Under the pieces are notes generated by a model. It worked only from the letters and a program-made list of their open reading frames with translations. It was not told the origin of the DNA and did no database searches. Positions 1 through 36,005 of a DNA stretch of 36,005 nucleotides are shown here, in pieces. A program made the position numbers and the translations under genes. Positions within the stretch are counted from its first letter, which is position 1, and each line of letters opens with the position of its first letter. The DNA is from Cellulomonas sp. IC4_254. GTDB lineage: Bacteria > Actinomycetota > Actinomycetes > Actinomycetales > Cellulomonadaceae. The DNA lies in contig NZ_JAANNB010000011.1 of NCBI RefSeq assembly GCF_011603975.1, positions 1-36,005 of the forward strand. Direction: 5' to 3'.

Positions 1-16
1 GCTCGGCGTCCGGCAT
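1..16 (-). CDS. 5' end of a gene leaving the window (partial)
   Basis: An ATG on the minus strand (16 down to 14) opens a frame that reads Met-Pro-Asp-Ala-Glu and then leaves the window. Six bases upstream of the ATG lies TAGGGT (28 down to 23). This is the same -10-to-start spacing seen at many other genes in this window, so a leaderless gene start is likely. Nothing can be said about the product. The PQQ-repeat gene lies upstream on the same strand, with a hairpin at 40-56 between them. Confidence 0.35.
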
Positions 17-22
17 GGCGCC

Positions 23-28
23 ACCCTA
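23..28 (-). promoter_or_regulatory. -10 hexamer of the gene at the left edge
   Basis: TAGGGT on the minus strand followed by six bases and ATG. It matches the actinobacterial TANNNT -10 pattern and predicts a leaderless transcript. Confidence 0.4.
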
Positions 29-39
29 GGACCGCGGGT

Positions 40-56
40 CCCCTCGCCGGGAGGGG
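40..56 (-). terminator. Hairpin directly after the PQQ-repeat gene
   Basis: CCCCTC (40-45) and GAGGGG (51-56) form a six-pair G+C stem with a five-base loop, beginning at the base after the TGA of the minus-strand gene that ends at 57. There is no U-tract, which is usual for high-GC actinobacterial terminators. Confidence 0.4.
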
Positions 57-1568
57 TCAGCCCCCGATCCGGACCGGTCGCTCCGCCCCCGCGTACAGGG
101 CGCCGTCCCGGGCGTACACCCACTCACCGGCCTCCGGCGGCAGCGGGACCCGCCACTGCTCCGCGCCGGAGCGCAGCGACCACGCGACCAGGCGCGCCGC
201 CCCGTCGTCGTCCCGGTCGACGAGCAGCAGCGCCCGGCCGTCCGTGACGGGTGCGAGCCAGTCACCCGAGGTGTCGCGCACGGGCTCGCCGTCGGGACCC
301 GCCGCGCGGACGGTGCGCCACACCCGGTGGCCGTCCCGGGCGTCGACCGCCCAGGCCGCCGTGGCGTCGACGCCGTAGAGCACGCCGCCGAGCAGCAGGG
401 GCGTACCGTCCACCGACCCGTCGAGGGCCGCCTCCCACACCGTCCGCCCCGTCGCCGCCTCGACCGCGCGCAGGGTGCGGTCGCCGTCCACGACGGCGGA
501 CAGGATCTCGATCCCGGGGGCCGACCCGTCGTCGACGGCCAGCTGGACCGGCAGGGCCGGGACGACGGCCGTCCCGCTGCCGTCGCGCCCCGCCAGCCGC
601 ACCGTGCCCGGGTCGCCGTCCTGCACGAGCAGGCCGCCCGTGCGCCCGATCCAGACCTGGCTGCCCTCCGCCTGGACCGCGCCGTCGGCGGCCCCGATGA
701 CGTGCTGACGCCCGTTCACCCACACGACCACGTGGTCGCCCATCAGCTGGAGGTGCGGGTCGTAGACGGGGTCGAGGTCCACGCCCTCGATCTCGGCCGA
801 CCACAGCGGCTCCCCGGTCGTCACGCCCTCGGCGCCGACCCGCACCGTGCCGTCCGCGACGACCTCGCCGAGCACCAGCATCGCGTCGTCCGCGACGGCC
901 GACGCCTGCGGGGCCAGCTCCCGCTCCGTGACCAGCGCGCCCGACGCGGCGTCGAACGTCAGCAGCCGGCTGCGGGTCGGCGGGTCCTCCCGCCACCCGC
1001 CGTCCCCCGTGAGGGTCGCGAGCCGGTCGACGACGAGGCAGTGCACGCGTGCCACGCCCGGGTCGTCGGCCGGGCCGGCCGGCCAGCACTCCGGAGGTCG
1101 CATCGTGGGCTGCTCGGTCGCCTCGGCCTGGGTCTCCACCTGCGTGCGCCACACCTGCGCGCCGGTGGCCGCGTCGACCGCCCGGACGGCCCGCGGGCGG
1201 CCGAAGTCGATGTCCTCCCCGGCCACCCGCAGGCCCCCGGCCACGACGCCCGCGGCCAGGCGCGGGTCGATCTCGTCGGCGCCGAGCGGGGTGACGGGCA
1301 GGCCGGGGCCGACGTCGTACCGGACGACCCCGTCGACCTGCCGCGCCGCCGCGACCCGGTCCCGCTCCCGCGCGTCCTGCACCACCTGCACGGCGACGAC
1401 GGCCGCGACCGCGACGACGGCGACCGGCCAGCAGCGCCGCAGCCACCGCCGTCGGGCACGTCGGCGCGCGTCCTCGGCGTCGTCGGCGTCGCCGGGTCCG
1501 GCGGCCGCGTCGGGGGCGCCGGGCTCCTCGCGGAGCTCGACCTCCCGCATCGCCTCCTGGCCGGCCAT
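57..1568 (-). CDS. Membrane-anchored PQQ-like beta-propeller repeat protein
   Basis: The 503-residue protein has an acidic, Ala/Pro-rich cytoplasmic N-terminus (about 1-33), a basic stretch, and one hydrophobic segment (about 47-64). The rest is an extracytoplasmic domain. That domain contains repeated Gly-x-x-x-Trp units typical of PQQ/quinoprotein-like propeller blades, for example GAQVWRT, GEPLWSA, GRTVWEA, GHRVWRT and GAEQWRV. Such proteins are often scaffolds and not dehydrogenases, and I see no cofactor site that would prove enzymatic activity. The ATG at 1568 is preceded at six bases by TAGGTT, so the mRNA is probably leaderless and this start is favoured. Its role is unknown. It is transcribed divergently from the DUF2975/regulator pair. 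Confidence 0.85.
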   Translation of the reverse strand: MAGQEAMREVELREEPGAPDAAAGPGDADDAEDARRRARRRWLRRCWPVAVVAVAAVVAVQVVQDARERDRVAAARQVDGVVRYDVGPGLPVTPLGADEIDPRLAAGVVAGGLRVAGEDIDFGRPRAVRAVDAATGAQVWRTQVETQAEATEQPTMRPPECWPAGPADDPGVARVHCLVVDRLATLTGDGGWREDPPTRSRLLTFDAASGALVTERELAPQASAVADDAMLVLGEVVADGTVRVGAEGVTTGEPLWSAEIEGVDLDPVYDPHLQLMGDHVVVWVNGRQHVIGAADGAVQAEGSQVWIGRTGGLLVQDGDPGTVRLAGRDGSGTAVVPALPVQLAVDDGSAPGIEILSAVVDGDRTLRAVEAATGRTVWEAALDGSVDGTPLLLGGVLYGVDATAAWAVDARDGHRVWRTVRAAGPDGEPVRDTSGDWLAPVTDGRALLLVDRDDDGAARLVAWSLRSGAEQWRVPLPPEAGEWVYARDGALYAGAERPVRIGG

Positions 1569-1574
1569 GCACGC

Positions 1575-1580
1575 AACCTA
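1575..1580 (-). promoter_or_regulatory. -10 hexamer of the PQQ-repeat gene (leaderless)
   Basis: TAGGTT on the minus strand, six bases before the ATG at 1568. It fits TANNNT and places +1 at about the start codon. Confidence 0.5.
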
Positions 1581-1653
1581 CGGGGTGCGGCCGGCGGCGC
1601 GCGTGCGTTCCGCGACCGGATCGTGCAGGTGCCGTGACGGCGCACCCCATCTA

Positions 1654-1682
1654 TTGATCTTCGATCGATTCCGAGCGACCCT
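1654..1682 (+). promoter_or_regulatory. Candidate promoter of the DUF2975/regulator operon
   Basis: TTGATC (1654-1659), 17 bases, then GACCCT (1677-1682), which puts +1 close to the ATG at 1690. The -10 is weak (A2 and T6 conserved only). The segment is locally AT-rich and holds three TCGAT-type motifs (1661, 1665 and 1682), which could be binding sites for the small regulator encoded by the operon. Confidence 0.35.
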
Positions 1683-1689
1683 CGATCAC

Positions 1690-2169
1690 ATGACCCTCGA
1701 CCGCTGGGCAACGGCCCTGCTCCGCATCGCCCTCGTCGTGCTGTTCGGGATCCTGGTCGTGTTCCAGACCCTCTCGCTGCCCGGCCAGTTCCGGTACCTG
1801 GCCGAGCAGCACCCCGAGGACGCGGCCCTGCGCTGGCCCGCCACCGTGATCACCGTGTTCTGGGTGCTGTGCGTGCAGGTCGTCATCGTCGCGACCTGGC
1901 GGCTGCTGACCCTCGTGCGACGCGACCGCATCTTCACCGAGGCGTCGCTCGGTTGGGTCGACGCGATCGTCTGGGCCGTCGCCTCCGGCTGGCTGGTGCT
2001 CGTCGGCGTCTTCCTCTGGGTGGGCCTGCACGCGGACGACCCCGGCCTGCCGATGCTGCTGCTCCTCGCGACCGCGGTGGTCACCGTCGTCGCGCTGGTG
2101 CTGCTCGTGCTGCGGGCGCTGCTCCGCCAGGCGACCGCGCTGCGCACCGACCTGGACCAGGTGATCTGA
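1690..2169 (+). CDS. DUF2975 family membrane protein
   Basis: The 159-residue protein has four predicted membrane helices (about 8-26, 48-66, 90-112 and 118-138). Between helices 2 and 3 is a short RRDRIFTEAS loop, characteristic of DUF2975. The family has no established biochemical role, but it commonly sits beside a small Cro/CI-type HTH gene, as here. The ATG at 1690 is chosen because the hydrophobic protein begins there and upstream sequence in the same frame reads as an antisense shadow of the neighbouring gene. Its TGA overlaps the next gene's ATG by one base, so the two are almost certainly translated together. Confidence 0.85.
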   Translation: MTLDRWATALLRIALVVLFGILVVFQTLSLPGQFRYLAEQHPEDAALRWPATVITVFWVLCVQVVIVATWRLLTLVRRDRIFTEASLGWVDAIVWAVASGWLVLVGVFLWVGLHADDPGLPMLLLLATAVVTVVALVLLVLRALLRQATALRTDLDQVI

Positions 2170-2378
2170 TGCCGATCGTCGTGCGCATCGACGTCGAGCT
2201 CGCCCGCCGCAAGATGAGCGTCGGCGAGTTCGCCGACCGGGTCGGGCTCACGCCCGCGAACGTCGCGGTGCTCAAGAACGGCCGGGCCAAGGCGGTGCGG
2301 TTCAGCACGCTCGACGCCATGTGCCGGGTGCTGGGGTGCCAGCCGGGCGACCTGCTGGAGTGGGTCGAGGACGACTGA
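2169..2378 (+). CDS. Small Cro/CI-type (XRE, YozG-like) transcriptional regulator
   Basis: The 69-residue protein is essentially one helix-turn-helix domain. It contains a scaffold helix, the turn VGEFADRVGLTPANVAVLKNG, and a C-terminal CQPGDLLEWVEDD tail typical of YozG-type regulators. The start codon shares one base with the stop of the DUF2975 gene. Such gene pairs are frequent in Gram-positives. The regulator probably controls its own operon, and the AT-rich TCGAT-containing upstream region is the obvious target (inference). No effector domain is present. Confidence 0.88.
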   Translation: MPIVVRIDVELARRKMSVGEFADRVGLTPANVAVLKNGRAKAVRFSTLDAMCRVLGCQPGDLLEWVEDD

Positions 2379-2420
2379 GCGGGCCGCGCCGGGCCGCGCG
2401 CGCCGCCCACCCCCGCGACG

Positions 2421-2864
2421 TCAGTCGCGCCGGTGCGCCCGCCCGACGTCCGGGCCCGGGAGTGCCCGCCCGAGCAGGTATCGGCCCACCAGCGCCGCGC
2501 CCCCGAGCGTCCCGAGCCGCGCCGCGTCGGCGGCGCCGAACGTCAGCTCGGCCTCGGCGTTGGTCGCGAACCCCGTCACCGTGCACCAGGCGAGGAACGC
2601 GGCGAGCGCCAGCAGCGCCGCGGGCATCCGCCGGCCGAGCACCGCGACCGCGACCGCGCCCACCGCCGTGGGCAGCCACGGCCCGAGGTGCCACCACGCT
2701 GCCGCCGCGACGCCGAGCAGCGTCGCGACCGCCACCAGGACCACCCGCACCACCGAGGCGAGCTCGTCGTCGGTCACGGCGTCCGGCCGCGGCCGGTCCG
2801 TCGCCCCCTCGTCGCCGGCCCGCGGGTCGGGGGTCCGCCCGTCGTGCCGCACCGTCGCGCTCAT
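2421..2864 (-). CDS. Small hypothetical membrane protein
   Basis: The 147-residue protein has a charged N-terminal 35-40 residues rich in Asp/Arg/Thr, then three to four hydrophobic segments (about 41-62, 66-82, 84-103 and a weaker one near 118-135). I do not recognise a family with confidence; DUF-type four-helix membrane proteins of this size are common in actinobacteria. The ATG at 2864 is chosen because GGAGCC directly precedes it and CACGCT lies six bases upstream in -10 position. An in-frame upstream extension to 3068 is Arg/Pro-rich and looks non-coding. Function unknown. Confidence 0.65.
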   Translation of the reverse strand: MSATVRHDGRTPDPRAGDEGATDRPRPDAVTDDELASVVRVVLVAVATLLGVAAAAWWHLGPWLPTAVGAVAVAVLGRRMPAALLALAAFLAWCTVTGFATNAEAELTFGAADAARLGTLGGAALVGRYLLGRALPGPDVGRAHRRD

Positions 2865-3094
2865 GGCTCCAGCGTGGCCCCGCCGGCACCGGTCGCCGCG
2901 GGTCCTGACGGAACCCGAACGCCCGCGGCGCCGATCCGCACGGGAACCGGACGCCCCGACCCTTCCACCCCGGTGCCGCGGCGCCCCGCCCGGGGTCGGC
3001 CACCCCCGCCCGGGCCGGCGACGGCCTTCCGCCGCCCCGACGAGGGCTGGCACACTCGGCCGCGGCACCCCGGCCGACGGAGAGGACCCGACCG
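2865..3094. other. Divergent intergenic region
   Basis: 230 bases between the small membrane protein (-) and the DUF4287 gene (+). CACACT at 3051-3056 may be the -10 of the DUF4287 gene, and GGAGAGGA just before 3095 is its ribosome binding site. The remainder is G+C-rich with no gene or conserved element that I can identify. Confidence 0.4.
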
Positions 3095-3385
3095 ATGTCG
3101 TTCCAGGCGTACCTCGACGCGATCGAGGGCAAGACCGGCAGGACGCCGCGCGCCCTGGTCGACGAGGCGCGGGCCAAGGGGCTCGACGCCCCGGACGTGA
3201 AGGCGGGCGCGATCGTCGCGTGGCTGGCCGAGGACTACGGGCTGGGCCGCGGCCACGCGATGGCCCTGGTGCACGTGATCAAGAACGGCCCGCAGATCGG
3301 CACGAAGCACGTCGGCACGACCGGCAGCCACCGGGACGAGTCCGACACCCTCTGGCTCGACGGGAAGGCGACCCGCCCCCGCTGA
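3095..3385 (+). CDS. DUF4287 domain-containing protein
   Basis: The 96-residue protein begins MSFQAYLDAIEGKTGRTP and continues through an AIVAWLAEDYGLGRGHAMAL helix region. This is the pattern of the DUF4287 family (small helical proteins, sometimes fused to DUF5655). A GGAGAGGA ribosome binding site precedes the ATG. The last 25 residues are polar (DESDTLWLDGK). The molecular role is not established. It lies alone between two unrelated genes. Confidence 0.82.
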   Translation: MSFQAYLDAIEGKTGRTPRALVDEARAKGLDAPDVKAGAIVAWLAEDYGLGRGHAMALVHVIKNGPQIGTKHVGTTGSHRDESDTLWLDGKATRPR

Positions 3386-3433
3386 CGCCGACCCCTGCGA
3401 GGCCCTCAGCAGGACAGACGCGAGGACGACGGT

Positions 3434-3439
3434 CAGACT
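3434..3439 (+). promoter_or_regulatory. -10 hexamer of the YbdK-type ligase gene (leaderless)
   Basis: CAGACT followed by six bases and GTG at 3446. It keeps A2 and T6 of TANNNT and supports the GTG as both start codon and +1. Confidence 0.4.
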
Positions 3440-3445
3440 TCCCGC

Positions 3446-4546
3446 GTGAGGACGATCGGAGTCGAGGAAGAGTTCCTGCTGGTGGCGGAGGACGGGTCGC
3501 CCCGGGCCGTGGCGGCGGCGGTGCTGCAGCACGCGTCGTCCCAGGACGACGGGGACGACGCGGGCGAGCCGGGCGGCAACCTGGAGAAGGAGTTCGCCCA
3601 GGAGCAGGTCGAGACGTCGACGCACCCGTGCGCCGACCTGCCGTCGCTGCTCGAGCAGGTGCGCGCGGGCCGGTGGCAGGCCGACTCCTCCGCGCAGCAC
3701 GCGGGTGCGCGGGTCGTCGCCCTGGCCACCTCGCCGCGGGACGTCGAGCCGACCGTGGTCGTGAACCGGCGGGCGCAGGACATCGCCGCGGCGTTCGCCC
3801 AGACCGCGCGCGACCAGCTCACCTGCGGCTGCCACGTGCACGTCGAGGTCGCCGACGACGAGGAGGGCGTGCGGGTCGTCGACCACCTGCGGCGGTGGAA
3901 CCCCGTGCTGCTGGCGCTGTCCGCGAACAGCCCGTACTGGCGCGGCGACGACTCGGGCTACGAGAGCTTCCGGTCGCAGGTGTGGGGCCGGTGGCCCACG
4001 GCCGGCGCGACCGCCCCGTTCGGCGACGCGGCGACCTACCGCGAGACCGTCCGGTCGCTGGTCGAGAGCGGGACGATCCTCGACACCGGGATGGTCTACT
4101 TCGACGCCCGGCTGTCCGCCCGCTACCCGACCGTCGAGGTGCGGGTCGCCGACGTGTGCCTCGACCCCGAGGACGCGGTGCTGCTGGGTGCGCTGGTGCG
4201 CGGGCTCGCGGACACGGCCGTCGACGGCGGCGGCGAGGCGCTCGGCCCGGAGCCGCGGGCCGAGGAGGTGCGGGTCGCCGGCTGGCGCGCCGCGCGCTCC
4301 GGGCTGACCGGCGACCTGGTGAGCCCGCTCACGTTCCGGCCGGTGCCGGCCGGGCAGGCGGTCGACGAGCTGGTCCGGCACGTCACCCCGGCGCTGGAGC
4401 GCACCGGAGACCTGCCCTGGGTGCGGGAGCACCTCGCGGCGCTGCTCCGGCGCGGCAACGGGTCGCAGCAGCAGCGCCGGTGGCGGCACGAGGGCGCGGA
4501 CGACGCCGAGCTGGTGCGGCGCGCGGTGCGCAGCACGCTGGCCTGA
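3446..4546 (+). CDS. YbdK-type carboxylate-amine ligase (glutamate-cysteine ligase 2 family)
   Basis: The 366-residue protein begins MRTIGVEEEFLLV, the N-terminal Glu-rich signature of the GCS2 family. It continues with TCGCHVHVEV, LLALSANSPYWRG and DSGYESFRSQVWGRWP, the usual conserved blocks of YbdK-like weak gamma-glutamyl-cysteine ligases. These enzymes join a carboxylate to an amine using ATP and Mg. In mycothiol-using actinobacteria the physiological substrate is unclear, so the product is better called a carboxylate-amine ligase than GshA. The length is normal for the family. The GTG start is fixed by the signature and by an upstream CAGACT at -10 spacing. It sits as a single gene before rbpA. 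Confidence 0.9.
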   Translation: MRTIGVEEEFLLVAEDGSPRAVAAAVLQHASSQDDGDDAGEPGGNLEKEFAQEQVETSTHPCADLPSLLEQVRAGRWQADSSAQHAGARVVALATSPRDVEPTVVVNRRAQDIAAAFAQTARDQLTCGCHVHVEVADDEEGVRVVDHLRRWNPVLLALSANSPYWRGDDSGYESFRSQVWGRWPTAGATAPFGDAATYRETVRSLVESGTILDTGMVYFDARLSARYPTVEVRVADVCLDPEDAVLLGALVRGLADTAVDGGGEALGPEPRAEEVRVAGWRAARSGLTGDLVSPLTFRPVPAGQAVDELVRHVTPALERTGDLPWVREHLAALLRRGNGSQQQRRWRHEGADDAELVRRAVRSTLA

Positions 4547-4614
4547 CCGCCGGTTCCCGCCCAGGGTCGCCCGTCCGCCCTCGCCGCGCGTTCACGGGAC
4601 CTTCACGCCAGACT

Positions 4615-4640
4615 GGAACACTGAACGGTCCCCGGACGTT
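4615..4640 (+). promoter_or_regulatory. SigR/SigH-type ECF promoter of rbpA
   Basis: GGAAC (4615-4619), exactly 18 bases, then GTT (4638-4640). This matches the GGAAT-N18-GTT pattern of Streptomyces SigR promoters, and rbpA is a known SigR target there. The expected +1 is about 4648, giving a leader of about 64 bases. An overlapping TTGACC (4639-4644) has no good -10 partner at 16-18 bases. Confidence 0.65.
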
Positions 4641-4711
4641 GACCCCACCGAACAAGCGATACGTCTGCACGTCCAGGCTAGTCACAGCATGTCAAGGCAC
4701 GGAGGTCCCTG

Positions 4712-5056
4712 ATGTCGAACCGGTCCCTGCGCGGTATGCGCATCGGGTCCCACAGCATGGAGACGGACGAGGGCGTCGACTTCGCCCCCCGGCTCCAGGC
4801 GTACTACGACTGCCCCAACGGGCACACGATCATCCTGCCGTTCTCGGTCGAGGCCGACGTCCCGGTGGTGTGGGAGTGCCGGTGCGGCGAGGAGGCGCTG
4901 CTGCGCGACGCGTCCAAGCCGGAGCCGAAGGCCACCAAGCCGCCGCGCACCCACTGGGACATGCTGCTGGAGCGCCGCACCATCAAGGAGCTCGAGGAGC
5001 TGCTCGACGAGCGCCTCGACCTGCTCCGCGCGGGCAAGCTGCGCCGCAGCGCCTGA
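4712..5056 (+). CDS. rbpA: RNA polymerase-binding protein RbpA
   Basis: The 114-residue protein has the full RbpA architecture. An N-terminal MSNRSLRGMRIGSHSMETD tail is followed by a small core with zinc-type Cys residues (YDCPNGH and WECRCGEEA), a basic linker (KPEPKATKPPR), and a C-terminal sigma-interaction helix (THWDMLLERRTIKELEELL). RbpA binds RNA polymerase and the principal sigma factor and stabilises open complexes; it also affects rifampicin tolerance. GGAGG lies six bases before the ATG. The gene converges on ppm/lnt as in Mycobacterium tuberculosis (Rv2050 next to Rv2051c). The SigR-like promoter implies induction by thiol-oxidative stress. Confidence 0.96.
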   Translation: MSNRSLRGMRIGSHSMETDEGVDFAPRLQAYYDCPNGHTIILPFSVEADVPVVWECRCGEEALLRDASKPEPKATKPPRTHWDMLLERRTIKELEELLDERLDLLRAGKLRRSA

Positions 5057-5074
5057 CCGTCCCCGGACGGCCGT

Positions 5075-5120
5075 GAGCACGGGCCTCGCACCCTCGGGTG
5101 CGGGGCCCGTCGTCGTGCTC
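5075..5120. terminator. Bidirectional terminator between rbpA and ppm
   Basis: An inner stem of 14 pairs (5079-5092 with 5097-5110, one G-T wobble, CTCG tetraloop) is extended by GAGCAC/GTGCTC at 5075-5080 and 5115-5120. It lies between two convergent genes and can serve both. Confidence 0.8.
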
Positions 5121-5148
5121 GGCTCCCGGGGTCGGACCCGACCCGGCC

Positions 5149-5946
5149 TCAGGCCCGGCGGCCCGCCACGCGCCGCACGAGGTCGCGCACCTGCCGCGCG
5201 CGCTCCTGGGCGCCCCACACGGTGACGAGCACCAGCGCCTCGACGACGATCGACCGGCTCATCTTGGACCGGCCCTCGGCGCGCTCGACGAACGTGATCG
5301 GCACCTCGACCACGCGGCCGCCGGCCTTGAGCACGCGCCACGCCATGTCGATCTGGAAGCAGTACCCGTGCGACGCGACCTCGCCGAGGGCGAGGCCCCG
5401 GAGCGCCGCGGCGCGGTAGACGCGGAACCCCGCCGTCGCGTCCCGCACCGGGAGCCCCATGGCGAGCCACGCGTACACGTTCGCACCCCGGGAGAGCAGC
5501 TGCCGGTGCAGCGGCCAGTTCACGACGCGGCCGCCCCGGACCCAGCGCGAGCCGATCACGAGCTCGGCGTCGGGCATGCGCTCGAGCAGCCGCGGCAGGT
5601 CCTCCGCGCGGTGCGAGCCGTCCGCGTCCATCTCGACCACGGCGTCGTAGCCGCGCTCGAGCGCCCAGCGGAACCCCGCGACGTACGCGGTGCCGAGCCC
5701 CTGCTTGCCGGTGCGGTGCAGCACCTGGATGGCCGGGCGTCCCCGCTCCTGCGCGTCGGCGGCGGCGATCCGCTCGGCCAGCTCGCCGGTGCCGTCCGGC
5801 GACGCGTCGTCGACGACGAGCACGTCCGCGTCGGGCACGTGCAGCCGCAGGGCCGCCAGGGCGCGCGGCAGGCTGTCCCGCTCGTCGTAGGTCGGCACGA
5901 CCACGAGCACCCGGCCGGCGGGGCCGGGTCGCGCCGGGGGCGTCAC
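5149..5946 (-). CDS. ppm: Polyprenol monophosphomannose synthase (family 2 glycosyltransferase)
   Basis: The 265-residue protein has a GT-A fold. It shows VVVPTYDERDSLP at the N-terminus, VVDDASPDGTGELA (about 44-57), the nucleotide/metal DxD motif in EMDADGSH (about 105-112), and the C-terminal VPITFVERAEGRSKMS block typical of DPM1-like enzymes. It transfers mannose from GDP-mannose to polyprenyl phosphate, giving the donor for lipoglycan and protein mannosylation at the membrane. It lacks membrane segments of its own. The GTG start overlaps the TGA of lnt by four bases (GTGA), so translation is coupled. In M. tuberculosis Lnt and Ppm are fused into one protein; here they are separate, as in M. 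smegmatis and Corynebacterium. Confidence 0.93.
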   Translation of the reverse strand: MTPPARPGPAGRVLVVVPTYDERDSLPRALAALRLHVPDADVLVVDDASPDGTGELAERIAAADAQERGRPAIQVLHRTGKQGLGTAYVAGFRWALERGYDAVVEMDADGSHRAEDLPRLLERMPDAELVIGSRWVRGGRVVNWPLHRQLLSRGANVYAWLAMGLPVRDATAGFRVYRAAALRGLALGEVASHGYCFQIDMAWRVLKAGGRVVEVPITFVERAEGRSKMSRSIVVEALVLVTVWGAQERARQVRDLVRRVAGRRA

Positions 5947-7526
5947 GCGGCGCCCTCGGGCCGGTCGTCGCGGCGGACCCGCAGGGCGCCCGCCATCCCG
6001 GCGACGGTCATGACGACGGCCAGCGCCCCGACGACGCCGCTCGGCCACGCGCCGAGCACGGCGGCGGGGGTGAGCGACTGGCGCAGCGGGAGCCGGGCCA
6101 CGAGCTGGTCGGCGGTGAACAGCTCGGTGTCCTGGGCGACCGTCCCGTTGGGCGCGATGACCGCGCTCACCCCGACGGTGCTCACCTGGACGGTCGCGCG
6201 GCCGAGCTCGACGGCCCGCAGCCGCGCCATCGCGAGCTGCTGGGTCGACTCGGCCGAGTAGCCGAACGACGCGTTGTTGGTCTGCACCACCAGGATCTCG
6301 GCCCCCTCGCGCACGCTCTCCCGGACGATCCCGTCGTAGGCGACCTCGAAGCAGATGACGTCGCCGACCTGCACCGTGCGCCCGAGCCGGGCCGACTCCA
6401 GCGGGACGACGCCGGGCTCGGTGCCGGCCAGCATGTCGTTCTGCACCAGGTCGACGGCCGAGGAGAACGGGCGGACCAGGCTGCGCAGCGGGATGTACTC
6501 CGCGAACGGCGCCGGGCGCTGCTTGGAGTAGGACGCAACCGGGCCGACCCCGGGCTCCCAGAGCAGCGAGGTGTTGTACCGGCCGCCGGACTCCGGGTAC
6601 TGGATGGTGCCGATCAGCATGGGCGCGTCGACGGCCTGGGCGGCGGCGTCGATGTCCGCGGCGGCCTCGGCGTTGACCTCGGGGTCGATGTCCGTGCCGT
6701 TCTCCGGCCACAGCACCAGGTCGAGCTCGCCCGGCTCCACCTGGTCGAGCAGCGCGTAGGTGCCCGCGAGGTGGTTGTCGAGGACCTCGCGCCGGGTGTC
6801 GAACGCGTGCAGCCCCGGCTGGGACACGTTGCCCTGCACGGCGCCGACCGTGAGCGTGCCGTCCTCCGCGCGGGTGTTCATCGGGACCAGGAGCCCCACG
6901 ACGACCAGCGCGACGGCGACCCCCACCCGGCCGAGCAGCGGCAGCAGCGCGAACCGGCGCGCCGCCAGCCACGCCAGCGCGAGCGCGGCGCCCGCCGCGG
7001 CCACGGCGGCCGACACCAGCGGCGCCCCGCCCAGGCGCGCCAGCGCGAGCACCGGCGAGTCCGCCTGGGAGAACGCCAGCCGGCCCCACGGGAACCCGCC
7101 GAACGGCCAGATGCCGCGCAGCTCCTCGACCGCCACCCACAGCACGACGAACACCACGAGCTGCAGCGAGGCGCGCCGCCACACCGCCTCGCCGCGCCGG
7201 GCCCAGGACCACGCCGCGCCGAACAGCGCGATGAAGCCGGCCTCGGCCACGGACAGCGCGAGCCACGGCACGACGCCGACCGCCTCGTCGGCCCAGGTGA
7301 GCAACGGCACGAAGAACGCGAGCCCCCAGAGCCAGCCCACCAGGGCGTTCCACCGGGCGCTGTCGCGGCGCATCGCGAGCAGCAGCAGGGCCACGCCCGG
7401 CGCGGCGGCGTACCACCAGCCGAGGTCCGGGAACGCGGTCCAGGTCAGCAGGCCGCCGAGGACCGCCAGGACCGCGCTCCACCAGCGGGAGGGGTCACGG
7501 AGCGGCACCGCGCCAGGGTACGGCAC
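5943..7526 (-). CDS. lnt: Apolipoprotein N-acyltransferase
   Basis: From the GTG at 7526 the protein has 527 residues: six N-terminal membrane helices, a periplasmic-type nitrilase domain and a final membrane helix. The catalytic triad is visible as Glu275 (LWPENGTD), Lys335 (YSKQRPAPF) and Cys392 (GDVICFEVAYD), close to E267/K335/C387 of E. coli Lnt. QGNVSQ opens the nitrilase domain. It N-acylates the lipid-modified cysteine of lipoproteins, and the solute-binding lipoprotein in this window is a possible substrate. Alternative starts are GTG 7508 and, in frame upstream, ATG 7676. GGCGGACAGG precedes 7526. The transcript seems to start near 7718. Confidence 0.92.
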   Translation of the reverse strand: MPYPGAVPLRDPSRWWSAVLAVLGGLLTWTAFPDLGWWYAAAPGVALLLLAMRRDSARWNALVGWLWGLAFFVPLLTWADEAVGVVPWLALSVAEAGFIALFGAAWSWARRGEAVWRRASLQLVVFVVLWVAVEELRGIWPFGGFPWGRLAFSQADSPVLALARLGGAPLVSAAVAAAGAALALAWLAARRFALLPLLGRVGVAVALVVVGLLVPMNTRAEDGTLTVGAVQGNVSQPGLHAFDTRREVLDNHLAGTYALLDQVEPGELDLVLWPENGTDIDPEVNAEAAADIDAAAQAVDAPMLIGTIQYPESGGRYNTSLLWEPGVGPVASYSKQRPAPFAEYIPLRSLVRPFSSAVDLVQNDMLAGTEPGVVPLESARLGRTVQVGDVICFEVAYDGIVRESVREGAEILVVQTNNASFGYSAESTQQLAMARLRAVELGRATVQVSTVGVSAVIAPNGTVAQDTELFTADQLVARLPLRQSLTPAAVLGAWPSGVVGALAVVMTVAGMAGALRVRRDDRPEGAA

Positions 7527-7718
7527 CAGCCTGTCCGCCCGGGCCCGCCCCTCGGGGGCGCTGGGCGGACCGACCGGCCCGCGTGTCCTTCGTACCGCAC
7601 GACACCGCCTGGGCGGAGCCCGTTCTCTAGTGAACACGCGGGCCTGGTCGGAGCCCGACGTGGTCCGGGCGACCATCCCCTGGGGCGCTCACCGAGCGGC
7701 GCCTCTGCCGGACCACTG
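7527..7718 (-). other. Long leader upstream of lnt with an 11-bp inverted repeat
   Basis: The predicted +1 near 7718 leaves about 190 bases before the preferred lnt start. Within it GGCCCGCGTGT (7576-7586) and its exact complement (7634-7644) enclose 47 bases that include the only AT-rich patch (TTCTCTAGTGAA). The frame from ATG 7676 to 7526 is open but encodes an Arg/Pro-rich stretch unlike an Lnt N-terminus. It may be a structured 5' UTR or an N-terminal extension. Confidence 0.4.
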
Positions 7719-7724
7719 CGGAGG

Positions 7725-7752
7725 AACCTACCGAAACCGTGGGGGGTGTCAA
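7725..7752 (-). promoter_or_regulatory. Near-consensus housekeeping promoter of lnt-ppm
   Basis: On the minus strand TTGACA (7752 down to 7747), 16 bases, then TAGGTT (7730 down to 7725). Both hexamers fit the principal-sigma consensus of actinobacteria. It points toward lnt. Confidence 0.75.
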
Positions 7753-7980
7753 GGGTCCCGGACGGGGCCGACGCGGCGTCCGCGCAGGTCGCGACGCGCG
7801 TCGCCCCGTGTCGGATTTGTCCAGATGGTCGAGACACTTCGGCGTGTCGTCCGGCGTGTCGCCGGGACAGGCGACGGCACCCGGGAGGCCCCCGACCGGG
7901 TGACCCGGCGCCCCACCCGGAGCAGCGGGTTCACCCGTCCGCGCGAATCCAGGCCGCCGGCCCCGCGCGCCCGGCCGGGC
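7753..7980. other. Intergenic region behind the amidohydrolase gene
   Basis: 228 bases between the lnt promoter and the end of the amidohydrolase gene. CCGGGTGACCCGG (7896-7908) is a near-perfect palindrome that could act in termination, and GGCGTGTCG occurs twice around 7843-7862. I see no gene here. Confidence 0.35.
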
Positions 7981-9663
7981 TCAGCCGAGCGCGTCGTGCA
8001 GGACGACCCCCGCGCGGACCGTGCGGACGCACGCCGGTGCCGGGTCGTCCGGGCGGAGGGCCGGCAGCACCCCGCCCGGCCCGGTCGTGCCCTCGGGGAC
8101 CCGCCACACGGCGAGGTGCGCGGGGGCGCCGACGGCGAGCTCGCCGGCCGCCGGGGCCGTCCCCGGGACCCCGGCGGGACCGGCGGCAGCGCCCTCGCCG
8201 GCCGCGACCCCTGCCCGGCCGGCGGCGGCCCAGCCGCCACGGGTGTGCGCCGCCAGCGCCGCCGCGACCGGCAGCCGCTGGTCCGCCGTCCGGTGCCGCG
8301 CCGCGGCCCGCACGGCGCCCCACGGGTCGAACGGCGTCACCGGGCTGTCCGACCCGAGCGCCAGCGGCACTCCCGCCGCGCGCAGGTCGGCCAGCGGGTG
8401 CAGGGACGCCGCGCGTCCGCGACCGAGGCGCGCCGCGTACGTGCCGTCGTCCCCGCCCCACGCCTCGTCGAACGCCGGCTGCACCGACGCGGTGAGGCCG
8501 AGGAGCACGAGGGCGGCCAGCGCGGGCGCGTCGAGCATCGGGGCGTGCTCCAGCCGGTGCCCGCCGGCGCGCACCGCGTCCACGCCCTCGACCTCGGCCG
8601 CCACCCGGAAGCCGAGCAGCACCTCGTCGAGCGCGCGGTCCCCGATGACGTGGAACGCCGCCGGCAGCCCCGCACGGGTGGCGGACGCCACGTGGTTGCT
8701 GACCTGCTCGGCGGTGAGGTCGAGCCGGCCCGCGGGGTGCGGCCAGCCGGCGGGAGCGTCCGCGTAGGGCGCACGCAGCGCCGCGGTCCGGCTGCCGAGC
8801 GAGCCGTCCGCCGCCAGGTCCCCGCCGACCCCGGCCAGGCCCGGGACCGCGGCGGCGAGCGCGCGCACGTCGTCGGCCGTCTCGCAGAGCTCGGCCCGGT
8901 AGCCGACGACCAGCGGCAGCCCCGACGCCGGGTCGGCCGTGAGGGCCAGCAGCGCGGCCAGGCCTGCGCGGGTGTCCGTGTGCGGTGCGCTCTGCTCGTG
9001 CACCGCGACCACCCCCGCCTGCGCCGCCGACGCGAGCGCGCCGCGGTACCGGGCGTCCCGGACGTCGGCCGGCAGGTCCCGGAGCGTCGCGCGGGCCGCG
9101 TCGTGCGCCGCGCCCGTCACCAGCCCGTCCGCCCGCCACCCGGGCAGGTCGCGGAGCCCGAGCACCTGGGCGAACGACGTCGACACGACGCCCGCGTGCA
9201 GGTCGACCCGCCCGAGGTACACCGGCGCCCCGCCGGCCGCGGCGTCCAGCTCCTCCCGGGTCGGCGGCCGCCCCTCGGGCCAGCCGTCCTCCGCCCAGCC
9301 CCAGCCGGTGAGCGGCGAGCCCTCGGCGGCCAGCCGGCGCCCGACCGGGCCGGCGACGGCCGCGTGCACCGCCGCCAGCACCTCGGCGACCGAGCCGCAG
9401 CGACCCAGCTCCACCCCCGCCCGCACCACCCCGGTGTCCAGCACGTGCGCGTGCGCGTCGACGAACCCGGGCGTCACCAGGGCCCCGTCGAGCTCGACGA
9501 CCTCGTCCGCCGCGTCCACCAGCCCGTCGGCCTCGTCGGCGCCGCCGACCCACACGACGACCCCGTCGGCGACCAGCAGCGCGGAGGGGGCGTCGGCGGG
9601 GCCGGGCGCGGCGAGGACGGCAGGCGTCACCACCGCACCGCCCCGGTACAGGGTGGTGCTCAC
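7981..9663 (-). CDS. YtcJ-like amidohydrolase family protein
   Basis: The 560-residue protein belongs to the metal-dependent amidohydrolase superfamily (Amidohydro_3 group). It has an N-terminal beta-sandwich strand set, then FVDAHAHVLDTG with the first metal pair (His71, His73), a GHRLEHAPML histidine block, and the late LGSDSPVTPFDPW with the catalytic Asp. It probably hydrolyses an amide or related C-N bond of a small molecule; the substrate cannot be told. The GTG at 9663 is chosen because TATCGT lies six bases upstream and the superfamily fold begins at once. An upstream extension to 9762 is Arg/Pro-rich. It is followed by lnt, which has its own promoter. Confidence 0.88.
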   Translation of the reverse strand: MSTTLYRGGAVVTPAVLAAPGPADAPSALLVADGVVVWVGGADEADGLVDAADEVVELDGALVTPGFVDAHAHVLDTGVVRAGVELGRCGSVAEVLAAVHAAVAGPVGRRLAAEGSPLTGWGWAEDGWPEGRPPTREELDAAAGGAPVYLGRVDLHAGVVSTSFAQVLGLRDLPGWRADGLVTGAAHDAARATLRDLPADVRDARYRGALASAAQAGVVAVHEQSAPHTDTRAGLAALLALTADPASGLPLVVGYRAELCETADDVRALAAAVPGLAGVGGDLAADGSLGSRTAALRAPYADAPAGWPHPAGRLDLTAEQVSNHVASATRAGLPAAFHVIGDRALDEVLLGFRVAAEVEGVDAVRAGGHRLEHAPMLDAPALAALVLLGLTASVQPAFDEAWGGDDGTYAARLGRGRAASLHPLADLRAAGVPLALGSDSPVTPFDPWGAVRAAARHRTADQRLPVAAALAAHTRGGWAAAGRAGVAAGEGAAAGPAGVPGTAPAAGELAVGAPAHLAVWRVPEGTTGPGGVLPALRPDDPAPACVRTVRAGVVLHDALG

Positions 9664-9669
9664 GCGGGA

Positions 9670-9675
9670 ACGATA
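9670..9675 (-). promoter_or_regulatory. -10 hexamer of the amidohydrolase gene (leaderless)
   Basis: TATCGT on the minus strand, six bases before GTG 9663. It fits TANNNT and there is no ribosome binding site upstream. Confidence 0.5.
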
Positions 9676-9771
9676 ACCGGGCAGGTCACGGCCGGCCCGC
9701 GGGCGTCCGGCCCCGTGCCGCTCCCCCGGACCGCGGCGAGCGGCACCCGACGGGGGCGGCACGACCGCCGG

Positions 9772-12645
9772 TCAGGTCCCCGCGTACGCGACGACGCCGC
9801 GGCGCACCGCGGTCACCGCCTTGCGCGCCGTCTCCCGCAGCCGGGCGTCGGGCGCCGCCTTGGCGACCTGGTCGAGGACGTCGACGACCTGCTTGCACCA
9901 CCGCACGAAGTCGCCGGCCGCGAGGTCCGCGTCCCGGAGCACCGCGTCGAGCCCGCGCCCGGCCGCCCACCGGTGCACCGGCGCCACCAGGCCGAGGTCG
10001 AGCGGCTGGGTCGACTCGATGCGCCGCGCGCTCTCCAGGTCGTCCAGCTCGGACCAGATGCGCGTCGTGGCGTCGAGCGCGATCCCCAGCCTGCTCGACG
10101 GCCCGCCGGGCACCGCCGGGCTGCGGTCCCGGTCGTCGCGGCGCGCGGAGTACACGACCGCCGACACCGCCGCGGCGAGCCCGGGCACGTCGAGCTCCGC
10201 CCACGCCCCGCGGCGCAGGCACTCGGCGAGCAGCAGGTCGTTCTCCGCGTAGATCCGGCGCAGCCACCGGCCCTCGTCGGTGACGACCGTGCCACCCTCG
10301 TCGTCGGCCGTGAGGTACCCGAGGGAGTCCAGCACCTCGCAGATCCGGTCGAACACGATCGCGATCGAGCCGGTGCGGCCCTCGATCCGCCGGACCAGCG
10401 CCCGGTGCTCGCCCTCCAGGCGGTACCAGCGCTCCGCCCAGCGGGCGTGCTCCTCGCGGTCGGGGCACTGGTGGCACGGGTGCGCTCGGAGCTCGCGGCG
10501 CAGCGCGGCGATCGCCTCGTCCTCGTCCTCGGCGACCGCCCGGCCCCGGCGGCGGCTCGGCACGGTCCCGGTGATCCTCCCGGCGTTGATCTCGCCGCGC
10601 AGCGTGGCCGCGAGGTCCCGCCGGTGCGAGGCGGCGCGGGGCGAGAACCCCGTCGGCACCCGCAGCCGTCCGACCGCCTTGATCCCGTCGCCGACCTCCT
10701 GCACGGACAGCCGGCGCACCTCGCGCTCCGTGGTCAGCACCATCGGTCGCGCGCCCTCGAACCCGCCGTGCGAGCCCGGGTCGACGACGACCGCGTAGGT
10801 GGACCGCCGGCCGCTCGGCACCGCGACCACGTCGCCGACGGACAGCCCCTGGAGGCTGGCCGCCGCCTGCTGCCGCCGGGCCGCCGCGCTCGCCCGGTGC
10901 ACGCCCCGCTCGCGGTCCGAGATCTCCCGGCGCAGCGCGAAGTACTCCCGGAAGTCGCCGAGGTGGCAGGTCATCGCCTCCGCGTAGCCCTCCAGCGCCT
11001 CCGCGTGGCTCTGCGCCTGCCGGGCCAGCCCGACGACCCCGCGGTCCGCCTGGAACTGCGCGAACGACGTCTCCAGCACCTCGCGCGCCCGGACCCGGCC
11101 GACCTGCGCGACCAGGTTGACCGCCATGTTGTACGTCGGCCGGAACGCCGAGCGCAGCGGGTAGAGCCGCTTGGACGCGAGGCCCGCCAGCGCCATCGGG
11201 TCCAGGTCGCCCCGGCCGAGCACGACGGCGTGCCCCTCGGAGTCGATCCCCCGCCGGCCCGCGCGGCCGGTGAGCTGGGTGTACTCCCCCGGCGTGATGT
11301 CGACGTGGTGCGAGCCGTCCCACTTGACGAGCTTCTCCAGCACCACGGACCGGGCCGGCATGTTGATGCCGAGCGCCAGCGTCTCGGTCGCGAACACGAC
11401 CTTCACCAGCCCCCGGGCGAACGCCTCCTCGACCGTCTCCTTGAACGCCGGCAGCATCCCGGCGTGGTGCGCCGCGACGCCCCGGACCAGCGCGTCGACG
11501 AACCCCCCGTAGCCGACGACGTCCAGGTCCTCCGGCGCGATCGACGCGCACCGGGTCTCGGCGATCAGCCGGATCTCCTCGGCCTCCGCCGGTGACGTGA
11601 GCCGGAGCCCGCCCGCGAGGCATTGCGCGACCGCGGCGTCGCAGCCCGCGCGGGAGAAGATGAACACGATCGCCGGGAGCAGGCCCGCCTCGTCGAGCAC
11701 GTCGACCATGACCGGGCGCGGCACCGGCCGCGGACCGCCCCCGCCGCCGGGCCCGCCGCCCCCGGGACCACCGCCGGGCCGGCGACCGCCCGGGCCGCGG
11801 AACCCGCGGTCGCCCGCGCCCCGGCGCCCGCGGTGCGGCGCGTCGGACGCGCGCTCGGCGCGGCGCAGCAGGTGCGCGAGCTCGGGGTTGATCGGCGGGT
11901 TCTTCCCCGGCGCCGTCGGGTCCACGTGCCCCGCGTACAGGTCGAGCAGGTCGTCGCGGACCAGCACGTGCTGACCGAGCGGCACCGGCCGGTGCTCGCT
12001 GACCACCACGGCGGTGTCGCCGCGGACGGTGCGCAGCCAGTCGCCGAACTCCTCGGCGTTCGACACGGTGGCGGAGAGCGACACCAGCTGCACGTCGTCG
12101 GGCAGGTGGATGATCACCTCCTCCCACACCGGGCCGCGGAACCGGTCGGCGAGGTAGTGCACCTCGTCCATGACCACGAAGCCGAGCCCGTCGAGCGTGC
12201 TGGACCCGGCGTACAGCATGTTCCGCAGCACCTCGGTCGTCATGACGACGACGGGCGCCTCGCCGTTCTGCGTGGTGTCGCCGGTCAGCAGGCCGACCTG
12301 CTCCGCGCCGTACCGCCGGACGAGGTCGTTGTACTTCTGGTTCGACAGCGCCTTGATCGGGGTGGTGTAGAACGCCTTGCGCCCCGTGGAGAGCGCGAGG
12401 TGCACGGCGAACTCGCCGACCACCGTCTTGCCCGCGCCGGTGGGCGCCGCGACGAGCACGCCGCTGCCGCGCTCGACCGCCTCGCAGGACTCCACCTGGA
12501 AGTCGTCGAGCGGGAAGTCCAGGAGCTGCCGGAACCGGGCGAGCTCGGACTTCTCGGCCTGCGCCCGGCGCCGCGCGGCGGCGTACCGCTCGGCGGGGGA
12601 CAGCTCGTCGGGCTCGGGGGTGCGTGCCGTGCTGCGTCGTGCCAC
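9772..12645 (-). CDS. helY: Ski2/Mtr4-like DEAD/DEAH-box helicase (HelY type)
   Basis: The 957-residue protein carries all superfamily-2 helicase motifs: Walker A APTGAGKT (67-74), TTPIKALSNQK, DEVH (160-163), SAT (191-193), AAHHAGMLP, ATETLALGINMPA and QLTGRAGRRG (457-466). A long C-terminal region matches actinobacterial HelY proteins. These are RNA-helicase-like enzymes thought to act in RNA turnover or processing in the cytoplasm. Between motif III and IV is a low-complexity Gly/Arg insertion (about 271-310) that resembles an RGG-type RNA-binding linker. The GTG start follows TAGGGT by six bases, predicting a leaderless mRNA whose -10 overlaps the stop codon of the upstream kinase gene. 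Confidence 0.93.
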   Translation of the reverse strand: MARRSTARTPEPDELSPAERYAAARRRAQAEKSELARFRQLLDFPLDDFQVESCEAVERGSGVLVAAPTGAGKTVVGEFAVHLALSTGRKAFYTTPIKALSNQKYNDLVRRYGAEQVGLLTGDTTQNGEAPVVVMTTEVLRNMLYAGSSTLDGLGFVVMDEVHYLADRFRGPVWEEVIIHLPDDVQLVSLSATVSNAEEFGDWLRTVRGDTAVVVSEHRPVPLGQHVLVRDDLLDLYAGHVDPTAPGKNPPINPELAHLLRRAERASDAPHRGRRGAGDRGFRGPGGRRPGGGPGGGGPGGGGGPRPVPRPVMVDVLDEAGLLPAIVFIFSRAGCDAAVAQCLAGGLRLTSPAEAEEIRLIAETRCASIAPEDLDVVGYGGFVDALVRGVAAHHAGMLPAFKETVEEAFARGLVKVVFATETLALGINMPARSVVLEKLVKWDGSHHVDITPGEYTQLTGRAGRRGIDSEGHAVVLGRGDLDPMALAGLASKRLYPLRSAFRPTYNMAVNLVAQVGRVRAREVLETSFAQFQADRGVVGLARQAQSHAEALEGYAEAMTCHLGDFREYFALRREISDRERGVHRASAAARRQQAAASLQGLSVGDVVAVPSGRRSTYAVVVDPGSHGGFEGARPMVLTTEREVRRLSVQEVGDGIKAVGRLRVPTGFSPRAASHRRDLAATLRGEINAGRITGTVPSRRRGRAVAEDEDEAIAALRRELRAHPCHQCPDREEHARWAERWYRLEGEHRALVRRIEGRTGSIAIVFDRICEVLDSLGYLTADDEGGTVVTDEGRWLRRIYAENDLLLAECLRRGAWAELDVPGLAAAVSAVVYSARRDDRDRSPAVPGGPSSRLGIALDATTRIWSELDDLESARRIESTQPLDLGLVAPVHRWAAGRGLDAVLRDADLAAGDFVRWCKQVVDVLDQVAKAAPDARLRETARKAVTAVRRGVVAYAGT

Positions 12646-12651
12646 GCGCCC

Positions 12652-12657
12652 ACCCTA
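12652..12657 (-). promoter_or_regulatory. -10 hexamer of helY overlapping the upstream stop codon
   Basis: TAGGGT on the minus strand, six bases before GTG 12645. Its first three bases are the TAG stop of the diacylglycerol kinase-family gene. Confidence 0.55.
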
Positions 12658-13449
12658 GGTCGGGTTGGCCGCCAGCACCCGGACGGCGCCCGGCACGACC
12701 TCCGCGACGAGCGGCAGCGCACCGATCCGCTCGCCGTCCGCGTGCGCCTCCGGCGGGGTCCCGCCCAGGTGCGGCGCGGGCTCCACGAGCACCCGCCGGC
12801 TCCGGATCACCTGCACCTGCGGGTGCCGGACGTGCCGCCCCGCGTACATCCCCGGGAAGATCCGCACGACCCCCGCCCGGCTGAACGGACCCGCGACGAC
12901 CACGTCCAGCAGCCCGTCGTCCAGGCGCGCGTCCGGCGCGACGTGGATGCCGCCGCCGATCCACGGGCCGTTCGCGGCCACCACGACCGTGCCCGACGAC
13001 TCCCAGATGCCCTCGTCGGTGGTCAGCCGGTAGCCGTAGGGCCGGAACGCGCGCAGCTCCGGGACGAGCGCCCGGACGTAGCGCGCCGAGCCGCGCGGCC
13101 AGGACAGCGCGTTCGCCCGGGCGTTGACCGCGGCGTCGATGCCGCAGGACAGCGCGCCGAGGTACCACTCGCGGGCCGCCTGCGTCGGCGAGCCGACCCG
13201 CACCGCGTCGATCACGCGCGGCCCGGTCAGCAGCGCCCGCTCGATCGCCTCGACCGACCCGGGCACGTCGCCGCGCGGCAGCCCGAGGGCCCGCGCCACG
13301 TCGTTGCCCGTGCCGCCCGCGACGATGCCCAGCGGCAGGTCCGTCTCGGCCACCACGTTCGCGCCCAGGTGCACCAGGCCGTCACCGCCGACCACCACGA
13401 GCGCGTCCAGCCCCGCGACCGCCGCGCGGCGGGCGTGCGGTTCGCGCAC
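12655..13449 (-). CDS. Diacylglycerol kinase-family lipid kinase, N-terminally truncated
   Basis: The 264-residue frame contains VVVGGDGLVHLG (about 18-29), GIVAGGTGNDVARALG, SCGIDAAVNARA, GGGIHVAPDARLDDGLLDVV and an HADGE motif near the C-terminus. These are the nucleotide-binding and catalytic blocks of the DagK/YegS family (phosphorylation of a lipid by ATP). Family members normally have about 60-75 residues before GGDG, including a Gly-rich NPxAGxG segment; here there are only about 20. The sequence immediately upstream in frame is Arg-rich and unrelated. The gene therefore seems to have lost its 5' end at a junction near 13440-13450 and is probably non-functional. A sequencing or assembly error is the main alternative. 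Confidence 0.7.
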   Translation of the reverse strand: MREPHARRAAVAGLDALVVVGGDGLVHLGANVVAETDLPLGIVAGGTGNDVARALGLPRGDVPGSVEAIERALLTGPRVIDAVRVGSPTQAAREWYLGALSCGIDAAVNARANALSWPRGSARYVRALVPELRAFRPYGYRLTTDEGIWESSGTVVVAANGPWIGGGIHVAPDARLDDGLLDVVVAGPFSRAGVVRIFPGMYAGRHVRHPQVQVIRSRRVLVEPAPHLGGTPPEAHADGERIGALPLVAEVVPGAVRVLAANPT

Positions 13450-13545
13450 ACCCGCCCGGCGCTGGCCTGGGGCGCGCTCACGACCGTGGTCGCGCTGCTC
13501 CCGGACTCCCCGTCCACCCCGCCGCGGCCGCTGCCGCGGGCCTGA
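13437..13545 (+). pseudogene. Orphan C-terminal coding fragment (possible gene remnant)
   Basis: Read on the plus strand, about 36 codons ending at TGA 13543-13545 have G or C at every third position. They encode RFAHTRPALAWGALTTVVALL followed by a Pro/Ser tail, a plausible last membrane helix and tail of some membrane protein. To the left of about 13440 the same frame becomes an antisense shadow of the kinase gene. It has no start codon of its own and I cannot name the family. It looks like the 3' remnant of a gene whose 5' part was lost at the same junction that truncates the kinase gene. Confidence 0.35.
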
Positions 13546-13568
13546 GCCCGGCGCCCGCCGGGCGTGCC

Positions 13569-13574
13569 TACGCT
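13569..13574 (+). promoter_or_regulatory. -10 hexamer of the amidase gene (leaderless)
   Basis: TACGCT, six bases before GTG 13581. It matches TANNNT and no ribosome binding site is visible. Confidence 0.5.
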
Positions 13575-13580
13575 GGCCGG

Positions 13581-15065
13581 GTGACCGCGCTGCACGAGAT
13601 GACCGCCGTGGCCCTCCGTGACCTGCTGAGGTCCGGCGACGTCGCCCCGACCGACCTGGCCGAGCACTACCTGGCCCGGATCGCCGATCGCGACCCGGGG
13701 CTGGGCGCCTTCGCCACGGTCACCCCGGACCTCGCGCGGGAGCGCGCGGCCGCGCTGCGCCGGGACACCCGTCCCGGCCCGGGCAGCCCGCTGTGGGGCC
13801 TGCCGACGGCGGACAAGGACCTCACCGACCGCGCGGGGGTGCCGACGGGCTTCGGGTCGCGGGCGTTCGCGGGCCGGTACCGGTACGTGCCGGAGGTGAG
13901 CAGCGACATCACGCAGGTCCTCGACGCCGCGGGGGTCGTGTCGCTCGGGAAGACCGCGGCGCCGGAGCTGGGCTTCCCGTCGTACACCGAGACCTTGGTG
14001 GGCCCGCCGGCGCGGAACCCCTGGGACCCGTCCCGCGGGTCGGGCGGGTCGAGCGGCGGGGCTGCGGTCGCGGTGGCGGCGGGGCTGCTGCCGGTCGCAC
14101 CCGGCTCGGACGGCGGCGGGTCGGTGCGCATCCCCGCCGCGGCGTGCGGGCTGGTCGGGCTCAAGACGACGCGCGGGCTGCTGCCGGCCGGCGGCGGGGT
14201 GGAGTCGCTCGGCGGGCTGGTGGTGCACGGGCCGATCGCCCGGACGACCGCCGACGCCGCGCTGCTGCTGGAGGGGATGCTGCCCCGGCGCGCGGACGGC
14301 ACCGTCGACCACCCGCGGACCCTCCGCACGGCCGCCGGGCCGCGGGGCTCGTACCTCGACACCGCCCAGCGGGGCCGCACCCCGGACGGACGGTCCGCGT
14401 TCCGGGTCGGGGTCAGCACGTTCAGCGCGTGGGAGGGGGCGTACGGCATCGTGCTGGGCCCGGAGGCACGGGCGGCGCTCGACGCCGGGTCCGCGGCGCT
14501 GGCCGGGCTCGGCCACGCGGTCGCGGACGCCGGCACCTGGGAGCCCGACCCCGGGTACGCGCCGGCGTTCCGCACGCTGTGGATGGCCGGCGCGTCCGCC
14601 GTGCCGATCGACGACCCCGAGCGGCTGGCGCTGCTGGAGCCCCTCACCCAGTGGCTGGTCGAGCGCGGCCGGGCGGTGCCGGCGCGGCAGCTCGTGGAGG
14701 CGGTCGCGGCGCTCGCGGCCTTCGAGCGGACGATGGTCGCCCGGGTCGAGGAGTTCGACGCGGTGCTGCTGCCGGCGATGGCGCTGACGCCGCGGCCGAT
14801 CGGCTGGTACGACGCCGACGACCCGGAGCGGAACTTCGCGCAGCAGTGCGAGTACACGCCGTACACGTCGATGCTCAACGTGTGCGGGCTGCCGGCGATC
14901 ACGGTGCCGACGCACTGGACCGAGCCCGACGCCGGGGCGCCCGCGGGGCTGCCGATGGGCGTGCAGCTGGTCGGGCGGCCGGGCGGGGAGCACGTGCTGC
15001 TCGCGCTCGCGGCCCAGCTCGAGGAGCGGCTGCGGTGGCCGGACCGGCGGCCGCCGGTCTGGTGA
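13581..15065 (+). CDS. Amidase signature-family amidase
   Basis: The 494-residue protein has the amidase-signature catalytic triad: Lys79 in PTADKDL, the cis-Ser at 157 within GSGGSSGGAA, and the nucleophile Ser181 in SDGGGSVRIPAA. The 24-residue Ser-Ser spacing equals that of FAAH-type enzymes. These enzymes hydrolyse amides of varied small molecules. Lack of adjacent gatC/gatB genes and of the GatA tRNA-binding features argues against a Glu-tRNA amidotransferase subunit. The GTG at 13581 is chosen because TACGCT sits at leaderless -10 spacing. It is a single gene, followed closely by the acetyltransferase operon with its own promoter. Confidence 0.92.
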   Translation: MTALHEMTAVALRDLLRSGDVAPTDLAEHYLARIADRDPGLGAFATVTPDLARERAAALRRDTRPGPGSPLWGLPTADKDLTDRAGVPTGFGSRAFAGRYRYVPEVSSDITQVLDAAGVVSLGKTAAPELGFPSYTETLVGPPARNPWDPSRGSGGSSGGAAVAVAAGLLPVAPGSDGGGSVRIPAAACGLVGLKTTRGLLPAGGGVESLGGLVVHGPIARTTADAALLLEGMLPRRADGTVDHPRTLRTAAGPRGSYLDTAQRGRTPDGRSAFRVGVSTFSAWEGAYGIVLGPEARAALDAGSAALAGLGHAVADAGTWEPDPGYAPAFRTLWMAGASAVPIDDPERLALLEPLTQWLVERGRAVPARQLVEAVAALAAFERTMVARVEEFDAVLLPAMALTPRPIGWYDADDPERNFAQQCEYTPYTSMLNVCGLPAITVPTHWTEPDAGAPAGLPMGVQLVGRPGGEHVLLALAAQLEERLRWPDRRPPVW

Positions 15066-15083
15066 GACGCGCATGTGTACGAC

Positions 15084-15102
15084 CGTACGCATGACGCGTA
15101 CG
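15084..15102 (+). promoter_or_regulatory. Palindromic operator of the acetyltransferase/TetR operon
   Basis: CGTACGC (15084-15090), ATGAC, GCGTACG (15096-15102) form a perfect 7-5-7 inverted repeat. It lies just upstream of and overlapping the -10 hexamer at 15099. A TetR-family gene is the second gene of the operon, so autoregulation is likely. Confidence 0.6.
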
Positions 15103-15104
15103 CT
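15099..15104 (+). promoter_or_regulatory. -10 hexamer of the acetyltransferase operon (leaderless)
   Basis: TACGCT, seven bases before ATG 15112. It shares four bases with the right arm of the palindrome. Confidence 0.5.
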
Positions 15105-15111
15105 CGTCCGC

Positions 15112-15699
15112 ATGACGACCGACTACTTCGCCGACGACCCGCGCACCAACCTCGAGCGGATGCTCGCGGGCGACCTCTACATCGCCGACCAGGAGATCGA
15201 GGACCTGACCCGGCGGTCCGCCCGGCTGTCCGAGGCCTACGGCCGGGTGGCGCTGCTCGACGACGAGGCCGCGCGCGCGATCCTCGCCGACCTGCTCGGC
15301 ACGCTCGGGGAGGGCAGCGGGATCCGCCCGCCGCTGCGGGTCGACTACGGCAAGAACATCCACGTCGGCGCGCGCACCTTCGTCAACTTCAACCTCACGG
15401 CCCTCGACGTCGCGACCATCCACATCGGCGACGACTGCCAGATCGGCCCGAACGTCCAGCTGCTCACCCCGATCCACCCGATCGAGCCGCAGCCGCGCAA
15501 GGACAAGCTCGAGGGCGCGAAGCCGATCGTCATCGGCGACAACGTGTGGCTGGGCGGCGGCGTCATCGTGTGCCCGGGCGTGACCATCGGCGAGAACTCC
15601 GTCATCGGCGCGGGCTCGGTCGTCACCCGGGACATCCCCGCGAACGTCGTCGCGGTCGGCAACCCCGCGCGGGTCATCCGGGAGGACATCGACCGATGA
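15112..15699 (+). CDS. Sugar O-acetyltransferase (Maa/LacA type, left-handed beta-helix)
   Basis: The 195-residue protein has the N-terminal helical maltose-acetyltransferase domain (ERMLAGDLYIADQEI, about 14-60). It is followed by hexapeptide repeats (GKNIHVGARTFVNFN, ATIHIGDDCQIGPNV, KPIVIGDNVWLGGGVIV, VTIGENSVIGAGSVV). The catalytic His is His122 in LLTPIHPIEP. It transfers acetyl from acetyl-CoA to a sugar hydroxyl, is probably trimeric and acts in the cytoplasm. ATG 15112 is preferred over upstream GTG/ATG codons (15073, 15091) because those lie inside the palindromic promoter. It overlaps the next gene by four bases (ATGA), so it is co-translated with the TetR regulator. Confidence 0.92.
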   Translation: MTTDYFADDPRTNLERMLAGDLYIADQEIEDLTRRSARLSEAYGRVALLDDEAARAILADLLGTLGEGSGIRPPLRVDYGKNIHVGARTFVNFNLTALDVATIHIGDDCQIGPNVQLLTPIHPIEPQPRKDKLEGAKPIVIGDNVWLGGGVIVCPGVTIGENSVIGAGSVVTRDIPANVVAVGNPARVIREDIDR

Positions 15700-16238
15700 C
15701 CCGCCGTCACGACCCGGGCCGGCGCGACCGCATCGTCGACGCCTGCCTCGACGTGCTCGCCGCCGAGGGCGTCGCCGGGACCTCGCACCGCAAGGTCGCC
15801 GCCGCGGCGGACGTGCCGCTCGGGTCGATGACGTACCACTTCGCGGGGCTGGACGACCTGCTGCGGGCGGCGTTCGACCGGTACGCCCGGGAGTTCGGCG
15901 GCCGGTTCGACGCGCTCATGGCGGCGGCGCCCGACCGTGCCGGGGCCGTCGACGCGCTCGTGGCGTACCTCCGCGGCGAGGTGATGGGGGACCACCGCGA
16001 CCTGGTGCTCAGCCACGAGCTCTACACCCTGGCCGCGCGGGACCCGGCGTACCGGGACCTGACGGCGGCGTGGATGGCGCGCAGCCGGGCGTCGCTGGAG
16101 CGGTGGTTCGACCCGACGACCGCGCGGGTGCTCGACGCGCTGGTCGAAGGGCTGGGCATCCACCGGGCGCTCGACACCGGGCCGGGCGACGACGCGGCGG
16201 TCGAGGCCGGGGTGCGGCGGGTGGCTGCTCACGCCTGA
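15696..16238 (+). CDS. TetR-family transcriptional regulator
   Basis: The 180-residue protein begins with a TetR HTH domain (about 10-55: IVDACLDVLAAEGVAG, HRKVAAAADVPLGSMTYHF, DDLLRAAFDRYA). The ligand-binding C-terminal domain is all-helical and not conserved enough to name. It overlaps the acetyltransferase gene by ATGA. Its likely target is the 7-5-7 palindrome at 15084-15102 in front of the operon (inference). The ligand may be a sugar or a toxic compound that is acetylated by the partner enzyme. A perfect hairpin terminates the operon right after its stop codon. Confidence 0.9.
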   Translation: MTRRHDPGRRDRIVDACLDVLAAEGVAGTSHRKVAAAADVPLGSMTYHFAGLDDLLRAAFDRYAREFGGRFDALMAAAPDRAGAVDALVAYLRGEVMGDHRDLVLSHELYTLAARDPAYRDLTAAWMARSRASLERWFDPTTARVLDALVEGLGIHRALDTGPGDDAAVEAGVRRVAAHA

Positions 16239-16264
16239 GGGGCGGGTGCGCCGAGGCCCGCCCC
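16239..16264 (+). terminator. Terminator of the acetyltransferase/TetR operon
   Basis: GGGGCGGG (16239-16246) and CCCGCCCC (16257-16264) form a perfect eight-pair stem with a ten-base loop, starting at the base after the TGA. Confidence 0.7.
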
Positions 16265-16298
16265 GCCCGCAGGCGTCCGGCGGCCGCGCGCCCCGGGG

Positions 16299-16496
16299 TC
16301 AGCTCGCCCGGCGCAGCTGGGCGTAGGTGGCGGACATCCGCTCGAACTCGTCCCGGGTCAGGCCCATCGCCTCGATGAGCTCGGCCTCGAGCCGGTCGTA
16401 GGCGTCCTGCTCGGCCGGCGTGCGCGGCGGCGCGGTCGCCGAGAACCGCGCGTGGATCTCCCGGAGTCGCTCGTGGTCGATGGCCCGCCTGCTCAT
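16299..16496 (-). CDS. Small helical hypothetical protein
   Basis: The 65-residue protein is charged and mostly helical: IDHERLREIHARFSA, then a PPRTPAEQDAYDRLEAELIEA helix, and GLTRDEFERMSATYAQLR. There is no membrane segment. The ATG at 16496 is chosen over the upstream in-frame start at 16526 because TACGGT lies seven bases before it. I do not recognise the family. It may be a conserved actinobacterial small protein. The neighbouring Nudix gene lies upstream on the same strand. Confidence 0.6.
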   Translation of the reverse strand: MSRRAIDHERLREIHARFSATAPPRTPAEQDAYDRLEAELIEAMGLTRDEFERMSATYAQLRRAS

Positions 16497-16503
16497 GTCC
16501 CGA

Positions 16504-16509
16504 ACCGTA
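16504..16509 (-). promoter_or_regulatory. -10 hexamer of the small helical protein gene (leaderless)
   Basis: TACGGT on the minus strand, seven bases before ATG 16496. Confidence 0.45.
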
Positions 16510-16565
16510 CGACCCACCACTGACACGCCCCTGTGCGCCGGCCGTGGGGAGGGCGGCCGCCCGGC

Positions 16566-17069
16566 TCAGCCGCCCGCGAGGTGCCCCAGGAGCCGGTCCA
16601 GGAACTCCGCCTGCGCCGTGACGACCAGCCCGCGGGCCTCCTCGACCGGCACCCACCGCAGCTCGTCGAGCTCCGGGAACCTCACCGTCCGACCGCTGCG
16701 CGGCGGCCAGTCCACGGTCACCTCGCTCACGGGCCCGCGGGGCGCGTCGAGGTCGAGCGAGGCGGCCCGCGCCCACACCCGGACCACCTTGCCCCCGCGC
16801 TGCCGGACCTCCCCGAGGTCGACGTCCGCGCCGTCGGGCGCGGGGACGCCGACCTCCTCGGCGAACTCGCGCAGGGCGGTGGCGTGCGGGTCCTCGCCGG
16901 GCAGCGGCTCGCCCTTGGGGACGGTCCAGGCGTGCGGCTTCCGCGCCCAGAACGGCCCGCCCATGTGCCCGAGCAGCACCTCGGGCGCGCCCGGCCCGCC
17001 GGCGCCCGGGCGGTGCAGCAGCAGACCCGCGCTCGTGCGGGCGGCTGCGGCGGCAGCGGCGGCGGCCAC
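16566..17069 (-). CDS. Nudix hydrolase
   Basis: The 167-residue protein has a complete Nudix box, G53-x5-E59-x7-RE-x2-EE-x-G (REFAEEVGV, 67-75), preceded by HAWTVPKGE. It hydrolyses a nucleoside diphosphate linked to another moiety; the VPKGE context recalls diadenosine-polyphosphate or ADP-sugar type members, but the substrate is not determinable. The first ten residues are Met plus nine alanines encoded by a GCN run, so the true start may be later (Arg11-Thr12 region lacks a start codon). The gene ends separate from the DeoR gene by three bases: the GTG at 17069 lies just after the DeoR stop at 17073, suggesting co-transcription. Confidence 0.9.
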   Translation of the reverse strand: MAAAAAAAAARTSAGLLLHRPGAGGPGAPEVLLGHMGGPFWARKPHAWTVPKGEPLPGEDPHATALREFAEEVGVPAPDGADVDLGEVRQRGGKVVRVWARAASLDLDAPRGPVSEVTVDWPPRSGRTVRFPELDELRWVPVEEARGLVVTAQAEFLDRLLGHLAGG

Positions 17070-17072
17070 GGC

Positions 17073-17885
17073 TCAGGACTCCGGGAGCAGGACCTCGACG
17101 CCGGCCGCGTCCAGCGCGGCGCGCAGGTCGGCAGGCGGCGGGGCGTCCGTGACGAGGTAGTCCGCGCGGCCGAGCTCGGCGATCTGCGCGAACAGCCGCC
17201 GGCTGAACTTGGACGAGTCGGCGAGCACGGCGACCCGGTCGGCGCGGTCCATCATGTCGCCCATCATCGACGCCTCGACCAGGTTGCTCGTCGAGTACCC
17301 GACGTCGGCGGAGACGGCGCCGACGCCGATGAGCGCGAGGTCGCACCGGATGTCGACCTCGGGCTGGTGCGTCCACGCCGGCAGCCGCACCGGGCCGAGG
17401 GTGGCCTGGTCGGTGATCCGCACGCTGCCGCCGAACACGTACAGGTCGCGGTAGGCGGACGGGGCGAGCTCGGTGGCGCCGCGCAGGCTGTTGGTCGCGA
17501 CCGTGAGGTCCCGCCGCTCGCCCAGCGCCCGGATCAGCGCGAGCGTGGTGGTGCCGGCGTTCACGATGATCGCCTGCCCGTCCCGCACCAGCGCGGCCGC
17601 GCGGCCGCCGATCCGCTCCTTGGCCTGCGTCTGCATCCGCATCCGGACGTCGAGCTCGGTGTTGGGCCGCGGCGCGGTGCTCAGACCGACGGCCCCGCCG
17701 TGGGTGCGGACCAGCACGCCGTCGGCGTCGAGCTGGTCGAGGTCGCGGCGGATCGTGTCCGCGGAGACGTCGAACCGCTCGGCGAGCTGCGCGACGGTGA
17801 CCTCGCCGGTCTCGGTCACGTACGCGGCGAGCTCGGCCTTGCGCCCTGCCGGGAGGCGGCGCGGTGCGGTGTCGGAGGACGACAT
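17073..17885 (-). CDS. DeoR-family sugar-operon regulator
   Basis: The 270-residue protein has an N-terminal DeoR HTH (about 16-70: GEVTVAQLAERFDVSADTIRRDLDQL, DGVLVRTHGGAV) and a C-terminal sugar-phosphate-sensing DeoRC domain (VNAGTTTLALIRAL, YVFGGSVR, LIGVGAVS, DSSKFSRR). Family members usually repress a divergent sugar operon until a phosphorylated intermediate binds. It is divergent from the solute-binding-protein operon. Three direct repeats at 17953-18014 overlap that promoter and are the likely operators. A short inverted repeat AGCAC-N8-GTGCT (17898-17915) lies in its own upstream region. The inducer is probably a hexose phosphate produced by the operon. Confidence 0.92.
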   Translation of the reverse strand: MSSSDTAPRRLPAGRKAELAAYVTETGEVTVAQLAERFDVSADTIRRDLDQLDADGVLVRTHGGAVGLSTAPRPNTELDVRMRMQTQAKERIGGRAAALVRDGQAIIVNAGTTTLALIRALGERRDLTVATNSLRGATELAPSAYRDLYVFGGSVRITDQATLGPVRLPAWTHQPEVDIRCDLALIGVGAVSADVGYSTSNLVEASMMGDMMDRADRVAVLADSSKFSRRLFAQIAELGRADYLVTDAPPPADLRAALDAAGVEVLLPES

Positions 17886-17944
17886 GCAGACAGATCTAGC
17901 ACAAAACCGCGTGCTCCCGCAGGAATTCCCGCATGGGCCATCCC

Positions 17945-17973
17945 TTGACGGCCGCAGAGACCCGCACTACCGT
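17945..17973 (+). promoter_or_regulatory. Promoter of the sugar operon
   Basis: TTGACG (17945-17950), 17 bases, TACCGT (17968-17973). The expected +1 is near 17980, giving a 5' leader of about 53 bases with a GGAGGGAG ribosome binding site at 18021-18028. Confidence 0.7.
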
Positions 17974-18014
17974 GCTCAAACACGCAGAGAAGCGCACTCC
18001 GCCGCAGAAAGCGG
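17953..18014 (+). repeat. Three direct repeats, probable DeoR operators
   Basis: CGCAGAGACCCGCAC starts at 17953, CGCAGAGAAGCGCAC at 17983 and CGCAGAAAGCGGCAT at 18003. The starts are 30 and 20 bases apart, near whole helical turns. The first lies between -35 and -10, the second just after +1, the third in the leader. This is the geometry of a repressor array. Confidence 0.6.
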
Positions 18015-18032
18015 CATCCCGGAGGGAGAGTC

Positions 18033-19328
18033 ATGAGCAACGGAGCTCGGATGCGGTACCTCAGTGCCGCGGCCATCGCCGGGGCCTCGGCCCTGGTCCT
18101 GACCGCGTGCGGCAGCGGCGGCGACGCCGGCGTCGGCGGCGGGTCGGACGGCGGTGACGTCACGCTCGAGTTCGCCCAGTGGTGGGAGCCCGAGCTGCCG
18201 GACGGCGCGTTCCGCGAGCTGATGGACAAGTTCGAGGACGAGAACCCCGGCATCACCGTCGAGCTGCTGAGCGGCCCGTACGCGTCCACCAAGGAGCAGG
18301 TCCTGGCCGGCGCGGCCGCCGGCACGATGTCGGACGTGGTCGGCCTGGACGGCGCCTGGGTCAACGACTTCGCCAAGCAGGGCGCCATCGCCGACCTGTC
18401 CGCGCTGATGGCGGACGACGGGTTCGACGACAGCCAGCTGGTCAGCCAGGTCCAGGTGGACGGCTCGACGTACATGATCCCGGTCGTGAACTTCGTGTAC
18501 CCGATGTTCACCAACGACGACCTGCTGGCGCAGGCCGGCGTGGACACGCCACCGAGCACCCGCACCGAGTTCCAGGACGCGGCCGAGGGCATCACCGCGC
18601 TGGGCGACAACACCTACGGCTGGGTGCTGCCGCTGTCGCTCGAGGCCCCCAACGGCGTGCAGAACGACGTCATGTCCTGGGTGTGGGCGTCCGGCGGCTC
18701 GATGCTGGACGACGGCCAGCCCGCGCTGACCGACAACCCGGACGTCGAGAGCGGCGTGCAGTTCGTCGCCGACCTCTGGGACGCGGGCGTCGTCGCGCCC
18801 GGCTCCTTCACGATGAAGGAGCAGGACAAGGTCGAGGAGTTCACCAACGGCCGGGTCGGCATGATGATCGACTCCCTGGCCCACGTGACGACGATCCAGG
18901 AGGCCAACCCCGACCTGCAGTTCTCGATCTCCGCCATCCCGGCCGAGGACGGGTACTCGGGCGAGCGGGGCATCCCCTACGCCTCGTGGGGCATCGGCGT
19001 CGCCGAGAACTCGGAGCACAAGGCCGAGGCGATGAAGCTGGTCGAGTTCCTCATGAGCGAGGAGACCAACGCTGAGCTGTCGTCGATCGCGAACGCGTTC
19101 CCCGGCAACACCGAGTCGGTGCCGGACTTCGTCGAGGACAACGAGCTCTTCGCGACCGCGTTCGAGATCTACCAGGACGGCTACCCGGCGAACGAGTTCA
19201 CCGGCCTGCCCGTCGCCGAGGAGCTCATGCGGCAGCTCGGCGAGCAGCTGCAGAAGACCCTCAACGGCGACCAGAGCGTCGACGACGCCCTCACCGCTGC
19301 CCAGGAGCAGTGGGAGAGCGAGTTCTGA
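18033..19328 (+). CDS. Sugar ABC transporter solute-binding lipoprotein
   Basis: The 431-residue protein has a lipoprotein signal with lipobox Leu-Thr-Ala-Cys (23-26), a Gly/Ser/Asp-rich linker, and a family 1 extracellular solute-binding domain (QWWEPEL, GPYASTKEQVLAGAAAGTMSDVVGLDG, IPVVNFVYPMFTNDDLLAQAG, WGIGVAENSEHKAEAMKLVEFLMS). It captures a sugar or oligosaccharide at the outer face of the membrane and delivers it to the two permeases encoded downstream. A strong GGAGGGAG precedes the ATG. A perfect 11-bp hairpin follows the gene. The ligand cannot be read from sequence; the downstream enzymes point to a hexose or hexose-containing compound. Confidence 0.94.
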   Translation: MSNGARMRYLSAAAIAGASALVLTACGSGGDAGVGGGSDGGDVTLEFAQWWEPELPDGAFRELMDKFEDENPGITVELLSGPYASTKEQVLAGAAAGTMSDVVGLDGAWVNDFAKQGAIADLSALMADDGFDDSQLVSQVQVDGSTYMIPVVNFVYPMFTNDDLLAQAGVDTPPSTRTEFQDAAEGITALGDNTYGWVLPLSLEAPNGVQNDVMSWVWASGGSMLDDGQPALTDNPDVESGVQFVADLWDAGVVAPGSFTMKEQDKVEEFTNGRVGMMIDSLAHVTTIQEANPDLQFSISAIPAEDGYSGERGIPYASWGIGVAENSEHKAEAMKLVEFLMSEETNAELSSIANAFPGNTESVPDFVEDNELFATAFEIYQDGYPANEFTGLPVAEELMRQLGEQLQKTLNGDQSVDDALTAAQEQWESEF

Positions 19329-19347
19329 CCGACCCCTCCAGCGACCG

Positions 19348-19379
19348 CGCCGGGCGGGCATCCCTGAACCCGCCCGGCG
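19348..19379 (+). repeat. Perfect 11-bp hairpin after the binding-protein gene
   Basis: CGCCGGGCGGG (19348-19358) and CCCGCCCGGCG (19369-19379) enclose a ten-base loop. Its place between binding protein and permease genes suggests partial termination or mRNA 3'-end protection, giving excess binding protein. Confidence 0.7.
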
Positions 19380-19406
19380 TGGTCCCCCGGTCAAGGAGGA
19401 CCGAGA

Positions 19407-20390
19407 GTGTTCACCTCGCACGTCGAGCGGCCCGTGGTCGCTCCCACCGCCGGCGGATCGCCGGGCCCGGACCGCGCGGCCCCGGCCGAGCAGCCGCCCG
19501 CCCGATCCGGCTGGGAGCGGCTGAAGCGCCGGCTCACGCCCTACGGGTTCCTGACGCCGACCGGCGTCCTCATGGCGATCCTCATGCTCACGCCGATCGT
19601 CATGGTGATCTGGTACTCGCTGCTGGACGGCGTGATCACGACCAAGAACTCCGCGTTCGTCGGGTTCGCCAACTACGCCGAGGTGCTCACCGACCCGGTG
19701 TTCTTCACCGCGGTCCGCAACACGCTCGTGTTCACCGTGTCCAGCGTGGTGGCGCACTTCGTCATCGGCCTCGGGTTCGCGATGCTGCTGAACACCCCGC
19801 TGCTGAGCCACCGCACCAAGGCGTTCTTCCGCGTGATCTACGTGCTGCCGTGGCTGTTCACGGTGGCGATCATCGCGGTGCTGTGGCGGCTGCTGCTCAA
19901 CCCGAACGGCGTCGTGAACTACCTGCTCGGCAGCCTCGGGCTCACCGGCGGCCAGACCGAGTGGCTGGCGGACCCGAGCACCGCGCTCGCCTCGGTCACG
20001 TTCATCAACATCTGGTCCGGCTACCCGTTCTTCATGATCAGCCTGCTGGCCGGGCTGCAGGGCATCCCCAAGGACCTGTACGAGGCCGCGCGGGTGGACG
20101 GGGCGACGCCGCTGCAGCAGTTCCGGAACGTGACCGTCCCGCAGCTGCGCCCGATCATCATCTCGATGGCGCTGCTGGACTTCATCTGGACCACGCAGCA
20201 GTTCGCGCTGATCTGGATGACCACCGGCGGCGGCCCGATCAACGCGACCGAGATGCTCAGCACCTTCACCTACAAGCTCGCGTTCAGCCGCTACGAGTTC
20301 TCGGTGGCGTCCGCGTCTGCGGTGGTCGTGCTGCTGCTGTCGATGGTCCTCGCATTCTTCTACGTCCGGCACCAGAAGGCGCGTGACTGA
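19407..20390 (+). CDS. Sugar ABC transporter permease (MalF/UgpA type)
   Basis: The 327-residue protein has a 45-residue Pro-rich cytoplasmic N-terminus, six predicted membrane helices and the EAA loop (YEAARVDGATPLQQFRNVTVPQLRP) that contacts the ATPase. It forms the translocation channel with the next gene's product. The GTG start is preceded by AAGGAGGA. The stop codon overlaps the next gene. No ATPase gene is found in the operon, so energy must come from a shared MsiK-like ATPase encoded elsewhere. Confidence 0.94.
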   Translation: MFTSHVERPVVAPTAGGSPGPDRAAPAEQPPARSGWERLKRRLTPYGFLTPTGVLMAILMLTPIVMVIWYSLLDGVITTKNSAFVGFANYAEVLTDPVFFTAVRNTLVFTVSSVVAHFVIGLGFAMLLNTPLLSHRTKAFFRVIYVLPWLFTVAIIAVLWRLLLNPNGVVNYLLGSLGLTGGQTEWLADPSTALASVTFINIWSGYPFFMISLLAGLQGIPKDLYEAARVDGATPLQQFRNVTVPQLRPIIISMALLDFIWTTQQFALIWMTTGGGPINATEMLSTFTYKLAFSRYEFSVASASAVVVLLLSMVLAFFYVRHQKARD

Positions 20391-21276
20391 CATGGCGACC
20401 CTGACCCCGACCCCCGTCCGCGCCGGCTCCCCGGAGCTCCGCCGGCCGCCCGCCAAGACCGGCCAGAAGGCGCTGGTGCTGGTCGCGCTGACGCTCGGCG
20501 CGCTGTTCGCCGGCCTGCCGGTGCTGTGGATGCTGTCGAGCTCGTTCAAGGCGAACCCGGAGATCTTCGCGTCCCCGCCGCGGCTGATCACCGAGGGGTT
20601 CTCGTTCGACGCGTACACCTCGATCCTCACCGACCCGGTGAAGCTCCGGTTCTTCGGGAACTCCTACCTCGTGGCGGGCGCGGTGACGCTGCTGACGCTG
20701 CTGGTGGCGGTGCTCGCGGCGTACGCGTTCAGCCGCTACGAGTTCCGCGGCAAGAAGGTCATCAACGTGGTGATCGTCAGCGTCCAGGCGGTCCCGCCGA
20801 TCACGCTGCTGATCCCGTACTTCGGCCTCGTGGTGGCGCTCAAGCTCTACAACACCTATCCCGGTCTGATCCTCACGTACATGGTGTTCACGCTGCCCTA
20901 CGCGATCATCATGATGACCGGGTACTTCAACACCCTGCCGCGGGAGCTCGACGAGGCCGTCAAGGTCGACGGCGCCGGGCCGCTCACCGCCCTGTGGCGC
21001 ATTCTCGTGCCCATCTCGGTGCCCGGTCTGGTCTCCGTCGGGATCTACACCTTCATGATCGCGTGGAACGAGTTCCTGTTCGCGCTGACGCTCACCCGCA
21101 CCGAGGACATGCGGACCGTCCCGATCGGCATCCAGCTGCTCATGGGCCAGCACTCGTACAACTGGAACGAGATGATGGCGATGAGCATTCTCGGGTGCAT
21201 TCCTGTCCTCGTTCTCTTCCTGTTCTTCCAGCGGTACTTCATCGGTGGGATGACCGCAGGGGCGGTCAAGGTCTGA
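20383..21276 (+). CDS. Sugar ABC transporter permease (MalG/UgpE type)
   Basis: The 297-residue protein has six membrane helices and the EAA loop (DEAVKVDGAGPLTALWRILVPISVPG). It pairs with the upstream permease. The GTG at 20383 overlaps the previous stop by eight bases; ATG 20392 (three residues later) is an equally good start because AAGGCG lies about ten bases before it. The C-terminal FQRYFIGGMTAGAVK is typical of the MalG branch. Confidence 0.94.
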   Translation: MTDMATLTPTPVRAGSPELRRPPAKTGQKALVLVALTLGALFAGLPVLWMLSSSFKANPEIFASPPRLITEGFSFDAYTSILTDPVKLRFFGNSYLVAGAVTLLTLLVAVLAAYAFSRYEFRGKKVINVVIVSVQAVPPITLLIPYFGLVVALKLYNTYPGLILTYMVFTLPYAIIMMTGYFNTLPRELDEAVKVDGAGPLTALWRILVPISVPGLVSVGIYTFMIAWNEFLFALTLTRTEDMRTVPIGIQLLMGQHSYNWNEMMAMSILGCIPVLVLFLFFQRYFIGGMTAGAVKV

Positions 21277-21334
21277 CGACCTCGGCCACGGCACGGCAAC
21301 GACGCACGACCCGACACGAAAGAGGAGTCACCCC

Positions 21335-22201
21335 ATGTTGATGAACGGCGCGGACCTGCTGGCCGTCGCGAACGAGCACAGCTTCGCGGTGCCGGCGTTC
21401 AACATCAGCGACTACGCGATGTTCAACGGCATCGTCGACGTCTCGGAGCAGCGGCGCGCGCCGCTGATCGTCGCGATCCACCCGGACGAGGTCAGCCACA
21501 TCGGCCACGACGTGCTGCCGGCGCTGATCCAGCGGGCGCACAAGGCGTCGGTGCCGGTGGCGATCCACTGGGACCACGGCGGCACCTACGAGCAGATGCT
21601 GCGGGCGTTCCAGATCGGCTTCACGTCGGTGATGATCGACGGGTCGATGCTCCCGTACGAGGAGAACGTCGCGCTGACCGCCAAGGTCGTCGAGGCCGCG
21701 CACGCGGTGGGCGTCTCGGTGGAGGGCGAGCTCGGCACCATCGGCAAGCTCGACGAGCAGGCGGAGGCCGGCGTCGCGGTGTCCGACATCATCTACACCG
21801 ACCCGGACCAGGCCGTGGACTTCGTGCAGCGCACCGGCGTCGACAGCCTCGCGATCGCGATCGGCACCGCGCACGGCCTGTACCCGAAGGGCCTCACGCC
21901 GGAGCTCAAGCTCGACCTGCTGACCGAGATCAAGTCCCGGCTGCCGATCCCGCTCGTGCTGCACGGCGGCTCCGGCAACCCGGACGACGAGATCGGCCGC
22001 GCGGTGAAGCTCGGCGTGAACAAGATCAACATCTCGAGCGACATCAAGGTCGCGTACCACGACCGGATGCGCGAGGTCCTCGCGGACCTCACGCTCCGCG
22101 AGCCGAACACGATCCAGCCCCCGGCCATCGAGGCGATGAACGCCGTCGCGGCGCAGAAGATCGAGCTGTTCGACGCGGCGGGCAAGGCCGACCTGTACTG
22201 A
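21335..22201 (+). CDS. Class II aldolase, GatY/KbaY (tagatose/fructose-bisphosphate) type
   Basis: The 288-residue protein has the zinc-dependent class II fold: VPAFNISDYAMF at the N-terminus, catalytic Asp80 and metal His81 in HWDHGG, Glu132 in EGELG, His180 in GTAHGLYP and His210 in VLHGGSG. Positions and length match KbaY/GatY better than long FbaA enzymes. It cleaves tagatose- or fructose-1,6-bisphosphate to glyceraldehyde-3-phosphate and dihydroxyacetone phosphate in the cytoplasm. Substrate specificity at C4 cannot be read by eye. GAAAGAGGAG precedes the ATG. It is followed by the sugar kinase gene after a 131-base gap with a hairpin. Confidence 0.93.
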   Translation: MLMNGADLLAVANEHSFAVPAFNISDYAMFNGIVDVSEQRRAPLIVAIHPDEVSHIGHDVLPALIQRAHKASVPVAIHWDHGGTYEQMLRAFQIGFTSVMIDGSMLPYEENVALTAKVVEAAHAVGVSVEGELGTIGKLDEQAEAGVAVSDIIYTDPDQAVDFVQRTGVDSLAIAIGTAHGLYPKGLTPELKLDLLTEIKSRLPIPLVLHGGSGNPDDEIGRAVKLGVNKINISSDIKVAYHDRMREVLADLTLREPNTIQPPAIEAMNAVAAQKIELFDAAGKADLY

Positions 22202-22219
22202 GATCGGCAGCACGGACGC

Positions 22220-22255
22220 CCCGGTCCGGGTCGGCACACCCCGGCCCGGACCGGG
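22220..22255 (+). repeat. Perfect 11-bp hairpin between aldolase and kinase genes
   Basis: 22220-22230 (C + CCGGTCCGGG) pairs with 22245-22255, with a 14-base loop. It is a candidate internal attenuator or processing site. Confidence 0.6.
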
Positions 22256-22290
22256 CTGCACCACCGCCGGCGCCCGCCGGCACCGGCAGG

Positions 22291-22314
22291 ACCGCACGAC
22301 CGCACAACCGCACG
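22291..22314 (+). repeat. Three tandem 8-bp repeats before the kinase gene
   Basis: ACCGCACG, ACCGCACA, ACCGCACG run head to tail, followed by a partial GACCGCG. They lie just upstream of the kinase ribosome binding site (GAAGGAG, about 22321). It may be simple slippage or a binding array. Confidence 0.5.
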
Positions 22315-22333
22315 GACCGCGAAGGAGCGGCAG

Positions 22334-23533
22334 ATGGGCACGCGCTACGTCCTCGGGCTCGGGGGGACCGTCGACTACGAGATCGACTGGGACCCCGCGA
22401 CGCTGACCCGGCTCGCGGCCGAGTGGGGCCTGCGGGCCGACGAGCTCGACGCCGGGGTGCCGATCCTGAGCGAGCGGGACCTGCTGCGCTCGCTGCTCGG
22501 CTTCGTCCGGGACGGCGTGGGCGGGGAGCGGTTCGTGGCGTCCTCGGAGATCGTCGAGGCGTTCGCCCGCCGGTTCGCGCGCCGCGTGACCCTGGGCGGC
22601 ACCTGCGTGCGGGCCGCCATCGCGATGGACCGGGTCCGCGACCTGCCCGCGCTGGTGCACCTGGTCAGCATCGACGACGACGTCCGGCGGCTGCTCCCGG
22701 CGTCGACCACCTACCTGTGCTCCGCGGACCGGGACACCACCGACCCGCACCTGATCGTGCAGTACCCCGCGGCGTCCCCGGTGCGGGTGGCCGGCGAGGA
22801 CGTCGTGGCCGCGCACCCGAACCGGCTCATCTACGTCAACGACCCGCCGAACCTGGAGCTGGTCCTGCACCCGGCCCTGGCCGACGCGGTGGCGGCCGCG
22901 GACGTGACGCTGGTGTCCGGGTTCAACGTGATCCAGGACCGCGCGCTGCTCGCCGACCGGCTCGCGACGGTCGCCGCGGCGCTCGACGGCCGCGCGCCCG
23001 GGTCGTTCGCCTACTTCGAGGACGCCGGGTACCACGTGCCCGCGCTCCGGGCGGACGTGCGGGACGCCCTCGCGGGCCGGGTCGACGCGTGGGCGATGAA
23101 CGAGGACGAGCTGCAGGTGTGGATCGGGCGCGCGGTCGACCTGCTGGACGCGGCCGACGTCGCGAAGGCCCTCGTCGACCTCCGGGCGGCGGTCCCGGCG
23201 CGGACCCTGGTCGTGCACACGAAGTACTGGGCGCTGGCCGCCGGGCCGGGCGCCGACGACCTGCGGCCGGCGCTGCGCGGCGGCATCACGATGGCGAGCA
23301 CCCGGTACCTGCACGGCGACGACTTCACCGTCGAGGACTACGCGGCGACCGGCGCGCGCGAGCCGGGGCCGCTGGGGGCTCGGTTCGCGGCGGAGGTCGA
23401 GGCCGTCGCGGGCGCGGCGACCGGGGCGCTGGCGTGCGAGCCCGCGTACGCGCTGGACGTGCCACGGCCGACCACCATCGGGCTGGGCGACACGTTCGTG
23501 GGCGGGTTCCTCGCGGCGCTGGCGGGGCGGTGA
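22334..23533 (+). CDS. Probable ADP-dependent glucokinase/phosphofructokinase-family sugar kinase
   Basis: The 399-residue protein belongs to the ribokinase-like fold. It has an early GLGGTVDYE, a GGTCVRAAIAM segment (88-98), LIYVNDPPNLELV, VTLVSGFNVIQD (191-202), a Mg-binding NEDE (256-259) and the catalytic GLGD (Asp386) followed by TFVGGF. The length, the NDPPN block and the VSGFNVIQD block are those of the ADP-dependent PFK/GK family, not of the roughly 310-residue PfkB enzymes. The region around Phe-Glu-Asp (228-230) occupies the place of the HxE motif but lacks the histidine. It would phosphorylate a hexose or fructose-6-phosphate using ADP and yield AMP. Family assignment is fairly sure, phosphoryl donor and substrate are inference. 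Confidence 0.75.
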   Translation: MGTRYVLGLGGTVDYEIDWDPATLTRLAAEWGLRADELDAGVPILSERDLLRSLLGFVRDGVGGERFVASSEIVEAFARRFARRVTLGGTCVRAAIAMDRVRDLPALVHLVSIDDDVRRLLPASTTYLCSADRDTTDPHLIVQYPAASPVRVAGEDVVAAHPNRLIYVNDPPNLELVLHPALADAVAAADVTLVSGFNVIQDRALLADRLATVAAALDGRAPGSFAYFEDAGYHVPALRADVRDALAGRVDAWAMNEDELQVWIGRAVDLLDAADVAKALVDLRAAVPARTLVVHTKYWALAAGPGADDLRPALRGGITMASTRYLHGDDFTVEDYAATGAREPGPLGARFAAEVEAVAGAATGALACEPAYALDVPRPTTIGLGDTFVGGFLAALAGR

Positions 23534-24564
23534 CGTCGGCGGTGCCCGGCGGGGCGGCGGCCCTGCTCGCGGGCGGGCTGGTCGCGCTGCCCGAGGCGGT
23601 CGCCCAGGTCGAGGAGGTGACCCGCACCGCGGGCGGCGAGCGGCTGCTGCTGGTCCGGCTGGCCGGCGGGCTGGCGTTCGACGTGCGCCCCGACCGGGGC
23701 CTCGACCTCGGGCCGGCGTGGTGGGGCGGCGTGCCCGTGGCCTGGCGGTCGCCGCACCGCGCCGACCCCGGGCCGGGCGCCGGCTGGGAGGAGCGGTTCC
23801 TCGGCGGGCTGGTCGTGACGTGCGGGCCGGAGAACATCGGGCCGCCCACCGCCACCGCCGGCCAGCACGGCAGCCACCACCTGACGCCCGCCACCGAGGT
23901 GCGCTGGTGGCGCGAGGTCACGCCCGGGGGCGTCGAGGTGCACGTGAGCGGCGTCGTGGGGTACTCGACGCTGTACGGGACGCGCGTCGTCGTCGAGCGG
24001 GAGATCGTCGCCGGCACCGACCGGCCGCGGGTGGAGGTCCGGGACGTCGTGCGCAACGACGGCGACGACCCCGTGGGCGTGCCGCTGCTCTACCACGTGA
24101 ACCTCGGGGCGCCGCTGCTCGCCCCGGGTGCGCGGCTGCGGGTCGACGCGGGGCGGACCGCGCTGCGCGACCCGCTGCCGCCCGGGCGGGACCCGCTCGT
24201 GCTGCCGCCGCCGGCCCCGGGTGCCGAGGCCGTCGTCGCGGAGCACCGGGACCTCGCGGCCGACGGGGAGGGGCGGGCGCGGGCGGTGCTGCCCGGGCCC
24301 GGCGCGGCGGTGGCGGTCGAGTGGCCCGCCGCGACGCTGCCCCGGCTGTGCACCTGGGCGTGGCCCGCGCGCGGGGCCTGGGTGCTGGGCGTCGAGCCGA
24401 CCAACGCGCCGCTGTTCGGCGCGGAGCGGGACGGTCCGCACGCCGGGGCGCCGGTGCTGGCGCCGGGCGCGTCGTGGCGCACCGGCGTGGCGGTCGAGGT
24501 GCTGCCGGGGGTGGGCGATGCGCGTGCCCCCGGTTCGGACGAGGACGAGGAGGGGACGGCGTGA
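23530..24564 (+). CDS. DUF4432 family protein (aldose 1-epimerase-like)
   Basis: The 344-residue protein begins at a GTG that overlaps the kinase stop by four bases (GTGA). It shows the DUF4432/galactose-mutarotase-like pattern: FDVRPDRGLDLGPAWWGGVPVAW, a GGLVVTCGPENIG segment, HGSHHLTPA, and YHVNLGAPLL in a beta-sandwich. Such proteins are found in sugar operons and are thought to interconvert anomers or epimers of aldoses, but biochemical data are sparse. Asp/Glu-rich C-terminus (GSDEDEEG). Its place between a sugar kinase and ManA supports a role in preparing the sugar for phosphorylation or isomerisation. Confidence 0.85.
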   Translation: MTSAVPGGAAALLAGGLVALPEAVAQVEEVTRTAGGERLLLVRLAGGLAFDVRPDRGLDLGPAWWGGVPVAWRSPHRADPGPGAGWEERFLGGLVVTCGPENIGPPTATAGQHGSHHLTPATEVRWWREVTPGGVEVHVSGVVGYSTLYGTRVVVEREIVAGTDRPRVEVRDVVRNDGDDPVGVPLLYHVNLGAPLLAPGARLRVDAGRTALRDPLPPGRDPLVLPPPAPGAEAVVAEHRDLAADGEGRARAVLPGPGAAVAVEWPAATLPRLCTWAWPARGAWVLGVEPTNAPLFGAERDGPHAGAPVLAPGASWRTGVAVEVLPGVGDARAPGSDEDEEGTA

Positions 24565-25643
24565 CGACGGAGCAGACGACGGTGGCGGGCGCGGTGGCGG
24601 GCGCGAGCGGTGGCGCGGGGTCCGGTCCGGCGCCGGCCGGCCCGGTGATCCTGCCGGCCAACCAGCCCGCCGACCGGTTCTACGCCGGCGGTGCCCGCAT
24701 CGCCGGGTTCCGCGGCCCGGCCGGCGCGCCGGCCGGCGGTGACCACGTGCCGGAGGACTGGGTCGGCTCCACGACGACCCTGTTCGGCGAGGACACCCTC
24801 GGCCTGACCCGGCTGCCCGGCGGCGGGACGCTCGCCGACGCCGTGGCGGCGGACCCCGTGGCCTGGCTGGGTCCGGAGCGCGCGGCCGCGCACGGCGCCG
24901 ACGTCGGCCTGCTCGTCAAGCTGCTGGACGCGGGGGAGCGGCTGCCCGTGCACGCGCACCCCGACGTGCCGTTCGCGGCCCGGCACCTCGGGCTGGCGCA
25001 CGGCAAGACCGAGGCGTGGGTGGCGATGACCGCCGCGCCGGTGCACCTGGGCTTCCGGCGCGACGTCGCCGTCGAGGATCTGCGCCGGTGGGTCGACGCG
25101 CAGGACGCCCCCGCGATGCTCGACGCGATGCACGTCCTGCACCTGGAGCCCGGCGACGCGGTGCTCGTCCCGGCCGGGCTGCCGCACGCGATCGGCGCCG
25201 GGGCGTTCGTCGTCGAGCTCCAGGAGCCGACGGACCTGTCGATCCTGGTCGAGTGGGCGGGGTTCGCGATCGACGGGACCGTCGCCGGGCACCTCGGGCT
25301 CGGGTTCGACACGGCGCTCGCGGCCGTCGACCGTCGGGGCCGGTCGGCGGCGGAGATCGCGGCGCTGCGGGGTGCGCGGGATGGCGACACCGGCGACCTG
25401 CTCCCGGACGCCGCACCGTTCTTCCGGGTCGAGCGGTGGCGCGCGGCGGGGGAGTGGGACGCGGGGTTCGCGGTCGCCGTGGTCGTCGACGGGGCGGGCG
25501 CCCTCGTGTCGCCGGATGGCGGTCGCACCCCCGTCCGGCGCGGGTCGACGGTGCTGGTGCCGTGGTCGGCGGGCGCCCTGCGGCTCGAGCCGGACGCCGG
25601 GGCGGGCCTCGAGGTGCTGCGCTGCCGGCCACCGGCGGCGTGA
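24561..25643 (+). CDS. Class I mannose-6-phosphate isomerase (ManA-like)
   Basis: The 360-residue cupin-fold enzyme has the metal site LPVHAHPD (His131, His133), the following HGKTEAWV (Glu151) and the late PAGLPHAIG histidine, as in class I phosphomannose isomerases. It interconverts mannose-6-phosphate and fructose-6-phosphate or a related aldose/ketose phosphate. The first 25 residues are Ala/Gly-rich and not part of the fold, so the start may be later than the GTG at 24561, although that GTG overlaps the DUF4432 stop by GTGA in the same manner as the previous gene pair. It is the last gene of the operon. Confidence 0.9.
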   Translation: MTTEQTTVAGAVAGASGGAGSGPAPAGPVILPANQPADRFYAGGARIAGFRGPAGAPAGGDHVPEDWVGSTTTLFGEDTLGLTRLPGGGTLADAVAADPVAWLGPERAAAHGADVGLLVKLLDAGERLPVHAHPDVPFAARHLGLAHGKTEAWVAMTAAPVHLGFRRDVAVEDLRRWVDAQDAPAMLDAMHVLHLEPGDAVLVPAGLPHAIGAGAFVVELQEPTDLSILVEWAGFAIDGTVAGHLGLGFDTALAAVDRRGRSAAEIAALRGARDGDTGDLLPDAAPFFRVERWRAAGEWDAGFAVAVVVDGAGALVSPDGGRTPVRRGSTVLVPWSAGALRLEPDAGAGLEVLRCRPPAA

Positions 25644-25672
25644 CCGGGGCGTGCTGGGCCCCGGGGGACGCG

Positions 25673-26527
25673 TCAGCCGCGGACCGTGCCCTCGATGCAC
25701 GTCACCGTGTCGCCGCCGACCCACACGGTGCCGTCCGCGTCGCGCTCCACGTGGATCCGGCCCGCCCGGCCGAGCACCGTGCCCTGGGCCGCGACGTACC
25801 GCTCCGGGGCGCGGCCCGAGCCGATCAGCCACTGCCCGACGACCGCGTTCAGGCTGCCGGTGACCGGGTCCTCCGGCACGCCGATGGCCGGCGCGAACCC
25901 GCGCAGCTCGAACGTCGTCCCCGCGCCCTCGGCCTGCGGGCCGACGACCCCGAGGTGCACGTTCCCGAGCGCCGCCCAGTCCGGCCGCAGCGCCAGCACC
26001 CGCTCCGCGGAGTCGAGGAGCAGCACGTTCCACCGCGGGCCGTTGTCGAGGAACCGGTGGTCCACCACAGCGTCGGGCGGCAGCCCCAGCGCCGCGACCG
26101 ATCGGCGCAGCGTCTCGTCGTCGACCGGCGCGTCCACCAGCGGCGGCGGGGCGGCGAACCGCAGCCGCCCGCCGTCCCGGCGCAGGGGCACCAGGCCGAC
26201 CGCGCACTCCTGCACGACCCGGTCGCCGCCCGCCGGGACGCCACCCCGGGCCAGCCACGCGTGGCACGAGCCGAGCGTGGGGTGGCCGGCGAACGGCAGC
26301 TCGCCGCCGGGCGTGAAGATGCGCAGCCGGTAGTCCGCGGCGGCCGGGTCGGTCGGGCGGAGCAGGAACGTCGTCTCGGACAGGTTGGTCCAGCGGGCGA
26401 ACGCCGCCATCTCCGCGTCGGTCAGGCCGTCGGCGTCGTGCACCACCGCGACGGGGTTGCCGCGGTAGGGCTCGGCGGTGAAGACGTCGACCTGGGAGAA
26501 CGGGCGCGTGGTGGGGGCGTCGGGCAT
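25673..26527 (-). CDS. PhzF family isomerase/epimerase-like protein
   Basis: The 284-residue protein has the PhzF/diaminopimelate-epimerase fold: VDVFTAEPYRGNPVAVV at the N-terminus, the catalytic Glu in NLSETTF, GGELPFAGHPTLG, and DPVTGSLNAVVG near the C-terminus. PhzF proteins catalyse proton transfers on small substrates; outside phenazine pathways the role is usually unknown, and there are no phenazine genes nearby. ATG 26527 follows TACGGT by six bases (leaderless) and fits the N-terminal motif. It converges with manA (29 bases between stops) and diverges from the HAD gene. Confidence 0.92.
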   Translation of the reverse strand: MPDAPTTRPFSQVDVFTAEPYRGNPVAVVHDADGLTDAEMAAFARWTNLSETTFLLRPTDPAAADYRLRIFTPGGELPFAGHPTLGSCHAWLARGGVPAGGDRVVQECAVGLVPLRRDGGRLRFAAPPPLVDAPVDDETLRRSVAALGLPPDAVVDHRFLDNGPRWNVLLLDSAERVLALRPDWAALGNVHLGVVGPQAEGAGTTFELRGFAPAIGVPEDPVTGSLNAVVGQWLIGSGRAPERYVAAQGTVLGRAGRIHVERDADGTVWVGGDTVTCIEGTVRG

Positions 26528-26533
26528 GGGTCC

Positions 26534-26539
26534 ACCGTA
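26534..26539 (-). promoter_or_regulatory. -10 hexamer of the PhzF gene (leaderless)
   Basis: TACGGT on the minus strand, six bases before ATG 26527, within the 40-base divergent spacer. Confidence 0.5.
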
Positions 26540-26567
26540 GGGCGCGGGCCCTGGCAGGCTCCTGGGC

Positions 26568-27230
26568 ATGTTCCTCGTGGCGCTCTTCGACATCGACGGC
26601 ACGCTCTGCGACCCGGGGACCGGGATCACCGACGCGGTCCGGCACGCCCTGCGAGCGATGGGCGTGGAGGAGCGGGACGACGCGGCCCTGCGCCGGTTCG
26701 TCGGCCCGCCGCTCGAGCACTCGTTCCGCGACTTCTACGGGTTCGACCCTTCGCAGGTCGAGGAGGCCAGCGCGCACTACCGGGCGCACTACGCCGCCGA
26801 AGGTCTGGCCCGGTACCGCGCGTACCCGGGCGTCTCAGACCTGCTCACGACCCTCGGGGACCGCGGCGTGCGGCTCGGGGTCGTGACGGCGAAGGGCCAG
26901 GCGGTGGCGGAGCAGGCGCTCGCGGGCACCGGGTTGCTGCGCTTCTTCGAGTCCGTGCACGGGCGGGCCCCGGGTCCGGTGGTGACGAAGGACGTCACGA
27001 TGGGCGAAGCGCTGGCCCGGTTCGCGGTCCCGGCGTCGGACGTCGTCATGGTGGGGGACCGCCAGCACGACGTCCTGGCCGCGCGGCACCACGGTGTCGA
27101 CGCCGTCGGGCTGCTGCACGGGTACGGCACGCGGGCAGAGCTGGAAGCCGCGGGAGCGCGGTGGGTGGTCGCGGACGCGGCCGGGGTGGCGGCGGTCCTG
27201 GGGGCTGGATCGTGGTCCGCCGAGCGCTAG
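26568..27230 (+). CDS. HAD-superfamily hydrolase (phosphoglycolate phosphatase/nucleotidase-like)
   Basis: The 220-residue protein has the four HAD motifs: LFDIDGTL (Asp8, Asp10), VVTAKG (motif II Thr), the Lys in VVTKDVT, and MVGDRQHDV (motif IV). The cap is a helical type between motifs I and II (RRFVGPPLEHSFRDFYGF), as in Gph/PhnX/YjjG-like phosphatases. It probably removes phosphate from a small metabolite or nucleotide in the cytoplasm. CAGGCT lies seven bases before the ATG as a weak leaderless -10. It shares a 40-base promoter region with the PhzF gene. Confidence 0.9.
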   Translation: MFLVALFDIDGTLCDPGTGITDAVRHALRAMGVEERDDAALRRFVGPPLEHSFRDFYGFDPSQVEEASAHYRAHYAAEGLARYRAYPGVSDLLTTLGDRGVRLGVVTAKGQAVAEQALAGTGLLRFFESVHGRAPGPVVTKDVTMGEALARFAVPASDVVMVGDRQHDVLAARHHGVDAVGLLHGYGTRAELEAAGARWVVADAAGVAAVLGAGSWSAER

Positions 27231-27325
27231 AAATCCCGGTCTGGGCCACGACCGCTCGTGGATGGCGTTGCGTGTGGCGGCCTCGAGGATGTGCAGCGGG
27301 CCGAGCAGAGAGGACGCGAGTGGCC

Positions 27326-27366
27326 ATGCGAGGAGTTCAGCCCTGGGGCTGGACTCCTCTCGTGCA
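27326..27366. terminator. Bidirectional terminator between HAD and hydrolase genes
   Basis: GAGGAGTTCAGCCC (27330-27343) pairs with GGGCTGGACTCCTC (27346-27359) with one G-T wobble, extended outward by ATGC/GCAT around a bulge. It sits in the 220-base gap between two convergent genes; the gap otherwise shows nothing. Confidence 0.75.
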
Positions 27367-27450
27367 TCAGGGGCAGGAGCCGACGCCGCCGCCCGCTGGG
27401 CGCGCGAGCGGTGCGCGGAGCAGGCGGCGGCGCGGGCGTGCGAGCGGAGC

Positions 27451-28272
27451 TCAGTCCGCGATGAACGCCAGGATGTCCTTGATCAGCGCCTCCTGGTACG
27501 CGCCCGAGATGCCGTGCGGCGCGCCGGGGTAGACCTTGAGCGTGCCGAGCTTGACCAGGTCGATCGACTTGTAGGCCGCGGCCGCGATCGGGACGATCTG
27601 GTCGTCGTCGCCGTGCGCGATGAGGATGGGCACGTCCAGCGCCTCGAGGTCCTCGGTGAAGTCGGTCTCGGAGAAGACCTGCACGCAGTCGTACGCGGCC
27701 TGGAGCTCGGCGAGCATGCTCTGCCGCCAGAAGTCGTCGCGCAGGCCCTGGCTGATCGTCGAGCCCTCGCGGTTCGCGCCGTAGAACGCCTCGGACAGGT
27801 CCTGGTAGAACTGCGAGCGGTCGCGCAGGACGCCCTCGCGGATGCCGTCGAACGCCTCGATCGGGGTGCCCTCGGGGTTGGTCTCGGACTTCAGCATGAC
27901 CGGCGGGACGGCGCCGGCGGTGACGACCTTGGTGACCCGGCCCTTGCCGTGCTGCGCGGCGTACCGCACGACCTCGCCGCCGCCGGTGGAGTGGCCGATG
28001 ACGGTCAGGTCGGTGAGGTCCAGCTGCTCGACCAGCGACGCGAGGTCGCGGGCGTAGGTGTCCATGTCGTTGCCGCCGCTGGTGCGGGACGAGCGGCCGT
28101 GGCCGCGACGGTCGTGCGCGATGGCGCGGTAGCCGGCGTCGTGCAGGACCTTGAGCTCGTAGGCCCAGGCCTCGGAGCTCAGCGGCCAGCCGTGGCTCAG
28201 CAGGACGGGCTTCCCCTGGCCGTAGTCCTGGTAGAAGATCTCGGCGCCGTCGGGCGTGCTGACGTAGGGCAT
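27451..28272 (-). CDS. Alpha/beta hydrolase (non-heme haloperoxidase type)
   Basis: The 273-residue protein starts MPYVSTPDGAEIFYQDYGQGKP and has the oxyanion HGWP loop, DRRGHGRS, the nucleophile elbow GHSTGGGEV (Ser), an Asp in HGDDDQIVP and a final His in PGAPHG. This is the pattern of cofactor-free chloroperoxidase/esterase proteins. The natural reaction is probably ester hydrolysis; halogenation with peroxide is a side activity in the family. GGAGGAACC precedes the ATG. It is transcribed divergently from the STAND regulator across 159 bases, so that regulator may control it. Confidence 0.93.
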   Translation of the reverse strand: MPYVSTPDGAEIFYQDYGQGKPVLLSHGWPLSSEAWAYELKVLHDAGYRAIAHDRRGHGRSSRTSGGNDMDTYARDLASLVEQLDLTDLTVIGHSTGGGEVVRYAAQHGKGRVTKVVTAGAVPPVMLKSETNPEGTPIEAFDGIREGVLRDRSQFYQDLSEAFYGANREGSTISQGLRDDFWRQSMLAELQAAYDCVQVFSETDFTEDLEALDVPILIAHGDDDQIVPIAAAAYKSIDLVKLGTLKVYPGAPHGISGAYQEALIKDILAFIAD

Positions 28273-28431
28273 GGTTCCTCCTCTGCGGGGGTCCGGACCG
28301 ACCTGCCGCGGGGCACTTGCCCGGGGCGTCCGTCCCCGGACACGATTGGAGCGCGCAGCGCCGCGCGCGGACCAGGAAGAAGTCCGGCAGAACTCGGGGG
28401 AGCTCGCCGGCCGGGGCAGAGGCGGGCGAGG
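28273..28431. other. Divergent regulatory region of hydrolase and STAND regulator
   Basis: 159 bases between the two start codons. It contains GGTCCGGACC (a perfect 10-bp palindrome) near 28288 and GGGCACTTGCCC (arms of five) near 28312, candidates for regulator binding. No clear -35/-10 pair stands out. Confidence 0.35.
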
Positions 28432-30744
28432 GTGGACGACGACCTGGGAGCGCTCCTGCGCCGGCACCGGCAGGACGCGGACCTGACGATCGAGGACCTG
28501 GCCGCCGCCTCCGGCGTGAGCGACCGGGGCATCGGCGACATCGAGCGCGGCGTCAGCCGGGGGCCGCAGCACCGGACCGTGGAGGCGCTCGCGGACGGCC
28601 TGCGGCTGGGCCCGGACGACCGTGCGGCGCTGCTGCGGCTGGCCCGGGAGGGGCGCCGGCGGCCCGCGGGGGTCGTGCCGCACGCCCTGCCGCTGCCGCG
28701 CCGGGTGCCGGACTTCACGGGGAGGGCGGTCGAGCGGGCCGCGCTGGCCGGGGTGCTGCGCGGCGGGGGCCCGGACGCGACGCCGCCCGTCGCGGTCGTG
28801 ACGGGGCCGCCCGGCTTCGGCAAGACGACGCTCGCGGCGCAGGTGGCCCGCGACCTGCGCGACGAGTTCCCGGAGCGGCTGTTCCTGGACCTGCGGGGCG
28901 TCGACCACGAGCCGGTCGCCCCGGGCGCCGCCGTGCGCCGGGTCGCGGAGGCGCTCGCGTCCGGGACCGTCCCGCCCGACCCGGACGCGGCGAGCGCGCA
29001 CGTCCGGGGGCTGCTGGCGGACCGGCGGGTGCTGCTCGTCCTGGACAACGCCGCGTCCGAGGAGCAGGTGCGGCCGCTCGTCCCGGCGGACGGCCCGTCC
29101 GCCGTCCTCGTCACCAGCCGGCGCGCGCTGGCGGGGCTCGACGGCGTGCAGCAGCGCACGGTGCTGGGCCGGCTCGCGCCCGGCGACTCGGTCGGGCTGC
29201 TGGACGCGATCCTCCCGGGGCGCGGGTCCGCTGAGGACCTCGCGCGGCTCGCCCGGCTCTGCGACGACGTCCCGCTGGCGCTCCGGATCGCCGGCAACCG
29301 GCTCGCGGCGCGGGCGGGCTGGTCGATCGACGGCCTGGTGCGACGGATGACTGCGGACGAGCGGCGGCTCGACGCGCTGGCCGCGGGCGACCTGCGGGTC
29401 CGCGCGGCGTTCACCTCGTCGTACGAGCAGCTCGGGCCGGGCGCGCAGCGGCTGTTCCGGCGGCTGGCCCTCGTGGACGCGCCGACCGCCGGCGCCGGGC
29501 TGGCCGCGGCGCTGGTGGGCGAGCCGGTGTGGCGGACCGAGGACCTGCTCGACGAGCTGGTCGACCTGAGCCTCGTGCAGCACCTGCCCGGCGACCGGTA
29601 CGGGCTGCACGACCTGCTGCGGCTGTACGCCCGCTCCGAGCTCGACCACCAGGAGGAGCCCGCGGCGCACGACGCCGCCCGCGCGGCCGCCGACGACTGG
29701 CTGCTCCGGACGACGGTGCGCGCCGGCTACCGGTTCGAGCCCGACCACGCCCACGAGGGTGCGGACGGGGCGGGGGAGCGGGACGTCGACCTGCCCGACC
29801 AGGAGACCGCGCAGGCGTGGCTCCGAGCGGAGTCCGCGAGCTGGCTCCCCGCGCTGCGCCGTGCCGCGGCGGCCGGCGACCACGCGCGGGTGGCGGCGGT
29901 CGCCGACGCGCTGCACTGGTTCTCCGACCTGTGGGCGACCTGGGACCGGTGGGCCGAGGTGTTCGACCTGTCGGCCGACGCCGCGACGGCGCTCGGGGAC
30001 GACCGGCTGATCGCCGTGCACGAGGGCTACCGCGCGTGGGCGCAGTCGATCTGCCGCGGGGACCTGGTGCGGGCGCGGACGGCGGCGGACCGCGCGCTGG
30101 CGGCCGCCCGGCGGTGCGGCGACACCACGCAGGAGGGGTGGGCCCTGAGCTACCGGTCGTGGATCGCCTCCCAGGTGGGCGACCTCGCGACCGCCGAGCG
30201 GGACGCGAGCGCCGCGGTGGACTGCATGCTCGCCGCCGGCGACCAGGAGGGCGCGCCGCAGGCGATGCTGTCGCTCGCCAAGGCCCGGCAGCGGCTCGGC
30301 CGGCTCGACGAGGCCGCTGCGACCGTCCGCGCGACGATCGCCCGGGTCGCCGACCCGCGCACCCGGCCCCGCGCGCAGGTCGCGCCGTTCACCGAGGCCA
30401 ACGCGCACGTCTACCTGGCCGCGATCCTGGTCGAGGCCGAGCGGTGGGACGAGGCGCGGGCCGTCGCGTCGGAGGCCCTGCGCCTGGCCGCGCCGCTCGG
30501 CGTGCCGCGGATCGTGGCGACGGCGCACCTCGCCCGGGGCCGCGCGCACGCCGCGCTCGGCAACACGGACGCGGCGGTGGTCGACATCGAGATCGCGGTC
30601 GCCGCGCGGCGGGAGCTGGGCATCGACGCACCCCTGGCGGCCGCGCTCACGGCGCTGGAGCAGGTCCGGGCGGCGGCCGTCGGGACGAGCCCCGACGGGG
30701 TCGCGGCGCCGGTCCGCGCGCCGGAGCCGAGCGTCGCGGGCTAG
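28432..30744 (+). CDS. STAND regulator: XRE HTH, NB-ARC ATPase, TPR repeats
   Basis: The 770-residue protein has an N-terminal Cro/CI-type HTH (about 5-62: LRRHRQDADLTIEDLAAASGVSD). A nucleotide-binding NB-ARC domain follows, with Walker A GPPGFGKTT (125-133), Walker B LLVLDNA, a sensor LVTSRRAL and CDDVPLALRIAGNRLA. A winged-helix segment leads to a C-terminal helical array of TPR-type repeats (about 470-740). This is the architecture of AfsR/GutR-like signal-transduction ATPases in actinobacteria, which sense a ligand and switch transcription on in an ATP-dependent way. GTG 28432 is chosen because the HTH starts at once. The stop TAG overlaps the -10 of the next gene. Confidence 0.9.
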   Translation: MDDDLGALLRRHRQDADLTIEDLAAASGVSDRGIGDIERGVSRGPQHRTVEALADGLRLGPDDRAALLRLAREGRRRPAGVVPHALPLPRRVPDFTGRAVERAALAGVLRGGGPDATPPVAVVTGPPGFGKTTLAAQVARDLRDEFPERLFLDLRGVDHEPVAPGAAVRRVAEALASGTVPPDPDAASAHVRGLLADRRVLLVLDNAASEEQVRPLVPADGPSAVLVTSRRALAGLDGVQQRTVLGRLAPGDSVGLLDAILPGRGSAEDLARLARLCDDVPLALRIAGNRLAARAGWSIDGLVRRMTADERRLDALAAGDLRVRAAFTSSYEQLGPGAQRLFRRLALVDAPTAGAGLAAALVGEPVWRTEDLLDELVDLSLVQHLPGDRYGLHDLLRLYARSELDHQEEPAAHDAARAAADDWLLRTTVRAGYRFEPDHAHEGADGAGERDVDLPDQETAQAWLRAESASWLPALRRAAAAGDHARVAAVADALHWFSDLWATWDRWAEVFDLSADAATALGDDRLIAVHEGYRAWAQSICRGDLVRARTAADRALAAARRCGDTTQEGWALSYRSWIASQVGDLATAERDASAAVDCMLAAGDQEGAPQAMLSLAKARQRLGRLDEAAATVRATIARVADPRTRPRAQVAPFTEANAHVYLAAILVEAERWDEARAVASEALRLAAPLGVPRIVATAHLARGRAHAALGNTDAAVVDIEIAVAARRELGIDAPLAAALTALEQVRAAAVGTSPDGVAAPVRAPEPSVAG

Positions 30745-30747
30745 GGT
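30742..30747 (+). promoter_or_regulatory. -10 hexamer of the MocA-family gene, overlapping the upstream stop
   Basis: TAGGGT, seven bases before ATG 30755. Its first three bases are the TAG stop of the STAND regulator gene. Confidence 0.55.
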
Positions 30748-30754
30748 GCGGGGC

Positions 30755-31747
30755 ATGTCGACGGTGCGTCTCGGGGTCCTCGGTGCTGCTCGCATCCTGC
30801 ACGACGCGGTGGCGGTGCCCGCCGCGTCCGTCCCGGAGGTCGAGGTGACGGCGATCGCCGCCCGCGACCGGGCCCGGGCGCAGGAGATGGCGGACGCCGA
30901 GGGCATCCCGCGCGTCCTCGACGACTACGACGCGCTGCTCGCCGACCCGGACGTCGATGCCGTGTACGTGCCGACCCCGGCCGCGCTGCACGGGGTGTGG
31001 ATGCTGCGGGCGATCGCCGCCGGCAAGCACGTGCTCTGCGAGAAGCCGTTCACCGCGAACGCCGCCGAGGCCGAGGACGTCGAGGCCGCCGCGGCGGGGA
31101 CGGGCCTGGTCGTGATGGAGGCGTTCCACTCGCAGCACCACCCGTCGTGGGCGCGGCTGCGCGAGCTGCTCGCCGAGGGCGCGATCGGCCGGGTGACGTC
31201 CGCGGAGGCCGACTTCTGCGTGGAGATCGCCGACCGCGGGGACATCCGGTGGCAGGAGTCCATGGGCGGCGGCGCGCTGATGGACCTCGGGGTCTACCCG
31301 CTGCGGTTCCTCACGCACGTGCTGGGCGCGCCGACCGTGCGCTCGGCGGAGGCCGTGGAGGTCGACGGCGTCGACGCGTCGATCGTCGTGCACCTGGACC
31401 TGCCGGGCGGGGTCGACGGCACCGTGCGGGCCAGCATGGTGGCGTCGGAGGACCAGAGCGTCCGGGCGCGGATCGTCGGCACGACCGGGACGATCACCGT
31501 GCACAGCCCGTACGGGCCGCAGAACGGCGGGCGCATCGTGGTCGAGCACGCCGACGGCCGCGTCGAGGAGGTGCCGGTCGACCCCACCGCGTCGTACGTG
31601 TGGATGCTGCGCTCGTTCGCGGACGCGGTGCTGCGCGGCGGCGACCCCGTGTCCGGCACCGCGCAGGCCGTGGCGGCGATGCGGCTGGTCGACGACGCCT
31701 ACCGCGCGGCGGGCTTGGCGCCGCGGGAGCCCGCGCCGCTCGGCTGA
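30755..31747 (+). CDS. Gfo/Idh/MocA family oxidoreductase
   Basis: The 330-residue protein has an N-terminal Rossmann fold (VRLGVLGAARI), DVDAVYVPTPAALH and the conserved CEKPFTANAAEAE. The C-terminal domain holds GGGALMDLGVYPLRFLTHV, where Asp and Tyr take the places of the usual D-x-G-x-H. Members oxidise or reduce a sugar, inositol or related alcohol with NAD(P). ATG 30755 is preferred over the GTG at 30746 because of the TAGGGT seven bases upstream and the match of MSTVRLGVLG to the family start. It lies ten bases after the STAND gene. Confidence 0.92.
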   Translation: MSTVRLGVLGAARILHDAVAVPAASVPEVEVTAIAARDRARAQEMADAEGIPRVLDDYDALLADPDVDAVYVPTPAALHGVWMLRAIAAGKHVLCEKPFTANAAEAEDVEAAAAGTGLVVMEAFHSQHHPSWARLRELLAEGAIGRVTSAEADFCVEIADRGDIRWQESMGGGALMDLGVYPLRFLTHVLGAPTVRSAEAVEVDGVDASIVVHLDLPGGVDGTVRASMVASEDQSVRARIVGTTGTITVHSPYGPQNGGRIVVEHADGRVEEVPVDPTASYVWMLRSFADAVLRGGDPVSGTAQAVAAMRLVDDAYRAAGLAPREPAPLG

Positions 31748-31762
31748 GCCGTCGGAGCTGAG

Positions 31763-31808
31763 CCGCGCGGTGACGCCGGGACGGCGCCGTCGGGACGGCG
31801 CCGCGCGG
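31763..31808. terminator. G+C-rich hairpin region between convergent genes
   Basis: CCGCGCGG occurs at both ends, enclosing GACGGCGCCGTC (palindrome) and two direct copies of GGGACGGCGCCG (31778 and 31792). It probably terminates both the MocA and the DinB genes. Confidence 0.5.
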
Positions 31809-31826
31809 CCCTCGGCGAGGACCGGG

Positions 31827-32441
31827 CTATCCCCGGCGTTCCGGCAGCGGGTACAGCTCCGGTACGCCCGGCGGGTCCTCGCCGACGACGCCGTCGATCG
31901 CCTCGCGGTACAGGTCGGCGTGCCCGACGTGGCGGGCGTACTCCTCGATCAGGTCGACCAGCACCCGGCGCACGGTCGGGCGGGCGCCGGGGTCGTCCGA
32001 CCACGCGATCGGCCGGTCCAGCCCGCCCTCGGCCACCGCGTCCGCCAGCGACTCGCGTGCGCGCAGCACCGCGTCGCGCCACAGGTCGTAGAGGTAGGCC
32101 GGGTCGTCCTCGGCCGCGGAGGTCCACGGCCAGTCGGGGGTGGCGCCCCAGTCGACCGCCTCCCAGGGGTCGCCCGGTCGTCGGCCGTTCACCCGGGTGC
32201 ACAGGTGGAACACCTCGACGAACGCCAGGTGCTTGACCAGGCCGCCGAGCGTGACCGCCGACGGGCCGAGGGTCGCGGACAGCGCCGCGCGGTCCAGCCC
32301 GCCGACCTTCCAGGCGAACGTCGCGCGCTGCCGCTCGAGCGAGCCCACGAGCGAGGCCACCTCGTCCCCCGCGGCGGGTGGGCCCCACCAGCCGTGCGGG
32401 TCCCCGCCACCGTCCCCGTGCTGCGCGAACTCGTCGGACAT
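31827..32441 (-). CDS. DinB/DUF664 family protein
   Basis: The 204-residue protein is a four-helix DinB-like bundle. It shows VKHLAFVEVFH with a metal-type His, EEYARHVGHADLYREAIDG near the C-terminus with the other His residues, and GDEVASLVGSLERQRATFAWKV in helix 1. The DUF664 group includes putative mycothiol-dependent enzymes, a fitting context in an actinobacterium, but no activity can be read here. A GAGGGAGG ribosome binding site precedes the ATG. It follows the APC permease gene on the same strand after about 48 bases. Confidence 0.88.
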   Translation of the reverse strand: MSDEFAQHGDGGGDPHGWWGPPAAGDEVASLVGSLERQRATFAWKVGGLDRAALSATLGPSAVTLGGLVKHLAFVEVFHLCTRVNGRRPGDPWEAVDWGATPDWPWTSAAEDDPAYLYDLWRDAVLRARESLADAVAEGGLDRPIAWSDDPGARPTVRRVLVDLIEEYARHVGHADLYREAIDGVVGEDPPGVPELYPLPERRG

Positions 32442-32489
32442 GGTGCCTCCCTCGTCGGGGCCGCCGGCGGTGCGCCGGTGCGCCGCACG

Positions 32490-33755
32490 CTACGCCGGGC
32501 CACCCACACGCCGGCGCCGCGCCACCGCGACAGCGCGCCACGCGACACCCGCCGCGACGACGACCGCACCGCCGACGACCGAGCCGGGCGGCAGGGTCGC
32601 CGCGAGCGCGACGCAGCCGAGCGCCCCGAGGACCTGGAGCGCGCGCGGGAACCGGCGGTGCGCGCGGTCCTGGGTCAGCGCGGCGGCGTTGGCGACCAGG
32701 TAGTAGAGCAGCACGCCGAACGACGAGAACCCGATGGCGCCGCGCAGGTCGACGGTGAGCACGAGCGCCACCACGACGACGGCGAGCGCGATCTCCGCCC
32801 GGTGCGGCACCCGGTACCGGGGGTGCACCGCGGCGAGCCCGCGCGGCAGGTCGCCCTCCCGCGCCATCGCGAGCGTCGTGCGGCTCACCCCGGCGACCAG
32901 GGCGAGCAGCGCGCCGAGCGAGGCCGCGACCGCGCCGACCCGGACCACCGCGCCGACCCAGGGCCGGCCCGTCGCCGCGGCGGCGTCGACCAGCGGCGCG
33001 GCGCTCGCGGCCAGGGCGTCCGGGCCGAGGACCGCCAGCAGGGTCACCGCCACGGCGGCGTACGTGAGCACGGCCAGCCCGAGCGCGAGCTGGATCGCCC
33101 GGGGGATGGTCCGGGCCGGCTCCCGGACCTCCTCGCCCATCGTGGCGATCCGGGCGTACCCCGCGAAGGCGAAGAACAGCAGCCCCGCCGACCCGAGGAC
33201 GCCGGACCACGTCGCGTCGGACCCGACCGCAACCCGCGCCCACGACGGGTCGCCGCCGGCCAACCCCGCGATCACGACCGTCGCCAGTGCGCCGAGCGCG
33301 ATGGCCACCACCACGCGCGTCAACCGCGCGGTGCGGGTGACCCCGCGGAGGTTCACGGCGGTGAGCGCCACGACCGTCCCGGCCGCGACCGGCCGCTGCC
33401 AGGCCGAGGGCACGGCGTAGGCGGCGACGGTCAGCGCCATCGCCGCGCAGCTCGCGGTCTTCCCGATCACGAAGCACCAGCCCGCGAGGAACCCCCACCA
33501 CGGGCCCAGGCGCTCGCGGCCGTACACGTAGGTGCCGCCGGACGCCGGGTACTGCGCCGCGAGCTGGGCGGACGACGTCGCGTTCGCGTAGGCCACCACG
33601 GCGGCCAGCGCCAGGCCGACCAGCAGCGCCGACCCCGCCGCCTGCGCCGCGGGCGCGAACGCGGCGAACACCCCCGCGCCCACCATCGAGCCCAGCCCGA
33701 TGACGACCGCGTCCCCCAGGCCGAGCCGCCGGACGAGGCCGGTGGAGCCGCTCAT
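32490..33755 (-). CDS. APC family amino acid permease
   Basis: The 421-residue membrane protein has about twelve helices. It shows GLGSMVGAGVFAAFAP in helix 1 (the unwound substrate-binding GxGxxxGxG type), the YPASGGTYVYGRERLG loop, and FFAFAGYARIATMGEEVREPARTIPRAI, the signature of the amino acid-polyamine-organocation superfamily. It probably takes up an amino acid by proton symport. GGGAGGACG lies before the ATG. There is no neighbour that defines a substrate. A DinB-like gene follows on the same strand. Confidence 0.93.
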   Translation of the reverse strand: MSGSTGLVRRLGLGDAVVIGLGSMVGAGVFAAFAPAAQAAGSALLVGLALAAVVAYANATSSAQLAAQYPASGGTYVYGRERLGPWWGFLAGWCFVIGKTASCAAMALTVAAYAVPSAWQRPVAAGTVVALTAVNLRGVTRTARLTRVVVAIALGALATVVIAGLAGGDPSWARVAVGSDATWSGVLGSAGLLFFAFAGYARIATMGEEVREPARTIPRAIQLALGLAVLTYAAVAVTLLAVLGPDALAASAAPLVDAAAATGRPWVGAVVRVGAVAASLGALLALVAGVSRTTLAMAREGDLPRGLAAVHPRYRVPHRAEIALAVVVVALVLTVDLRGAIGFSSFGVLLYYLVANAAALTQDRAHRRFPRALQVLGALGCVALAATLPPGSVVGGAVVVAAGVAWRAVAVARRRRVGGPA

Positions 33756-33910
33756 GCCGTCGTCCTCCCGGGTGCCTCGCGTCGCGGCGCGTGCCCGGCC
33801 GTCGGGGGCCAGTGTGGCCGAGGAAGGTGTCCACGGGGTGTACGGCGTGGTCGCCGGCCCGTCGCGCTGGCACAGTGGGCCCGCACGGCGGACCGAGGGA
33901 GGTGACGCCG

Positions 33911-34390
33911 GTGGACCCGTCCGAGGTGCACCGGGTGCTCGACGCGCTGGCCGGCGCGGGGTGCCGCGTCTGGGTCGCCGGCGGCTGGGGCGTCGACGCG
34001 CTCGTCGGACGGCAGACCCGCCCGCACCGGGACCTCGACCTCGCGCTCGACGCGGCCGGCGAGGTCGCCGCGCTCGGGGCGCTGGCCGCGCTCGGCTACG
34101 CCGTCGAGACCGACTGGCGGCCCGTGCGCGTCGAGCTCGTCGCCCCCGGTGCGCGCTGGGTCGACCTGCACCCGGTGGTCTTCGACGCCGCGGGGCGCGG
34201 CACGCAGGCGGGCCTGGACGGGACGACGTTCGACTACCCGGTGGGGTGCCTCGTCACCGGGACGATCGGCGGGCGCGCGGTGGGGTGCCTGTCCGTGGCG
34301 CAGCAGGTCGCGTTCCACACGGGCTACCCGCCGCGCGCGGTGGACCTCGCGGACCTGGCGCTGCTGACGGGGCCGGGGCCGTCCGCATGA
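33911..34390 (+). CDS. Small nucleotidyltransferase (aminoglycoside/lincosamide adenylyltransferase-like)
   Basis: The 159-residue protein has the nucleotidyltransferase signature GGWGVDALVGRQTRPHRDLDLAL, with the two metal-binding Asp residues of the DLD motif. It also carries VELVAPGARWVDLHPVVF with a third acidic residue. Members of this small family include LnuA-type and 2''-adenylyltransferase-like enzymes that inactivate antibiotics, but many chromosomal homologues have no known substrate. No claim of resistance can be made from sequence. GTG 33911 is chosen because GAGGGAGG lies eight bases before it; GTG 33902 is an alternative. A long hairpin ends the gene. Confidence 0.82.
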   Translation: MDPSEVHRVLDALAGAGCRVWVAGGWGVDALVGRQTRPHRDLDLALDAAGEVAALGALAALGYAVETDWRPVRVELVAPGARWVDLHPVVFDAAGRGTQAGLDGTTFDYPVGCLVTGTIGGRAVGCLSVAQQVAFHTGYPPRAVDLADLALLTGPGPSA

Positions 34391-34391
34391 G

Positions 34392-34432
34392 GAGCGCCCC
34401 GGGTCGGACGTGGTGTCCGGCCCGGGGCGCTC
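34392..34432. terminator. Strong bidirectional terminator
   Basis: GAGCGCCCCGGG (34392-34403) pairs perfectly with 34421-34432. Inside, CGGAC (34405-34409) pairs with GTCCG (34415-34419) around a five-base loop. It lies between the convergent nucleotidyltransferase and MFS genes. Confidence 0.85.
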
Positions 34433-34474
34433 GGGGGCTGCGGGGGTGCCGCGGCGCGGCCGCTTGCGGTCAGG

Positions 34475-35770
34475 TCAGCGCACCGACCGGATCCGCGTGA
34501 TGAAGAACGCGCCGAGCAGTGCGGCGACGATCGACACCGGGAACACCAGCCCGTAGCCGCCGGTCGCGACGACCAGGGCCGAGGTGATGAGCGGGCCGAC
34601 GGTCTGGCCGGCGGTGGTCGACAGGTTGAGGATGCCGAGGTCCTTGCCGGCCTCCTCCTCGTTCGGGAGCACGTCGACGTTGAGCGCCTGGTCCACCGAG
34701 GTGTAGACGCCGTAGCCGAGGCCGGCGATGCCGGCGAACAGGAACATGCCGGCGGGGGTCGGCCAGACCCACGGCATCGCGATACCCACGGCGAACAGCA
34801 CGCTCGAGAGCACCACGGGGAGCTTGCGGCGACCGATCAGGTCGGAGATCGGGCCGGCGGCGACCGAGCCGATCAGCGAGACGACCAGCGTGATGACGGC
34901 CATCGTGGCGATGGTGGCCGCGGACTCCGCGGTGGTCTGCCCGACGTGGTCCTGCACGATGTAGAGCTGGTACGCCATGATCATCTGGTACGAGACCAGC
35001 ATGAACAGGCGGCCCGCGAACGCCAGGTAGAAGTCGGGCGCCTTGCGCGGCGGCCGGAACGACTTGAGCAGCTCGCCGAGGCCGGCGGCCGCCGGCGGCA
35101 GGTCGACGGCCGACTTCTCGCGGGGCCAGACGACGAGCGCGATGACCGCCGAGACGGCCATCAGCGCGCCGCCGAGGACGAAGCCCGGCAGCGAGTTCGT
35201 GATGAACGCGGCGCCGACCAGCGAGCCGATCGGGGCACCGCCCGCGAGGCCGCCCCCGTAGAACGCGGACATGGTGCCGCGGACCTTGCCGGGCACGCGG
35301 TCCGCGAGGACGGCGACCGCGGGGGCCAGCATCATGTTCAGGCCGACCATGCTGATGCAGTACGACAGCGTGATCAGCCCGGGGCTGGTCAGGACGCCGA
35401 TGGCGAACAGCGAGACGCCGCCGAGGACGCCGCCCGCGAGGATCCACGGGGTGCGGCGGCCGAACCGGCTGCGGGTGCGGTCGGAGAGGTTGCCGAACAC
35501 CAGGTTGGACACCAGCGAGACGATCGCGGTGATCGCGCTGATGGACCCCAGGAGCGTCTCGGGGGAGTCGACGCCGATGTCGCGCAGGCGCTGCGGGAGC
35601 AGGACGGCGGCGACGATCTGCAGGCCGACGATCCACAGCAGGCCGTAGGCGAAGAAGCCGGCACCGAAGCGCAGGGTCCGGGCCCGGGTGAACGGGGCCC
35701 CGGTGTCGGGGGCGAGGTCGTCCCGCGTCGAGGGGGTGCCCTCGGTGACGACGGTGGCCTGGGCGTCCAT
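34475..35770 (-). CDS. MFS transporter
   Basis: The 431-residue protein has twelve predicted membrane helices. It shows an A-motif-like loop in helix 2-3 (GNLSDRTRSRFGRRTPWI), a long central loop and the second-half repeat (GPISDLIGRRKLPVVL). It is a proton-coupled exporter or symporter of unknown substrate. The RTRSRFGRRTP motif resembles GPH/SLC45-type sugar carriers as well as drug exporters. ATG 35770 is preferred because GAAGAAGG lies six bases upstream; ATG 35791 has no ribosome binding site. The promoter is near-consensus and carries a 20-bp TetR-type operator at +1, so expression is probably tightly repressed until a ligand appears. Confidence 0.92.
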   Translation of the reverse strand: MDAQATVVTEGTPSTRDDLAPDTGAPFTRARTLRFGAGFFAYGLLWIVGLQIVAAVLLPQRLRDIGVDSPETLLGSISAITAIVSLVSNLVFGNLSDRTRSRFGRRTPWILAGGVLGGVSLFAIGVLTSPGLITLSYCISMVGLNMMLAPAVAVLADRVPGKVRGTMSAFYGGGLAGGAPIGSLVGAAFITNSLPGFVLGGALMAVSAVIALVVWPREKSAVDLPPAAAGLGELLKSFRPPRKAPDFYLAFAGRLFMLVSYQMIMAYQLYIVQDHVGQTTAESAATIATMAVITLVVSLIGSVAAGPISDLIGRRKLPVVLSSVLFAVGIAMPWVWPTPAGMFLFAGIAGLGYGVYTSVDQALNVDVLPNEEEAGKDLGILNLSTTAGQTVGPLITSALVVATGGYGLVFPVSIVAALLGAFFITRIRSVR

Positions 35771-35849
35771 GCGTACCTTCTTCGGCGTCATGGGAGTCGG
35801 ACGGCTCCACGTTGAGACGTCGTGGCGCCGACGCTGCCGGTGCCACCAC

Positions 35850-35869
35850 TACCTACCGCTCGGTAGGTA
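35850..35869 (-). promoter_or_regulatory. TetR-type operator of the MFS gene
   Basis: TACCTACCG (35850-35858), CT, CGGTAGGTA (35861-35869) form a perfect inverted repeat with nine-base arms. It starts at the predicted +1, the standard position for repression. No regulator gene lies next to it in this window; it may lie just beyond the right edge. Confidence 0.75.
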
Positions 35870-35875
35870 CGGCAG

Positions 35876-35904
35876 AAATTACGACCGGGTGGTCGGGATG
35901 TCAA
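35876..35904 (-). promoter_or_regulatory. Near-consensus promoter of the MFS gene
   Basis: On the minus strand TTGACA (35904 down to 35899), 17 bases, TAATTT (35881 down to 35876). +1 is predicted near 35869, so the mRNA has a leader of about 100 bases. Confidence 0.8.
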
Positions 35905-36005
35905 CCCCGCCCGTCCGGCCTGCGACGACGGCCGTGGGGAGGGGGCGCGGCGACGCGGACCCGCGCGATCACGCGGTGCGCGGGTGCGGCGGTCGGGGCG
36001 GCGCC

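Follow-up and report, generated by a model that had tools for sequence, protein, structure and literature searches.

What a sugar kinase related to ADP-dependent enzymes does in an actinobacterial transport operon, and which product it hands to the aldolase encoded next to it, is the question raised by the window, i.e., the whole stretch of 36,005 nucleotides of DNA analyzed here, from the soil-type actinobacterium Cellulomonas sp. IC4_254. An earlier note had read the genes at 18033..25643 on the + strand as a self-contained route, in which a hexose imported as its 6-phosphate is converted to triose phosphates. These genes are all present at the positions given (Table 1), with the aldolase, mutarotase-like and isomerase-like genes beside the kinase gene as stated; the DUF4432 and ManA-like genes each overlap the preceding gene by four bases (GTG starts chosen). 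Sequence comparisons lead to a different route: a conserved, compact gene set whose products probably take up a sugar, attach a single phosphate to it by means of a kinase of the ADP-dependent family known from archaea and animals, and split it with a dedicated aldolase.

Table 1. Features of the operon and its upstream region, with positions in the window.
Feature	Position	Strand	Basis
DeoR-family repressor, divergent from operon	17073..17885	-	Pfam DeoRC/HTH_DeoR
Candidate promoter TTGACG-N17-TACCGT	17945..17973	+	sequence reading
Candidate operator, repeated CGCA-containing half-sites in the promoter-to-SBP-gene gap	17978..18018	+	sequence
ABC importer substrate-binding lipoprotein (SBP)	18033..19328	+	Pfam SBP_bac_1, 119 bits
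ABC permease A	19407..20390	+	Pfam BPD_transp_1; MalF/UgpA-like, below cut-offs
ABC permease B	20392..21276	+	Pfam BPD_transp_1; GlcU/MalG-like, below cut-offs
Class II aldolase, PRK08185 "HP-x-E" branch	21335..22201	+	Pfam F_bP_aldolase, 307 bits; tree; residues
ADP-dependent-kinase-family sugar kinase, glucokinase-type active-site signature	22334..23533	+	ADP_PFK_GK, 66.7 bits
DUF4432 protein, probable aldose mutarotase	23530..24564	+	Pfam DUF4432, 203.4 bits
ManA-like cupin, probable aldose-ketose isomerase	24561..25643	+	weak TIGR00218; profile match

The grouping of these genes is not due to chance, because the six core genes (DeoR, SBP, two permeases, aldolase and kinase) are all found in 49/52 related loci; the remaining three (L031, L036 and L045) start within the cluster at a contig end. 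In all 52 loci the aldolase match ends 2-121 nt ahead of the kinase match. Among 121 genomes of the family, the aldolase (E<=1e-60) was found in 13, and the identical 13 harbor a strong kinase match (E<=6.2e-100), adjacent in every case. The adjacent aldolase is thus the strict partner of the kinase, where these gene counts rest on tblastn or profile matches. A phylum-wide search, using a thin, even sample, gave a match only in the window's own genome (1/296 genomes). Several neighbors, among them L020:1565-2806 and L012:7330-8160, gave no Pfam match in the frames tried.

The operon had been said to encode an importer; an SBP and two permeases are indeed encoded, but an ABC ATPase gene is not found among the operon genes. 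The closest solved chains of the SBP are acarbose/maltose binders (E 2e-19 or weaker), followed by many other sugar binders, and its ligand was not obtained from these solved relatives. Nothing was found that points to import of a hexose 6-phosphate. The DeoR gene adjoins the operon in 49 of the 52 loci. The 7-mer CGCAGAA occurs in 30 of 50 stretches between the DeoR and SBP genes (the window and 49 loci, with bounds taken from BLAST matches), while the best 7-mer in 20 mononucleotide shuffles reached 13; shared ancestry is a possible cause of this recurrence.

The kinase is a member of the ADP-dependent sugar kinase family. Its score against ADP_PFK_GK (PF04587) is 66.7 bits (cut-off 27, residues 8-263 covered), while that against PfkB, 24.9 bits, falls under the cut-off of 25.8. 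The earlier assignment of the family therefore holds on the very profile comparison it had called for, and identity as a PfkB protein was rejected on this score and on a far lower fold Z. The best 17 matches in a structural comparison all belong to the ADP-dependent sugar kinase family, and the two-domain ADP-GK/PFK fold extends across the whole chain. Archaeal ADP-GKs head the fold ranking, weakly (VIA-align, re-ranking Foldseek's own matches). The single sequence gave no match to solved chains at E up to 1; such matches were obtained only with a 27-sequence profile. The NCBIfam ADP-glucokinase equivalog NF010642 scored 53.2, i.e., below its cut-off of 387. Occurrence of the family in an actinobacterial transport operon, held to be notable before, is borne out, but its mere presence is less notable than claimed because "ADP-dependent glucokinase/phosphofructokinase" is already the name given to actinobacterial proteins of this kind in public databases.

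The active site suggests which reaction this kinase catalyzes. Section 5 of PMC7948494 describes the roles of K179, N181 and R212 in fructose-6-phosphate (F6P) binding in characterized ADP-PFK and bifunctional enzymes. In alignments with AncMsPFK, all three are replaced in the kinase, by D137, H139 and D170, respectively; H139 and D170 are found in 174/174 aligned homologues and D137 in 171/174. AncMsPFK E90 and R206 are kept as E65 and R164, where R164 is the catalytic Arg (174/174), and E65 together with H139 (at position 181) forms the glucokinase-type Glu and His pair, also found in 174/174. The GXGD motif is G383-L-G-D386 (171/171 homologues with letters there, 3 gaps) and the NXXE motif comprises N256 and E259 (173/173, 1 gap). 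The sugar loop reads GGT/GGS instead of the GGQ of ADP-glucokinases, and the family-conserved Asn (AncMsPFK N32) falls on G10 when placed by eye outside the printed alignments (Gly in 172/174). Because the F6P residues are gone while the glucokinase-type Glu and His are kept, a single phosphorylation of a free sugar by this kinase is more likely than synthesis of a bisphosphate. A role as phosphofructokinase was rejected on the F6P residues, and the earlier suggestions that the enzyme makes a 1,6-bisphosphate or phosphorylates twice do not fit them either.

The partner aldolase scores 307.1 bits against F_bP_aldolase (PF01116; cut-off 25.5) and 259.3 against the ketose-bisphosphate aldolase model TIGR00167 (over the cut-off of 215.6). 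Its best model is PRK08185 (NF006042), with 392 bits, below the cut-off of 405; in a tree it groups with a PRK08185 member above that cut-off (471.7), and an E. coli relative scoring 525.6 bits for PRK08185 was aligned with it. The "GatY/KbaY-type" label proposed earlier is correct in that this is a class II aldolase that keeps K238, as GatY/KbaY do, but the GatY/KbaY models are far below their cut-offs (258.4/383, 239.4/443.55 and 192.7/542, score/cut-off), and H49 is found where GatY and KbaY have Thr. H49 is present in 172/172 homologues with a letter there, while the sister group in the tree has Ser/Thr in 25/26 rows (the printed stretch of the 26th misses the site). A plain GatY/KbaY aldolase was therefore rejected on model scores, residues and tree; by sequence, the enzyme groups with an uncharacterized branch with the motif HP-x-E, which NCBIfam describes as "hypothetical protein".

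In HP-x-E loci without an ADP-type kinase, genes of a fructose-family phosphotransferase system (PTS) are found beside the aldolase in all eight that were annotated or scanned (six from a plasmid collection, G120 in L096 and one from E. coli). A search of the plasmid collection did not find the kinase, and the six loci from it have no sugar kinase annotated within the displayed stretch. The E. coli aldolase gene, in the yicI-yicH locus that we take to be the frz operon, is found in 1580/5426 complete E. coli genomes, and a ROK fructokinase-like protein is encoded beside it. The kinase seems to take the place of PTS phosphorylation.

The isomerase and mutarotase are optional in the cassette: a ManA-like gene is found in 14/52 loci and none is shown in 38/52, of which count it should be noted that 6/52 loci end <=1200 nt past the kinase. 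The protein is ManA-like in that a 10-sequence profile finds the solved chains 1qwr (ManA of B. subtilis, E 7.8e-20) and 1zx5 (E 1.3e-17), but its sole NCBIfam match, TIGR00218, is weak (38.2 bits, cut-off 116.2). The DUF4432 protein matches PF14486 with 203.4 bits (cut-off 32.5) and 3ty1, "Hypothetical aldose 1-epimerase", with E 9.9e-13; members of this family would be expected to act as mutarotases. AGE-family isomerases, the substrates of which are free sugars, are encoded downstream of the kinase in two loci. That of L029, with a homologue in L036, is nearest to D-mannose isomerase (422.5 bits, cut-off 600) and YihS, and the isomerase of the E. coli locus is nearest to D-lyxose/D-mannose isomerase (272 bits, cut-off 350). 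Taken with the ManA-like protein, these counterparts hint at a mannose/fructose-like pair of substrates.

These data suggest, at about even chances, a compact ketose-catabolic cassette with free-sugar import, a single phosphorylation by the ADP-family kinase, more probably at C1, and direct cleavage of the product. The importer would take up a free sugar, which, if an aldose, the DUF4432 mutarotase and the ManA-like protein, acting on free sugars, would convert to the ketose. The glucokinase-type kinase, presumably with ADP as the donor, would then phosphorylate the ketose once, more probably at C1, in place of the fructose-type PTS of related operons. The aldolase would split the resulting ketose-1-phosphate, releasing DHAP and an aldehyde, as in the schemes of YdjH/YdjI and sulfo-EMP. 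A more specific version, in which an ADP-dependent ketohexokinase-type enzyme is coupled to a class II ketose-1-phosphate aldolase, and ABC importer and ADP kinase replace the fructose-type PTS, is put forward tentatively. If true, the operon would carry out an ATP-sparing bacterial version of liver fructolysis, and a function would be suggested for the E. coli, Listeria and Enterococcus PTS operons through the same aldolase branch.

A close rival, somewhat less probable than the favored cassette, involves two kinases: that of the operon would yield a ketose monophosphate (6-P or 1-P), and a housekeeping PFK or FruK would add a second phosphate. The substrate that the aldolase splits into DHAP and GAP would then be a ketose-1,6-bisphosphate other than that of fructose (tagatose-type or another). 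K238 and the TIGR00167 score are consistent with this scheme, as are the ROK protein next to the E. coli relative and the presence in the genome of two PFK-A-family proteins and one FruK (1-phosphofructokinase) over cut-off, which, together with a second class II aldolase and the 38 loci showing no ManA-like gene, also weakens the claim that the route is self-contained. A precedent is found in PMC10101011, where evolved E. coli uses tagatose via the fructose PTS and a mutation in 1-phosphofructokinase. However, the invariant H49, the low GatY/KbaY scores and the six PTS operons lacking an annotated sugar kinase argue against it.

Synthesis of fructose/tagatose-1,6-bisphosphate within the operon, by a bifunctional kinase acting on both the free sugar and its 6-phosphate, is improbable given the replacement of all three F6P residues. 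Slightly less probable still is a mannose/fructose feeder, in which the kinase yields a hexose-6-phosphate that the ManA-like protein converts to F6P for normal glycolysis and the aldolase is a mere extra. The glucokinase-type Glu and His and the likeness to mannose-6-phosphate isomerases would fit, but aldolase and kinase stay together in 52/52 loci and 13/13 genomes, while the ManA-like gene accompanies them in so few loci; the second class II aldolase elsewhere in the genome and the free-sugar substrates known for the AGE family also speak against a feeder.

Since the kinase is encoded here in a bacterial operon that is conserved and always includes the same partner enzyme, its substrate can be found by a coupled assay. 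Knowing it would test whether the ADP-dependent kinase family starts bacterial sugar breakdown with ADP, assign a reaction to the PRK08185 branch and help to explain PTS operons such as that of E. coli. Among the open-licence PMC papers listed in literature searches, judged mostly by titles and abstract beginnings, no account of such an operon was seen.

To our knowledge, the characterized enzymes of the ADP-dependent kinase family are archaeal or mammalian. With these ADP-GK/PFK enzymes (PF04587) the operon kinase shares fold, Pfam family, GXGD, NXXE, the catalytic Arg and the glucokinase-type Glu/His, but it is only 14-20% identical in structural alignments, is shorter (399 residues compared to chains of about 430-490), has GGT for GGQ and replaced F6P residues, and resides in an importer-aldolase operon. 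Occurrence of the family in bacteria is already reported in PMC7948494, and the cyanobacterial ADP-using enzyme described in PMC11609450 is also a bacterial ADP-using sugar kinase, but of the PFK-A family rather than PF04587.

Among catabolic routes, E. coli YdjH/YdjI (annotated as octuluronate kinase and octuluronate-1-phosphate aldolase) similarly combine a kinase and a class II aldolase, with one phosphorylation followed by cleavage; YdjH is presumably a PfkB-type kinase, and YdjI is 36% identical to the operon aldolase but lacks H49 and K238. D-Tagatose/GatY-KbaY pathways share the class II aldolase and the K238 equivalent, but differ at H49 and in their models. In the sulfo-EMP pathway, four steps (YihR mutarotase, YihS isomerase, YihV kinase and YihT aldolase) follow in the same order, the aldolase step yielding DHAP and sulfolactaldehyde from SF-1-phosphate (PMC8873060), and the likeness extends to the YihS-like isomerase of L029 and its L036 homologue. 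Its kinase and aldolase belong to other families, and sulfoquinovose was rejected as substrate of the window operon, which has the fitting four-step logic but no sulfoquinovosidase- or sulfolactaldehyde-enzyme-like gene. This rejection concerns the window operon; for L029, where the isomerase is YihS-like, sulfoquinovose is still a possible substrate. The SBP is also related to SmoF, which binds sulfoquinovosyl-glycerol, but this match (E 5.4e-11) is one among many weak ones. The same aldolase branch, at 46-54% identity, is found in the fructose-type PTS operons of Listeria, Enterococcus, Pantoea, Carnobacterium and E. coli (yicI-yicH, which additionally encodes the ROK protein, a second aldolase and the D-lyxose/D-mannose isomerase-like protein), where the PTS phosphorylates the sugar on entry, in place of an ABC importer and an ADP-type kinase.

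The operon coordinates of an earlier note agree with the window sequence, and the profile search that it had proposed for the kinase places this protein, as supposed there, in the ADP_PFK_GK family (PF04587). Inside the operon, Pfam and NCBIfam scans revealed no gene for an ATPase subunit; actinobacterial importers of this type often have one ATPase in common. The 4.05-Mb genome, in 407 contigs of which the window is C22, contains no PF04587 match other than this kinase, and the nearest relatives that bear a name belong to Cellulomonas.

Features of the operon, its upstream region and the E. coli locus
Feature	Position	Remark	Source
DeoR	17073-17885	divergent from operon	Pfam + NCBIfam scans
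Promoter-like site TTGACG-N17-TACCGT	17945-17973		read from sequence
CGCA-containing repeats	17978-18018	likely DeoR operator (candidate), after promoter-like site	read from sequence
Substrate-binding protein (SBP)	18033-19328		Pfam + NCBIfam scans
Permease	19407-20390		Pfam + NCBIfam scans
Permease	20392-21276		Pfam + NCBIfam scans
Class II aldolase	21335-22201		Pfam + NCBIfam scans
ADP_PFK_GK kinase	22334-23533		Pfam + NCBIfam scans
DUF4432	23530-24564		Pfam + NCBIfam scans
ManA-like cupin	24561-25643		Pfam + NCBIfam scans
E. coli locus between yicI and yicH	L108:1953-8896, L109	BglG-type regulator, fructose-type PTS, two class II aldolases	

The heptamer CGCAGAA is found in 30 of the 50 DeoR-SBP intergenic stretches (window and 49 loci), while in 20 mononucleotide shuffles the best 7-mer reached at most 13 of 50, an excess that is inflated by the shared ancestry of the loci.

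The kinase and aldolase genes form a pair that is patchily distributed but inseparable. In a contig scan of genomes, the aldolase match ends 2-121 nt ahead of the kinase match in 52/52 loci; because these were collected with six exact peptides of the window kinase, the scan is biased to close relatives, and all its matches are actinobacterial. An independent sample, drawn from the family to which the window belongs, agrees: among its 121 genomes, 13 have the aldolase (E<=1e-60) and 16 the kinase, the latter as 13 strong matches and three short pieces (E 9.1e-12 to 6.3e-4), and the 13 aldolase genomes are the 13 strong-kinase genomes, with adjacent genes in each. Among the ten members listed of its own genus, only the window's genome harbors both, and a phylum-wide draw found the kinase in 1 of 296 genomes. 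One kinase match, G387:C1:2615596-2616779, consists of two overlapping pieces, possibly reflecting a frameshift in the gene or assembly. An apparent deletion scar is seen at L104:8441-9838 (G397, window's genus), where a match to the final 53 residues of DeoR adjoins one to about the final 80 kinase residues; a ManA-like match of almost full length (64% identity) comes next, and importer and aldolase matches were not found in the 13 kb of L104 covered.

According to a published study (PMC7948494), phosphofructokinases (PFK) and bifunctional enzymes share K179, N181 and R212 (AncMsPFK numbering), E90 is common to glucokinases (GK) and bifunctional enzymes, and R206 is conserved in all and required for activity; the T. 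litoralis GK has His at the position of N181. In profile-to-structure alignments these residues correspond to D137, H139, D170, E65 and R164, respectively, of the window kinase. The last four are each found in 174/174 kinase homologues and D137 in 171/174, where the set comprises 121 proteins among the matches listed, the 52 loci and the window again, which is thus counted twice, and proteins may duplicate loci. The kinase thus lacks all three residues that bind fructose-6-phosphate (F6P), and its pocket is of the glucokinase type, with one departure, GGT instead of the GGQ of glucokinases. The fold ranking leans the same way, with leading archaeal GKs at 34-36 and the bifunctional enzyme at 34.3, but is not a clean test because P. 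horikoshii PFK (32.5) outranks both mouse GK (30.1) and a P. horikoshii GK entry (31.5).

In a tree of 53 aldolase rows (51 different), the window aldolase falls in a group of 18 with actinobacterial relatives, Listeria, Enterococcus, Pantoea, Carnobacterium and the more distant actinobacterium G120; its support (92/91) is under the tool's 95/80 mark, and the tool warns that the genome's other aldolase (L058), which has a very long branch, may be joined to this group falsely. All 18 rows have HP-x-E at residues 49-52. The sister group (26 rows, including GatY and KbaY) has Ser or Thr at residue 49 in 25/26, the site of L083 being beyond the printed stretch; the residue is Gly in YdjI and Ala or Leu in seven other rows near YdjI. 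All 172 aldolase homologues that show a residue at position 49 have H49, and K238 is kept in 173/173; residue 238 is Lys in GatY and KbaY, and Cys in YdjI. In class II aldolases, both positions presumably touch the 6-phosphate of the substrate, and the evidence on such a site is mixed, since H49 differs from GatY and KbaY while K238 matches them.

Fructose-family PTS genes adjoin the HP-x-E aldolase in 8/8 loci that lack the ADP-type kinase: six plasmid-collection loci (top search rows; Listeria innocua, L. monocytogenes, Enterococcus gilvus, two Pantoea and Carnobacterium), G120, where IIA, IIB and IIC all exceed NCBIfam cut-offs, and the E. coli yicI-yicH locus. Two further loci, which contribute little, stand outside this count: L107, which is free of annotation, and L106 (Pseudomonas silvicola), where an annotated PTS IIA lies near a broken-looking match. 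No annotated sugar kinase was found in the stretches read of the six loci, for which the gene table is incomplete; the same collection includes two chromosome-sized records (NZ_CP134663.1, 4.9 Mb; NZ_CP030101.1, 2.9 Mb). The E. coli aldolase gene occurs in 1580 of 5426 complete genomes (coverage >=80%). Its operon, probably the one named frz in extraintestinal E. coli, additionally encodes a second aldolase, a ROK protein nearest to fructokinase (320.6 bits, cut-off 443) and an isomerase-like protein nearest to D-lyxose/D-mannose isomerase (272 bits, cut-off 350). Unlike class II aldolases stand in tandem by PTS genes in Listeria (L093:7130-8900), G120 (L096:6675-8528) and E. coli (L108:5463-7255), the HP-x-E type being the second in each.

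Among the 52 kinase-aldolase loci, DUF4432 is present in at least 12 and a ManA-like gene in at least 14, while at least four have an RbsD/FucU-family gene and at least two a GlcNAc 2-epimerase-family gene 3' of the kinase; these are lower bounds because six loci end <=1200 nt after the kinase. Among solved structures, a protein called hypothetical aldose 1-epimerase is distantly related to DUF4432, and matches of the ManA-like family include B. subtilis ManA. Two of the four RbsD/FucU proteins were scanned; they score 79 and 81 bits for L-fucose mutarotase (cut-off 141), which is nearer than their 32 and 35 bits for D-ribose pyranase (cut-off 93). One of the two epimerase-family proteins, from L029, scores 422.5 bits for D-mannose isomerase (cut-off 600), with YihS and sulfoquinovose isomerase as best solved relatives. 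Depending on the lineage, unrelated families thus fill the places of the presumed mutarotase and isomerase. Across three lineages, the isomerases suggest a sugar pair resembling D-mannose/D-fructose (or lyxose/xylulose).

Collectively, the data suggest a single phosphorylation of a free sugar, which would be performed by the ADP-type kinase in the window operon and by the PTS in other lineages, before cleavage by the paired aldolase. The window genome also has PFKs and a second class II aldolase, such that F6P as product would make the paired aldolase needless; the phosphate would therefore be on C1, or the ketose would be other than fructose. We favor phosphorylation at C1 followed by direct cleavage. 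A weak hint in this direction comes from two loci: downstream of the isomerase gene, L029 has an aldo/keto reductase domain at a distance of about 0.2 kb (L029:10231-11574) and L041 an aldehyde dehydrogenase domain at about 1.1 kb (L041:10761-12728). These come from five neighboring proteins scanned in four loci rather than a survey. Nearly as good is an explanation in which housekeeping FruK or PFK supplies a second phosphate before cleavage: both are encoded in the window genome, K238 of the aldolase is kept and the E. coli operon has an extra kinase.

Neither the kinase family nor the aldolase superfamily is new, nor is the logic of joining kinase and aldolase, and actinobacterial kinases are already labelled in databases (of 8000 candidates scored, 1906 were relatives at E<=0.001, the best 120 being listed). 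An ADP-using bacterial PFK-A, unrelated to the window kinase, has been published (PMC11609450). A prior description of this operon was not found among the papers listed in searches of the open-licence PMC literature. What appears to be new is the conserved pairing of kinase and aldolase, the occurrence of a signature of the glucokinase type next to an aldolase, and the swap of a PTS for an ABC importer with an ADP-type kinase.
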